In this document: piece by piece, positions 1 through 49,496 of the stretch
Position numbering within the stretch: the first letter of the stretch is position 1
How the letters are laid out: every line of letters begins with the position of its first letter
DNA from: Candidatus Omnitrophota bacterium
Lineage (GTDB): Bacteria; Omnitrophota; Gorgyraeia; Zapsychrales; Aceulaceae
Length of the DNA stretch: 49,496 nt
Assembly (NCBI GenBank): GCA_029564765.1
Contig: JAKQPK010000060.1
Coordinates: 1-49,496 of the forward strand
Reading direction: 5' to 3'
Translations under genes and position numbers: made by a program
Notes under the pieces: model-generated
Database searches by the model: none
Told to the model about the DNA's origin: nothing
Seen by the model: the letters and a program-made list of their open reading frames with translations, nothing else

Positions 1-284
1 CGCCTTTCATCGAACGTGCGCGAGGCCCAGTCCACGGCCGCATCGATAACATCCCGCGTGATCCCGCTGTCCTTCTGCCTGAACTCCTTCGGCTGATAGC
101 AATAAGCACAACGCAGATTGCAGTCCTGCGTCATCAGGAAATAAACCGTGGTGTATTCCTGCTTGCCGTCCGTTATCGAACCGATATCGAACATGCCTTC
201 GGACTTGTACCGTTTGATCACTTCCCGGCACTGTAGCGGCAGATCGCCGCATGCCTTGCTGTTCTTAAGTTCAAATACCGGCAT
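1..284 (-). CDS. Radical SAM enzyme, N-terminal part (cut by window edge)
   Basis: Only the first 94 residues are in the window; the rest lies to the left. Residues 55-62 read CNLRCAYC, the CxxxCxxC motif that binds the [4Fe-4S] cluster of radical SAM enzymes (Cys55, Cys59, Cys62), followed by YQ. The 50 residues ahead of the motif resemble the short lead segment seen in SPASM-type peptide-modifying enzymes, but the SPASM region itself cannot be seen. The ATG at 284 has a GGAGG ribosome site four bases upstream, and the gene overlaps the end of the preceding 135-residue gene by 14 bases, so the two are probably translationally coupled. It is the last visible gene of the prophage tail operon. 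By family knowledge it would cleave S-adenosylmethionine to make a radical; substrate unknown, and a role in modifying the neighbouring Cys-rich protein is inference. Confidence 0.85.
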   Translation of the reverse strand, partial: MPVFELKNSKACGDLPLQCREVIKRYKSEGMFDIGSITDGKQEYTTVYFLMTQDCNLRCAYCYQPKEFRQKDSGITRDVIDAAVDWASRTFDER

Positions 285-678
285 CCGTCCTCCAATCCAG
301 CTTGCTTAAACCCGGTTCGATCTCCTCAATATCCAGCCCGAGTTTGTCCCTGAGAATCTGCCGGTGCGTATCGTTAAGCTCAACAACGTGCGAGACGTAA
401 ATCTTGTCCCTGTGCTTACCGGCCAGAAACAGAACAAACGCCGAAACGTTTCCCTTTTCGCCTTCAACGCCCAGATCCCTGTAAACCTCGCAAAGAACAT
501 CAACCAAAGCCTGAACGCTCATAAACCGTTTGTGCGTAAAACACTGAACAGTCAATTCGTCGAGGTTATTCCTGCACCAGTTCACCAGCTCGCTGACGGC
601 ATTCTCGCCTTCCAGCCGCGCGATCCTGAACGATACTTCCTGTGCTTTTGTCTGATCCTGAAACATTCCCATCACCAT
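271..678 (-). CDS. Unknown 135-residue protein between Cys-rich protein and radical SAM enzyme
   Basis: I do not recognise a family. The protein is soluble and mixed alpha/beta in character, with no signal peptide or membrane segment, and has three cysteines without a metal-binding spacing. Its start overlaps the stop of the Cys-rich gene (ATGGTGA arrangement), and its own stop lies inside the first codons of the radical SAM gene, so the three genes look co-translated. A second ATG two codons in could be the real start. Its place directly ahead of a radical SAM gene would suit a substrate-binding partner or chaperone, but nothing in the sequence proves this. Confidence 0.7.
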   Translation of the reverse strand: MVMGMFQDQTKAQEVSFRIARLEGENAVSELVNWCRNNLDELTVQCFTHKRFMSVQALVDVLCEVYRDLGVEGEKGNVSAFVLFLAGKHRDKIYVSHVVELNDTHRQILRDKLGLDIEEIEPGLSKLDWRTDAGI

Positions 679-1397
679 GAATAAGGGTTACATTTACAAT
701 TCCACGCGCTGTGGTTATGCCCGCCCGAATACTCGCACGTCCCCCAGTTCAATCCGGGCGGTGTATACACACACCAATCCCACGGCACATATCCGTCCCA
801 CGCAACAGGAGGATTTGCCGATTTATATGGATGCTCTGTCGCGGACGGCAGGTTGATACTGGCGCAAATCCAGTAATGATTGATCGAGTGGTGACATTCC
901 GAATATTTATGATCATCACACGCCACGCCCGCGTGCGAACACGTCGTATAGTGATATCCGCAGTCCGCGCAATACTGGCACTGCTCGGTTTCGCAGATGC
1001 AACCGGTCATGAGCGCCTGAACCTTCTGCGTCATCTCCCTGAAATGAACACCCCTGACCTCGGTTGAAAGCGCCGTAATCGTGGGATCCGTGAAATCCAT
1101 GCATCCGGAACTGTCCTGCGGACAATACCCGGATTCACCGCGGCCCGATTTGCAAGCCGCCAATTCCGTGCGTAGTTGATCGACATGCACCTTCCGGATC
1201 TCCGTCACCAAATTCGTGATCGTCGGATCCGTAAAAGACGCCTGCGTAAGCCCGCGCCGGACAAACTCGGTGTTCAGAAACGACCTCAGCTCATCGATAT
1301 GCACCTTGCGCACCTTCGTGGATAAATCCGTAAGTACCGGATCCGTCCAAGCCGGTGTATTTGATGAGCATTGTTTTGGGGGCAACTTATGCGCCAT
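672..1397 (-). CDS. Cysteine-rich triple-repeat phage protein (tail-fibre region)
   Basis: The 241-residue protein has two parts. Residues 17-38, 55-76 and 102-121 are three copies of a repeat with the pattern [FW]TDPxxTxLxTxxRxVHxxxLR. From residue 133 to the end there are 13 cysteines (17 in total) together with many His, Tyr and Trp residues, including pairs such as CIC, QCQYCADC and CKC. No signal peptide or membrane segment is visible. It follows a tail-fibre-like gene and ends by overlapping the 135-residue gene that precedes the radical SAM gene. A GGGAGA ribosome site precedes the ATG at 1397. It may be a virion tail appendage whose tail end binds metal or is cross-linked; that is inference. 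I know no characterised family with this layout. Confidence 0.8.
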   Translation of the reverse strand: MAHKLPPKQCSSNTPAWTDPVLTDLSTKVRKVHIDELRSFLNTEFVRRGLTQASFTDPTITNLVTEIRKVHVDQLRTELAACKSGRGESGYCPQDSSGCMDFTDPTITALSTEVRGVHFREMTQKVQALMTGCICETEQCQYCADCGYHYTTCSHAGVACDDHKYSECHHSINHYWICASINLPSATEHPYKSANPPVAWDGYVPWDWCVYTPPGLNWGTCEYSGGHNHSAWNCKCNPYSW

Positions 1398-1405
1398 ATC
1401 TCTCC

Positions 1406-1897
1406 CTACGAGGCGTAAACCGCCGTCTTATCGAAAAAGCCTTTTGTCCCTGATGCATTCGTTCCGTAATACTTGTTGTTCCCGGGTGAAGCCGCGCCGC
1501 TCTCAAGCTTCGCGGTCGAAACCCCGCCGTCCTTTAACTGCAACTGATCGCCCGCCGATACCTGAAACACTGCCGTATCGATAAGACCATCCAGATATTC
1601 CGGTGTCGTATCGCTGACATCCGCCTTCAATTTATTGGGCGAATTCTCGGTCGGCAGAACACCAGCCGCTGAAGGCACGCTTGCAAGACCCGTCAAAGCC
1701 GTTCCGCTCACCTTGCTGGCTGAGGTGATCTGCGCCAGTTTCGTATCCTCAATCCCCGCGCCCGGAGCCACCTTGTCGTTCGTGATCTGGAGGGCAGGAT
1801 CTGTCAACAGCTCCAGCGCCTCCCAGTTTGCCCGGCACGCCGGAGGGAAATTGATCAACAGCATGTCGTTTTCCGGTTTAGTCTTGTCCCAAGCCAT
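1406..1897 (-). CDS. Probable tail fibre / tail-tip accessory protein
   Basis: 163 residues, low complexity in the middle and rich in Ala, Gly, Ser and Thr, with phrases such as TAKLESGAASPGN typical of phage tail-fibre shafts and trimerising tips. No catalytic motif. A longer frame begins at 1930, but the ATG at 1897 (MAWDKTKPEND) has an AGAGAGGTGG ribosome site just upstream and is preferred; with it the gene overlaps the preceding gene by 20 bases. It lies two genes downstream of the tail-tip gene J, the usual place for fibre genes. Function rests on composition and position only. Confidence 0.65.
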   Translation of the reverse strand: MAWDKTKPENDMLLINFPPACRANWEALELLTDPALQITNDKVAPGAGIEDTKLAQITSASKVSGTALTGLASVPSAAGVLPTENSPNKLKADVSDTTPEYLDGLIDTAVFQVSAGDQLQLKDGGVSTAKLESGAASPGNNKYYGTNASGTKGFFDKTAVYAS

Positions 1898-2153
1898 CGC
1901 CCACCTCTCTTTTCTGGTACGCCTCGGCAACCTCGTTCATGTCGTGAAGCTCGATCCCATGCTCGCGTAACATCTGGACCCAGCAGACATCATGAAGCGT
2001 CATCTGCCGGGCATAGTTCTCCGCCTGCTCGGCACAGGTGAAAACAATCGGCTTCCTTTTCGGCATACGCAAAATAATGTCACCCTTGACCGCCACATAC
2101 GCCATGTCATCCGGTATCTCTTTTTTGCATTTATTACAGATCAACTTGTCCAT
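1878..2153 (-). CDS. Small phage protein with N-terminal zinc-knuckle-like CxxC
   Basis: 91 residues. The N-terminus has CNKC at residues 6-9, a half zinc-ribbon; further cysteines at about 40 and 57 could complete a site. The remainder is charged and probably helical. The ATG at 2153 has an AAGGAG ribosome site. It overlaps the upstream 76-residue gene by 20 bases and lies between J and the fibre-like gene, so it belongs to the late operon. No family recognised. Confidence 0.7.
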   Translation of the reverse strand: MDKLICNKCKKEIPDDMAYVAVKGDIILRMPKRKPIVFTCAEQAENYARQMTLHDVCWVQMLREHGIELHDMNEVAEAYQKREVGDGLGQD

Positions 2154-2364
2154 CGCTTACTCCTTCCGACTGATTGGCATGCTTAATGAATTTCTGCAAC
2201 AAACCGTTCAGGGTCGATTTATTGAATACCGCATCCTTGATCCCGATACTTTTTATCCGGCTGATCTCGCCGCCGTCATTGACCTTGTATAAAATGACGC
2301 CGTTCAAGAACTCGCCTTTCTCAAACTCAATAACCACCTTGTGTGGAATCAATCCCTTTGCCAT
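2134..2364 (-). CDS. Small late-operon protein, unknown
   Basis: 76 residues, basic and beta-rich at the start, no cysteines or membrane segment. A strong AGGAGGAGAG ribosome site precedes the ATG at 2364. It lies eight bases after the stop of the tail-tip gene J and overlaps the next gene by 20 bases, so it is part of the tail operon. I do not recognise it; a small fibre or assembly factor is possible. Confidence 0.7.
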   Translation of the reverse strand: MAKGLIPHKVVIEFEKGEFLNGVILYKVNDGGEISRIKSIGIKDAVFNKSTLNGLLQKFIKHANQSEGVSDGQVDL

Positions 2365-2372
2365 CTCTCCTC

Positions 2373-5300
2373 CTAAATCCCGTGGCTGTGCCAGTCGAAC
2401 ATGCCGGTCTGCGCTACGCCCTGGGCGTCGTACAGCTTCACCGTAAAACCGGTGATGCTTTTATCCGAAAATTGTGAATAGATGCCGCTTCCGCTTCGTA
2501 TCTCGATATGAACGCTTGGCTCCTCGTGGTATGTCTTGCCGAAGAAAACCTGCTTGCCGTCGACTGCCGAAACAACAGTAGCGTTGCCGTAGTCATCGAC
2601 ATCCGGCAGGTCACCAAAATACTGAAACGTCGAACAGGTGATCTCATCGCCGATATTCTCTCGGTACAGCGTGAGTTCGATCTGAAAGTACCGGCAGTAA
2701 TAATCACCGGGCTGATAATCTTCCCAATCTTTCCAGGTGATGTTGTCCTCTGAAATGCGTATCCGGAAACTGGCTGACCTCAACGTTTCCTGACCTGTGA
2801 ACCGATATGATGGGCTGTCGTTAAACTTCGTTACCCCATCGCTGTCAAACCTCCTGCCCAAAGATGTCGAAACGATCACGTCGATGCCGATATAAACGCT
2901 CGCCACATACCCGAAATCCCTGATCGGCGTCGTATACGTCCCGGACATAACACCGTCCGTGATCACGATCGACTCGCCTTCCTTTTCGATACTGTTCTTC
3001 ACGCCTTCCCAGAGCGGTTGTTCCTGATACTCTGCGATGATATTTCTGAAAGGAATCTCGGTGATCGTGACAACCGCCTCTTTTGCATTCACAGAATAAT
3101 TACCCGAGGTATCGATCCCTTTGATCCAGTACCGCTGGCCGATACCGCGTTTGACATCTTTGGTGAGATAATGCGTTCCCTGCTGAAGCGTAATAAATTC
3201 AGCGCTCTCCCAGTCAAGGCCGCGCCGGATCTCATATCCCCAAACATCCACGTCCGGGATCGGCGTCCATCCGAAATACAGCATGTCCCTGTTCCGGTTA
3301 ACCAGAAACGACGGCACATCAGATGGCGGTGCAGATTTGCCCACAATCGTGATCGTGCTTTCGGGCGCGCTTCCGAGGGCGCTTTCTTCATTAAGGGAAT
3401 CAAGCGACGTTACCCTGACCTTATAGGTGTGGTGATCGACGATATCGCCAATGATCCGGAAATTCGTCCCCGAAGTTTCTCCCCGCGCGCGCCAGCTTAA
3501 ACCGTCATCATCGCTGATATAAATTTTCGCCTTGGCGTATGACTTGACGAAATGATCCACATAGGCCGGGTGGTCGAACCAGACATCAATCGCGTTCTCG
3601 ATCGTTCCGTCTGTCTTCTTGACCAGCGATTCGGTCAAGCTGAGATTATTGACTGCCGGTATCTCGCTCGATAAAGACGAATAGTTATTCTGCGGAAGGA
3701 TAATGTCCGAATCGTCATACACCGCTTCGTTGTATTCCAGCGCGGATATCTGAACCTCGCTTTTGCCTTCCCGCTGGATCGCCACCACCCTGAAATCTTT
3801 TTTGACCTTGTTCGTCTCGCCTATCGCAAAAACATCGAAGGCCTGAGGGTCTTCCGGGAACGCTTCACACGAAACCTCCGTATGCGTACCGGTCGGCGAA
3901 GTGATAAGCCGCTCCTCGAGCGTATCGTCCGAGAATCGAACCTGAATCTTGTAAGACTTTCCGTCCTCAATGACCATTGCCCTGTCTAATTTGACAAGCG
4001 CCGCGGTACTGCCATCCTGCACCCGGCCGGAGAACCCCCACTGCGGAACATCGTGCGATATTGAAATGACATCTCCGGCCTGACAGGCGATCGCATCAAT
4101 CCCAGCCTTAAACGTGACCGAACGGTTGATATACCGCGCCACCTTTAACGCATACCTCGCCGCTCGGATCGCGTAACTTGCGCCGGTCGTAAAAAGCCGG
4201 ATCTGACTTTTACGCATCGGCTCACCAGAAGCCAGCGATTCTTCATCGATGTAGGCGACCGTTTCCTGCTGGTAGTTTTTCTCTTTATCGGTAAACTGCA
4301 CCTCGATCACGTTCGGCACCTCTTTCATCGTCTTCCAGCTCTGCGCAAACGTGTCCTTGAGGATATTGCCCATGCCGAACAGCTGGGTCGGATTCGTGAT
4401 CTTGTCGATCTTGAATGCCAAACCGCCCGCGCTGTAAACCGGCATGGCATTGAACGTGGCGCATAATTGGATCAGAACGTCGAGCGCCCTGTTGTTGCTG
4501 TCGATAACCACATCCATCCTGAACCGTTTCTCGTAACCGCCCTGACCGTCCGCAACTTTCTCCTCGCAATACTGCGACATCTCAAGAAGCGAAGCGTTGT
4601 CCAGATTCCCGGATGAAATAAACTCGCCCAGCCCGAAACGGTTGCTGATAATAAAATCCCGCAGGCACCAGACAGGGTTTCCGGAATACCTCTGGGCAAA
4701 CGTCACACCATCCCATGAAAGCAAAGTGTCGTCCGCAAGCAATCGGTAATCTGCCCCATCCCAGTAATAATCATCCCAAGCAACCGGGTCCGTACCGCTT
4801 CTGACATCCGGCACAGAAACCTTCCTGCCTTTAACAACCGATGTGATGTTCGGCATCGATCCTGAAAGCTGATCGGTCGCCAGAAGCTGAAGCCCTAAAA
4901 GCGCGGTATTGGGATAACTCAAATCATCTGTCTTAAGCTCATCGATCTGGAAAAGTAAAAGGTCGCCCTGCTTTAAGGGCTGAAGCGAACTGTCCTCGCT
5001 GGTGCGGGTAATGCGGATGTCGTACTGGCCCGGCGTAAGCCCTGCCTTGCGAAATACACGCCTCACTGAAGAACGCGACTGCGCCGAAATAGTTGTCTCA
5101 CCCAGATCGATATATGTCCCCGCGGAATGCTCTTTGTATTCGACGCGATAAGTAACGCTCCAGCTCTGGATATCACCGGAACTGGAATTCTGCTGATAAA
5201 GGCCGTTATTGAGCCGCAAGTGGATCTCGAAAGCTTCCACATCCAGATCGACCGTGGTGTAAATATAGGGATTGTTTTGCGTAAGGTTGGCGCTGACCGG

Positions 5301-5990
5301 ATAAATATTGTGCAGATCCTCGAAATTCGGGATCATGCTCTGGTAGTTCGTGCCAAAACGCCTGGTGATGGTTACGCCTTCAAAATTGACGATCGGATTA
5401 TTATTCAGCTCGATATCTTCTATCGACTCGATCTCGCCCTCGCAGATCGCCAGAAGCACATTCAAATAATGCTTGTCGCCGTCCTCCCAGAGGAACTGGT
5501 TGATGATATTCCCGCCGACTCGATGCTCTCCGTAAACCACTGCCACCGGAACCCCGACCTCCTGAATCGTTTGCACTCCATCCCATCCGTAGGTAGGCGA
5601 TCCCTCGTCCATCCCGGCAGAACCGAGATTGAAATCCGGCATTTTCGGCTGGTTCATGTACTGGTAAATGGCGTAACCCATCGAAAGAACAAAGAACGTG
5701 AACAGAAACGGATGCGCTACCGCAGCCGCCCAGACCGCTGAAACAATAAACGAAATAACAGCCACCACCGGAGCCTTGACTTCCGGGGCAACAACGATCT
5801 CGTCGCCCTCTTCGATACGTGAATCAAGGTCTTCAATGCGTTTGCCGGTAACGATCACGCGTTTGTCTTTATAATCAAACCCGGAATTATCGAGATAATC
5901 GCGCACGGATTTGCTTCTGGAATAGGTAAATTCCAGAACCTGCGCCTCCTCGAGCTTGAACGGATTGTCGATATGACGAACGGATATCAT
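2373..5990 (-). CDS. J: Tail tip / host-specificity protein, J-like, with gpI-like N-terminus
   Basis: About 1205 residues, close to lambda gpJ. The stretch GWDGVQTIQEVGVPVAVVYGEHRVGG and the following segment match the conserved core of the tail-tip family (shown here only as landmarks around residues 130-160). The middle carries the tip barrel domains, and fibronectin type III-like segments follow near residues 800-1000. The first 70 residues resemble a small beta-grasp domain ending in EEGDEIVV, and residues 73-110 are hydrophobic, which recalls lambda gpI; no separate I gene exists. The ATG at 5990 overlaps the TGA of the K gene as ATGA, so I prefer it to an ATG 39 bases upstream. The protein would form the central tip that contacts the host surface. 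Its C-terminal end likely decides receptor specificity. Confidence 0.9.
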   Translation of the reverse strand: MISVRHIDNPFKLEEAQVLEFTYSRSKSVRDYLDNSGFDYKDKRVIVTGKRIEDLDSRIEEGDEIVVAPEVKAPVVAVISFIVSAVWAAAVAHPFLFTFFVLSMGYAIYQYMNQPKMPDFNLGSAGMDEGSPTYGWDGVQTIQEVGVPVAVVYGEHRVGGNIINQFLWEDGDKHYLNVLLAICEGEIESIEDIELNNNPIVNFEGVTITRRFGTNYQSMIPNFEDLHNIYPVSANLTQNNPYIYTTVDLDVEAFEIHLRLNNGLYQQNSSSGDIQSWSVTYRVEYKEHSAGTYIDLGETTISAQSRSSVRRVFRKAGLTPGQYDIRITRTSEDSSLQPLKQGDLLLFQIDELKTDDLSYPNTALLGLQLLATDQLSGSMPNITSVVKGRKVSVPDVRSGTDPVAWDDYYWDGADYRLLADDTLLSWDGVTFAQRYSGNPVWCLRDFIISNRFGLGEFISSGNLDNASLLEMSQYCEEKVADGQGGYEKRFRMDVVIDSNNRALDVLIQLCATFNAMPVYSAGGLAFKIDKITNPTQLFGMGNILKDTFAQSWKTMKEVPNVIEVQFTDKEKNYQQETVAYIDEESLASGEPMRKSQIRLFTTGASYAIRAARYALKVARYINRSVTFKAGIDAIACQAGDVISISHDVPQWGFSGRVQDGSTAALVKLDRAMVIEDGKSYKIQVRFSDDTLEERLITSPTGTHTEVSCEAFPEDPQAFDVFAIGETNKVKKDFRVVAIQREGKSEVQISALEYNEAVYDDSDIILPQNNYSSLSSEIPAVNNLSLTESLVKKTDGTIENAIDVWFDHPAYVDHFVKSYAKAKIYISDDDGLSWRARGETSGTNFRIIGDIVDHHTYKVRVTSLDSLNEESALGSAPESTITIVGKSAPPSDVPSFLVNRNRDMLYFGWTPIPDVDVWGYEIRRGLDWESAEFITLQQGTHYLTKDVKRGIGQRYWIKGIDTSGNYSVNAKEAVVTITEIPFRNIIAEYQEQPLWEGVKNSIEKEGESIVITDGVMSGTYTTPIRDFGYVASVYIGIDVIVSTSLGRRFDSDGVTKFNDSPSYRFTGQETLRSASFRIRISEDNITWKDWEDYQPGDYYCRYFQIELTLYRENIGDEITCSTFQYFGDLPDVDDYGNATVVSAVDGKQVFFGKTYHEEPSVHIEIRSGSGIYSQFSDKSITGFTVKLYDAQGVAQTGMFDWHSHGI

Positions 5991-6478
5991 TTTCTTAACC
6001 TGTAAAATCCTTCTGTTTTCTTTTTCCATGAAACATCATCGAGCCGCGACACTACGACCCCCTGACGGCAACAATGGATAAACCGCCTCTTGCCGAGTAC
6101 GATCCCGGCATGATCGGCAATACCTCTCGAATTAACAAACAAGACGCCGTCCAATACCTGCGGCGTTTCAACGCGATCCCAATCGTGGCCGTAATGCTCC
6201 TTGAAATAGTCCTTGCCGCTTAAACCCCACACCTTGCTGTATTCCAGATCCTCGATATCAAAAAGTCTGTAACCCAGATCCGCATAAACAAGTTTGAGAA
6301 ATCCCCAGCAATCAAGGCCTTCCATCGTCCGGCCCCTGTGGCGGTATGGGATCCCGAGATATTTCCCGATGATCGCCTTTTCTACATCACATAAATCCGG
6401 CGCGTCGGTACGGACGGAAACGCCCCGAACCGGTGATAATTCTCCAGCACCTTGCACCGCTGTTTTGTTTTGTTGCAT
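5987..6478 (-). CDS. K: NlpC/P60 cysteine peptidase, tail assembly protein K
   Basis: 163 residues. Cys57 in GLDCWGF and His123 in DHAGIVL, with His135 in FIHCC, fit the catalytic triad of the NlpC/P60 family that cleaves peptidoglycan stem peptides. Lambda gpK carries an extra N-terminal MPN/JAB domain that is missing here. The ATG at 6478 has a strong AGGAGGAGAGG ribosome site but lies 97 bases inside the preceding L gene; no later start in frame would keep the conserved segment before Cys57, so the long overlap appears real. The stop overlaps the J start as ATGA. In the phage it would process the tail tip or help DNA cross the cell wall. Confidence 0.9.
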   Translation of the reverse strand: MQQNKTAVQGAGELSPVRGVSVRTDAPDLCDVEKAIIGKYLGIPYRHRGRTMEGLDCWGFLKLVYADLGYRLFDIEDLEYSKVWGLSGKDYFKEHYGHDWDRVETPQVLDGVLFVNSRGIADHAGIVLGKRRFIHCCRQGVVVSRLDDVSWKKKTEGFYRLRK

Positions 6479-6993
6479 GAAACCTCTCCTCCTGTGTACC
6501 CGCATTCGGCCGACTTAAACTTCCACGCGCAGTAATTACGCGCATATCGACGCGCGGGTAAATCAACGCCCAAGACATCGAACTTCCCGGTTAAGGTAAA
6601 CTCCACGCTCTTCTGGTCTGCGGTATAACTGTCGATATAAAAAACATCGTCCATATGCGCGTCCGGATCCGCCAGCTGGTCGGCCCAGACCATGCGGATC
6701 GTAACCTTCTTGCCTCGAAGATCGAACTGCTCCAGATAAAGCTGAACAAAACGCGACACATTCCCAAGCCGCACTTTGACCTGATCGATCTGCCCCTGAT
6801 TGTTCTCGCCGATAAACTCATGCGTCACCGGAAACTTTGAATACACCAGCCCCTGATACGTCACATCCTGGTCGAACCCCGCGATCCTCAAATCATTAAG
6901 AGAATCGTACTTTTCAAGGACATACAAAAAGATGGGTGCATTTTCCTGCTTCGATTTCTCGCTGATAAATAAGGGGCTGACATCTCTGGGCAT
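6382..6993 (-). CDS. L: Minor tail protein L with Fe-S cysteine pattern
   Basis: 203 residues, lambda gpL family. The C-terminal domain has Cys155, Cys164, Cys173 and Cys180 (C-x8-C-x8-C-x6-C) around SAECGYTGG, and then HRFGAFPSVP, the conserved end of the family. Lambda gpL and relatives are known to bind an iron-sulfur cluster through such cysteines. The ATG shares its A with the TAA of the M gene (TAATG). The last 97 bases also encode the start of K in another frame. It would sit in the tail tip hub next to J. Confidence 0.9.
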   Translation of the reverse strand: MPRDVSPLFISEKSKQENAPIFLYVLEKYDSLNDLRIAGFDQDVTYQGLVYSKFPVTHEFIGENNQGQIDQVKVRLGNVSRFVQLYLEQFDLRGKKVTIRMVWADQLADPDAHMDDVFYIDSYTADQKSVEFTLTGKFDVLGVDLPARRYARNYCAWKFKSAECGYTGGEVSCNKTKQRCKVLENYHRFGAFPSVPTRRIYVM

Positions 6994-7331
6994 TACTTCA
7001 CCTCTATAAAATCAAATTCAAAGTCATAAACCTCGTACGCCTTCATCGTGAATTTAAAACTGTCCTCGGCAAAGCGAACCGTATACTCCACGGCATCGTT
7101 CGGGTTCGTCCATGTAAACGACATGAATGAACCGTATTTGCCAGAAAAGAAATTCCGCACCAGCTCCATATCGGCCTTTGTCCGGTTAGAAAACCTGAGC
7201 CGCCATTTATGTAACGGTGTCGCCCACTTGCGCCTGCGCTGTTCAACGCCGCTCTCGAACTCTGAAACAAGCGTTTTGTATTCCAGCGTCTCTTCGAAAA
7301 CAAAATCCGGTAAATAGGCAAAATCGCTCAT
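6993..7331 (-). CDS. M: Minor tail protein M
   Basis: 112 residues, nearly the size of lambda gpM (about 109). It has the compact beta-rich pattern of the phage minor tail M / DUF2460-like group, with RKWATPLHKWRLRF near the start and a run of aromatic residues at the end. The frame is open for another 35 codons upstream, but the ATG at 7331 overlaps the tape measure stop as ATGA and begins directly with the conserved MSDFAYLPDF, so it is preferred. Tail tip component by synteny with L, K and J. Confidence 0.85.
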   Translation of the reverse strand: MSDFAYLPDFVFEETLEYKTLVSEFESGVEQRRRKWATPLHKWRLRFSNRTKADMELVRNFFSGKYGSFMSFTWTNPNDAVEYTVRFAEDSFKFTMKAYEVYDFEFDFIEVK

Positions 7332-9103
7332 GCGTAACTCCTGATCACAGAACGGATCTTCCCGTTGTTGTAAATGTCGTCGGCAATAGCGTTCGACAGC
7401 ATCTTGCGGTTTCGCCAGACATCCTGCGCATCCCATGCCTGAATGACCTGATTGACATTAATGGTCACTCCTTCACCGCGCAGCGACTCGCCGCCGTTCA
7501 GCGCGCGCAGGTTATCCGACCCGCCTATCGCCTGCATTCCCCTGCGGGAAAGCACGCCTTCGCCTGTTTGCGCAATGATCGGCACCTCATCCGGCGCAAG
7601 GCCTGAATGCGCACGGATAAACGCCCGGTTGCGCTTTTCTACCGTTCCTCCGCTATGGAACAAACTTGCCACCGGCACACCGAAGATCGTGCCGCCTGCT
7701 CCAGCCATCGCCGTAAATATCTTGATCAAAAGAAGCTTCGCCAGGATGTTTGAGATCATCTGCAGAACTGCCCTGCCGAAATCCGCGAATACCTCTTTGA
7801 CACTGCGAAGCTCTCCGGTAAATGCCTTGAAGAAAAACTGTGAAAAAGCGTTCTGCATGTTATGCGCCGACTGCTTGGCGAACTCTTCCATGACGTTAAA
7901 CTGCTGCGCAGCCGCTTCCGCGCTTTTCCCCACATCCTTGGCCACGTTCTTCAATATCTCCGCTGTCTTGTCACCGGTCTCCTTGACCTTGGCAAACACA
8001 AGGTCATACTGCTTCATCGCGTCCCGCGCGCTTTCCTGAGCCGCCAGATTGAACGCTGTACGCGCCTCTTCAAGCCCTTGAGTAAGCCCCTCGACATTGA
8101 ACTGGATCTTGTTCTCCTCCAGAGACTGCGAAAAACGCTCTACCTCCGCGGACGCCTGCCGGTATGTTTCCCCGACACTGCCGGGTAACTTTCCCAGAAG
8201 ATCGTAGAATTTAATGAGCGGCACCATAAGCGCCTGAAAGAAATCGACCGCGAAACCCAAGAGACCGTTTAAGGCATTCGTTATCCCCTGAATGAAACCT
8301 TTAACCGCGCCCGCGCCGTACTCAAGGATCGTAAAAACACCCGCCACCAGATGATTGGCAAACCCCTGCAAGAATCCAAGCACCTGCCAGAGCGACTGAC
8401 CGGCCTTTTCCATGAAATCGTTCCACTGAGATTTGAGTATCTGCACCTTTTCGTAGCTAGTCATCATTTCGAGATTCACCGCTTCAAGGTGCGATTTGCT
8501 CTGCGCGAGGATGTGATTGGCCATCGCCTGCGCCATGTGGTATTTCTGAACTTGATCGACGGTCTTGCCGGTTGCCTTGGCGTATTCCTCCGCCGCATCT
8601 TTAAGCGATAACTGAAGGCCGTACGAACGCCTCAAGGTCGTAACCAGACCGCCGGTAACCGCGCTTGAAATATTTTGAAATGCCTCTTCGGTCGTGGTGC
8701 CGAATATCCGCGCCTCGGCCCGCGCCTGCTTCATGAGCGCCGCGACCTGATCCATGTTCAGGCCCTGCGCCATGAGCGCCGAAACCTTATCTGCCACGTT
8801 TGAGAAATTGACCGTCTCCTTGGAAGCCTCCATGATCGCCTGCCGCATCTTTTGAGCATCAATGCCGACACTCTCTGCCATACGGCTAAAACTCTGCTCG
8901 ATCTGCTGAGCCTTGGCACCCATTTCCATGAGATCCCACGCCTTACGAAGCGCCATGATGCTCGCCGTAATGGCCGCAGTGATCGCCAGCCAGTTCTGCT
9001 TCCATGCATTGGCGAATCTCTGCAGGTTTCCGCGCACGCCCTCAAGGCGTTTCGTCGCTTCATCCCGAAGGCGCAATATGATCGAAAGTTCTTTATTCGT
9101 CAT
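7328..9103 (-). CDS. H: Tape measure protein, H-like
   Basis: 591 residues, long and mostly helical, with hydrophobic stretches near residues 38-50 and in the middle (GVFTILEYGAGAVKGFIQ region) and a heptad-rich central part. The C-terminal third (NAFSQFFFKAFTGELRSV and a Gly-rich hydrophobic segment, followed by PIIAQTGEGVLSRRGM) is the conserved end of lambda-type tape measures. It sets tail length, so the tail should be shorter than lambda's, whose gpH is about 850 residues. The start overlaps the preceding frame as ATGA. It follows the G/T frameshift pair, as in most siphophages. Confidence 0.92.
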   Translation of the reverse strand: MTNKELSIILRLRDEATKRLEGVRGNLQRFANAWKQNWLAITAAITASIMALRKAWDLMEMGAKAQQIEQSFSRMAESVGIDAQKMRQAIMEASKETVNFSNVADKVSALMAQGLNMDQVAALMKQARAEARIFGTTTEEAFQNISSAVTGGLVTTLRRSYGLQLSLKDAAEEYAKATGKTVDQVQKYHMAQAMANHILAQSKSHLEAVNLEMMTSYEKVQILKSQWNDFMEKAGQSLWQVLGFLQGFANHLVAGVFTILEYGAGAVKGFIQGITNALNGLLGFAVDFFQALMVPLIKFYDLLGKLPGSVGETYRQASAEVERFSQSLEENKIQFNVEGLTQGLEEARTAFNLAAQESARDAMKQYDLVFAKVKETGDKTAEILKNVAKDVGKSAEAAAQQFNVMEEFAKQSAHNMQNAFSQFFFKAFTGELRSVKEVFADFGRAVLQMISNILAKLLLIKIFTAMAGAGGTIFGVPVASLFHSGGTVEKRNRAFIRAHSGLAPDEVPIIAQTGEGVLSRRGMQAIGGSDNLRALNGGESLRGEGVTINVNQVIQAWDAQDVWRNRKMLSNAIADDIYNNGKIRSVIRSYA

Positions 9104-9429
9104 CGCTTGAACCTGTCCCTTCTTTTCTGCATCTCCTGCTCGATTGCCTGCAGTTCCTTTTCGATCACCTCAAAAGCATCGAGCATTTTGGCTGACTGGT
9201 CGATCCAGCCGCCCGCGTTCGGCAGATATCCCTGCCGGTAAAACTGAAATGCCCTTATAAAGCTCGCCGACTGACGTGTGACGATCTTAAAAGGGCATCC
9301 TCGATACTGCGATCCGTTAAGCTCCCAGACTTCCTGGCCGGGCACTTCATATTCACATTGAATCTTTCTCCCGCTTAAACAGCTCTGGCAGTTCAGGGTG
9401 AGGCCGCCCAAATGAACCGCCACGATCAG
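9100..9429 (-). CDS. T: Tail assembly chaperone T part, made by -1 frameshift from G
   Basis: This frame has no convincing start of its own: the first possible start is a GTG at 9423 without a ribosome site. It lies in the -1 frame of the G gene, and a perfect A AAA AAC slippery heptamer (9429-9435) sits just before the G stop. Slippage there joins 141 residues of G to 109 residues from this frame, giving a 250-residue G-T fusion, comparable to lambda gpG-T (about 279). The T part has four cysteines and a basic C-terminus. The fusion would bind the tape measure and recruit tail tube subunits. Its stop overlaps the tape measure ATG. Confidence 0.85.
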   Translation of the reverse strand: MIVAVHLGGLTLNCQSCLSGRKIQCEYEVPGQEVWELNGSQYRGCPFKIVTRQSASFIRAFQFYRQGYLPNAGGWIDQSAKMLDAFEVIEKELQAIEQEMQKRRDRFKR

Positions 9430-9851
9430 TTTTTTTGCTCGCCCTCCGACAGTTTCGATTCGTTCAAAATGACCTCGGCCAGTTCCTGCCTCAACTCGTT
9501 CGGGAACATGGCAATGATCCTGTCCGGAACGACATTTCTCATCTTGCCCGCATAATGAATCGTATCGAACTTAAGCTCGATCGGCTTCTTGGTCTCGGGA
9601 TCAAGGAAATTCGTCAGGCCCTTAAGACCGAACTTGATCGCTGTGATCTGCCGCTTGTTCCAGTTGAGCCTGACCTTAGCTTTATCATTGGGGTTGGTCG
9701 AACTCATCTCGTATGTACTGCTCTCATCGTCAACTTCGGCCCTCAACACCGGATCCAGAAGCCCGATATGAAACATGCTTGGATTTTCTTTGTCCGGATC
9801 AAGTTTTGACACATATTCGCGTGTCGCATTCACATCAATTCCTGTAAGCAT
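9426..9851 (-). CDS. G: Tail assembly chaperone G
   Basis: 141 residues, almost exactly the size of lambda gpG (140), placed between the tail tube gene and the tape measure as in lambda. It is acidic, with no catalytic motif. It ends in GEGEQKN followed by TGA, and the last three codons form the slippery site used to make the G-T fusion. The ATG at 9851 begins MLTGIDVNATREYVSKLD. The short form should be in excess over the fusion and coat the tape measure during tail assembly. Confidence 0.88.
   Translation of the reverse strand: MLTGIDVNATREYVSKLDPDKENPSMFHIGLLDPVLRAEVDDESSTYEMSSTNPNDKAKVRLNWNKRQITAIKFGLKGLTNFLDPETKKPIELKFDTIHYAGKMRNVVPDRIIAMFPNELRQELAEVILNESKLSEGEQKN
9429..9435 (-). promoter_or_regulatory. 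Programmed -1 ribosomal frameshift site (A AAA AAC)
   Basis: Reading the minus strand in the G frame gives CAA AAA AAC TGA, so the heptamer A AAA AAC is in the correct phase for tandem slippage, with the zero-frame stop directly after it. The downstream frame opened by slippage is the T part. The same arrangement is known in lambda (G GGA AAG) and many tailed phages. An obvious stimulatory structure was not worked out. Confidence 0.85.
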
Positions 9852-9865
9852 TAAACACCTCCTGT

Positions 9866-11017
9866 TTATAAAAGTAGCAAAGCGATTTCATCATCTCCCG
9901 GCTCCATCGAACCGGTCAGATCGAACGACGTCTGCGCCAGCTGAATGCCGTCGCGGTCGCCGTCATCGACCTTGTTGTAAACGATCCCTGGCGCATAGAA
10001 CCGGAACTTATTGCCATCGGTTTCTCCGTACGCCAGATCAAGCACCATCGGCGTATTGCTGAACCATTTGGAGAAGAAATCATGTGAAGCAACCGGCACC
10101 ATTTCCGGATTGAACGAACCCTGCATGTCCCTGCCGGTGATCATGTAGGACAAAATCCCTTTTGCATCGTCGATCTTGTCTTTTGAAGCCAGCGTATTCG
10201 ATACGTCGATCTCCATCTCACCAACATTGAGCGACACGCCGTCACAGGACATGACCGCGTTCAAAAGCACCGGCGGTATGGTATTGTCGAAACTCACGCC
10301 CGAGAACATCGGCGTGTCCGTAACTCCGTGTTCGACACCCTTGAAACTGAAATCAAGCGTGGCCGGTTCACCGATCTTAAAGTTGAACTTGACCGTTCCC
10401 CGGCATCCCTTTAGAAGCTTCGCCACGCCGTCCTCGTAAAGACCCATGGTCAAGGAAAGCACAGAACTGCTGATCGGCTTTATTTCAAAACCCGCGTTTG
10501 CCGGATCAGATGACGCGGTCGACACTGCGCCGGAATCCGCGCCTGTAATATGATCTCCTGTCTCAAAAACTCCGGTGAGCGCGACATAATAAAGCGCGGC
10601 CGCACCGTTTGCGGTCTTGATCACCACCCGGCCGGTTGCTCCCGATGTATCGCCGGTAATAACCTCTCCATGCCGGTAAGGCCCGCTGGTGATCGCGCCG
10701 ATCGATATTTTCTTGAGCGCATTCGACTGAAACCCGCAGGCCCTGACCAGCCTCGTCCACTCCGGCTCAACCGTAACCGATCCCGAACCTTTCAATTCGA
10801 TACTAAAATCGATCCCTGCCGAGCGTTTCCCTGCCAGTTTCCCCATCTTGGTCAACGATGCGCGGACAGGATCCCGCTGATACATCTGCGGATCGTAACT
10901 TGCCTTCGGTGAAAAATTCACCAGAATGCCTGCGTCAGCCGCCAAGAGAGTTTCCGCCGTTCCCTCTACAGCCTCGATCTTCGCCGCAAGCTGGCGTTTT
11001 CTTATGAGCATTGACAT
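9866..11017 (-). CDS. V: Major tail tube protein, V-like
   Basis: 383 residues. It has the plan of siphophage tube proteins of the tail_2/TTP type, with alternating beta strands and an inserted Gly/Thr-rich segment around residues 110-165 (EVITGDTSGATGRVV) that is probably a separate surface domain. This makes it larger than lambda gpV (246). A GGGAGGGA ribosome site precedes the ATG at 11017; a second ATG two codons later is also possible. It lies after the terminator-type gene U and before G/T as in lambda. It would polymerise into the tail tube. Confidence 0.88.
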   Translation of the reverse strand: MSMLIRKRQLAAKIEAVEGTAETLLAADAGILVNFSPKASYDPQMYQRDPVRASLTKMGKLAGKRSAGIDFSIELKGSGSVTVEPEWTRLVRACGFQSNALKKISIGAITSGPYRHGEVITGDTSGATGRVVIKTANGAAALYYVALTGVFETGDHITGADSGAVSTASSDPANAGFEIKPISSSVLSLTMGLYEDGVAKLLKGCRGTVKFNFKIGEPATLDFSFKGVEHGVTDTPMFSGVSFDNTIPPVLLNAVMSCDGVSLNVGEMEIDVSNTLASKDKIDDAKGILSYMITGRDMQGSFNPEMVPVASHDFFSKWFSNTPMVLDLAYGETDGNKFRFYAPGIVYNKVDDGDRDGIQLAQTSFDLTGSMEPGDDEIALLLL

Positions 11018-11032
11018 TGCAATCCCTCCCTT

Positions 11033-11500
11033 TTAGTTCTTTACTGTCGGATCTGTCCGCAGATGACGATAGCGGACGCGAACCTCCATGATGATCCCCG
11101 CGTACGGCTGTGCCTCGGTCGTCTCAAACGGCGTTGTCCCCAGAACATCCGTATCAACCGCATTGCCCGCGCGCGTGGAGTCCTGCAGGATCGCTTTCTT
11201 TATATCTCCCTGCAGCCTGTTCAAATACGTATCGGTCGGCACCGGATCGTTCTCGTCGTTCACGAAAAATATGTCCAGATACAGGGTTAAAAAACATTCT
11301 TCAAACGGATTCGGCAAACTCGATTCGTCTTCATCACCCGGGCTGATCACCACCATCGGCATATCGACCATTCTGTTGCCGTGCATCGACCACCGCTGGA
11401 CGGTGGCAGGCGTAAAATCAAAGTTGTACCCGTTAGCGATCGTCACGCCTTCAAGTACAGTCTTGATGTTCTGCAATATCCGCTCTCTTACCGTTTCCAT
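11033..11500 (-). CDS. U: Tail terminator / completion protein, U-like
   Basis: 155 residues (lambda gpU is 131). The first 20 residues form a helix (RERILQNIKTVLEGV), followed by beta strands and a conserved acidic region, the usual look of minor tail U / tail terminator proteins. It lies between Z and V exactly as in lambda and overlaps the Z stop (TGATG). It would cap the tail tube when the right length is reached and join it to the head. The call rests mostly on synteny and size. Confidence 0.78.
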   Translation of the reverse strand: METVRERILQNIKTVLEGVTIANGYNFDFTPATVQRWSMHGNRMVDMPMVVISPGDEDESSLPNPFEECFLTLYLDIFFVNDENDPVPTDTYLNRLQGDIKKAILQDSTRAGNAVDTDVLGTTPFETTEAQPYAGIIMEVRVRYRHLRTDPTVKN

Positions 11501-12108
11501 CAGATCTTCCTCAACGCCTTTTCGATCGATTTATTCAAAATATCTATCCGGTAATTCACAAGGCCGTCCCATGTCCGGTAAAACCCCAGCCTCGGTTTAA
11601 TACGCACTGACCGTTTAAGCACATACAGAGGCAAGATCTTCTTTGCTCGTTTCGTCACCCGGGCCAGAAACGTCTCGCCCCTCCATCGCAAAGCCCTGAC
11701 GTTCTTCAACTGTTTCGGTTTTTTATACCGCGCTCTCAGCTTCCCCGATGGCGTAAACATCTCTGACCGCGCCGATAACGGCACTGCAAGCCGCTTACCG
11801 CCAGGATCCCTGACCGTTCCTCCGGTCTCGTGCAATTTGGCGATCTTTGATTCCGAGAAAACCTCAATGCCCATGCCCTCGATCTCTGGCGACACTAAAA
11901 ACACCCGCTTGAACGTGCCGAATAGACCATGACCTGACGCGCCTCGCACGCCCGGAGGACCCTGAAGCTGTTGCTGTCTGAACCGTTTCAAAAACCCTTT
12001 GCTGATACGATCCAAACCGTCCGCCAGCTCGAATTTAAGGACACGGGGCGCGATCTTGATCGCCCTGTCCAGCGCCCTTGTATCAATCTCTGTGATTAAC
12101 TGCACCAT
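11500..12108 (-). CDS. Z: Minor tail protein Z-like (tail completion)
   Basis: 202 residues (lambda gpZ is 192), strongly basic, with GPPGVRGASGHGLFGTF near residue 60, a motif of the Z/HK97 gp10-like tail completion group. The frame stays open to 12135, but the ATG at 12108 follows the stop of FII by two bases and has GGTAGGT upstream, so it is preferred. It works with U to finish the tail end that meets the head. Assignment from residue pattern plus position. Confidence 0.78.
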   Translation of the reverse strand: MVQLITEIDTRALDRAIKIAPRVLKFELADGLDRISKGFLKRFRQQQLQGPPGVRGASGHGLFGTFKRVFLVSPEIEGMGIEVFSESKIAKLHETGGTVRDPGGKRLAVPLSARSEMFTPSGKLRARYKKPKQLKNVRALRWRGETFLARVTKRAKKILPLYVLKRSVRIKPRLGFYRTWDGLVNYRIDILNKSIEKALRKI

Positions 12109-12110
12109 AC

Positions 12111-12455
12111 CTACCACCCCACCAGAAGATGCCACATCCCCTCATCACGGCTGATGACATCGTTGATCCGAGCCTCGCGGTCGAACCCTTCCGAATCTTT
12201 AAGCGTGATGCGGTCGTCGGATTTGCTTACTGCCGCAATGCCGTTCGTTACATCATTGGCGATATAAACCTCCGCCTGTTTCTTGAGCGACCGATTAATG
12301 TTTTCCTCTGCCGGCGCAAGCTCATAGCGAACCACAACGGCCGGGATCACCTTGGACACACCCGCGCCAGGCGTATATGTGATCTCCTCAGCAAACTCGC
12401 CCATGTTCAGAAAACAACCGACAGCATCTTTCGGCATCTGTTCTTTTAAGCTCAT
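12111..12455 (-). CDS. FII: Head-tail connector, FII-like
   Basis: 114 residues against 117 for lambda gpFII, in the same place between E and Z. The sequence contains ITYTPGAG near residue 27 and IPAVVVRYE, as in the FII/gp6-type connector fold, and ends DEGMWHLLVGW. A GTG two codons upstream (12461) is the other start; the ATG at 12455 has GAGG in the right place. It would bind the head-completion ring and form the surface to which the tail joins. Lambda FI has no counterpart here. Confidence 0.78.
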   Translation of the reverse strand: MSLKEQMPKDAVGCFLNMGEFAEEITYTPGAGVSKVIPAVVVRYELAPAEENINRSLKKQAEVYIANDVTNGIAAVSKSDDRITLKDSEGFDREARINDVISRDEGMWHLLVGW

Positions 12456-12473
12456 GAACACGTCCTCAAAAGG

Positions 12474-12500
12474 GACCCGGGAGCAGTTACGCCCCCGGGC
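12474..12500 (-). terminator. GC-rich hairpin between capsid and connector genes
   Basis: On the minus strand the 3' side of the capsid gene has a stem of about ten pairs (GCCCGGGGGC with GCTCCCGGGT, including G-T pairs) followed by CCCTTTTG. It could act as a partial terminator or RNA stabiliser, so that the capsid protein is made in excess over downstream tail genes. Confidence 0.5.
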
Positions 12501-12511
12501 ATCCCCTGTTT

Positions 12512-13468
12512 TTAAGCGTCGACCTTCAGCAGATGCGCGAAATACGGATCCACGATTATCTCGTCCACATGCTGGCGCACGCGGAAGATGTCGCTTCTGG
12601 CCGCATCATCACGGTACTGCTCGACAGTTGCGTTCTCCGGACTGTCCGCCGTCCACAGGAATGTTCTTCCCACAGTCGGATCGGATAATCTCTGCCCCTC
12701 GCCGATCACCGCCACCATGGCAAAATCGTCGCTCCATATATCCGCACCCTGAAACGATTTGCCCTCTTTCGCGGTGTTGTAGATCGCCTTGCCGACAAGG
12801 ATCCGCTTCACACCAAGAATATCCGCCATGGCGTTGAGGATCTCCGCCTCTGTCAGCCTTGCGACATACTGGATCGCAGCCTTGATCTTCTCGTTGCCGA
12901 GAAGCCGATCGATGTTCGCCTTGCTCATGATGAGCGTTCCCGGCTCCATTCCGCAGTTCTGCCTCACCTTTTCGCGAGCTTCACGCACCTGCGCGATAAC
13001 ATCGCTTGAGGTGTTGTCCCAAGGCGCGGTCGAGAAGTCGGTAAAAAGCTTCGATCCTGTAAAAACCGCAGTATCGAAAACCTTCGACGCGATCCTCTTC
13101 TCCTGTGCCTGCAGGACCCTGCGCGTCACGATCTGGACGGTCGTAAGCTCGGCATCGAAATCCGTGGCATACATTTCCCGTTCGGAATCGTCCAGAGGCC
13201 CTTCCAAACCATGCTCTTCGCAGTTGTACTGCCGGTCTTTCGCCTGAAAGGTGTCCCGGTTGTAGTTGCCGCGAGGCGCGCGCTTGGTATCCGCTTCACG
13301 CGTAATGCTCTCCCGGGTGATCGCCGGAAAGATGCTCGCTTTCTTTTTTGTCTGGAAAATAGGCAGAACCTTCGTGCCTATGAACTCATCCTGCGACTGG
13401 ATAAACTCCAGCGCCGCTTCCCCTAACTCGAGTCTCGGTACTGCTCTTGTCCCTTGATAGTCTGGCAT
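12512..13468 (-). CDS. E: Major capsid protein, E-like
   Basis: 318 residues (lambda gpE 341). It has the capsid-E plan: N-terminal arm, then the long helix and beta-hinge region (TVQIVTRRVLQAQEKRIASK, residues about 110-130), and an ending with HVDEIIVDPYFAHLLKVDA. It follows D and precedes FII as in lambda. The stop is followed by a GC-rich hairpin. It forms the HK97-fold shell around the internal scaffold made from the C gene. No N-terminal cleavage site is evident. Confidence 0.9.
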   Translation of the reverse strand: MPDYQGTRAVPRLELGEAALEFIQSQDEFIGTKVLPIFQTKKKASIFPAITRESITREADTKRAPRGNYNRDTFQAKDRQYNCEEHGLEGPLDDSEREMYATDFDAELTTVQIVTRRVLQAQEKRIASKVFDTAVFTGSKLFTDFSTAPWDNTSSDVIAQVREAREKVRQNCGMEPGTLIMSKANIDRLLGNEKIKAAIQYVARLTEAEILNAMADILGVKRILVGKAIYNTAKEGKSFQGADIWSDDFAMVAVIGEGQRLSDPTVGRTFLWTADSPENATVEQYRDDAARSDIFRVRQHVDEIIVDPYFAHLLKVDA

Positions 13469-13487
13469 GTTTCATTCCTCCTTTTGA

Positions 13488-13841
13488 TTAGGCAAATAGC
13501 CCTTCGATAACTTCACTGTCGCTTGTTGATGCTTCCAGCGCCTTGCCAATAATTGAACCGCTCACGGTTGCGCTGATCTTCCCGTCAATGGCTCCGTAAA
13601 CACTGCCTCCGGCGCTGATCGCTCCGGCCGCGACCATCTTGAACGTCCTGCCGGAACTCTTTAAATCAACGCTGACATGCTCGCCCAGAGCTGCCTTGGC
13701 CGCGGTGATCCCGATACACGCTTCACCCGCATCGGCGTATTCCACCTGCGATCCGCTTCCCGTACTCAGCTTGACCCTGCGGTAAGCTTCAAGCTCCTCT
13801 CCCGCGATAAATGCTTTTGATCCGATATTGAATTGAGACAT
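13488..13841 (-). CDS. D: Capsid decoration protein, D-like (DUF2190-type)
   Basis: 117 residues, Ala/Gly/Ser-rich and beta-rich, with the pattern GEACIGITAAKAALGEHVSV and a Gly-rich C-terminal half typical of DUF2190 capsid cement proteins (lambda gpD 110 residues). An AAGGAGGT ribosome site lies six bases before the ATG at 13841 and directly abuts the ATG at 13847, so the later start is preferred. It would bind the expanded shell after DNA packaging and strengthen it. Confidence 0.82.
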   Translation of the reverse strand: MSQFNIGSKAFIAGEELEAYRRVKLSTGSGSQVEYADAGEACIGITAAKAALGEHVSVDLKSSGRTFKMVAAGAISAGGSVYGAIDGKISATVSGSIIGKALEASTSDSEVIEGLFA

Positions 13842-13859
13842 CGCCATACCTCCTTTTGG

Positions 13860-14249
13860 TTATTTTCTTTTGTCCGCTGTTGCCTTAAGCGCATCTGTCG
13901 TACTGCACCCGCTCTCTTTTTGATACTGCCGGGCGCGCTCCAGATGCGTCATCTGCTTCTTTGCCGGTTCTTCCTCCGCATCAGGCCCCAAAGACGGCGC
14001 AGAAGCTTTCTGCAGGCCATCAAGCTGTTTCTCCTGAAACTTGATGACTGAATTCTCGAATGTCGCGCCGCTCTCGACTGATTCAAGCGCGATATCGGCC
14101 ATATCCTTGAACACCTTCGATTTCTTCAAGATCGAGACTGCCCGTTCGCGCTCTTTCTTCATCCCCTCTTCAACCCCGAGCGCGTGAATGGAGTTGTAAA
14201 GGCCGGAATGTTCCGCCTTAAGCTTTTCCATCGTTATCTCTTCTGACAT
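13860..14249 (-). CDS. Nested in-frame scaffold protein, Nu3-like
   Basis: Within the protease gene, codon 226 is an ATG (14249) preceded by AAGGAGG at eight bases, one of the best ribosome sites in the window. The 129-residue product (MSEEITMEKLKAEHSG at the start) is highly charged and helical, as expected for an internal scaffold. Lambda makes Nu3 from C in the same way. Both products would share the C-terminus, so that the protease is built into the scaffold core and later degrades it. Confidence 0.78.
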   Translation of the reverse strand: MSEEITMEKLKAEHSGLYNSIHALGVEEGMKKERERAVSILKKSKVFKDMADIALESVESGATFENSVIKFQEKQLDGLQKASAPSLGPDAEEEPAKKQMTHLERARQYQKESGCSTTDALKATADKRK

Positions 14250-14924
14250 TTTCTTGTCCTCCTTATTTTTGTTTGCCCCGTACCTTTCCAGGAACGCGAT
14301 CACCTTCCCAACCGATTCCGGCTGGCTTAGGAACCTATCTAAAAAGACCGTCATCTCCGCGGACGGCCTGACACTTTCCGAGAAGAAAGGCATCCCGAAA
14401 AGACCGTTGTTTGCCGCTGGATCATCCACAATATCCACAGACAGAAGCTTCTTCACGCGGATAAAAGGAGGAAGATCCTCACCCTCTTTTGTTTTCTCCT
14501 CGCGGAATTCCTCGTCCCAGTGAATGACCATTGAAGACCCGAACGCCTGAGGATCGCTCTCGGCAAGGTTCATGACATATCCGGCAAGGTCGCCGTCAGG
14601 CGTTTCATGTGCAGTCGGATCGATATGCAGGTCCGCGCGCACAATATCGCCGTCCCTTCTGAAATTTCTCGTCCTCCCCAAGAACGTGCCGAGCGCGGTA
14701 CTCGACATATTCGGATGGCCGAACCTCGATTTGACTCCGGCTTTAACCTTGTTGCCAAACTCAACAACCGAATCCAGCGCTATGTCATCGAACTCACCCC
14801 TTTCGTCATGAGTAACTCCCCTGGTTACAACAGCAAAGCCTTCAATAACCTCTTCCTTGCGGTTTACGCGCACACCGGCGCCGCGCGCGATATCCGCTCT
14901 GAAATAAATGTCTTTATTCGCCAT
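13860..14924 (-). CDS. C: Head maturation protease with C-terminal scaffold, C-like
   Basis: 354 residues. The N-terminal 200 residues have the layout of caudoviral prohead proteases: HDERGEFDDIALD, then SRFGHPNMSSTALGTFLG with a candidate catalytic His, then ESDPQAFGSSMVIHWD with a Ser in the expected place, and VDIVDDPAAN near residue 180. The C-terminal 129 residues are charged and helical, like phage scaffolds. A second strong start at 14249 allows the scaffold to be made alone. The position between portal B and decoration D equals lambda C/Nu3. Lambda gpC is of another protease clan, so homology to lambda C itself is not claimed. Confidence 0.8.
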   Translation of the reverse strand: MANKDIYFRADIARGAGVRVNRKEEVIEGFAVVTRGVTHDERGEFDDIALDSVVEFGNKVKAGVKSRFGHPNMSSTALGTFLGRTRNFRRDGDIVRADLHIDPTAHETPDGDLAGYVMNLAESDPQAFGSSMVIHWDEEFREEKTKEGEDLPPFIRVKKLLSVDIVDDPAANNGLFGMPFFSESVRPSAEMTVFLDRFLSQPESVGKVIAFLERYGANKNKEDKKMSEEITMEKLKAEHSGLYNSIHALGVEEGMKKERERAVSILKKSKVFKDMADIALESVESGATFENSVIKFQEKQLDGLQKASAPSLGPDAEEEPAKKQMTHLERARQYQKESGCSTTDALKATADKRK

Positions 14925-14956
14925 TTCTCACCTCTTTCGTCCCGGTAAAGGAAACG

Positions 14957-16573
14957 TCAATTTCGATCGGCATCGACATCCGGCTTTTTGCCCCCACGAG
15001 AATCCTCCTCGCCTTCTTCACCGGTGTTTTTCTGCTTTTCTTTTGTTTTGTTTTCATCCTGAACCTCAAGTCCGAGTTTCCGCATCTTCTCCTGCTCGCG
15101 CTTGCGCTGTTCGAAACACTCTTCCCAATCCTTGCCATCCTGCGCGTAAAGATCGGAATACGTCACGATCCCGTTTCTTAATCCGACCTCCGCGGCCTGC
15201 GCTTCTTTAAGCGGATCCACCCATTCCCAGCCCGGCGCGATCCATGAAGCCCCAGTCCAGCGCTGTCTTTTCTCGTAAAATGTATCCGCAGATATTTCGC
15301 CGTTTAAGTACGCCTCTTCCAGCAACATGTCCCAGACCGGCTGGCAGAATTTCTGCGCCAACCATTCCTGACGCATCCGGAAATAACGACGCGCTTCAAG
15401 CAGCGCCGCCCGCGCGCTTGAGTAATTCGTTTTCGAAAAGTCCTTGGCCACGAGTTCATACGGAAGGCCAAGCGCCGCAGAGATGGCTTTCAAAATGCGG
15501 TCAACGAACGGTTCGAAACTCGATCCCGGCCGCTGGGGATTAAACGACGTGATGCTCTCTCCCGGCATCAAATGCTTGATCATGCCCGGCTCAAGACTTT
15601 CAATAAACTGACCCGATGGATTTCTTTCGTAAGCACCGCCCGCCGAAACGTCCATGGACGCTTCCGAAGTTACAAAAAGCGAGAAACACGCGGCAATCCT
15701 CGCGGCCACGAGTTCGGCTTCCGCGTATTCCCCGAGATCCTTGAAATAAGATAAAACCGGCGCAAAGAACGGCACCCCGCGCGTCTGTCCCGAACGTAAA
15801 ACGTAGTAGAGGTGAAAGACATTGCGCCTGCCGTATTCATTGAACGCCGGAATCTCTATAAATTCTTTATCACCGCTTTTAGCGATTCGCGATTCGCCGG
15901 GATGCGTCTTCTGAATGAAATACGAAACCGCCTCACCCTTTTCGCCTATGCGAACGCCCGCGCGGATCGACTTGTCTGCCCGCTTATCTGAAGGCGTATC
16001 CAGCCGGTCAGATTCGATCACCTGCAAAGCCGTCCTGTAAGGGCGTGAAGGATCCTCGATCATCATCGGAACGATCAACGCTTCCCCGTTTTCAAGAATC
16101 TGGCGGTCGACAAGCTGCTGGATCTCGTAAAAGTCCATGCGCCTGCCTGCATCCGCATACGGAATCCATCTCTTCCAGACCCGCTCCGCGTCTTTCTGAA
16201 ACTTCGCCGCTTCTTCTTCACCGAGCCCGATCTCATCCCTGTCGATACGCGACTGCGGACGAATGCCCGAACCGACCACATTGACTGTCATGGTCGAGGT
16301 AATGCCGGACGCATGAGCATCGTTGCGGTTTAAATCCCGGCTCCGTTCGCGAATATCTTTCAACTCCGGCAAGAGGTCAGCATCTGCGGATCCGCCACCG
16401 GGCATCCACGATGAACGAAGGCGGTCGCGTGACGCCCCCTTGTAAGAACTGAACGATCTGGTGACCTTTATGGCTTCGCGGTACATCCGACGTTTAAGTC
16501 CCGCACGCGGTGAAAAAAAAGAAACAAGGCCGTCCAGGCCGTTGGATAACTTTTCAGCCAGCGGTGTTTTCAT
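14957..16573 (-). CDS. B: Portal protein, lambda B family
   Basis: 538 residues, matching lambda gpB (533). Landmarks are the N-terminal RSFSSYKGASRDRLRSSW, the segment RSRDLNRNDAHASGI near residue 80, and LPYELVAKDFSKTNYSSAR near residue 395, all typical of lambda-type portals. The C-terminal 60 residues are charged. The ATG overlaps the stop of W (ATGA). Twelve copies would form the ring through which DNA enters and to which the connector binds. Confidence 0.95.
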   Translation of the reverse strand: MKTPLAEKLSNGLDGLVSFFSPRAGLKRRMYREAIKVTRSFSSYKGASRDRLRSSWMPGGGSADADLLPELKDIRERSRDLNRNDAHASGITSTMTVNVVGSGIRPQSRIDRDEIGLGEEEAAKFQKDAERVWKRWIPYADAGRRMDFYEIQQLVDRQILENGEALIVPMMIEDPSRPYRTALQVIESDRLDTPSDKRADKSIRAGVRIGEKGEAVSYFIQKTHPGESRIAKSGDKEFIEIPAFNEYGRRNVFHLYYVLRSGQTRGVPFFAPVLSYFKDLGEYAEAELVAARIAACFSLFVTSEASMDVSAGGAYERNPSGQFIESLEPGMIKHLMPGESITSFNPQRPGSSFEPFVDRILKAISAALGLPYELVAKDFSKTNYSSARAALLEARRYFRMRQEWLAQKFCQPVWDMLLEEAYLNGEISADTFYEKRQRWTGASWIAPGWEWVDPLKEAQAAEVGLRNGIVTYSDLYAQDGKDWEECFEQRKREQEKMRKLGLEVQDENKTKEKQKNTGEEGEEDSRGGKKPDVDADRN

Positions 16574-16779
16574 GACGGCCTCCCGAACAACGCATATGTG
16601 GTCGCCCCGCCTGCCCCGGCAATCTCGCGCCTGAGCTGATCTCGCAACTTGTAGAGATCCTGAAGCGGAATGTACTGAAGGTTGCGGCCGCCGATGGAAT
16701 ACGACTGGACCGCACCGCCGGTGATCCGCGCGTTTATCGCAGCCTCGACGTTATCAAGCATTTCCTGTTTTGTAGCCAT
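16570..16779 (-). CDS. W: Head-tail joining protein W
   Basis: 69 residues against 68 in lambda gpW, with the same plan: N-terminal helix (MATKQEMLDNVEAAINA), a central beta hairpin with SYSIGGRNLQYI, and a second helix with DLYKLRDQLRREI. The frame extends 12 codons upstream, but the ATG at 16779 has AAAGGAG well placed. It lies directly before the portal gene. It binds the portal after DNA packaging. Confidence 0.88.
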   Translation of the reverse strand: MATKQEMLDNVEAAINARITGGAVQSYSIGGRNLQYIPLQDLYKLRDQLRREIAGAGGATTYALFGRPS

Positions 16780-16801
16780 AGTCCGCTCCTTTAAACCCAA
16801 T

Positions 16802-16844
16802 AAAAAAGCCCACACCTCGCTCGTCGACGAGATGCAGGCTTTTT
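16802..16844. terminator. Two-way hairpin terminator upstream of gene W
   Basis: AAAAAGCC and GGCTTTTT arms flank an inner stem (CATCTCG with CGAGGTG, one G-T pair). T-runs occur on both strands. It lies between the small membrane peptide gene and W, so on the minus strand it would limit read-through from the terminase genes into the head genes, or mark the end of a processed transcript. Confidence 0.6.
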
Positions 16845-16893
16845 ACTGCTATTGGGAGCACGACAGTGATCAGCTGTCCCGCTTTGAAAACTT

Positions 16894-16971
16894 CTAATTT
16901 AATATTACCGCAAGCACGGCATATAACAAGATGGTCGTTACTACAAAATAGTAAAAATTATTTTTCATCAT
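16894..16971 (-). CDS. 25-residue membrane peptide
   Basis: A short frame starting with two ATGs (16971 and 16968) encodes a 25-residue peptide, with NNFYYFVVTTILLYAVL in its core, that is one hydrophobic helix. GGAGG lies five bases before the first ATG, and the start overlaps the end of the zinc-ribbon gene by 14 bases, so it is probably translated. It could be a holin-like or lysis-modulating peptide, but it has no recognised family. Confidence 0.55.
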   Translation of the reverse strand: MMKNNFYYFVVTTILLYAVLAVILN

Positions 16972-17200
16972 TTGCCTCCACCGATTTAAAATTTTTTCCG
17001 CATTTGACGCACAGGTGGTACCTGATCGGCGGATGGCTCGAATAGCATTTAACGTCTTTACTCCGGCATCTGGGACAGCGGACAGGAATATAACGCACGC
17101 CGTAATCTTCGCTTTCGATTTTCGGACGGCCGGGAGATCTCCCCGCCTCCGATCCGCCGCAAGGCAGCCAGCCTGATCTTTTCTCGATCCACTTTCCCAT
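16958..17200 (-). CDS. Small zinc-ribbon protein between terminase and W
   Basis: 80 residues. The C-terminal half holds CPRC and CVKC separated by 17 residues, a classic zinc-ribbon; the part ahead is rich in Gly, Arg and Pro. The ATG at 17200 overlaps the terminase stop (TGATG); a GTG three codons earlier is the alternative. Lambda has no counterpart at this position. DNA binding is possible, for example in packaging or late transcription, but unproved. Confidence 0.75.
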   Translation of the reverse strand: MGKWIEKRSGWLPCGGSEAGRSPGRPKIESEDYGVRYIPVRCPRCRSKDVKCYSSHPPIRYHLCVKCGKNFKSVEANDEK

Positions 17201-19032
17201 CAAAGCCACGCTCCTCCCGGCTTCCTGATCCAGTTCCTCCGGCTGTGGTCTTCTTTCATTTCCGGCTGGTGCGTCTTCATGTTTTCCATGCGCATATTAA
17301 GCGCCCGGATAATGTCTGCCGCGGACAGGGCATATATCTCGGCATCAAGAAAATGATTCGCCGCCGCTTCTTTTTTCTTCTGCCAGATCTCTTTTGCTTT
17401 ACCTGTTGTGCGGTTCCGTATCAGGACCTTATGCTCGGAAGAAACCTGGGCGAGATATTCGTCAGACGGATCGCGGTACAGGTGCCATTTGCACGGATCT
17501 TTAGATGTGACCAGCCGGTTCATCTTGTCTTTGTACTGGTTTACATTGAGATTCCACAGGACAAGACCTCCCGGGATGACCGCTCCTGTCTTCGAGTTGA
17601 TGTCGATCTTGTTTGCCCGGTAAAAACGGCCTCCCGCGATATCTTCAAGACCTTTAACTGCCTTGCTTTTATCTCCCCAGTAACGGCAGAAGCGGTAAAC
17701 CTCGTCCGTCCTGAAACCCGAATCGACGCATGTCATATAAACGGTAAGCCGCTCTTCCGACCCTTCGCGCCGGTACTCGGTCTTAAACAGGGCCTCAATA
17801 ATGTCCTCCCAGTATTCGACCCGCTCGGCCCGGATAAGCCAGGATTCTTCTCCGTACCCCCAGCCGCGGATCACGTAATAAAAATGGTCTTTCTGAACGT
17901 CAACCCCGGCGGTAAGAACCAGAACGCCCTGCGGAACCGTCCCCGGATCGTAATCACGCGCAAGCGACCTGAGCCTGTCAGCCGTGGTTTCCTCGATCTT
18001 CTCTTCCCAGACTTCAGCCAGCCACGAATTGACAAAGTTCATCAGAAGCTCGATATAATCTTTCGACTTCAGAAATTCGCAGGCGATATCGCTCCAGGTA
18101 AGCCAGGGAGAATAAAGAGAACTGATCCAGAATCCGCGGTTTCTTGAAGGTTCCTTCTTCTCTGAAACCCATTCACCTGCCTGCATCATCTTGTGCTTGT
18201 GGGCATCGCCGATCTTTTCTCCGCAGAACCTGCATTCGTACCACGCAAGCCTCCCGGACTTGATCTTTTCCGGAAGAGATTCTTCTTTCGGCCATTTGAT
18301 TTGGCTGAACACAAAGACCTGCTTGCGCCCGCAATGAGGGCATGGCACATAAAACCTGCGCTGGTCTGATTTCTCGTATTCACGGAAAATATACCCCTCG
18401 CGCGTCGTCGGAGTTGAAACCTTCACCGTCTTCCTATTCCAGAAAGTCTTCTGCCGTTCCTGCGCGAGTTTTATCGGATCCGCCTCCCTTCCCGAGAACC
18501 TCGGATACTTGTCGACCTCATCAAGAAAGAGATATCTGATCGGTCTCGATGCCAGGTCCGCAGGGCTGTTCGATCCCGCGAAATAAAGCACCATCCGGTC
18601 GAAATGATATTCAAGCTTTGTAAGATCATCGCTATTCTCCGGCACATATTTAAGCAGCGCCTGCGACGATTCGATCATCGGCCTGACACGGTTGTGGGAA
18701 ACGCTCTTTGCGTCGTCTGACCTCGGCAGCACAAGAAGCGTCGGCCCGGGATCCTGGTCGATAACAAACCCGAGCATATTGAGCATCGCTTCAGTCTTTC
18801 CGACTTGCGACGCAGCCATGATCGTGATCTCTTCCACGGCCGGATCGGTGAAAGCATCCATCACTCCCTGAAGGTACGGCGTCCTTGAAGTTTTCCACTT
18901 CCCAGGCTCCGCCGAACTCACCGGGTTGAGGTGCCTGAACCTGTCAGACCACTGGCTGACCGTTATTCTCTCCGGCCTCTTCCAGGCTTCCCTCTCCCTG
19001 ACCGTCCATATCCGGGACTTGCTCGATATCAT
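17200..19032 (-). CDS. A: Terminase large subunit, lambda gpA family
   Basis: 610 residues (lambda gpA 641). The start region RPERITVSQWSDRFRHLNP is the gpA family signature; Walker A is AASQVGKTE (residues 73-81), Walker B LFLDEVD (168-174). A Cys4 zinc site (CPHCGRK and CRFCGEK) lies near residues 230-270, and the nuclease domain follows with DVQKDHFYYVIRGWG near residue 365. It cuts concatemers at cos and drives packaging by ATP hydrolysis. AGAGGAA precedes the ATG, which lies 89 bases inside the small subunit gene; no later start keeps the signature. Confidence 0.95.
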   Translation of the reverse strand: MISSKSRIWTVREREAWKRPERITVSQWSDRFRHLNPVSSAEPGKWKTSRTPYLQGVMDAFTDPAVEEITIMAASQVGKTEAMLNMLGFVIDQDPGPTLLVLPRSDDAKSVSHNRVRPMIESSQALLKYVPENSDDLTKLEYHFDRMVLYFAGSNSPADLASRPIRYLFLDEVDKYPRFSGREADPIKLAQERQKTFWNRKTVKVSTPTTREGYIFREYEKSDQRRFYVPCPHCGRKQVFVFSQIKWPKEESLPEKIKSGRLAWYECRFCGEKIGDAHKHKMMQAGEWVSEKKEPSRNRGFWISSLYSPWLTWSDIACEFLKSKDYIELLMNFVNSWLAEVWEEKIEETTADRLRSLARDYDPGTVPQGVLVLTAGVDVQKDHFYYVIRGWGYGEESWLIRAERVEYWEDIIEALFKTEYRREGSEERLTVYMTCVDSGFRTDEVYRFCRYWGDKSKAVKGLEDIAGGRFYRANKIDINSKTGAVIPGGLVLWNLNVNQYKDKMNRLVTSKDPCKWHLYRDPSDEYLAQVSSEHKVLIRNRTTGKAKEIWQKKKEAAANHFLDAEIYALSAADIIRALNMRMENMKTHQPEMKEDHSRRNWIRKPGGAWL

Positions 19033-19621
19033 TTATTTCCTCTTTCTTTGTTCCTGCGAATTCGTCAATGATCTCCCCCAGGGCGTCATAAAGGATCGCT
19101 TCGACCTCCCTGGGTTCTTTCATACTTAAAACAGGAGCGAGTTTCGTCGGCAAAACAAGCAAAGACCGCTTCACGATCATGATCCTGGTCACCATACCGC
19201 GCTCAACATCCTCGCTCGATACAAGCTCTCCGAGTTCTTTCCGGTAAGCAAGAAGCTCTTTCTTGTACCTGACCTCGCTCAGTTTTGACTGCCAGACATT
19301 CTTTTCATCCTTCTTTGCCCCGCCTTTTGTAAATTCACGCCAGTTCTCGATCTCAAGCAGGTTATATGTACCTTCCGGCCTCACAGGCATGCCATCCCTG
19401 ACCCAATACTGGACCGTCCTTGTCGATACCCCGAAAACTCGGGCAACCTCCTCTTGCGTAGCCACAACGCCCTCCGGCAGGTTCGCTTCATACCGCTCAA
19501 GCTCGTTAAGCTCTGCCCGGGTGAGCGGTTTATCGTTCTTCAGCTTCTCAAGGAGATAAACCTGCCTCTTCCTCTTCGCGACATCGACAACGCTCAGTTT
19601 TTTGTCTTTCTTCCTTTTCAC
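18944..19621 (-). CDS. Nu1: Terminase small subunit, Nu1-like
   Basis: 225 residues. After a lysine-rich start, residues 50-95 form a winged helix-turn-helix of the Nu1/MerR kind (TQEEVARVFGVSTRTVQYWV, then DGMPV), which binds cos DNA. The rest is helical and would bind the large subunit; the last 30 residues are acidic and lie in the part that overlaps the large-subunit gene. Longer than lambda Nu1 (181). The start overlaps the methyltransferase stop as ATGA. Confidence 0.88.
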   Translation of the reverse strand: MKRKKDKKLSVVDVAKRKRQVYLLEKLKNDKPLTRAELNELERYEANLPEGVVATQEEVARVFGVSTRTVQYWVRDGMPVRPEGTYNLLEIENWREFTKGGAKKDEKNVWQSKLSEVRYKKELLAYRKELGELVSSEDVERGMVTRIMIVKRSLLVLPTKLAPVLSMKEPREVEAILYDALGEIIDEFAGTKKEEINDIEQVPDMDGQGEGSLEEAGENNGQPVV

Positions 19622-20607
19622 TCCGTGCCTTCCTTCTCAAGGATCTCCCGTTTAATATGCTCCGCCACGGCGCACATGAATTTCGGCATCACCGCATTGC
19701 CGATCTGCGCCCACTGTTCTTTGAATGTTCCGGCGAATTGAAAGTCATCAGGGAATGAAGCAAGGCGTTTCAGTTCCCCGATCGTCAGAAACCTTCTTTC
19801 CTTCCAATGAAGGATCCCCGACATCCCTTCAGCAAATAGCCTTGTGATCGTGCAGAGCGGACGCTTTGGATCAGCTTTGATGAGATTGAAGTAACTGTTG
19901 ATCCCGAACTTCTTTGTCATGAAATGCGCGAGCGACTTTCCCGGCGGAATCGCGTAATAATAATCCCTGGCTTTGCCCTTCGGATAAACGACCTGTTCCG
20001 CGCAGTTAAAACCTTCAAGCGCTTTGCCAACCGAGACAACTCTCCCGCAGCCTTTAGGAAAAGACGGCTCAATATTGAGATCGTTCCTCACGCCGATAAA
20101 AATAAGCCGTTCGCGAGACTGCGCGACGCCGTAATATTTGGCGTTCATCTGCTTGCACTTGACCCGGTAATCGAGGGCCTTGAGGGATTTCAAGATATCG
20201 ATGAACCGCCCCTTCATCTTGCCTTTAACCATCCCCGGCACATTCTCCATAAGAAAAACTTTTGGCTTCAGGCCGTTTATAAGGCGGATATATTCAAGGA
20301 ACAGATCATTCCTTGAATCATTGACCTCCCGCCTGCCTGACATTGAGAACCCCTGGCACGGCGGACTGCCGTCAAAGACATCGAGTTCGCCAGGAACAAG
20401 CCCGCAGAAATTCAAAACCTCTTCAACGGTGACCGTACGGACATCCCTCACCCAGGACGGAACATCGGTGAAATTAAGTTTGAATGTATCCGCAGCGATG
20501 CCGTTCCAATCCACCGCCAGAAGTTCGCGGTACCCGGCAAGTTTATAACCGAGAGAACTTCCTCCGCACCCCGCGAAGACCGATATCACTGTTGGCTTAC
20601 CATTCAT
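19618..20607 (-). CDS. DNA (cytosine-5) methyltransferase, phage type
   Basis: 329 residues. SAM-binding motif I is FAGCGGSSLG (residues 11-20); the catalytic PPCQGFS has Cys84; ENVPG and QSRERLIFIGV (motifs VI and VIII) follow, and the end has IGNAVMP (motif X). No restriction endonuclease is nearby, so it probably protects phage DNA from host enzymes or marks it for packaging. The frame is open to 20649, but MNGKPTVISVFAG at 20607 is the family-like start; it overlaps the ParB-like gene by 11 bases. It sits between ParB-like genes and terminase. Confidence 0.95.
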   Translation of the reverse strand: MNGKPTVISVFAGCGGSSLGYKLAGYRELLAVDWNGIAADTFKLNFTDVPSWVRDVRTVTVEEVLNFCGLVPGELDVFDGSPPCQGFSMSGRREVNDSRNDLFLEYIRLINGLKPKVFLMENVPGMVKGKMKGRFIDILKSLKALDYRVKCKQMNAKYYGVAQSRERLIFIGVRNDLNIEPSFPKGCGRVVSVGKALEGFNCAEQVVYPKGKARDYYYAIPPGKSLAHFMTKKFGINSYFNLIKADPKRPLCTITRLFAEGMSGILHWKERRFLTIGELKRLASFPDDFQFAGTFKEQWAQIGNAVMPKFMCAVAEHIKREILEKEGTE

Positions 20608-21100
20608 AGCCGCACCCCGGACATTTGTGAGCTGTCGGGATCGCCTCATCCAGCTCCTTTTCTCTCAAGCTTTCCTCTATCACAGCCTCACCAGCCTCAT
20701 TGTCTTTCTTGAGTTCCTCGAGTTTTAACCCGATAAAACTTCCGAACCCGGAATCTTCGATCTCCTTGAGAATCTTGGCGAGGCCGTCTGTCCAAGTTCC
20801 CTCGATGCTTTCGTTGTTGAGAGCGACATTCATCGCCTTCTGCCCTTTCTCATCGAGATCGACGATCACAACCGGGATCTCGCCTTTCACACCCAGTTCT
20901 TTTAATGCCTTGTAACGCTGATGCCCTCCCACGATCTGCATGTTCCGCTGATTGACAACGATCAAGCTGACACAGCCAAACTTCTCAAGGCTTGCCTTCA
21001 ACCCGCTGAACGCCTCCTGGGTAATATCCCGGGGATTCCATTCAGAAGGAATGATCTCCTCAAAATTGACCTTCTTTAATTTGATAGGTATCTTTTTCAT
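20597..21100 (-). CDS. ParB/Srx-fold protein, first of two paralogues
   Basis: 167 residues. Residues 10-105 are a ParB/sulfiredoxin-fold domain with the motif GGHQRY (58-63) and the family start IIPSEWNPR. The C-terminus ends in CPGCGYEW, half of a zinc site, with HK just before. Phage proteins of this type, often next to methyltransferases and terminases, are thought to act on DNA, but their reaction is not settled. The start overlaps the stop of the second copy as ATGA. Confidence 0.85.
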   Translation of the reverse strand: MKKIPIKLKKVNFEEIIPSEWNPRDITQEAFSGLKASLEKFGCVSLIVVNQRNMQIVGGHQRYKALKELGVKGEIPVVIVDLDEKGQKAMNVALNNESIEGTWTDGLAKILKEIEDSGFGSFIGLKLEELKKDNEAGEAVIEESLREKELDEAIPTAHKCPGCGYEW

Positions 21101-21606
21101 GTGTTCTCCTTGAACGCCAGACCGCAGCTCGGACAGGTCAGTTCGTCCGTGATCTCCTGTTTCGCCTTCTCGACCTTCTGATCTTCAAGACCGACAGCGA
21201 CAACCCGGTCCCGCAGCTCATCCAGCTTTAAATCCTGATACTGCCCGCCGATCACTTCCTTCAATTCGGCAAGAATGGCATGAATGTTTTTTGACCAATG
21301 CCCCGAGATCCGCTTGTTGTTGAGCGTGACAGCCAGAGCCTTTTCAGCCAGGTCATCAAGATCGACCATAATGACCTCTGCGGTCTCAATTCCCAGAGAT
21401 TTGAGTGCCTCATACCGCTGGCATCCGCCAACGATCCGCATATTGCGCCTGTTCACGACCAGCAGTTCGGCATATCCGAATGATTCGATGCTTGCTTTCA
21501 GCCCTGCCTTTGCCGGATCCCCGATCTTCCGGGGGTTGTACGGCGCCGGAACCACCTCATCAAGCCTGATTTCCCTGATTTCAGGGTCAATATTGACCTT
21601 TTCCAT
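21097..21606 (-). CDS. ParB/Srx-fold protein, second paralogue with GGCQRY
   Basis: 169 residues and clearly related to its neighbour (same start VVPAPYNPRKI, same C-terminal CPSCG). Its motif reads GGCQRY (60-65) where the neighbour has GGHQRY, so the histidine is replaced by cysteine. The two copies are translationally coupled. The pair may form a heterodimer with one altered site. The ATG at 21606 is preceded by AGAGGGG. Confidence 0.85.
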   Translation of the reverse strand: MEKVNIDPEIREIRLDEVVPAPYNPRKIGDPAKAGLKASIESFGYAELLVVNRRNMRIVGGCQRYEALKSLGIETAEVIMVDLDDLAEKALAVTLNNKRISGHWSKNIHAILAELKEVIGGQYQDLKLDELRDRVVAVGLEDQKVEKAKQEITDELTCPSCGLAFKENT

Positions 21607-21661
21607 GTTTTTCCCCTCTTTTTACGAACACGAAATGATTAAAAATTTTTCAAATCACTCA

Positions 21662-21710
21662 CGACCCGCGCCTCGCCCGACCCGCGCCCAACACCCCCCG
21701 GCAAGGACCC
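21662..21710. other. C/G-rich stretch with 11-bp direct repeats, possible cos region
   Basis: On the plus strand CGACCCGCGCC occurs at 21662-21672 and again at 21678-21688, followed by CACCCCCCGGCAAGGACCC. It is the longest non-coding GC-rich block of the packaging region, between a 44-residue membrane gene and the ParB/methyltransferase/terminase genes. Repeated sites of this kind can be cos or terminase-binding elements, but no proof is possible from one sequence. Confidence 0.35.
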
Positions 21711-21726
21711 GAGAATGTTTTCGCGG

Positions 21727-21861
21727 TCAAAACGTAACGCATATCGTCAGCACCCCCGCGCTCATCCAGTACACAGCGTGCCGGACATCCCCCTGGTATC
21801 CGTAAACACAGGCAGCTATGAAATCCAGCACGATCAGGGTTATTGGGAATATCTTTTCCAT
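21727..21861 (-). CDS. 44-residue phage membrane protein
   Basis: Encodes a 44-residue protein beginning MEKIFPITLIVLDFIAAC, with a second hydrophobic stretch (HAVYWMSAGVLTICVTF) and a short polar loop (YGYQGDVR) between. Small two-helix proteins of this shape, with LIVLDxxAA and HAVYW, are common in many phages. The ATG overlaps the stop of the 78-residue gene (TGATG). Function unknown; a membrane role near lysis or superinfection is possible. Confidence 0.75.
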   Translation of the reverse strand: MEKIFPITLIVLDFIAACVYGYQGDVRHAVYWMSAGVLTICVTF

Positions 21862-22097
21862 CAGACAATCCTTCCGTTAAAGATGCGTACCGCATCGCCC
21901 ACCTTGCTCCAGTACTCTTTGTCCTCATCAGAGAACTCCGCCCACATAGCATCCATGGGTTCGACAACCGTCCTCTGAAAGACATCCTTGTCCTTATCGA
22001 TATTGACGCCCTTGGCCATCATGTAGTTGTTCCAGTTCGTCCCATCGACAAAACGCTTGTATATTGCTTTGAACTTCCTGAACTGCTCATCCGTCAT
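21861..22097 (-). CDS. Small acidic phage protein, unknown
   Basis: 78 residues, charged and helical, rich in Asp/Glu and aromatic residues, with WAEFSDEDKEYWSKV near residue 53. GGAAGG lies five bases before the ATG at 22097. It heads the leftward packaging operon, directly followed by the 44-residue membrane gene. No family recognised. Confidence 0.65.
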   Translation of the reverse strand: MTDEQFRKFKAIYKRFVDGTNWNNYMMAKGVNIDKDKDVFQRTVVEPMDAMWAEFSDEDKEYWSKVGDAVRIFNGRIV

Positions 22098-22292
22098 AAT
22101 TGCCTTCCAGTAGAAGAGAAAGAGTTGTTTTGTATTTACGCTTATATCTATTTCTTTTTTTCTTTTTTACTTATGTATATAGGAGAAAAAGTTTCTCTTC
22201 TTTCTCTACCCCTGCGCTAACCCTTTGTAATTTCAATAACTTCTGCGGTTGAAACACTGCAAAACAAGTTCAACCGATGCTCTACTTCTCTA
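22098..22292 (-). promoter_or_regulatory. AT-rich gap before packaging operon, possible late promoter
   Basis: 195 bases without a gene between the primase-helicase and the packaging genes. On the minus strand, 22173-22184 reads TCCTATATACAT, resembling the TCCTGTATRTACGC box of the phage control region, and just upstream is a small hairpin (GAGAAA CTT TTTCTC, about 22185-22199). The TCGCGACA box is absent. A start point for the late operon is plausible but weakly supported. Confidence 0.35.
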
Positions 22293-24386
22293 CTAATAAG
22301 GCCGCTCCATAAAGTCATCCTGCGTTTCTCCGCCCTTCAACCCGATTCCGAACCAGAAAATGTTCCCTTTGCCCTCGCCCGCTGAAAGCATGTCCTTCGT
22401 AAAACCGCGCTTTTTCATGTAATCGATGAACTCGTTGCGTTTGACATAACGCAAGCCGTTATCTTTTGCCCACTGCTGAATGTCTTTAAGAATGAGGCTT
22501 GCCTGCGCTTTTAGATCGGTCCCCAGGACACAACGCTCTTCAATATAGTTGCCGATCAAATCGGACTCTTCCTGGTACTCGTTCGTTGCGGCAATGACCT
22601 TTTCCGGCCTGCCCAGACCGTCCTTTTGCCACATCCTGAAACCTTCAACGGCCCAGGCAAGAATGCCCTCGTATTCGGCCGCCAGCTTTTCGTCCAGCTT
22701 CGGGTCGCGCTCTTTGGGAGCGACAACCTTATCGAACGGAATGGTCACAATGCGCCGCCAGATCCCTTTATCTGTCCCTGAAATATTCGGTTTGTGGTTC
22801 GTTGCCAGAAAGATCTTGAACGTCGCGAAGAAATCGAAATATTCCCGGTGCAGAAATCGCGCGGAGATCGGGTCATCGCCTGTAAGCTGCTTGATCTGCG
22901 CTTCAGCAAGCGCCCTTGATTTACCGGATTCAAGCGACGTGACAAGCCTTGTCCCTTTGAGCCTTGCAATATCATTGGGTATGGAATCGTTATACTTCTC
23001 CATCAATGTGGATGACGGCGTGTTGATCGCGTAATCGCCGAGGATCTTGAAGACGTGTTTAAGGAACGTCGATTTGCCGTTCATCCCGACGCCGTAAAGG
23101 ATAAAAATGCACTGCTCTTTTATCGATCCCGAGAGCGAATATCCCACGGCTTTCTGCATGAACTCGACCAGCTGGGTATCTCCCAAGAATATCGACATCA
23201 AAAATCGCCGCCACTCCGGGCAGTCAGTCTCTTTCCTGTAATCGAACTCGACCCGGCGCGTGATCATGTCATCTTTGCTGTGGGGTCTTAGCTCTCCGGT
23301 CTCGAGGTTGAGCGTTCCGTTCATGCAGTTGAGCAGAAATATATCCCTGTCAAAATCTTCATTCTTGGCTGAAACGCCTTCGCTCCTGACCAGATTGATC
23401 ATCGCTTTGAGCCGCGCTTCCGATTCGCTCTTGACCGCATGCTTGAAAAGAAACTTGTCATTGCTGGCCTGCGCCATCTGGTACATCTGCTTGACGGTAT
23501 TCTTCGCGAGCTTTAGGATCCTGAACCTGTCATCCCTTTCCCATCTTGTGCCGTCCCAGATAAACCACCCGCCCAGGGCATCGCAGTATTTAATGTCCGC
23601 GCCGCATTTCTCAAAGAACAGGTTCGCGCTCCAGACATCCGTCAGCGGATCTTTCGCCTTATCGCCCGCGTTGTACCGCGACACGCTTTTCGCTATCGTT
23701 GAGACTTCTTTCTTCGGCAGGGGAGGAACGCACCGGGTATCATTGATGGCCTGAAGCGTGATATCGATCTGCGGATAGTCGAGGCCCATCTTGCGCAGCT
23801 TCACGCCCATGTGCATGAGCGTATCGTTGCGGTTCTCTTTGATCTTTGCCCCGCTGTCTGACAGGTCAACAACGGTCTTCTTTTCACTGAACAGGTCGAG
23901 CAGCCATTCCGGGGCATCGGCGACCATCGTCTCATCAGGATGGTGAGCCGCTTCCCATTCGTAGGAACGGCCGTCAATGGAACTGGGCGGACCGATAACG
24001 TACCCGCCGTCACCCCTCAAATCTATGCCCGGCCTCAACCCTGTTTTGCAGCCGACGCCTTCCGGAGGATAGCGGAAATAAATATGCCTTCCGCCGCTCG
24101 GCGTGAGAGCTTCGATTGTATGGGGCATCTCCCCGAATTCTTTTTCCAGGTCTTTGAGCGATTCATCCCCGCAAGCGCCGTTCTTGACGTCTATATCGAC
24201 AACGAAGATCCCGGAAACTTTCCCGGTCGCGATCCCGATATTCGAATGGTTCTCCGCGAACATCTTTCTGATGGCCGCTTCGTCATGCGACGCGTCCTTG
24301 AATCCGTGCTGCGTTAAAGGGATCTTCTTGTTGCATGGAAATACCGCCCAGCCTCTCCTGGCATAAATGATTGCCTGATCAAGCAT
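22293..24386 (-). CDS. Prim-pol / SF3 helicase replication protein
   Basis: 697 residues. Residues 1-165 are a bifunctional primase-polymerase domain with the metal motif VDIDVKNG (Asp64, Asp66), SGGRHIYFR and GYVIGPPSS. A D5-type region follows, and residues 430-445 (YGVGMNGKSTFLK) are the SF3/P4-type helicase Walker A, with arginine finger region near IWRRIVTIPF. It would prime and unwind phage DNA. It is the only replication protein seen here, so it may serve initiation too. It begins 57 bases after the preceding gene, with a hairpin in between. Confidence 0.95.
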   Translation of the reverse strand: MLDQAIIYARRGWAVFPCNKKIPLTQHGFKDASHDEAAIRKMFAENHSNIGIATGKVSGIFVVDIDVKNGACGDESLKDLEKEFGEMPHTIEALTPSGGRHIYFRYPPEGVGCKTGLRPGIDLRGDGGYVIGPPSSIDGRSYEWEAAHHPDETMVADAPEWLLDLFSEKKTVVDLSDSGAKIKENRNDTLMHMGVKLRKMGLDYPQIDITLQAINDTRCVPPLPKKEVSTIAKSVSRYNAGDKAKDPLTDVWSANLFFEKCGADIKYCDALGGWFIWDGTRWERDDRFRILKLAKNTVKQMYQMAQASNDKFLFKHAVKSESEARLKAMINLVRSEGVSAKNEDFDRDIFLLNCMNGTLNLETGELRPHSKDDMITRRVEFDYRKETDCPEWRRFLMSIFLGDTQLVEFMQKAVGYSLSGSIKEQCIFILYGVGMNGKSTFLKHVFKILGDYAINTPSSTLMEKYNDSIPNDIARLKGTRLVTSLESGKSRALAEAQIKQLTGDDPISARFLHREYFDFFATFKIFLATNHKPNISGTDKGIWRRIVTIPFDKVVAPKERDPKLDEKLAAEYEGILAWAVEGFRMWQKDGLGRPEKVIAATNEYQEESDLIGNYIEERCVLGTDLKAQASLILKDIQQWAKDNGLRYVKRNEFIDYMKKRGFTKDMLSAGEGKGNIFWFGIGLKGGETQDDFMERPY

Positions 24387-24407
24387 GTACCGACCTCAAT
24401 ATGTAGA

Positions 24408-24436
24408 AAGGGGGACGGCAAAACGCCGCCCCCCTT
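24408..24436 (-). terminator. Strong GC hairpin between early gene and replication gene
   Basis: On the minus strand AAGGGGG and CCCCCTT plus CGGC/GCCG arms form an 11-pair stem with one mismatch and a short GTTTT loop, followed by TCTAC rather than a T-run. It lies 22 bases before the replication gene ATG. An RNA processing or partial termination role is more likely than full stop. Confidence 0.5.
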
Positions 24437-24443
24437 ATGATCT

Positions 24444-25172
24444 TTAATACGGTCTCTTTTCCCTTGAGTCATCCTGCGCATCCTCCTCGTGGACCTGGAT
24501 CGCATCCACCTTCGATGCGAAATCCTTCCAGAGCCGCTCGCCGACCGCGTACTCTTCAGGCTTCGCATCGCCTGCTGGCGTGACCTTTAACACCGCGTAA
24601 GTCGCGATGTCGTTGGTCTCCATCTGCGAGACAAGTTTGTACCTGCGGGAGAACATATCCCCGCCGCAGAACTTTGCGAGGGACAGAAGGTTCTTCCCTG
24701 CCCGGTAACTTGTCTTTGAGAAACTCACGATGATCGGCATGGGAACGCCCGGAAAGTAAGAAAAGAAGTTGATGAAGGTCGTCGCCAGCGGCTTTTCGCC
24801 ATTGGGGCCGAACCTCGCCTCTTCCTTGACCTTCGGGTCCAGCGGATCGGTTGACTTCCAGATGACCGCCCCGGGATCGAAATCGGGGTTGAAATTCGGA
24901 TCGTCCTTGCTCCGCGGATTGAAACGGATATAATTCTTGAACGTAAAGACCGGGATAAAATCTCCGGGCAGAACTTCTTTGGTAAGGGAGTTGATGATCG
25001 ACCCCACCTTGATGCCTTCCAACCCCTCGGTCAGCTCGGGCGAAAGCGCCTGGATCAGCTTCGCGCGCGGAATGATCAGGTCTTCCCGATCAACCCCGCC
25101 TTCAAAACCTCTCTGAACGCCCTCCGCCTGCATTAACGCGCCGCTTTGAACTTTTTCGATTTCCTGTGACAT
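24444..25172 (-). CDS. Phage early protein, possible ssDNA-binding protein
   Basis: 242 residues. The start has QRGFEGGVDREDLIIPRAKLIQALSPELTEG, a pattern common in phage early proteins beside replication and nuclease genes; the middle (FYSFSKTSYRAGKNL region) is beta-rich and the end is acidic (EEDAQDDSREKRPY), as in many SSB-like proteins with acidic tails. No catalytic motif. AAAGGAGG precedes the ATG. A single-strand DNA-binding role is inferred from the layout and neighbours only. Confidence 0.6.
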   Translation of the reverse strand: MSQEIEKVQSGALMQAEGVQRGFEGGVDREDLIIPRAKLIQALSPELTEGLEGIKVGSIINSLTKEVLPGDFIPVFTFKNYIRFNPRSKDDPNFNPDFDPGAVIWKSTDPLDPKVKEEARFGPNGEKPLATTFINFFSYFPGVPMPIIVSFSKTSYRAGKNLLSLAKFCGGDMFSRRYKLVSQMETNDIATYAVLKVTPAGDAKPEEYAVGERLWKDFASKVDAIQVHEEDAQDDSREKRPY

Positions 25173-25184
25173 AGCCTGCCTCCT

Positions 25185-25586
25185 TTATGAATAGAGCCTG
25201 ATTGACGGTTTAAGGTAATAACTGACGAACTCCGGGACTTCCGCTCCGGTCTCTATGCACTCGCTCGTGAAACTCGAGAGGCTCTGGGGCAGGACCGTTG
25301 TCTTGATAAGATCCTCTCTGCCCTGTTCCTTCAAAAATTCGAACAGGCGCTCCATATTTTCCTCTTTGCAGCTTGCATAGAGTCTCGGCTTCTGGATCTG
25401 CGCGTAACCGATGCCCTCATACTTGGCAGTAGCTACCGCAGAATTCGATTCCATGAACTCAATTAAAGCGAACTCGGTCTTTTCGTATTCCTCCTGCGCC
25501 AGCTTCAGCGATTCCTTGATAGCGTCCCGCTTTTCTTTGGCGCATTTGAACTGCAAGACCAAAGTCCTTTCTGCAGCTTTTTCCAT
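25185..25586 (-). CDS. Early phage coiled-coil protein, unknown
   Basis: 133 residues. The first 50 residues form a helix likely to coil (AKEKRDAIKESLKLAQEEYE), followed by a compact domain that ends EVPEFVSYYLKPSIRLYS, a phrase I associate with small phage early proteins of unknown role. AAAGGAGGAG precedes the ATG at 25586. It lies 12 bases from its neighbour in the early operon. Confidence 0.7.
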   Translation of the reverse strand: MEKAAERTLVLQFKCAKEKRDAIKESLKLAQEEYEKTEFALIEFMESNSAVATAKYEGIGYAQIQKPRLYASCKEENMERLFEFLKEQGREDLIKTTVLPQSLSSFTSECIETGAEVPEFVSYYLKPSIRLYS

Positions 25587-25598
25587 CGAACTCCTCCT

Positions 25599-25745
25599 TT
25601 ATTCGGTAAAGTCTTTTTCCGTAATCTTCATGCTGTTGTAGCCGTTGCCTTTGACAGGCACGACGACATAATGCACGCCGCTTTCATCCAGAACGATCTG
25701 GGTGATCTTGACTGGCACTGTGATCTTGTCTCCGATCTTCAACAT
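25599..25745 (-). CDS. 48-residue early protein, beta-rich
   Basis: The ATG at 25745 has a near-ideal AAGGAGGTGGGAACA leader, so the protein is the 48-residue MLKIGDKITVPVKITQ form, not the longer open frame. Small and beta-rich, with a pattern like a single SH3/OB-type sheet. The start lies inside the end of the VRR-NUC gene. Function unknown. Confidence 0.65.
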   Translation of the reverse strand: MLKIGDKITVPVKITQIVLDESGVHYVVVPVKGNGYNSMKITEKDFTE

Positions 25746-26046
25746 TGTTCCCACCTCCTTCCCGGGTAATAAAGTTTCTGACTTCTTCAACGCTTCGGCA
25801 GACCTTGACTCTTCCACCTGCCTTTCGAATTTCTCGCATGACGTATTCCTGAATGGGAGTAGCCTTGTTAGAATTGACTTTAAGCTCGACCGCATAGAAC
25901 ATTCCCTCCTTGCAGATGATCAGATCCGGTATCCCGGCGGTGAACCTGTCAGCGCTTTTATAGAACCACGCCGACGGCAGCTCGCGCCGCAGATAATCAA
26001 TGACCTGATTTTTTAGTTTTGTTTCTGACAATCGCGTAAACCGCAT
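25684..26046 (-). CDS. VRR-NUC nuclease
   Basis: 120 residues. The core GIPDLIICKEGMFYAVELK (residues 38-56) gives the PD-(D/E)xK motif with Asp41 and Glu54-x-Lys56, and TPIQEYVMREIRKAGGRV is the conserved end of the VRR-NUC fold. It overlaps the SNF2 gene start region by 50 bases and, at its end, the 48-residue gene. VRR-NUC domains commonly pair with SNF2-type helicases in phages. Probably a structure-selective nuclease in phage DNA metabolism. Confidence 0.9.
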   Translation of the reverse strand: MRFTRLSETKLKNQVIDYLRRELPSAWFYKSADRFTAGIPDLIICKEGMFYAVELKVNSNKATPIQEYVMREIRKAGGRVKVCRSVEEVRNFITREGGGNNVEDRRQDHSASQDHPDRSG

Positions 26047-27418
26047 CCTGCAACCCCTGCTTCTTCTGAAGCACTTTCACAAGTTCCTCATCGATCGTTT
26101 CCCTGGCGACCATATAGATATAAAGACAGCTGTTTCTCTGGCCGATCCTGTGGATCCGGTCCCGCGCCTGGGCGTGCGCTTCATAGGAATAATCGAGGCT
26201 GTAAAAGACCATCGTCTTGCAGCTGACGAATGTCAGGCCGTGGGCCGCTGACCGAGGATGCGCTATGAGATACCTGACGGATCCGCTCTTGAACCTGTTG
26301 ATCGATTCGTCCCGGTCTTTCGTGCCTGAATAAAGCGTCGTGACCTGGTCCGCTCCGTACTTTTCCGAGATCATCTTTTCGATGACTCGGACTTCTTCGT
26401 GGAACTGCACCCAGATGATCACCTGCTGGCTTCCCAGTTCTTCCAGAATCTCCTCAAGCTCCTTGAGCTTTGACGGCCTGTCGATCGACACCGCTTCGCC
26501 GCTTTCTGAATAAAAGAACCCGGATGTCGCCTGACGCAGCTTCATTAATTTGGCGAGGACAACCTGCGCCGCGATCTCATGCCCTTCGATCTCCGTGATC
26601 AGGAAATCCCTCATCTCCTCATATGCCGTCCATTCTTTGGCGCTGAGTTCAACCTCTCGCACCTCGTCGATCTTCTCGGGCAGGTCCAGCGCCTCGCTCT
26701 TCTTCACCCAGTGCGTCACCGGGCTTACCTCTTCCATGAGCCTCCTGCGGTTCTCGGCCGTTATCGTGTACTTCCACCCCTGGCTCAAGATCTCCCGCAT
26801 CTCGTGCTTGCTCACGAACTGCCCGTTCAAATACTTCCGCTCGCCGTACCGCTCAAGATGAAAATAGGAGTTTCGGAAGGCATAGAAGGACTTGTGCAGA
26901 AGATACGGGCTGACAAACCTGATCTGCCCCCACAGCTCTGCCTCGCTGTTAGGCATCGGAGTGCCGGAAGCGATAATCCTGTACCTGAAGTATTCAGTCA
27001 GTTCCAGGAGCGTCTTTGTGGTCACGCTCTTGTTGTTCTTGAGGCGCGAACTTTCATCAAGGACGCACATGAACGAATTGCCAAACACATGACTCATGAC
27101 TTTCGGAAGATACTTCTTTGATATGAGCGCCTCGTAATTGACGATGATGATGTCCGGCTTCTCGTTCTTGATCTGCTTGAGAGGCATGGACGAAAACTCG
27201 GTGAACTTGCGGATATCCTCGCCCCATGCTGAATTGACCAGGGACAGAGGACAAACGACAAGGAGCCTCAAGCCCGGATTGACCTGTCTGTACCTCTTAA
27301 ATATTTCGAGGCATGTCCTTGTCTTCCCCAGGCCGGGATCGTGGAAAAGGGCGCAGCATCCGTTATTCCTGACCGCGATCTCGACCGCATCACTCTGGTG
27401 TTTAAACAGACTTTGCAT
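25997..27418 (-). CDS. SNF2-family DNA-dependent ATPase
   Basis: 473 residues. Motif I is DPGLGKT (27-33), motif II DESS (121-124), motif III SGTPMPN; the C-terminal lobe ends with DRIHRIGQ (motif VI). It lacks extra domains, so it is a minimal phage SNF2 translocase, likely remodelling or displacing proteins from DNA together with the adjoining VRR-NUC nuclease. GAGG lies six bases before the ATG at 27418. It overlaps the small gene ahead of it by 17 bases. Confidence 0.95.
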   Translation of the reverse strand: MQSLFKHQSDAVEIAVRNNGCCALFHDPGLGKTRTCLEIFKRYRQVNPGLRLLVVCPLSLVNSAWGEDIRKFTEFSSMPLKQIKNEKPDIIIVNYEALISKKYLPKVMSHVFGNSFMCVLDESSRLKNNKSVTTKTLLELTEYFRYRIIASGTPMPNSEAELWGQIRFVSPYLLHKSFYAFRNSYFHLERYGERKYLNGQFVSKHEMREILSQGWKYTITAENRRRLMEEVSPVTHWVKKSEALDLPEKIDEVREVELSAKEWTAYEEMRDFLITEIEGHEIAAQVVLAKLMKLRQATSGFFYSESGEAVSIDRPSKLKELEEILEELGSQQVIIWVQFHEEVRVIEKMISEKYGADQVTTLYSGTKDRDESINRFKSGSVRYLIAHPRSAAHGLTFVSCKTMVFYSLDYSYEAHAQARDRIHRIGQRNSCLYIYMVARETIDEELVKVLQKKQGLQDAVYAIVRNKTKKSGH

Positions 27419-27518
27419 TTTTCCTCTTTCCGCACGGCCTGTTTGCCTGGACCAGCTTCTGGCGGTTGTACCAGCTCAAATTTTTGTAGATCTCCTTGAG
27501 ACCCTTCTGGACTTTCAC
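27402..27518 (-). CDS. 38-residue basic protein
   Basis: A GTG at 27518 overlaps the stop of the preceding gene (GTGA) and has AAGGAG nine bases upstream. The product (KVQKGLKEIYKNLSWYNRQ at its start, RPCGKRKNAKSV at its end) is strongly basic. It fits the gap between the 91-residue gene and SNF2 exactly. Possibly a small DNA-binding or inhibitor protein; no family recognised. Confidence 0.5.
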   Translation of the reverse strand: MKVQKGLKEIYKNLSWYNRQKLVQANRPCGKRKNAKSV

Positions 27519-27790
27519 GGCTTCGGCTCCTTCTTGACGCGTTCTACGCTGAAATTCCGTTCGCCGATGAACTTGATCATCAGCCCTGTGAAGACTTCAG
27601 CGATGTGCTCGCCAACCGGCCCCGAAACGTCGATCGCGACCTTGTCATCCGCTGCCAGATATGCGGCGTTAAGCCTGACTTTGGCCGCTCCGAAGGTGCA
27701 TTCAGCCGAAAGGACCGCGAAGGCGATCTGCTCTTCGATGAACTCCCGGCTGACCTGCTTTTTGAATATGAACTTGCAAACTTCTGACAT
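27515..27790 (-). CDS. Small early protein, unknown
   Basis: 91 residues, alpha/beta, with ECTFGAAKVRLNAAYLA in the middle and a basic tail (VERVKKEPKP). AGGAG precedes the ATG at 27790. It is the first gene after one copy of the phage control element (27807-27842), so it probably heads the early operon down to the replication genes. Function unknown. Confidence 0.7.
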   Translation of the reverse strand: MSEVCKFIFKKQVSREFIEEQIAFAVLSAECTFGAAKVRLNAAYLAADDKVAIDVSGPVGEHIAEVFTGLMIKFIGERNFSVERVKKEPKP

Positions 27791-27806
27791 CGCTTTTCTC
27801 CTCTGT

Positions 27807-27842
27807 GGCGTACATACAGGAAATTCTTCAAAAGTGTCGCGA
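27807..27842 (-). promoter_or_regulatory. Copy of the phage control arm upstream of early operon
   Basis: This 36-base sequence is identical to 28770-28805. On the minus strand it gives TCGCGACA, 13 bases, then TCCTGTATGTACGC, placed 17 bases before the ATG of the 91-residue gene. GCGACA and TATGTA, 18 bases apart, could be -35 and -10 boxes. It lacks the second half of the palindrome. Confidence 0.75.
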
Positions 27843-27849
27843 ACTATTT

Positions 27850-28428
27850 TTAGAAATATTCATTCAGCTTTTTCTTCTGAAAAACCTCTTTGATGCGCTC
27901 GATTTCTCTATAAACATTCGAACGGTGAAGGCTTAAGACCTCACCAGCTTCAGGAACGCTCAACCCTTCATCCTTTAAAAGCCGACAGAGCTCCCTCTGT
28001 CTTGGAGTCAAACTTTTAATTGTGTTGGAAATATCAATCGAAAGTTCTGCGTGGACACGCAGATCAATGGCATGGTTCTGATCGTCAGCAAGAATGTCTA
28101 ATAAGGAAGAGGCATCTTCCTCATCTGATAATGGCTGGTTAAGAGAAATTGATTCAAAAGCGACTTTGCGTTTATCTGTTAAAAGACTTTCGATAATGTT
28201 TCGTAAATTGCGCTTAAGAACCCTGGACATATAAGTCTGTTTTGAAGCGCCCGCAGCAGGGTCGTAACCATCTTTTACGGAAGACCAAAACAACAAACTC
28301 TCTTGAAGCAAATCATCGAAATCTTCGCGAGCCAAGCACTTCCAGTTCCTCTTATGCTCATCAACAATATTCTTTGCGACACCGACTTCCCAATCCTCGA
28401 ACAACCCCCTGTAACTTGATCTCTTCAT
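27850..28428 (-). CDS. Phage sigma-70-family factor
   Basis: 192 residues. Residues 33-80 match sigma region 2 (EDFDDLLQESLLFWSSV, then SRVLKRNLRNII); residues 138-185 match region 4, with LTPRQRELCRLLKDEGLSV and HRSNVYREIERI as the helix-turn-helix. Regions 1 and 3 are absent, so it is compact like ECF-type factors. It lies between the two copies of the control element, which may be its target promoters. Its SD lies in a hairpin (28430-28462), suggesting controlled translation. AAAGG/GAGGTG precedes ATG 28428. Confidence 0.85.
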   Translation of the reverse strand: MKRSSYRGLFEDWEVGVAKNIVDEHKRNWKCLAREDFDDLLQESLLFWSSVKDGYDPAAGASKQTYMSRVLKRNLRNIIESLLTDKRKVAFESISLNQPLSDEEDASSLLDILADDQNHAIDLRVHAELSIDISNTIKSLTPRQRELCRLLKDEGLSVPEAGEVLSLHRSNVYREIERIKEVFQKKKLNEYF

Positions 28429-28429
28429 A

Positions 28430-28462
28430 AGACACCTCGCCTTTCTTTTTTTTGAGGTGTCT
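28430..28462 (-). promoter_or_regulatory. Hairpin covering the ribosome site of the sigma gene
   Basis: On the minus strand AGACACCTC and GAGGTGTCT (nine perfect pairs) flank a 15-base A-rich loop. The 3' arm holds GAGGTG, the SD of the sigma gene, and ends one base before its ATG. The 5' arm thus acts as an anti-SD. It may be a translational switch or, as DNA, an operator. Confidence 0.7.
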
Positions 28463-28507
28463 CAAATGGGGGGATAAATAAAGGATAGGGCTTTTGAGGC
28501 CCTTACA

Positions 28508-28531
28508 AAATCACGGAGGAATCCGTGATTT
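28508..28531 (-). terminator. Perfect 10-bp hairpin after the first leftward gene
   Basis: AAATCACGGA and TCCGTGATTT are separated by four bases. On the minus strand the 3' side reads TTTTGT. It overlaps the stop of the 74-residue gene, so that gene may form a separate short transcript, with the sigma gene having its own start or depending on read-through. Confidence 0.65.
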
Positions 28532-28754
28532 AAGTTTTCCGACGAGGCGCAACCTTGGAGATGTCAACTGCCCCGCTGAATTCCTCTTCTGTCGGCTCTC
28601 TTCCGAGAATCCCGGTCAGGACCTGGAAAACCGCTTTTGAGATGGCTTCGTAGTGAATGGCTCTCTCTGTTGCGGACACTGGCTTGTCCGGGTACACGGC
28701 TGTGAACCTGTCCCCGAATTTTTCCTGAACGTTTTGAGCGATCTTTTTTCCCAT
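28530..28754 (-). CDS. Small phage protein next to control region, unknown
   Basis: 74 residues, basic and helical, with TERAIHYEAISKAVFQVLTG near residue 29 and a basic end. GGGAGTTAAGG precedes the ATG at 28754, which lies 15 bases from the control arm. As the first gene under that promoter it could be a regulator, but no helix-turn-helix is clear. It ends in a perfect hairpin terminator. Confidence 0.65.
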   Translation of the reverse strand: MGKKIAQNVQEKFGDRFTAVYPDKPVSATERAIHYEAISKAVFQVLTGILGREPTEEEFSGAVDISKVAPRRKT

Positions 28755-28770
28755 GCCTTAACTCCCTGGG

Positions 28771-28834
28771 GCGTACATACAGGAAATTCTTCAAAAGTGT
28801 CGCGACATAAATTAAAAAAATCCTGTATATACGC
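28771..28834. promoter_or_regulatory. 64-bp dyad: divergent phage promoters/operator
   Basis: Layout on the plus strand: GCGTACATACAGGA, 13 bases, palindrome TGTCGCGACA (28798-28807), 13 bases, TCCTGTATATACGC. The two arms are inverted copies with one mismatch, and both spacers are 13 bases. Each strand therefore reads TCGCGACA-N13-TCCTGTATRTACGC, with GCGACA and TATRTA 18 bases apart as candidate -35 and -10. Left arm leads to the lytic-type genes, right arm to the HTH and integrase genes. Confidence 0.78.
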
Positions 28835-28906
28835 AGCAGAGGGCGCCTGCCCAAAGAGAGCAAAAAATAGGTGTCATTTATGGGCAAAAAAGGATATAAT
28901 TTAACT

Positions 28907-29296
28907 ATGAAAAACAAAGACGCCCGGTCGCTTCCGCCGGACAAACAGGAAGACATCAGAAAGAAAGCGGTTCACGCGGTTTTAAAAGACGGCAAGACCC
29001 GGGCCGAAACCGCGAAGGCTTTCGGCGTGAGCCGCCAGAGGGTTGAACTGTGGGTCAAAGAATACAGGAAAGGCGGAATGACCGCCTTGCGCTCCGGCAA
29101 ACGCGGTCGTCCGGCAGGAGGCGCACTCTCCCCTGCCCAGTCAGCCAAGATCACAGCGATCCTGAAAGACACACCCGGCCCGGTAACAAGGAAAGCCGCT
29201 GCTGAGCTAATTAAACATGAACTGAATATCGAGGTTTCGGTATGGACCGCCGGAAGGTATCTGGCGCGGTGGGGATTAAAGAGGAGGAAAACATGA
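28907..29296 (+). CDS. IS630-like helix-turn-helix protein without transposase domain
   Basis: 129 residues with two helix-turn-helix units in the IS630/Tc1 order: residues 20-55 (TRAETAKAFGVSRQRVELWV), then a GRP linker, and residues 75-120 (AAAELIKHELNIEVSVW then AGRYLARWGLKRR). The DDE catalytic domain is missing, and the frame closes with TGA overlapping the integrase ATG (ATGA). It is thus a free DNA-binding protein coupled to the integrase. It could be the repressor at the 64-bp dyad or a recombination directionality factor. An earlier ATG at 28880 with AGGTG upstream is the alternative start. Confidence 0.8.
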   Translation: MKNKDARSLPPDKQEDIRKKAVHAVLKDGKTRAETAKAFGVSRQRVELWVKEYRKGGMTALRSGKRGRPAGGALSPAQSAKITAILKDTPGPVTRKAAAELIKHELNIEVSVWTAGRYLARWGLKRRKT

Positions 29297-31047
29297 TATT
29301 TGCCACAAAGACAGACAAGAAGAAACGCTGCATCATTTACACAAGATGCTCAACCGATGACCAGGCGCAGGGCGATTACACCACCCTAGACGCCCAGGCC
29401 CATCACTGCAAGAACATGATCGACGCCTTCGGGTACGAAATGGCGGACTTTGGCGAGAAAGGCGTGGTCAACGATGACGGATACTCGGGCAAAGACCTGA
29501 ACCGCCCCGGCATCCAGTCTATCCTTAAAGACATCCAGACCAAGAAGTCCTTTGACGCGATCGTCTTCTTCCGCCTTGACCGCCTCACAAGAAACCCCCG
29601 AGACCTTTACGGCATGATCGACCTGTTCAAAGCCAACGAGATCGACTTCCTTTCTGTCCGCGAGAATCTGGACAGCTCGACCGCCATCGGCCGCGTGGTT
29701 ATCGGGATCATCGGGCTTTTGTCCGCCTTTGAACGAGAGCTGACAGGCGAACGCGTCAAAGCATCCGCCATCGCCAGAGCCAGACAGGGCCGCTGGGTCG
29801 CAGGAAAACCACCGTTCGGATACAAACAGATCCCTGACGGCAATCCCCTGCCGAACGGCCGACAGCCCCACAAGGTCGTCCTTGATGAGAAGATCGCTCC
29901 CTTCATCAAGCGGATCTTTGAACTGGCCGCGGACAACAAGACCCTGACCGATATCGGCCAGGACATGATCAGCAACAATGTCCCGACATCAAAGAACTTC
30001 ATCTGGCGCAAACAGACAGTCGCCAAGATCATCAAGAATCCGTTCTACAAAGGAAAGGTCCACTATTCCGGCGAAACGCACAATGGCGCCCACCAGGCGG
30101 TCGTTGATGAAGAACTCTGGGACCGGGCAAACAAGATCGTCTCCGCAAACCTCCCGGGCCACAGGTTCATGCCTATCTCAAAGGATTACGCCAGCAAGCT
30201 GAAAGGGATCCTGAAATGCGGACACTGCGGAAGCAGTTTTGTCTCCACCCTCGCCCACAGCCACAACGGAAAGACCTTCTATTATTACGAATGCAGCCGG
30301 GGCAGGCAGAGACTCGGATGCGACACCCGAAGGATGTCAGCGACAGGGTTTGACCAAGCGGTCCTCGACTTCTTCTCCCGGGCATCAAAGGATAAAGAGA
30401 TCATTGCCAGCACCATGACAGACGCCGTCAATCACAGCAAGAAGCAGCTCACCGCCTACAACAAAGAGACCAAAGACCTGCAGAAGAAACTGGTCAAAGC
30501 CAAAGAAGCAGCCGAAAGACTTCTGAACCTTGCGATTGATAAGGTGATCACAAAAGGCACGACTTACGCGAAAAAGATGGGTGCGATCGAAACAGAGATC
30601 GCTTCACTGGAAGACAGGATGTCGAAGATTGAGGCTAAACGGAGAATCGCGGACATGTCGGCCAATTCGACCGAGTACCTGCACTCGAACATGCGTTTTG
30701 CGATGGAACGCATGGCAGACAGCCCGCCAGAGGCTCAGATCGCCCTTTTAAAGTCACTGCTCAAGGCGATCGACTTGCACGATGACCATGTGATCATGCG
30801 TTTTTATCTCGGAGATCCCTCTGGGGAGATCTCCTGTCCCATTGAAGCGCATCAAGAGCGAACCCTGCCCGGTTCTCCCGAACAGGGTTCGCCTGTGCGT
30901 CAACAATGGCGGAGAGGTCGGGATTTGAACCCGAGGTCCCGTTACCAGGACAACTGCTTAGCAGGCAGCTGCGTTCGGCCACTCCGCCACCTCTCCAAAC
31001 CTCTAAATAATCAAACCATTCACAGAGCAAGGAGAGAGTTGTGTTAA
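29293..31047 (+). CDS. Large serine recombinase (prophage integrase)
   Basis: 584 residues. Catalytic Ser20 lies in YTRCSTDDQ; FRLDRLTRN and GRVVIGIIGLLSAFERELTGER complete the resolvase domain (to about 145). A recombinase domain, a Cys4 zinc ribbon (CGHCGSSF and YYYECSRGRQRLGC, about 305-340) and a coiled coil (about 375-450) follow. GAGGAGG precedes the ATG at 29293, which overlaps the HTH gene. The natural end is probably near residue 535; the last 45 residues come from antisense tRNA-Ser and the region upstream of that tRNA. It inserts and, with a partner, removes the prophage. Confidence 0.95.
   Translation: MIFATKTDKKKRCIIYTRCSTDDQAQGDYTTLDAQAHHCKNMIDAFGYEMADFGEKGVVNDDGYSGKDLNRPGIQSILKDIQTKKSFDAIVFFRLDRLTRNPRDLYGMIDLFKANEIDFLSVRENLDSSTAIGRVVIGIIGLLSAFERELTGERVKASAIARARQGRWVAGKPPFGYKQIPDGNPLPNGRQPHKVVLDEKIAPFIKRIFELAADNKTLTDIGQDMISNNVPTSKNFIWRKQTVAKIIKNPFYKGKVHYSGETHNGAHQAVVDEELWDRANKIVSANLPGHRFMPISKDYASKLKGILKCGHCGSSFVSTLAHSHNGKTFYYYECSRGRQRLGCDTRRMSATGFDQAVLDFFSRASKDKEIIASTMTDAVNHSKKQLTAYNKETKDLQKKLVKAKEAAERLLNLAIDKVITKGTTYAKKMGAIETEIASLEDRMSKIEAKRRIADMSANSTEYLHSNMRFAMERMADSPPEAQIALLKSLLKAIDLHDDHVIMRFYLGDPSGEISCPIEAHQERTLPGSPEQGSPVRQQWRRGRDLNPRSRYQDNCLAGSCVRPLRHLSKPLNNQTIHRARRELC
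30858..30892. repeat. 10-bp inverted repeat next to tRNA-Ser 3' end
   Basis: GCGAACCCTG and CAGGGTTCGC are perfect arms around 15 bases, extended outward by weaker pairs (GCGCA with TGCGT). It lies inside the integrase frame, 15 bases from the tRNA CCA end. It may terminate the tRNA transcript or belong to the attachment site. Confidence 0.6.
30907..30996 (-). tRNA. tRNA-Ser(GCT), probable prophage attachment site
   Basis: Acceptor stem GGAGAGG/CCTCTCC, discriminator G and encoded CCA (30907-30909), long variable arm typical of serine tRNA, and T-arm GGGTTCAAATCCC. The anticodon loop CTGCTAA gives GCT, reading AGC/AGT. Its 3' end faces the prophage and lies within the integrase frame. Confidence 0.95.
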
Positions 31048-31080
31048 CCCTCGCCTTGTAGCCTAAAAACACTCAGACGA

Positions 31081-31584
31081 TCAATTGAACTTTGCTTGAT
31101 CGATACGTTTCCGCTTAAAGAAATCGCTTATGAGCGCCCCGCACTCTTGCGCAAGGATCCCCTCAACAACATTCATCCGGTGATTGAGCGCCGTATGATT
31201 AGCGATATTCAAGCATGATCCACAAGCACCCGCCTTAGGATCCTTGGCCCCAAAATAAAGCGTTTTGATCCGTGCCAAAACCAAAGCTCCAGCGCACATG
31301 CTACAGGGCTCGATTGTAACATAGAGCTTGCAATCATTCAACCATTTGGATGATAGGGTGTTGGCGGCTTGCGTGATCGCAACGATCTCCGCATGAGCTG
31401 TTGGGTCTTTGAGCACTTCTACCTGATTGTGCGCACGCGCGACAATGCGATTCTGATGGACCACGACTGCCCCAATAGGAACTTCATCCGCATCGAAAGC
31501 AATCTTTGCTTGACGCAAAGCTTCGCGCATGAAATATTCATCATTATGTGTGAGCAATGCGGCTGGGGTCTTTATGTCATCCAT
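31081..31584 (-). CDS. tadA: tRNA adenosine deaminase
   Basis: 167 residues. Zinc and catalytic motifs are HAEIVAI (His and Glu) and PCSMCAGAL (two Cys), the pattern of TadA, which converts A34 to inosine in tRNA-Arg(ACG). The substrate gene lies 177 bases upstream on the same strand. CGSC and NIANH near residue 120 are typical of the family's substrate loop. No clear ribosome site precedes the ATG at 31584; MDDIKTPAALLTHNDEYFM is a reasonable start. The C-terminal part (RKRIDQAKFN) is short. Confidence 0.95.
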   Translation of the reverse strand: MDDIKTPAALLTHNDEYFMREALRQAKIAFDADEVPIGAVVVHQNRIVARAHNQVEVLKDPTAHAEIVAITQAANTLSSKWLNDCKLYVTIEPCSMCAGALVLARIKTLYFGAKDPKAGACGSCLNIANHTALNHRMNVVEGILAQECGALISDFFKRKRIDQAKFN

Positions 31585-31663
31585 GAGGAAAATTTAAACG
31601 CTTCACATTTCGCTTTTCTCGATTCGATTATCCAGAAAAAGTGAAAATCATAAGCGTTTCCAC

Positions 31664-31684
31664 CTCTCAAAGAAAAACGCGCCT
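31664..31684. repeat. 21-bp direct repeat, copy of tRNA-Arg 3' end (copy 1)
   Basis: Identical to 31747-31767, which covers the last seven bases of tRNA-Arg and 14 bases of its trailer. The copies start 83 bases apart. It resembles the duplicated attachment core left by an integrated element, now lost. Confidence 0.75.
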
Positions 31685-31760
31685 CGTTCCATTGGACACA
31701 GCAAATTCAATCCAAGAAAAATGGTACGTATGCGCGTCTCCTCTAACTCTCAAAGAAAAA

Positions 31761-31834
31761 CGCGCCTGAGAGGGCTCGAACCTCTAACCCTCAGCTCCGT
31801 AGGCTGATGCTCTATCCAGTTGAGCTACAGGCGC
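31761..31834 (-). tRNA. tRNA-Arg(ACG)
   Basis: Acceptor stem GCGCCTG/CAGGCGC, D-arm AGCTCAACTGGATAGAGC, anticodon loop CTACGGA (ACG), T-arm AGAGGTTCGAGCCCTCT. No encoded CCA. The A34 of this tRNA is the TadA substrate, and tadA follows on the same strand. Confidence 0.95.
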
Positions 31835-31850
31835 ATCTACACTAGTATTT

Positions 31851-31927
31851 TTTAGGAAGGATGCACCGGTCCAAATTTCTCCTTCTGCTATCTCAAAGAA
31901 AATTTGGTCACGGCGCAATTTCCTAAA
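31851..31927. repeat. Long imperfect hairpin element A
   Basis: Arms pair in three blocks: TTTAGGAA with TTCCTAAA, TGCACCG with CGGCGCA (one G-T), and CCAAATTT with AAATTTGG, around a 23-base loop. The order TGCACC, stem, GGCGCAATT is shared with element B. Confidence 0.65.
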
Positions 31928-32027
31928 TATTTTTCAAGATGAATTGAGTCTGCTTCAACTTCCACTGATTTCAGCCTCAGAGAAAGTTGCAAGCAAGTCG
32001 CATTATCCTTAAAATTACACTAAGGAA

Positions 32028-32081
32028 ATGCACCCGCTTCAGTTTGCGCAGAAAATTCTAAGAACTGAAGCAGGGCGCAAT
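32028..32081. repeat. Long imperfect hairpin element B
   Basis: Arms TGCACCC with GGGCGCA and GCTTCAGTT with AACTGAAGC (nine perfect pairs) around an 18-base loop. It shares TGCACC and GGCGCAATT with element A but has a different inner stem, so the stem, not the base sequence, is kept. Confidence 0.65.
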
Positions 32082-32162
32082 TACATCAATTCTTTCAACA
32101 ATAAATCATCAACTCCAACTCTCCGCTTTTTAGATAACTCGGAAAGCTGCAAAGAAGGCATA

Positions 32163-33521
32163 TTATCTCAAAACCTTATTACGGTCAAGTCCAAGACTTG
32201 CTAAGGCACCCTTAGGGTCCGCATTGTAGGCGTGGCAAAACATCGTGATCTCGTTAATAGAGCGAATATTGCGGTCTGCTAAAGTCTTCAAAATAATAGC
32301 ACGGATCTTCACTTCATCCATAATTTCTTTTGCTGTAAATCCGCTCGAGCGCGCAAGCTTATCTCGATAGATCGTGCTTGGCGAGATCGACTCAATGACC
32401 TTTTTCTCGTAATCATACTTAAAAATCGTCGATAAGAGGATCGTTTTCTGTTCCATCCCTCCGGTCTCGCTAACCTCATCGATCACGCGATAGATCTTAT
32501 CTTTCACATGGAAACGTTTTAAAATAATAAACACATCGATCAAATTCACAAGAAGCTCCGGAACATTCATAGGCTCATTTTCAAGACGCAAGATCGCTTC
32601 CCGCGCGGTCAACGCGTGAATTGTTCCCATGCAGTACTTGCCGACATTCATCGCCGTGATCAGATCTGCCGCCTCTGTACCGCGAACCTCGCCGACGATA
32701 ATACGTTCAGGACGCATGCGTAAAGTATTCTTGACGAGATCTGCCAAGGTTGTCTGATCATCGCTCTCAAGCCTTGAACAGCTATCTTCATGGAACGTAT
32801 TAAGCTCGAGGGTATCCTCAATAACGATCACGCGTTCTTTTTTAGGGATAAAACTGAATAGCGCATTCAACAGCGTTGTCTTTCCTGTTCCAGGGCCTCC
32901 TGCGAGCATAATATTGGCAGGCTTGATCGATAGTCCTTCGATGTAAAGCCATAGCTGCCCCGCAAGAAGATAAGTTAAACTCCCTCTCTCGATAAGGTCA
33001 ATGATGCTTAAAGGATCGACCTTTGTCTTCGTGATCGTGATCTGCGGGCCAAAAGGCGATGTGGCGATATTGACACGGCCTTCCAGATTGGCGAGCTCAA
33101 GATTAACGATCTTTTTATTCTCATTGCGGCCTGAAAACAGCATTAGCTTGCGGACAAAAAGATCCAACTCCATCTGATCGGAAAAACGGCATTTTGTCGC
33201 AATAAAACCTTTTTCTGAATGGTGAACAAAGATCGTATTAGTTGAGTTAATAATGATATCTTCGATCCCCTGATCGCACAAAAGATCCTCAATCACGCCA
33301 TAAGATAAAAATTGCAGAATAAATTCCTTTCGCTTTGATGTATCGGCAATCTCATCAAAGATCTCCTGAAATTTATGTCCATCGCCACTCGAACGGATCT
33401 CCTGAAGAACATGGTCAACGATAGCCTCTTTCTCATCGAGAGGCTGTAATAATGTAATCTTTCCCCAGAGCTTATCAACGATCTGATTTTCAAGCGTTAT
33501 GACCATCGATCTATTCATCAT
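32163..33521 (-). CDS. CpaF/VirB11-like secretion ATPase
   Basis: 452 residues. Walker A is GGPGTGKTTL, the Asp box VIEDTLEL, Walker B RIIVGEVRGTEA, and the His box MGTIHA; the N-terminal half has the all-alpha and mixed domain of CpaF (Tad pilus ATPase). The C-terminal 90 residues are an extra segment of unknown role. AAGGTGGG precedes the ATG pair at 33521. No other tad genes (cpaB, tadB, tadC) are adjacent, so its partners must be elsewhere, or it serves an atypical machine. It is followed by the gene-free hairpin region. Confidence 0.88.
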   Translation of the reverse strand: MMNRSMVITLENQIVDKLWGKITLLQPLDEKEAIVDHVLQEIRSSGDGHKFQEIFDEIADTSKRKEFILQFLSYGVIEDLLCDQGIEDIIINSTNTIFVHHSEKGFIATKCRFSDQMELDLFVRKLMLFSGRNENKKIVNLELANLEGRVNIATSPFGPQITITKTKVDPLSIIDLIERGSLTYLLAGQLWLYIEGLSIKPANIMLAGGPGTGKTTLLNALFSFIPKKERVIVIEDTLELNTFHEDSCSRLESDDQTTLADLVKNTLRMRPERIIVGEVRGTEAADLITAMNVGKYCMGTIHALTAREAILRLENEPMNVPELLVNLIDVFIILKRFHVKDKIYRVIDEVSETGGMEQKTILLSTIFKYDYEKKVIESISPSTIYRDKLARSSGFTAKEIMDEVKIRAIILKTLADRNIRSINEITMFCHAYNADPKGALASLGLDRNKVLR

Positions 33522-33601
33522 CCCACCTTTTTATTGATGTATCATAGCATAAGTTCTTTTGGCTCACCATATCGTTTTCGCAAATCGATAGGGCTGTATC
33601 C

Positions 33602-34144
33602 TTAAGATGGATTTTCTTTATGGTGCCGCTCAAAAAGATAGCGAATATCGCTTTCCGTATTCTTCGCCGTCTGTATACCCAAATATAAAAGCAAAGAAAA
33701 CTGCCAGCACTCATCAGGACAAGCGATGAGCCCTGTCTGCACATCTTCACGGCGCTGTAAATAATCCTTGTAATAAGCGATCGTATTTTCGAAACTATCT
33801 TCATGCACATCAACGGAATAAGTTTGATTGTTATATTTTAAAGATGGCATGCTGACACCTCGAACCATCAAAAAATTCATGACCATTGGCTCGTTTAGAT
33901 CGCCCCTAGAGCTTTCTTCACTCTCAAAGCCAAGAAATTGTGGAATATTAGGAGGGAGAATGATCGTCGGCTTAGTGACGCGCACGCTCCCCTGTCGAAC
34001 GACCGTGTCGCCAAGATTCACGGATGAAGCGGACAGGATGATATATGGCACTTGTGTATCTTCAAAGGTCATCAAGTTTTTGATGCGCGATCGAATGATC
34101 TCCGTTTGCGCTAAGGCTTTCTCCCAATTTTTCTGTATATCCAT
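33602..34144 (-). CDS. Unknown conserved-looking protein upstream of CpaF-like gene
   Basis: 180 residues, soluble, mixed alpha/beta, no signal peptide. The middle has IILPPNIPQFLGFESEE and the end is rich in Glu, His and Arg. It lies 80 bases upstream of the CpaF-like gene on the same strand and 55 bases after tRNA-Ser(GGA). I do not recognise a family. A role with the ATPase is only suggested by position. Confidence 0.7.
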   Translation of the reverse strand: MDIQKNWEKALAQTEIIRSRIKNLMTFEDTQVPYIILSASSVNLGDTVVRQGSVRVTKPTIILPPNIPQFLGFESEESSRGDLNEPMVMNFLMVRGVSMPSLKYNNQTYSVDVHEDSFENTIAYYKDYLQRREDVQTGLIACPDECWQFSLLLYLGIQTAKNTESDIRYLFERHHKENPS

Positions 34145-34199
34145 CTAAGCAACCTTTTTTAAGAAACAAGCTTATATTGCATCCTTCGATCATAGAAAA

Positions 34200-34288
34200 C
34201 GGAGAGGGAGAGATTCGAACTCTCGGGCCACCTTACGATGACCACACGCCTTCCAAGCGTGCTCATTCAACCACTCTGACACCTCTCC
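34200..34288 (-). tRNA. tRNA-Ser(GGA)
   Basis: Acceptor stem GGAGAGG/CCTCTCC, anticodon loop TTGGAAG (GGA), long variable arm, T-arm AGAGTTCGAATCTCT. No CCA encoded. Reads TCC/TCT. The 20 bases upstream closely match those of tRNA-Ser(GCT). Confidence 0.93.
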
Positions 34289-34395
34289 AAACCTCTAAAC
34301 AATCAAAATCCTCACTTAACCAATGGAGAGAATTGTGTCGATCCCAGGACATCGGAACAAAAAGATCGACTCACCTCTGCACAAATCCGCACTAA

Positions 34396-34431
34396 CAAAA
34401 AAGGTGTAGACGAGAAATCATGCCTACACCT
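34396..34431 (-). terminator. Intrinsic terminator after small membrane gene
   Basis: On the minus strand AGGTGTAG, a 14-base loop, CTACACCT and then TTTTTTG: an eight-pair stem with a T-run, 32 bases after the stop of the 101-residue gene. Confidence 0.85.
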
Positions 34432-34462
34432 CAAGCGTCTTTGCTCAATTCAAACCAAAAGA

Positions 34463-34768
34463 TTATTTATGGATCAACAATAAAATAAACGAAACAACGC
34501 TGATCACAAAACCTGCAATGATACCATGGGAACGTTTTTTAGTGATGATCCTATCCAGGATGTGAATCGTTGCAAGCTCAAGCTTCGGGATAAAACGCGT
34601 CTTAATTCCATACTCACGGCTTAAGGCTTTGTTAAGCGCATCAAAAGCCTCTGGCGAAACCATTAACACGATACCCGAAAAGAAACCAAAAGACACAAGG
34701 AACCTCAACGTCAGCTGCATGATCTGGATCCATTCAGATGTTTCAAAATATAATAAAATCCCTGACAT
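34463..34768 (-). CDS. Small membrane protein with two helices
   Basis: 101 residues. Membrane helices near 19-38 (LTLRFLVSFGFFSGIVLMV) and 83-99 (GIIAGFVISVVSFILLL), with a charged loop of about 45 residues between that contains KALSREYGIKTRFIP. AGGAGG precedes the ATG at 34768, and a terminator follows, so it forms a single-gene unit. No family recognised. Confidence 0.8.
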   Translation of the reverse strand: MSGILLYFETSEWIQIMQLTLRFLVSFGFFSGIVLMVSPEAFDALNKALSREYGIKTRFIPKLELATIHILDRIITKKRSHGIIAGFVISVVSFILLLIHK

Positions 34769-34874
34769 ACAACCTCCTAATGTTTAACTACCGAAAGTAT
34801 ATCAAACAATATCCTGATCCGCAATAAAATCTATATAGATTTTATGACAACAGGCTAAGTATTGTTTAATTTTT

Positions 34875-35726
34875 TTATTCAAAAATAACAGTTTTATTGT
34901 TATAGCAAAGTATTTTTCTTTGCAAATGCCAACGTACCGCACGATTCAAAACGATCCTCTCGAGATCCTGCCCTTTACGCACAAGGTCTGCCAACGCGTC
35001 TCGATGGGTCACGCGCACCGTGTCTTGCTCGATAATCGGCCCAGCGTCAAGCCTTCGAACAACATAATGGCTTGTCGCGCCAATAATTTTAACACCTTTT
35101 TGATAAGCCTGACGATAAGGATCTCCCCCAGCGAAAGCCGGCAAGAACGAGTGGTGGATATTGATGATACGGTTTGGAAAATGGTTAAGAATATTCTGCG
35201 TTAAGATCTGGTGATACCTTGCCAAGACGATCATATCGATCTTCTCTTTCTTGAGCGCCAGAAGCTCTTTTTGCTCCTGAGCACGCTTTGTTTGGGGCGT
35301 GATCGGACATTCCAGAAACCTGACCCCGAATTCCTTAGCGATCACCTTAGCGTCCGCGTGATTACTGATGATCAGGCGGATCTGACAAGGCAACTGCCCT
35401 TGCCTGTGGCGCAACAGAAGATCATACAAGCAATGCAAATGCTTAGAAACAAAGATCGCAACGCGCGGTAATTGTTGTGAAAAATAAAGCGACCACGCCA
35501 TTGAAAATTTCTTCGCCAATGGCAAGAACGCTGTCTCGATCTTGGCGGTTGATAGGTCAAAATCCTTAAGCGACCACTCCACGCGCATAAAAAACGTATT
35601 GCTTTGCTCATCGATATGCTGATCAGCGCTGATAATGTTGCCGCCATGAATAAAAACAAAATTTGTCACCGCGGCTGTGATCCCCTTACGGTCCGGACAA
35701 GAAATAAGCAGTATCGCATGATTCAT
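34875..35726 (-). CDS. purU: Formyltetrahydrofolate deformylase
   Basis: 283 residues. An N-terminal ACT domain (ILLISCPDRKGITAAVTNF) is followed by a formyltransferase-fold hydrolase domain with NIHHSFLPAF (catalytic His-Ser region) and the conserved GATSHYV and DAGPII. It releases formate from 10-formyl-THF, balancing one-carbon units and feeding purine synthesis. The ATG at 35726 has AAAGGAC upstream and starts right at the ACT domain; a longer frame begins at 35744. It lies between tRNA genes as a single unit. Confidence 0.93.
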   Translation of the reverse strand: MNHAILLISCPDRKGITAAVTNFVFIHGGNIISADQHIDEQSNTFFMRVEWSLKDFDLSTAKIETAFLPLAKKFSMAWSLYFSQQLPRVAIFVSKHLHCLYDLLLRHRQGQLPCQIRLIISNHADAKVIAKEFGVRFLECPITPQTKRAQEQKELLALKKEKIDMIVLARYHQILTQNILNHFPNRIINIHHSFLPAFAGGDPYRQAYQKGVKIIGATSHYVVRRLDAGPIIEQDTVRVTHRDALADLVRKGQDLERIVLNRAVRWHLQRKILCYNNKTVIFE

Positions 35727-35868
35727 ATAGGTCGTCCTTTGCAATAAATGTTAAAAGAAGAAAATTGTCAGCGCTTGCTCGACAAAAGCCCTAGAAGCAT
35801 CTCGCTTTTTTCTTATGTTTGTAAACATCCTCCCTCTCGGGATGGGTATTCACGTTTGAAGAAAAAAC

Positions 35869-35958
35869 TGGCGGAGAGGGAGAGATTTGAACTCTCGAGG
35901 CCCTTGCGAGCCTAACGGTTTTCGAGACCGCCACATTCGGCCACTCTGCCACCTCTCC
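35869..35958 (-). tRNA. tRNA-Ser(CGA)
   Basis: Acceptor GGAGAGG/CCTCTCC, encoded CCA (35869-35871), anticodon loop CTCGAAA (CGA) with CGGT/ACCG stem, long variable arm, T-arm AGAGTTCAAATCTCT. Reads TCG. It is the third tRNA-Ser in 5 kb. Confidence 0.94.
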
Positions 35959-36079
35959 TCAAAAATTATCTTAAACGCTTCTTTGACTTTTTTCTTGAAA
36001 TATCAGTTTTTAAAGACCTTCATCTACGGAAATCTCTATTATAAACAAATATCGCTCTTTGTTATATCGCTGACACTCA

Positions 36080-37435
36080 TCAAGATTTAATGATAGGCCA
36101 AAACGGTTTGCCTTTATTTCTTCGAACCAAACCTTCAACAAGGTCAACAAGTTTAGCGTCATATTTTCGGCCAGCACCCTCGCGGAGTTCTTTCAACGCT
36201 TTTTTAATGCCTAACGCGGGGCGATACGGTCTGTGACTTGTCATTGATTCCAAGACATCACTAACTGCCAAAATTTTTGCCTCCAGCATGATCTTGTTGC
36301 CCTTCAAGCGATTAGGATATCCGGTGCCGTCTAAACGTTCATGATGCTGATAGATCATCTCTGAAAGCGCGAACGGGAACGGGATCTCCTTGATGAGATC
36401 ATGACAACGCTGGACATGTTCCTTGATCAGATTATATTCTAGGCTGGTCAGGCTTCCTGGCTTCGTCAAAATATCTAAGGGAACGCTGATCTTGCCTAGA
36501 TCATGCAGATCCGCCGCAAGCTTTAAGCCAATTAATTGATTTTCTTCAAATTTCAGTTCTTGACCAATAACTTCCGCGATGCGCGCGACATTCTGCGCAT
36601 GAGAGAAGGTGTACGGGTCTCGGATACCTAAGGCGCGATTCAAGACCGTCAAGGCGTTCACAAGCATATTAAAGCGTTCATGTTCAAGGTTCGCGTGCGC
36701 TGTCATATCACGGGTAATACCCATCATGCCGATCACCTTTCCCTTGCGATCATAAATAGGGACCTTGGTCGTGATCACTTGATTCCATGTTTTATTCGGA
36801 AGCAATGTCCGTTCGATCTTACCAACAATAGGCGCGCCAGTGCGCATTACCTGCTGATCATCAGCGATCATTTTTGCTGCTTGATCTTTTGGGAAAAAAT
36901 CATAATCCGTCTTTCCCATGATCTCTTCTGGCTTCAGCTTAAACCCTTTGGCATAAAAACGGTTCACTTTCGTGATACGGCATTGCAGATCTTTAAAATA
37001 GATAGCATCCGGCATTTGATCTAAAAAAGACTCCATCAGATGTGCCTCATCCAGAAATTTCTGCTGATCCTGCCAAGCTTCTTGGGAAACCTGCAAACAT
37101 CCTTCGATGTAAAGATTCTTCGCGGTCTTAACAAGACGAGCGGACAGTAGGGTCGACATAGAAGGCTTCTTGGCATCAATCTTGAGCACGGCTTTAAAAT
37201 GAGACACTTTTTTGTTGCGGTATAGCAACGTTAATAATGTTCTGTAGTCAGCTGCGTGAACAAAAAAACTGGAAAATCTTTTTGTCTGTTTACCATCAGA
37301 TAAACGAGTGTCTAGGATACGCTCAAGCGCCGTGTTCACGTAAACAAAACGTTCTTTCGACTTGAGTTCATAACGAAAAAAACCAATTTGGAACATGTTC
37401 GCTACTTGTTCAATATCTAAAGCACCATTTTTCAT
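36080..37435 (-). CDS. PAS and HD-GYP protein, c-di-GMP phosphodiesterase
   Basis: 451 residues. Two PAS-like sensor parts (about 10-115 and 130-245, the second with DQMPDAIYFKDLQ) are followed by the HD-GYP domain: HDLGK at 311-315 and HHERLDGTGYP at 364-374, all canonical. It hydrolyses c-di-GMP. It lies directly after the TPR gene of the secretion run, on the same strand, and the run begins with a GspE that has a c-di-GMP-binding PilZ tail, so the two may communicate. No membrane helix is seen, so the sensor is cytoplasmic. Confidence 0.92.
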   Translation of the reverse strand: MKNGALDIEQVANMFQIGFFRYELKSKERFVYVNTALERILDTRLSDGKQTKRFSSFFVHAADYRTLLTLLYRNKKVSHFKAVLKIDAKKPSMSTLLSARLVKTAKNLYIEGCLQVSQEAWQDQQKFLDEAHLMESFLDQMPDAIYFKDLQCRITKVNRFYAKGFKLKPEEIMGKTDYDFFPKDQAAKMIADDQQVMRTGAPIVGKIERTLLPNKTWNQVITTKVPIYDRKGKVIGMMGITRDMTAHANLEHERFNMLVNALTVLNRALGIRDPYTFSHAQNVARIAEVIGQELKFEENQLIGLKLAADLHDLGKISVPLDILTKPGSLTSLEYNLIKEHVQRCHDLIKEIPFPFALSEMIYQHHERLDGTGYPNRLKGNKIMLEAKILAVSDVLESMTSHRPYRPALGIKKALKELREGAGRKYDAKLVDLVEGLVRRNKGKPFWPIIKS

Positions 37436-37449
37436 TTTCTTTCTTTCTA

Positions 37450-38298
37450 TTATTTTGCCTTTAAAACACCGCTTTTACGCTCTTTGGGAGCAGCCGGAGG
37501 CTCTTCAATAAGCTTCCCGCTCAATCGCACTGGAATTGTTCCAGTTACGGTTATCTCCATAGGCCCGGCAACATCTGAAACGCTCATACGGCTTTCCAAG
37601 GGTCGCGCCAGAGGATCCTGTGATGGACCCGCATGCTGTAAAAGCGGCTGGTCCTGCGGAGCTGCCTGATACTCATAACTGCGAACAATCCCCTCCAACT
37701 GTGTCGCCAGATCATCTTGCTGCATTTCGCGAAGTTTTGTGATGCATTCAAGGACCTGCGGGCTATCACCAGACATAAAATATGCCATGCCTAGACCAAA
37801 ATAAGCTGAAGGATTTTGCCATTTCTCCGCGATCTCTTTAAAATATACGATCGCATCTTTGGGGCGTGATTTTCCGAGCAAATAGATCCATCCGATCGAT
37901 AATTTTGCCTGGGTAGAATTTGGGTTAAGTTCTAAAGCTTTGAGAGTGTGTTTTTCCGCAAGATCAAAATGCCCTAACCCATAATATGATTTTCCGAGAT
38001 TAATATACGCATCCTCAAATTGGGGGTCAATGTCAACCGCTGTCTTAAAATACCACGCAACCTCGATGGGATCCAAACCCATTTGCTGATAAGCAAGGCC
38101 TAGATAATTATATGCTGGCGCGAAGTTTGGATTGATCTTGATCGTTCTCTCGTATAATTTCGTGGCGGTTTCCAGGTCGCCCTGCTGGGCTGCAATCATC
38201 GCCTCTCTAAAAATTGCCTGATAATCTTGTGCCCCGGCTGTCATAACAGAAACAGATAAAAATAAAACTATCAAAATAATTTTAAACTCATGATGCAT
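37450..38298 (-). CDS. TPR protein with signal peptide
   Basis: 282 residues. Hydrophobic start IILIVLFLSVSVMTAGAQ is a cleavable signal ending near AGA-Q. Residues 30-190 are five TPR units (NYLGLAYQQMGLDPIEVAWY and repeats after it). The C-terminal 80 residues are Pro- and Gln-rich. It lies four bases after the GspM/PilO-like gene. Likely a periplasmic or lipoprotein-type helper, comparable to PilF/PilW-like pilotins, though it has no lipobox Cys. Confidence 0.85.
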   Translation of the reverse strand: MHHEFKIILIVLFLSVSVMTAGAQDYQAIFREAMIAAQQGDLETATKLYERTIKINPNFAPAYNYLGLAYQQMGLDPIEVAWYFKTAVDIDPQFEDAYINLGKSYYGLGHFDLAEKHTLKALELNPNSTQAKLSIGWIYLLGKSRPKDAIVYFKEIAEKWQNPSAYFGLGMAYFMSGDSPQVLECITKLREMQQDDLATQLEGIVRSYEYQAAPQDQPLLQHAGPSQDPLARPLESRMSVSDVAGPMEITVTGTIPVRLSGKLIEEPPAAPKERKSGVLKAK

Positions 38299-38301
38299 GG
38301 T

Positions 38302-39237
38302 TTATTGACCCTCTCTGTCCATACCGTCATCGGAACCAGGATTTTTTTCAACCCTCTCTAAAATTCTCTCGTAAACACTTTTCTTCAAGGGCGGCTCTTT
38401 TGCTTCGAGCTCTTGAAGTTTTTTCTGATCCTTTTCCGTAAAAAGACCTCCCTTCATTTGATATCTCTGAGAAACCTCCTCACCCCCAGATGATGAAGCG
38501 TCAGGTTGCGGCATATTCAAAATATTATCTTCTTGTGCTCCTGCCGCACTCGCGCCAGACCCTGAACCAGCGCCTTGCGATGTAACCTGGGCCGAACCTT
38601 TCTCTGAGCCTGCAGCGCCAGAACCTGATGCTGCCCCGGATCCAGCCGAAGACGTCGAACGTTCTGAAGCTATTGTCTGCGGGCTCAATCGTGACCCCAT
38701 CAACATTTTAGCTACTTGCATGCTAACAACGACCTCATCACCGCTTGCGCGCTTTAAGCTAAAGCTTGTCTTAATGATCTTCAGCAGATCATCCGAGGTA
38801 TCAATCATATGCATGAATGAAGCGATATTCTCCAAAAGCCCCTCACATTCTAGATTGGCATAATACTCTGTAAATCCTTTTCGCTCTTTTGATTCCGCGG
38901 GAGTTATCTTGATCAAATTAATATTTGCTTCAGTGGCGATCATTTCAACTTTTTTCAAGAAGCTGGCTATGATCTGTTCTTCCGTGCGATAGGTGTTTTT
39001 GTAGTAGGAGCTAAACGCCGCGTCTTCTTCCAGGATCTGGTTCTTATATGTTACAAAACGCAAGTCACGTTGAATATTCACACGCTGCTGTCTGATCTCC
39101 TCATCATATGTTTTCATTTTTGAAAGGGACGGGCCCAAAAACATGCGATCCAGGACCATTACCAGGACGATCACTAGCGCAACATAAAATATTTTTTTTT
39201 CTTGATCGTTTAACTTTGAATAAAAATCATTTAGCAA
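38302..39237 (-). CDS. GspM/PilO-like inner-membrane protein
   Basis: 311 residues. One N-terminal membrane helix (about 16-33, FYVALVIVLVMVLDRMF), a coiled coil (about 35-80) and a small ferredoxin-like domain (about 85-190) follow the PilO/GspM plan; the last 110 residues are low complexity (Gly, Ala, Ser) and acidic. It would join GspL in the inner-membrane platform. It lies 30 bases after the GspL-like gene. Confidence 0.85.
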   Translation of the reverse strand: MLNDFYSKLNDQEKKIFYVALVIVLVMVLDRMFLGPSLSKMKTYDEEIRQQRVNIQRDLRFVTYKNQILEEDAAFSSYYKNTYRTEEQIIASFLKKVEMIATEANINLIKITPAESKERKGFTEYYANLECEGLLENIASFMHMIDTSDDLLKIIKTSFSLKRASGDEVVVSMQVAKMLMGSRLSPQTIASERSTSSAGSGAASGSGAAGSEKGSAQVTSQGAGSGSGASAAGAQEDNILNMPQPDASSSGGEEVSQRYQMKGGLFTEKDQKKLQELEAKEPPLKKSVYERILERVEKNPGSDDGMDREGQ

Positions 39238-39267
39238 AGTACTTCTCCTCGATAAAGCTCATGTTGT

Positions 39268-40797
39268 CTATTCTTGAACAGCTTTTGATCCGGATGCATC
39301 CGGCGCCTTTACTCGTTGCTCAGCAGCATCCTCTGTAAGATCCTCACTCCCATCATCTTGAGCGCTCTCTAACCTGAAGACGATCTCGAATGCCGCAACA
39401 TCTTTTCCGCGTTCCTTCTTCGCTGTGGTTGATCTTGTCTTCACACCCTTGAACAGATCAGAATTCTCCAGCGACCCGACAAGCGCAAAAACTTGAGACA
39501 TAGAGTCTGATGTTCCGTCGATCATGATCTTACCTTTCTCATCGATCACAAGAGAATTTAAGTAAACATCGTTGGGAATGATGCGGTAAAGTTCCGTGAT
39601 CGCTTCCAAGGGTATTAAACGGCTTGTCAAATAAGACTTAACCAAGCGCGTCTTGGTCGATATCTGCTCAAGTTTCTTGGCTTCTTCTTGGGTTGCGGCA
39701 TATTCATTCTTGATCTTTTCTAATAACGCGCCCTTAAAATAAAGCTTGCTCATCACCATCAACCCAACAACAACCAGAAAAATAAGGATCAAAGCCCCGA
39801 ACCTAAGACCTTCTCGCCCCTGCTCTTCTAAAGAACGCTGAACGCGTACTTCTTCTGGCAAAAAATCGATCTGGCTTTTTTCTGCAGCTAAAACAGGTGA
39901 AATAACATCTAAGAAAGTCGTTTTTTTCTTTGCGACTAAAACCTGTCGTGCCGCTTCCGCCACAGGAACTTTCTCGGCATAGCGAACAATACGGGAGTGA
40001 ACGCTTAAAGTATTTAAAAGTGCTTCTTGTAGCGCCTGCTGATCTTCGCCGTCATCGCTGAGGATATGTTCCGTCGGCAATTGCTCTATATCCTCGCTCT
40101 GATAAGAATCAAGGGACTGCTTGAACTCGCCAATAAAACGCTCGTAACTCTCAGGCGACTCCTCGCTAAGTTGACGGATGCCAATTGGAATGTTGCGGCA
40201 AGCGATCACTGTTCCGCGTAAAGTGATCGTAAAATCCGTAGAGAAGCTATCCACATCCAGGATGCCTGTTGGCTTTAACTCCTCACCAAGATGCAATGTC
40301 TGCGCATAAAATGCCGCGCGCACTTCTGGACCAAAAAGGATCTTAACAACTCGAACCCCTGCATTTTCAAGAATATCGACTTGACGCATGACAACCTTGC
40401 GGTTGACGATCGCGAGAAGAACTTTACTATAATTTTTCTGGTAAACACCAAAATTGATGTATCCAATAATGATCTCTTCGCGCGAATATGGCGTATGACG
40501 TCCCGCCTGGAGCTCAATGATCGAAGCGATCTCACCCGGATCAAGGGATGGGATCTCAATATTTTTTGTCGTTACAAAGCTAGAGGATAAAACGCAAATA
40601 ACTTGTGGCTTCTTGAGGCCAAAAGACATGGTTGTCTGCGCGATGATACTCGAGATCTCATCATCAGACAGGCCCTTGATCTCACGAAAAAATAAATTTG
40701 AAACTTCAGGATTGCCAGGAGCGACTTTCAGATGTGCGATCTTAAGGGTATCTTCCGTTAGTACGACGCTTAGCTGTCCATTTTTATTTTTTGCCAT
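39268..40797 (-). CDS. GspL-like protein, PilM-PilN fusion
   Basis: 509 residues. Residues 1-310 are an actin-like PilM/GspL cytoplasmic domain; a membrane helix lies at 333-354 (FGALILIFLVVVGLMVMS), then a coiled coil and a PilN-type periplasmic domain (LIPLEAITELYRIIPNDVYL and NSLVIDEKGKIMIDGTSDS). The tail is acidic and low complexity. It thus combines PilM and PilN, as GspL does. Between the GspK and GspM/PilO genes; it would recruit the ATPase to the membrane platform. Confidence 0.9.
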   Translation of the reverse strand: MAKNKNGQLSVVLTEDTLKIAHLKVAPGNPEVSNLFFREIKGLSDDEISSIIAQTTMSFGLKKPQVICVLSSSFVTTKNIEIPSLDPGEIASIIELQAGRHTPYSREEIIIGYINFGVYQKNYSKVLLAIVNRKVVMRQVDILENAGVRVVKILFGPEVRAAFYAQTLHLGEELKPTGILDVDSFSTDFTITLRGTVIACRNIPIGIRQLSEESPESYERFIGEFKQSLDSYQSEDIEQLPTEHILSDDGEDQQALQEALLNTLSVHSRIVRYAEKVPVAEAARQVLVAKKKTTFLDVISPVLAAEKSQIDFLPEEVRVQRSLEEQGREGLRFGALILIFLVVVGLMVMSKLYFKGALLEKIKNEYAATQEEAKKLEQISTKTRLVKSYLTSRLIPLEAITELYRIIPNDVYLNSLVIDEKGKIMIDGTSDSMSQVFALVGSLENSDLFKGVKTRSTTAKKERGKDVAAFEIVFRLESAQDDGSEDLTEDAAEQRVKAPDASGSKAVQE

Positions 40798-40809
40798 GAT
40801 CTTGATCAG

Positions 40810-41829
40810 TTATGATTCATTCCAATAAACGATGGTGCGCGCCGCCGCATCATAAACGCAACGGACCGTATTTTGCTGTTTTCCGCCAACGGCATATCCC
40901 TTGGCCTGGATAGAGTAAAAATCTGATGTTGTTGTTATTTTCTGACTTCCATGAAGTTCGTGTACAAATAATGCATCATTCTCTGCGAACATGCTTAAGA
41001 CGCTCATTGCCGCCGCAAAATCCTCAGTCGATCGAAATGTTATATCGTCCGCAGTCCCTTCGATATCATCAAAGCCAATCCTCTTTTCAATGATATCTTT
41101 TGCTACATCGCTTGTGAAGCCAATCGCGTACAAAACCGGGAAAGTCGCTGTATTCACATTGACTCTTCCATCGCTATAGACCGTGACAAAATGACGTAAA
41201 CGTTCAAAAATATCTTTACGCATCCCTTCTACCAATAAAAGCTCTTCTACGAGCTCAAAATCACGGCCTTTCGGCTCATAGGGATAACGGAGATTTTTAT
41301 AGTATTCTTGGCTAAAAAAACCCTTAAGCGTAGTCGTTCCTGGAGTTCGCCAATCAATTATTGCGATCGCCAAACCCTCAGACCCTTCGGCATCCCATCC
41401 AAACACAGCCTGAAGAAGACGGACAAGAGAGCGCTTATCGGCAAAATTAATATTGATTTTCGATGCTTCATCTATCATACCATAATGTTTTTCATTCTTA
41501 TCGAAAGTTTTATCAAGAATTTTTCTTTCAATATCGACTGTCACATCACCAAGATCGATCGAACGAAAATCCCTAATATTATTCATAAGAAAGGCCTTGG
41601 CCGATACAACAGAAAGTGGCTGATCATTCTTCTCATAAGCAGCATGGAGCATGGCAATGGCCTTGCGAATACCAGAAGAGGCCGCTAAATACAATTTATG
41701 ACGGGATTCAAGCCTTTGCACCATGATCATTCGCTGACGAACCCCAAAACCCAGATAGATCGAGAACGTTGTCAATACAACAAGCGTCCATAGCGCAAAG
41801 ATTAGAATGCTTCCTTGACGGTTTCTCAT
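40810..41829 (-). CDS. gspK: Type II secretion minor pseudopilin GspK
   Basis: 339 residues. N-terminal pseudopilin helix GSILIFALWTLVVLTTFS with Gly-Ser at the cleavage point (unlike the Gly-Phe of others, as usual in GspK). The conserved middle EASKININFADKRSLVRLL and a second SAM-like domain follow. The ATG at 41829 has AGGGGG upstream and is preferred over 41841. The gene overlaps none but follows GspJ by about eight bases. It tips the pseudopilus with GspI and GspJ. Confidence 0.93.
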   Translation of the reverse strand: MRNRQGSILIFALWTLVVLTTFSIYLGFGVRQRMIMVQRLESRHKLYLAASSGIRKAIAMLHAAYEKNDQPLSVVSAKAFLMNNIRDFRSIDLGDVTVDIERKILDKTFDKNEKHYGMIDEASKININFADKRSLVRLLQAVFGWDAEGSEGLAIAIIDWRTPGTTTLKGFFSQEYYKNLRYPYEPKGRDFELVEELLLVEGMRKDIFERLRHFVTVYSDGRVNVNTATFPVLYAIGFTSDVAKDIIEKRIGFDDIEGTADDITFRSTEDFAAAMSVLSMFAENDALFVHELHGSQKITTTSDFYSIQAKGYAVGGKQQNTVRCVYDAAARTIVYWNES

Positions 41830-41837
41830 TAACCCCC

Positions 41838-42476
41838 TCATAGATTCGAAAGGCTCGCCACCACATCGATCATACGTGTCATACGGCGAATTATCTTTCC
41901 AGCTGCGTATTCGATATCAACCTGGACCATGCTAGGCAAAACCCCTTTACCATCTTTTTGCTCCACTAATTTCTTGTCTTTACGATAAAAATAGGTCAAT
42001 GAAAAACTCTTAATACTCGACGCCAGAACAACTGGTTTCTGCCATTGCCCTTTCAAGGATTGTCCATAATTTGCTTGCTGACGCAAAATTTGACCAACGT
42101 TACCCTCAAAAGAATAGCGAACCTTACCGATCTGTTGAACATAAGGGTCTGAACCCATGCTCTTAGGGTCAGCGGCTGTCGTGACTAAAACAGGGAACTC
42201 ACAATCAACAAAAGTGCCCTTAAACTCTAACGCAGAGAAATAAAAAGTGTTGCGCCAGTCATGCGCGATCTTCTCTAAGGCGATCATGACATCTTCCTCT
42301 GGAAAATCCCGATGCGCATAATTCCAGATCTTGGTCCCGGAAGAAAAGGTTTGATAGATCGCGATGCTTACGGTCGCGAACAAGACAACAACAAGCAGAA
42401 CCTCGGTCATCGTAAACCCAAGGTATAATCGCTGCCGATACTGAAAAAAATAATTTCTATATTTACTTAGCCCGAT
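41838..42476 (-). CDS. gspJ: Type II secretion minor pseudopilin GspJ
   Basis: 212 residues. Prepilin cleavage site YLG/FTMTEVLLVVVLFATVS, about 24 residues from the ATG at 42476. The rest shows GspJ features such as HRDFPEEDVMIALEKIAHDW and a beta-rich C-terminal domain. The start overlaps GspI by 14 bases. A longer frame begins at 42548 but would bury the cleavage site 45 residues in. Confidence 0.9.
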   Translation of the reverse strand: MGLSKYRNYFFQYRQRLYLGFTMTEVLLVVVLFATVSIAIYQTFSSGTKIWNYAHRDFPEEDVMIALEKIAHDWRNTFYFSALEFKGTFVDCEFPVLVTTAADPKSMGSDPYVQQIGKVRYSFEGNVGQILRQQANYGQSLKGQWQKPVVLASSIKSFSLTYFYRKDKKLVEQKDGKGVLPSMVQVDIEYAAGKIIRRMTRMIDVVASLSNL

Positions 42477-42870
42477 CATAATACACATAGCAACTGCGAG
42501 ACATTGTGATCGCGCGGCCCGACTCTCTCCACGACAAAACAATATCAAGCTTATAAATATTTTTTAAGGATCCTACTTGGCTTACTTGCACATGTTCATC
42601 GAAATCTACATTCGTTCCATTAATATAAGCGGAGGCCGGGGGCAGTCCCGTCAGAAGGACCTCACCCGTGACCTCCAAGCGCTTCTGAATAAGCTCAATC
42701 TTGTTGGCAAAAATGCTTAACGCATGCAGCCGATAGGTCATATGATTCAAATAATCAAGAGACTTGAAGAAAGATTGATAGATCGCCACGATCCCCAAGG
42801 AAAGAACCGCTACGGTTGTCATGACCTCAATAAATGAGAAACCACCCTGACATCTACGCTTGCAAAGCAT
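42463..42870 (-). CDS. gspI: Type II secretion minor pseudopilin GspI
   Basis: 135 residues. Leader MLCKRRCQGG cut before FSFIEVMTTVAVLSLGIVAI. Downstream residues keep the GspI-like short beta domain (NKIELIQKRLEV, SWRESGRAITMSRSCYVYY). The frame is open far upstream, but the ATG at 42870 starts the leader and follows the GspG stop by four bases. Confidence 0.9.
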   Translation of the reverse strand: MLCKRRCQGGFSFIEVMTTVAVLSLGIVAIYQSFFKSLDYLNHMTYRLHALSIFANKIELIQKRLEVTGEVLLTGLPPASAYINGTNVDFDEHVQVSQVGSLKNIYKLDIVLSWRESGRAITMSRSCYVYYDRAK

Positions 42871-42874
42871 AAAA

Positions 42875-43297
42875 CTATTTCCAGTTCGTAATATTATCTT
42901 CTTCTGTATTTTTATTTTTGCCATCAGAAAAAAGATCGTAGTCAGGACGGTAGCGACCCGGTGAAGCATATTGATAAGGATTACCCCAAGGATCAATAGG
43001 TTCGCGTTCTATATAAGGACCATTCCAATTCTGAGGAACAGGGTTCGTCGAAGGCTTCTGCAAAAGGGCCTTCAATCCTTGTGATGTTGATGGAAAGAAA
43101 CCATTATCCAGTTCATAAAGCTTTAAGGCCGTTGCGATCATGGAATTAATATCTGCCTTGGCGGCCGCGATCTTGGCCTGCTCCGAGCGCCCCGTTAGAC
43201 GAGGAATGATCATTGCGGATAATGACCCAATGATCACAACAACAAGCAAGATCTCAACAAGCGTGAAACCGTTAGGTGCCTTACAGTAATACCTCAT
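42875..43297 (-). CDS. gspG: Type II secretion major pseudopilin GspG
   Basis: 140 residues. Short leader to PNG, then FTLVEILLVVVIIGSLSAMI; C-terminal half with GLKALLQKP, NWNGPYIEREPIDPWGNPY and DYDLFSDGK, the classic GspG end. AAGGAGAT precedes the ATG at 43297. It forms the body of the pseudopilus. Confidence 0.96.
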   Translation of the reverse strand: MRYYCKAPNGFTLVEILLVVVIIGSLSAMIIPRLTGRSEQAKIAAAKADINSMIATALKLYELDNGFFPSTSQGLKALLQKPSTNPVPQNWNGPYIEREPIDPWGNPYQYASPGRYRPDYDLFSDGKNKNTEEDNITNWK

Positions 43298-43325
43298 ACA
43301 TCTCCTTTTGTTGGTCATGATCAAA

Positions 43326-44534
43326 CTATTGCGCCAGTACGTCCATCTGAAAGATCGGTAACAACATAGCGATAACAATAAACCCGACAATAGCACCGAC
43401 GATCAGGATCATCAACGGCTCTAAGATCGCTGTAAAAGCTTTAACAGCATCTGAAACTTCCTGCTCATAGTTATCCGCGATATCGCGTAGCGTATCTTCC
43501 AGCAAGCCGGATTCCTCTCCAACAGTGATCAAGCTGACGATCATCGATGGAATAAACTGGCAGTCCTGAAAACTCTTGGACAATGAATTCCCCGCTTCTA
43601 ATCCGACCTTGATCCTTAAGAAATCCTGACGGATCAGTTCGTTAGTTAATGTTGGAACAGCCACCTGTAAAGCCTTTAAAAGCGGAACGCCGCTATGGAT
43701 CAAGATCTCTAAAGTGCGACAGAAACGCGCAAGTTCGACATTGAGCAAAAAAGGACCTAATAATGGCATCCTCAAAAGTATTCGATCAAGCATTCGCTTA
43801 CCATTTCGACTCTGCGCCCAGCGTATGCATGAAAAAATCAATAAAACGACCAAAGGAAAGATAATAAACCAGCCTTGACGCAAGATCTTGCTGGTCGCCA
43901 TCAAAAATTGTGTCGGCAAAGGCAAATGCTGTCCGGCATTAATAAAAAGCTGGGAAATCTTTGGCATGACGAAAGTCAAAATAAAAATGATCGTCAAAAA
44001 ACCGACACCTGCCATAAAAACAGGATAGGCCAAGGCTGTACGGACCTTGCCTAAAAGTTCGTTCTGGGTCCTTTGATGGTCAGCGATCGTTAAGAGGATC
44101 TGCCGCAAGTTACCTCCCTCTTCGCCAACGCGGACCATGGCCACATACAAAGATGAGAAAACTTTCGGATGATCGGCCAAGCAATCAGAAAAACTTCGCC
44201 CATCTGAAATGCCTTGACGGATATCATCAATAATAAAAACAAGCATTGATCGCGGTGATTGCTTCTTAATGATCTCTAGGGCCTTAAGGATCGGGATCCC
44301 TGATTTAATCAAATTCGATAACTGACGAGTAAAAAGATACGTCTCTTTAAATGATAGGGCAAGATTGGTGCGACTTGGACGCCCGACGCCTTGCCGTTTG
44401 CGCTCAGCGACTGACACTGGCAGTATATCCTGTCGGCTGATCAGTTCTACCGCCTCATCAGGATTACGTGCCTCAATGCAGCCTTGCGCTACATCTCCTG
44501 TCTTTGTCTTTCCGCGGTACTCGTAAATCGGCAT
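43326..44534 (-). CDS. gspF: Type II secretion platform protein GspF
   Basis: 402 residues. N-terminal MPIYEYRGKTKTGDVAQG, then two GspF domains (SLSxxFSDCLADHPKVFSSL pattern and the second near 280) and three membrane helices (about 170-190, 220-240, 375-395). It lies between GspE and GspG. It forms the inner-membrane rotor with GspE. Confidence 0.96.
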   Translation of the reverse strand: MPIYEYRGKTKTGDVAQGCIEARNPDEAVELISRQDILPVSVAERKRQGVGRPSRTNLALSFKETYLFTRQLSNLIKSGIPILKALEIIKKQSPRSMLVFIIDDIRQGISDGRSFSDCLADHPKVFSSLYVAMVRVGEEGGNLRQILLTIADHQRTQNELLGKVRTALAYPVFMAGVGFLTIIFILTFVMPKISQLFINAGQHLPLPTQFLMATSKILRQGWFIIFPLVVLLIFSCIRWAQSRNGKRMLDRILLRMPLLGPFLLNVELARFCRTLEILIHSGVPLLKALQVAVPTLTNELIRQDFLRIKVGLEAGNSLSKSFQDCQFIPSMIVSLITVGEESGLLEDTLRDIADNYEQEVSDAVKAFTAILEPLMILIVGAIVGFIVIAMLLPIFQMDVLAQ

Positions 44535-44545
44535 AAAACCTCTCG

Positions 44546-46771
44546 TTATTTTTTATTGGAAATTGATTGCATTTTCTGGCTGACGAGCTGAGCCAGCTTG
44601 TTGCGATCAGCACTGGAAATATCTAGAAAATAGGCTACAACATGGTAGCGCTCAACATCTTTTTCTTTCTCGACACGACAGACTTTAGCCAAACACTCCA
44701 GGGATTCTTTTTTCTGATCATCAAAGTAAATACGGATCTCGATTACCGACCCTACCGGCAAAGGCTTCTCGGAATCGATCACAACCCCACCCGCGCTAAT
44801 ATTGCGCGTTGTGGTCGCGTATTCGATATCCTTGGCATGCACGACCAAAACATCGGGATCGCTTTGAAAAATACGATATAGAACATTGAGCTTCTGATCT
44901 ACGCGTGGATACACCCGCCCATCTTGCTTCTTGTCATCTAACTCTGATCTTGAGATAAGGCGCACCGTATTTTTCTGAAAAGATGTTGGCGCCTTGGCAG
45001 ATATCGGGGGCTTCATTGGAAGAACCGCTTGTTCCAGCGACTTTACCGCTGGAACCTGCTCCCTTGATGTCACGTTCATCACTTCCTCGGGGGTAGTAAT
45101 ACCTTGCAAGACTCGACGCCAACCATCCTGGCGCAACGTACGCATGCCGTTGGCAACGGCGATTTTTTTAATGGTCTCAGCATGAACCCCTTGAAAGACA
45201 GCATGACGGATGTCATCGTTCATGACCAATATCTCATAAATAGCAGTCCGTCCATAGTACCCTGTACCGTTGCAACGGTCGCACCCTTTTCCCTGAAAAG
45301 CCCGAATACGGCTTAAATTGTCGATCGCAAGATCAGCAGCGATCTCCTCTTTTAGCTGTGGAGGACAAGGAACTTCTTCCTTGCAATTCTGACAAATAAC
45401 CCGTACGAGGCGCTGAGCGACGAAACCTTCGATACTTGAAGAGATCAAATAAGGCTCGATCTTCATTTCGATCAAGCGTGTGACCCCGCTAGGAGCATCA
45501 TTAGTGTGCAGGGTTGAAAAGACCAAATGCCCAGTTAACGCTGTGCGAATAGCAATTTCAGCGGTTTCAAGATCGCGAACCTCTCCGACCATGATAATGT
45601 CCGGGTCGTGACGCAAAACACTGCGCAATCCAGCTGCAAAGGTCAATCCAGTCTTAGGGTTAACCTGAATTTGGGTGATATTTTCCATTTCATATTCAAC
45701 TGGATCCTCAATAGTGATGATCTTTCTTTCCACAGAATTGATTTCATGCAAGCACGCATACAGCGTTGTTGTTTTTCCACTGCCAGTCGGACCTGTGACA
45801 AAAATAACACCGTGAGGTTTATGGATAAGCATCTGAAAAATATCAAGGTTGTCATTATCCAAGCCAAGGTCTTCCAACTTAAATTTCATGACCTTGGTCG
45901 GCAAGATCCTAACAACAATGCTTTCCCCTTGAGGTGTCGGGATCGTTGAAATGCGCAGGTCCAAGGTCTGTTCTTGGGTCTTGACAATGGCACTGCCGTC
46001 TTGTGGCGTGCGTTTCTCAACGATGCTCAAATTCGCCATGATCTTAATACGTGAAATGATAGCTGCGGTAAAATGCTTAACATCAGCCGGCAGCTGGGCA
46101 TCAACCAATGCCCCATCGATACGATAACGAAACCTCACCTTGTCACGATACGGTTCAATATGAATATCCGTAGCTCTCTTGCGATAGGCTTCCAGAATGA
46201 TCTGGTTAACAAGTTTTGCGACAGACGCATCTGTCCCTTTTTGATCGATTTCCTCAACACGATGGTCATGGGTATCATCGTCTGAAACTTTACGCTGAGG
46301 CTCCTTGGTCAGGATGCGGTCAATCATGTCTGCAGCAAAACCATAATATTTCTTTAACGCATCCAAGATATCCTTCTCGCAGGTCAAAAGGACCTTGGGT
46401 TGTAATCCCAAATGAAGCCTGATCTCATCCTGAAGCTTAACATCTAAGGGCGCTGAAACGGCGATCATCATGATCTTCCCATCAAAACGGACTGGCATAA
46501 AACGATAATACCAGGCAAACTTGACGGGAATCCGGTCAATGACCGGTTGCTCGATAGACAGTGATGCGAGATCGACAGTCTCGATCTTATAAGTTTTTTG
46601 CAGCGCGCCCAGAATCTGCTGCTTGGTCACAAGCCCATTGCGCATTAGATAAGCATCCAACCCTTCATCCGAGGCCTGAACCACCTTAAGGAACTCTTGG
46701 AGCCTTTCTTTCGTTATGGCACCAGCATAAACAAGGGCTTCAAATAAGATTTTATCTGAGGGTTTCATCAT
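44546..46771 (-). CDS. gspE: Type II secretion / pilus ATPase GspE with C-terminal PilZ domain
   Basis: 741 residues, longer than usual (about 500-570). N-terminal GspE_N (to 150); ATPase with Walker A GPTGSGKT (327-334), Asp box IEDPVE, Walker B IIMVGEVRD (392-400), His box TLHTND; zinc pairs C460/C463 and C497/C500. After about 570 a linker leads to a PilZ domain with RVYPR (619-623, RxxxR) and NISAGG (657-662, NxSxxG), the c-di-GMP-binding motifs. So ATPase activity may be controlled by c-di-GMP within one chain. First gene of the T2SS run, ten bases after atpD. Confidence 0.94.
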   Translation of the reverse strand: MMKPSDKILFEALVYAGAITKERLQEFLKVVQASDEGLDAYLMRNGLVTKQQILGALQKTYKIETVDLASLSIEQPVIDRIPVKFAWYYRFMPVRFDGKIMMIAVSAPLDVKLQDEIRLHLGLQPKVLLTCEKDILDALKKYYGFAADMIDRILTKEPQRKVSDDDTHDHRVEEIDQKGTDASVAKLVNQIILEAYRKRATDIHIEPYRDKVRFRYRIDGALVDAQLPADVKHFTAAIISRIKIMANLSIVEKRTPQDGSAIVKTQEQTLDLRISTIPTPQGESIVVRILPTKVMKFKLEDLGLDNDNLDIFQMLIHKPHGVIFVTGPTGSGKTTTLYACLHEINSVERKIITIEDPVEYEMENITQIQVNPKTGLTFAAGLRSVLRHDPDIIMVGEVRDLETAEIAIRTALTGHLVFSTLHTNDAPSGVTRLIEMKIEPYLISSSIEGFVAQRLVRVICQNCKEEVPCPPQLKEEIAADLAIDNLSRIRAFQGKGCDRCNGTGYYGRTAIYEILVMNDDIRHAVFQGVHAETIKKIAVANGMRTLRQDGWRRVLQGITTPEEVMNVTSREQVPAVKSLEQAVLPMKPPISAKAPTSFQKNTVRLISRSELDDKKQDGRVYPRVDQKLNVLYRIFQSDPDVLVVHAKDIEYATTTRNISAGGVVIDSEKPLPVGSVIEIRIYFDDQKKESLECLAKVCRVEKEKDVERYHVVAYFLDISSADRNKLAQLVSQKMQSISNKK

Positions 46772-46781
46772 TATTAGCGAA

Positions 46782-48290
<1,509 letters not shown>

Positions 48291-48297
48291 TCATCTT

Positions 48298-49161
48298 TTA
48301 ACGTTTTCCGCCGGTCATCATACGCGATGTAAAAACCTCACGCATGCTTTTATTAATATCAGATTTCTTGGCCTTATTAAATGTCATCTGAATGCCTTTT
48401 TTCTGCTTTTGCATCTTCTGAAGACTGCTTTCTAGCTGCTGGGACTGAGCAGCGGCTTCCGAGATGGTCGTATCGTGCAACATTTCATAGAGACGGCATG
48501 CAAGCCACATGGAAGAAAGCTGCTCAATGATGTCTGCAGGCTCAGATTCTTCGATCACGTGCTCGATATTATCAACGAACTCCTCCTGCTTCGTTAAAAG
48601 CTCGTCGCACGGCAACAAGTTAACCAGCCGAGGCTTTTGTACCATAAAATTCTTCGACCAGGGATAAATAACGATCGCACGCCCCATGCGGCCTTCCATG
48701 ACCTCAGAGAACAAATAATCTTTTAAGTTGATCGCAACCTGATAAAGACCCGTTTCCTGAATGTCCTCAAAAACCTTTGTTTCAAGACCCTTGGTAATGG
48801 GTGCTAATTTTGCAGCACCTTTTCTTCCGACGGGAATAACGACACAGTTTGGTGTCTTTTCTATTTCTGCAGCAGCCGCCCGAATGACCTTTGTGTTCAG
48901 ATCCCCCATAAATCCTGCTTCAGAGGTGATCACGACTAAGCCTGTTCGCGGATTGTCATTGGAAACCAATGGATGCCGAACACGCGAAAGGCTGATCATG
49001 CGAAAAAACTCGACAAAAGACTCTCCAAAACGCGCGAACCTATCTTTACGGGTCGCCAATGTATGAAATTTATTATCGGCAACGTCCTTAAGGATCTGGA
49101 TAATGGAAACCAACTCAATGATATCATCCAGATCCCCTTTGATCTTATTGGCTTTTCCCAT
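48298..49161 (-). CDS. atpG: F-type ATP synthase gamma subunit, divergent
   Basis: 287 residues. The N-terminal and C-terminal coiled-coil helices are present (KANKIKGDLDDIIELVSIIQ and SQQLESSLQKMQ with MTFNKAKKSDINKSMREV at the end), and the middle has VVITSEAGFMGDLNTKV in place of the usual DRGLCGGFN. The sequence is far from typical gamma but the plan holds. It lies 12 bases after the delta gene stop and 19 before atpD; the alpha gene, which normally sits just upstream of gamma, is absent there. Confidence 0.9.
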   Translation of the reverse strand: MGKANKIKGDLDDIIELVSIIQILKDVADNKFHTLATRKDRFARFGESFVEFFRMISLSRVRHPLVSNDNPRTGLVVITSEAGFMGDLNTKVIRAAAAEIEKTPNCVVIPVGRKGAAKLAPITKGLETKVFEDIQETGLYQVAINLKDYLFSEVMEGRMGRAIVIYPWSKNFMVQKPRLVNLLPCDELLTKQEEFVDNIEHVIEESEPADIIEQLSSMWLACRLYEMLHDTTISEAAAQSQQLESSLQKMQKQKKGIQMTFNKAKKSDINKSMREVFTSRMMTGGKR

Positions 49162-49173
49162 AGCATGCGACCA

Positions 49174-49496
49174 TCAGTCACGTTGCAATTGTTTTTTAAG
49201 TTTGACACCTGTCTCTTCAATGAGACTCTTTAGACTCCCATCTAGAACAAGGCTTCCAAATCTTAACGAAACGCCACCTAAGATCTTTGGGTCCGCATGA
49301 TAAACAAAAGTTAACGCTCTTTTTAACTTGTCCGCCAAAACCTGCTCCACACGCCCCTTCGCCTCTATCGACAGATCGACCGCTGTTATAATATCGATCG
49401 TGTTTACATCGGGGCTTATCTGTGAGGCGTCGATCGCCTTGAAATTCTCAACAAATTCACTTACGAGTTGATCCTTAAAAACTGCTGACGATTTCT
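49174..49496 (-). CDS. atpH: F-type ATP synthase delta subunit, C-terminal part (cut by window edge)
   Basis: The last 107 residues of a protein. It ends with DPKILGGVSLRFGSLVLDGS and a basic helix (KLKKQLQRD), the standard delta/OSCP C-terminus, and the preceding 60 residues (TAVDLSIEAKGRVEQVLADK) match as well. The N-terminal part, possibly fused to b, lies to the right. It precedes gamma directly. Confidence 0.9.
   Translation of the reverse strand, partial: KSSAVFKDQLVSEFVENFKAIDASQISPDVNTIDIITAVDLSIEAKGRVEQVLADKLKRALTFVYHADPKILGGVSLRFGSLVLDGSLKSLIEETGVKLKKQLQRD

Follow-up and report, generated by a model that had tools for sequence, protein, structure and literature searches.

Why does the tail operon of a phage end in a cysteine-rich protein with a radical SAM enzyme encoded beside it? 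The question arises at the left end of a stretch of 49,496 nucleotides from a Candidatus Omnitrophota bacterium (the window), which is contig C64 of a 1.86 Mb genome that is 98% complete. A sequence-only reading had seen here a block of three genes at the fibre end of a lambda-like tail operon, encoding a Cys-rich triple-repeat protein, a 135-residue protein and a radical SAM enzyme, and had proposed that the enzyme modifies the Cys-rich protein. The follow-up analysis leads to an explanation that we consider fairly likely as a whole: dedicated radical SAM enzymes cross-link the Cys-rich tip of an exchangeable tail appendage.

The prophage and its tail operon

The locus belongs to an intact lambda-like prophage, whose genes were recognized by Pfam (serine recombinase, primase, gpA terminase, lambda-family portal, capsid E, minor tail L, NlpC/P60 and gpJ). 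The large serine recombinase (29242..31047, plus strand; PF00239, PF07508) marks the integrase end and adjoins a host tadA-like gene, host genes beginning by about 31.2 kb of the window. All other window features described here are on the minus strand. The terminase large subunit (gpA; 17200..19032; PF05876, PF20454) and the lambda-family portal protein (14957..16573; PF05136, 361.7 bits) are accompanied by minor tail protein L (Phage_tail_L; 6382..6993; PF05100), an NlpC/P60 tail assembly protein similar to lambda K (5987..6505; PF00877) and a gpJ-like central tail tip protein of 1218 aa (2373..6029; PF24801 FNIII-A_GpJ, 79.8 bits, and PF13550), the last three standing in this order before the fibre genes, as in a lambda-like tail operon. 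Two small proteins of the tail backbone, of 76 aa (2134..2364) and 91 aa (zinc-finger-like, 1878..2153), were assigned from their ORFs and sibling comparison. Directly upstream of the Cys-rich gene lies a 163-aa protein (1406..1897), termed fibre-like from its position only. Lambda-like phages keep side-fibre genes downstream of gpJ, and the Cys-rich and enzyme genes are found downstream of gpJ as well.

The left edge of the window cuts the radical SAM gene. At this edge exactly 141 bases recur unchanged as the end of contig C9, and the joined contigs give a complete enzyme of 407 aa (RSAM1), followed by further genes on C9. The operon across the join encodes the Cys-rich protein (241 aa), the 135-aa protein, RSAM1, RSAM2 (361 aa) and RSAM3 (387 aa), and all five genes overlap: at 672/678 and 271/284 in the window, by 4 bases between RSAM1 and RSAM2 and by 8 bases between RSAM2 and RSAM3. 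After RSAM3, C9 encodes a 96-aa protein (p96) and a protein with an Lcl_C domain. The three genes seen at the window's edge are therefore real, overlapping members of a lambda-like tail operon, as had been claimed, but the enzymes number three and not one.

A chimeric join was suspected because the first 13 kb of C9 are 85-89% identical to the genome of another family. It is ruled out, since the junction is unbroken and collinear in four independent records (L004, L007, L008 and L029, the complete LiM genome), and since on contig C29 of a same-family genome, G262, the host genes of C9 and of the right side of the window adjoin, about 1.2 kb apart. Both contigs thus flank one insertion, and G262:C29 is likely the empty insertion site of the prophage. 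The likeness of the C9 segment to another family would be accounted for if a mobile element carries those genes. Among the genomes in the collections that bear a name, the closest is Candidatus Velamenicoccus archaeovorus LiM (Omnitrophota), of the same class and another family. Between its prophage and that of the window the DNA identity is about 89%, vs. 64-75% for host genes, which points to horizontal movement of the prophage in recent time, as judged from these identities.

Several observations concern the surroundings of the prophage. Downstream of its lysis region, C9 carries TetR, TolC, HlyD and RND efflux genes (L003:5594-12000, continued on L134 to about 1223). Despite the hosts being of different families, these genes share 85-89% identity with LiM. 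They were not observed at the G262 site and have the appearance of cargo carried by the mobile element. Between TetR and TolC there is a small transposase gene (L003:6323-6754) which looks IS200-like, LiM having no such sequence there. In genome G038 a prophage remnant (L127:5990-9025) has a serine recombinase gene abutting an RSAM3 gene cut at about residue 99, with p96, Lcl_C and host genes following; in a second genome, G387, the contig ends at RSAM3 residue 105.

The Cys-rich protein and its three enzymes

The Cys-rich protein (672..1397; ORF, conservation and dN/dS) contains 17 Cys and is the proposed substrate. Its N-terminal module (aa 1-130; 1008..1397), delimited by hhalign, comprises three copies of the repeat TDPxxT...R..H..ELR at about aa 17-38, 55-76 and 102-121. 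The C-terminal domain (aa 131-241; 675..1007), delimited by invariant positions and proposed as the cross-linking site, carries the motifs CICExEQCxYCxDCG ... WNCKCNP. As 13 of the 17 Cys lie in aa 133-241, the description as a Cys-rich triple-repeat protein is right about the three repeats and the richness in Cys, but the repeats form the N-terminal half and not the Cys-rich part. Across 18 homologues (53-98% identity) 12 of the 17 Cys are invariant. In the C-terminal domain the invariant positions number 32 of 111, among them ten Cys, E136, E138 and D145; W206, W218, W232, N237 and K235 are invariant, too. The gene has a dN/dS of 0.04 relative to the LiM prophage, and the four core genes, that is the Cys-rich gene and RSAM1-3, range from 0.03 to 0.05. 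Such strong purifying selection shows that they are not chance ORFs. No convincing match to the protein was found in Pfam, NCBIfam, PHROG or PDB, and no relative in the annotated phage collection. Its AlphaFold2 (AF2) model has a pLDDT of 47, with low-confidence helices at each repeat and values mostly below 50 in the C-terminal domain. The 135-aa protein between the Cys-rich gene and RSAM1 (271..678) gave no Pfam, NCBIfam or PHROG family.

RSAM1 (5′ part at 3..284, completed on C9 at L003:2-1081), RSAM2 (L003:1078-2163) and RSAM3 (L003:2156-3319) all belong to the radical SAM superfamily, with PF04055 scores of 33.6, 33.7 and 62.5 bits, respectively, vs. a cut-off of 29.5, and with the CX3CX2C motifs CNLRCAYC, CNANCSFC and CNMNCDYC. 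The Cys of a SPASM domain, sought past the left edge, are present in all three; six of them (C252, C270, C309, C315, C318 and C337 in RSAM3 numbering) are invariant in 22 phage enzymes. RSAM1 matches TIGR04085 (31.6 bits vs. a cut-off of 27) and RSAM3 the Pfam SPASM profile (24.4 vs. 21.5), while RSAM2 gave no Pfam SPASM match and has the SPASM Cys only. The enzymes match PHROG 1802.

The nearest families turned out to be peptide or protein maturases, in line with the proposal of the sequence-only reading. For all three enzymes the best NCBIfam profile is that of the PapB ranthipeptide maturase (NF047865; 107.8, 101.2 and 166.1 bits vs. a cut-off of 340). The CXXX-repeat maturase profile (TIGR04115) gives 75.5, 33.4 and 95 bits vs. 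350, and the profile of the SCIFF maturase CteB (TIGR03974) gives 107.8 bits vs. 425 for RSAM3. The enzymes fall far below the curated cut-off of every known maturase family, so the bond type is not assignable by family. The AF2 model of RSAM3 (pLDDT 89.8) has CteB as its best PDB fold (E 3e-21, TM 0.75), with anSME, ChlB and SkfB next, and a sequence search of PDB agrees with this (5wgg, CteB, E 3e-26). CteB is a peptide maturase that forms thioethers. Among known families outside peptide chemistry, QueE, viperin and MoaA were rejected, being weaker than the maturase profiles and fold.

Co-inheritance and exchange of the cassette

The Cys-rich gene was found on 20 viral contigs and three genome contigs. 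In every locus with enough downstream DNA a radical SAM gene comes next, directly or after the 135-aa gene, over a range from 98% to 49% identity, and wherever a contig reaches far enough all three enzyme genes follow in the same order. Two contigs are myovirus-like. L018 and L027 have contractile-tail baseplate genes (for L018, PHROG baseplate matches) and no siphovirus backbone at all; L018 encodes the Cys-rich protein (52%) and all three enzymes, and L027 the Cys-rich protein (49%) and RSAM1 up to the contig end. Both are devoid of the 135-aa gene, which is hence accessory and outside the core cassette. The expectation that the three-gene block would recur elsewhere is accordingly borne out for the Cys-rich and radical SAM genes, and not for the 135-aa gene. 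RSAM1, RSAM2 and RSAM3 form one clade each, with a closely similar branching order: in the RSAM2 and RSAM3 trees L018 splits first, then L013/L016, L010 and window/L004, and the RSAM1 tree is much the same. In a metagenome-assembled genome labelled Ruminococcaceae UBA1447, a frameshift splits RSAM1 (L030:11111-12339); the label probably reflects a mistake in binning, the phage being one of Omnitrophota.

Sibling phages provide the reciprocal case. Contigs L046-L052 and L072 have the same backbone as the window phage. In the six for which identities were measured (L046-L049, L051 and L072), gpJ is 73-76%, the 163-aa fibre-like protein 78-81%, p96 65-79% and the Lcl_C protein 62-80% identical to the window, and the window-type Cys-rich protein and RSAM1-3 are absent. 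Their slot contains instead another Cys-rich protein (CCECECTCTCTCTC...) and another SPASM enzyme, to which a B12-type radical SAM protein is added on contigs that extend further. On these six contigs the B12-type protein, to the right of the SPASM gene, matches PhpK/MiaB-like profiles, suggesting methylation as a second modification in the swapped cassette. An hhalign comparison of the two Cys-rich types (A5 vs. A6) gives a probability of 93.9 and an E-value of 1.6e-7 over residues of about 5-131 only; the two types have the N-terminal module in common and the Cys-rich end not.

The backbone therefore occurs without the cassette and the cassette without the backbone, which means that the Cys-rich tip and the enzymes form a unit. 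This double dissociation is the strongest evidence for substrate pairing, which is well supported. RSAM1-3 very probably act on the Cys-rich protein; a link drawn at first from position and composition has gained support from exchange as a unit between phage backbones. Conservation, dN/dS and co-exchange lead us to reject chance ORFs and chance neighbours.

Radical SAM genes beside Cys-rich genes also occur in L053-L059, L066, L071, L075, Phass-1 (L105) and L107, loci located via RSAM3 or its distant relatives. Near radical SAM genes of phage loci 28 of 273 ORFs are Cys-dense, vs. 2 of 265 elsewhere, a comparison that is descriptive because similarity of the enzymes guided the choice of loci and close relatives are among them. 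The L058 enzyme scores 499 bits against the CXXX-maturase cut-off of 350, and the L107 target 21.3 bits against the CXXX-target cut-off of 20 (TIGR04114), so that a known NCBIfam pair is also found in a phage setting. No Cys-rich gene was seen near the phage radical SAM genes of L061, L062 and L110; L061 and L062 have several radical SAM-like genes after tail genes. Extreme Cys repeat proteins with 31-43 Cys and units such as CNCNFCP and CNCNYSCT are encoded near radical SAM genes of phage contigs, at L059:5934-6527, L075:5693-6328 and L054:5623-6845. An N.E.TRR motif in the N-terminal module is common to several Cys-rich proteins of the wider set. In Achromobacter phage JWF, a tail-fibre-like protein containing CNCDCNCNCSC (L119:2631-4082), with a Hint-like domain directly after it, is encoded two genes upstream of a radical SAM gene.

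Six cultured jumbo phages, Erwinia and Cronobacter phages among them (SPN3US, EC001, Asesino, CR5, Phobos and Caitlin), carry a similar cassette, in which two proteins of 20-21 Cys are flanked by a virion structural gene on one side and by two radical SAM genes on the other. The Cys-rich genes are unannotated or labelled hypothetical. In Salmonella phage SPN3US (NC_027402) the cassette comprises genes 163-167 (PHROG 1802 and 6085) and resembles that of the window in its composition and in its place beside a virion structural gene and a tail-fibre/baseplate candidate (PMC5694885), but its targets have Cys-Gly-Ser repeats and its enzymes are different. The large adjoining gene is in SPN3US gene 168, whose product is given in two papers as detected in virions and as a tail-fibre/baseplate candidate (PMC5694885, PMC10052503). 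The main text of the SPN3US proteomics papers makes no mention of 165-167, and the papers found contain no description of the radical SAM locus as a system. An unannotated ORF of 130 aa and 21 Cys lies beside the SPN3US radical SAM genes (L106:3094-3486; PHROG 6085), and the neighbouring gene 166 is annotated with a late start.

Chemistry, alternatives and significance

Given its position, the Cys-rich protein is probably a tail appendage carried on the virion. The main products of the enzymes are, on balance, expected to be Cys thioethers. It is a minority possibility that the enzymes subject the substrate to some other peptide chemistry, alone or with thioethers, such as epimerisation, the formation of beta-amino acids or C-C cyclophane links. 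SPASM enzymes are known to perform all these reactions, the presence of three different enzymes for a single substrate hints at several of them, and the targets would be the invariant Trp, Asn, Asp and Lys residues, for instance in WNCKCNP and VPW; W206, W218, W232, N237 and K235 are conserved as this would predict. Against this, the nearest solved fold is that of the thioether enzyme CteB, the best profile of all three enzymes is that of a ranthipeptide maturase, and the invariant Cys outnumber any other residue type. Three enzymes on one target may also make several link types.

It is rather unlikely that the Cys-rich domain is a metal-binding, Fe-S-binding or disulfide-bonded tip while the enzymes act elsewhere, on a host molecule, another tail protein or a nucleotide. 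In its favour, the clusters of C..C and His offer possible metal ligands, there are known phage tips that hold metal, and the prediction gave no independent fold for the C-terminal domain. However, where the enzyme set differs the Cys-rich domain differs with it and the remaining tail genes are retained, so the identity of the Cys-rich protein tracks the enzymes, and the CXC and CXXX repeats of other phages are likewise found paired with enzymes of the radical SAM type.

It appears improbable that the Cys-rich protein is phage cargo, a toxin or signal of the RiPP kind that RSAM1-3 mature and that is released. Pairs of radical SAM and Cys-rich genes are best known from RiPPs, the nearest profiles include those of PapB, SCIFF and CXXX, and phages are known to carry bacteriocin clusters. 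Yet ORF reading and family scans from gpJ to the lysis genes revealed no exporter, leader peptidase or immunity gene, the neighbours being tail, lysis and small phage genes. The target is a protein of 241 aa and not a short leader precursor, its N-terminal module is common to other phage Cys-rich proteins, and the slot lies in the tail region of siphovirus-like prophages, myovirus-like contigs and jumbo phages alike. As for unrelated cargo genes meeting in a variable slot, the fibre end of tail operons is a cargo hotspot, but with order and co-inheritance kept in about 20 loci and two unrelated phage architectures, a dN/dS of 0.03-0.05 and co-exchange, chance is refuted for the association, although not for the chemistry, and is scarcely credible as an explanation.

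Enzymatic cross-linking of a tail tip thus stays the preferred reading, and it can be set beside known systems. The CXXX-repeat system (TIGR04114/TIGR04115) likewise has a Cys-rich target gene near a radical SAM/SPASM enzyme, and its phage-like matches L058 and L107 occupy the same kind of tail-region slot; the window protein, by contrast, has no TIGR04114 match and no CXXX repeat, and there are three enzymes and not one. PapB and CteB (PDB 5WGG), the closest by profile and by structure, act on short precursor peptides, unlike the 241-aa phage protein. QhpD (TIGR03906), to which the window enzymes give profile matches of 55-63 bits, is a radical SAM/SPASM enzyme that forms Cys-to-Asp/Glu thioethers in a structural enzyme subunit (quinohemoprotein amine dehydrogenase). 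The QhpD system, however, is cellular and has one maturase, and the substrates have no sequence relation. Phage-borne RiPP or bacteriocin clusters are exemplified by SPbeta sublancin, a prophage-encoded modified peptide, but clusters of this type make secreted antimicrobials with export genes, whereas the window gene belongs to a tail operon. The class of chemistry and the principle of pairing are known, the latter from small secreted peptides; what appears to be new is a phage tail protein with several maturation enzymes dedicated to it, all exchanged together as one cassette. Searches of an open-access library revealed no report of radical SAM modification of phage tails, a weak absence as most subscription journals lie outside this scope.

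The proposed mechanism is as follows. A temperate lambda-like Omnitrophota phage would encode an appendage in which an N-terminal attachment module, built from three helical repeats, is joined to a Cys-rich domain at the C-terminus. While virions are still unassembled, RSAM1-3 would bind this protein inside the anaerobic host and introduce into its Cys-rich domain a defined set of cross-links, all of them intramolecular, each enzyme acting at separate sites. The links would most likely join Cys as thioethers to backbone or side-chain carbons, of the sactionine or ranthionine type. The product would be a rigid tip, resistant to reduction and proteases, that binds the host surface, and tip and enzymes would be swapped together in the tail-fibre slot, as receptor-binding domains are. 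From the slot and the module exchange we infer a rigid receptor-binding or protective role of the tip.

If this is true, phages probably armour or shape their own tail tips chemically, and the phage radical SAM family PHROG 1802 gains a setting. The number of maturases would vary with the tip type, with three in the window phage, one to several elsewhere and in one case a SPASM enzyme with a B12-type radical SAM protein. The chances are about even that these loci represent a general class of cross-linked tail-tip modules across very different tailed phages, in which an attachment module bears an exchangeable Cys-rich tip with its own radical SAM maturases, and that phages diversify receptor-binding surfaces by enzymatic chemistry besides sequence. 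Cross-linked tips rich in Cys, Gly and Ser, with few Lys and Arg, would be hard for routine tryptic proteomics, which may explain why they were overlooked. Since a version of the cassette is present in phages that are in culture, namely SPN3US and its relatives, one of them an Escherichia phage, the idea is directly testable. A pairing of target and enzymes formerly known from secreted peptides would here be built into virus tails and exchanged as one cassette, and the chemistry by which phages recognize hosts or harden their particles would have a further layer, new to date.
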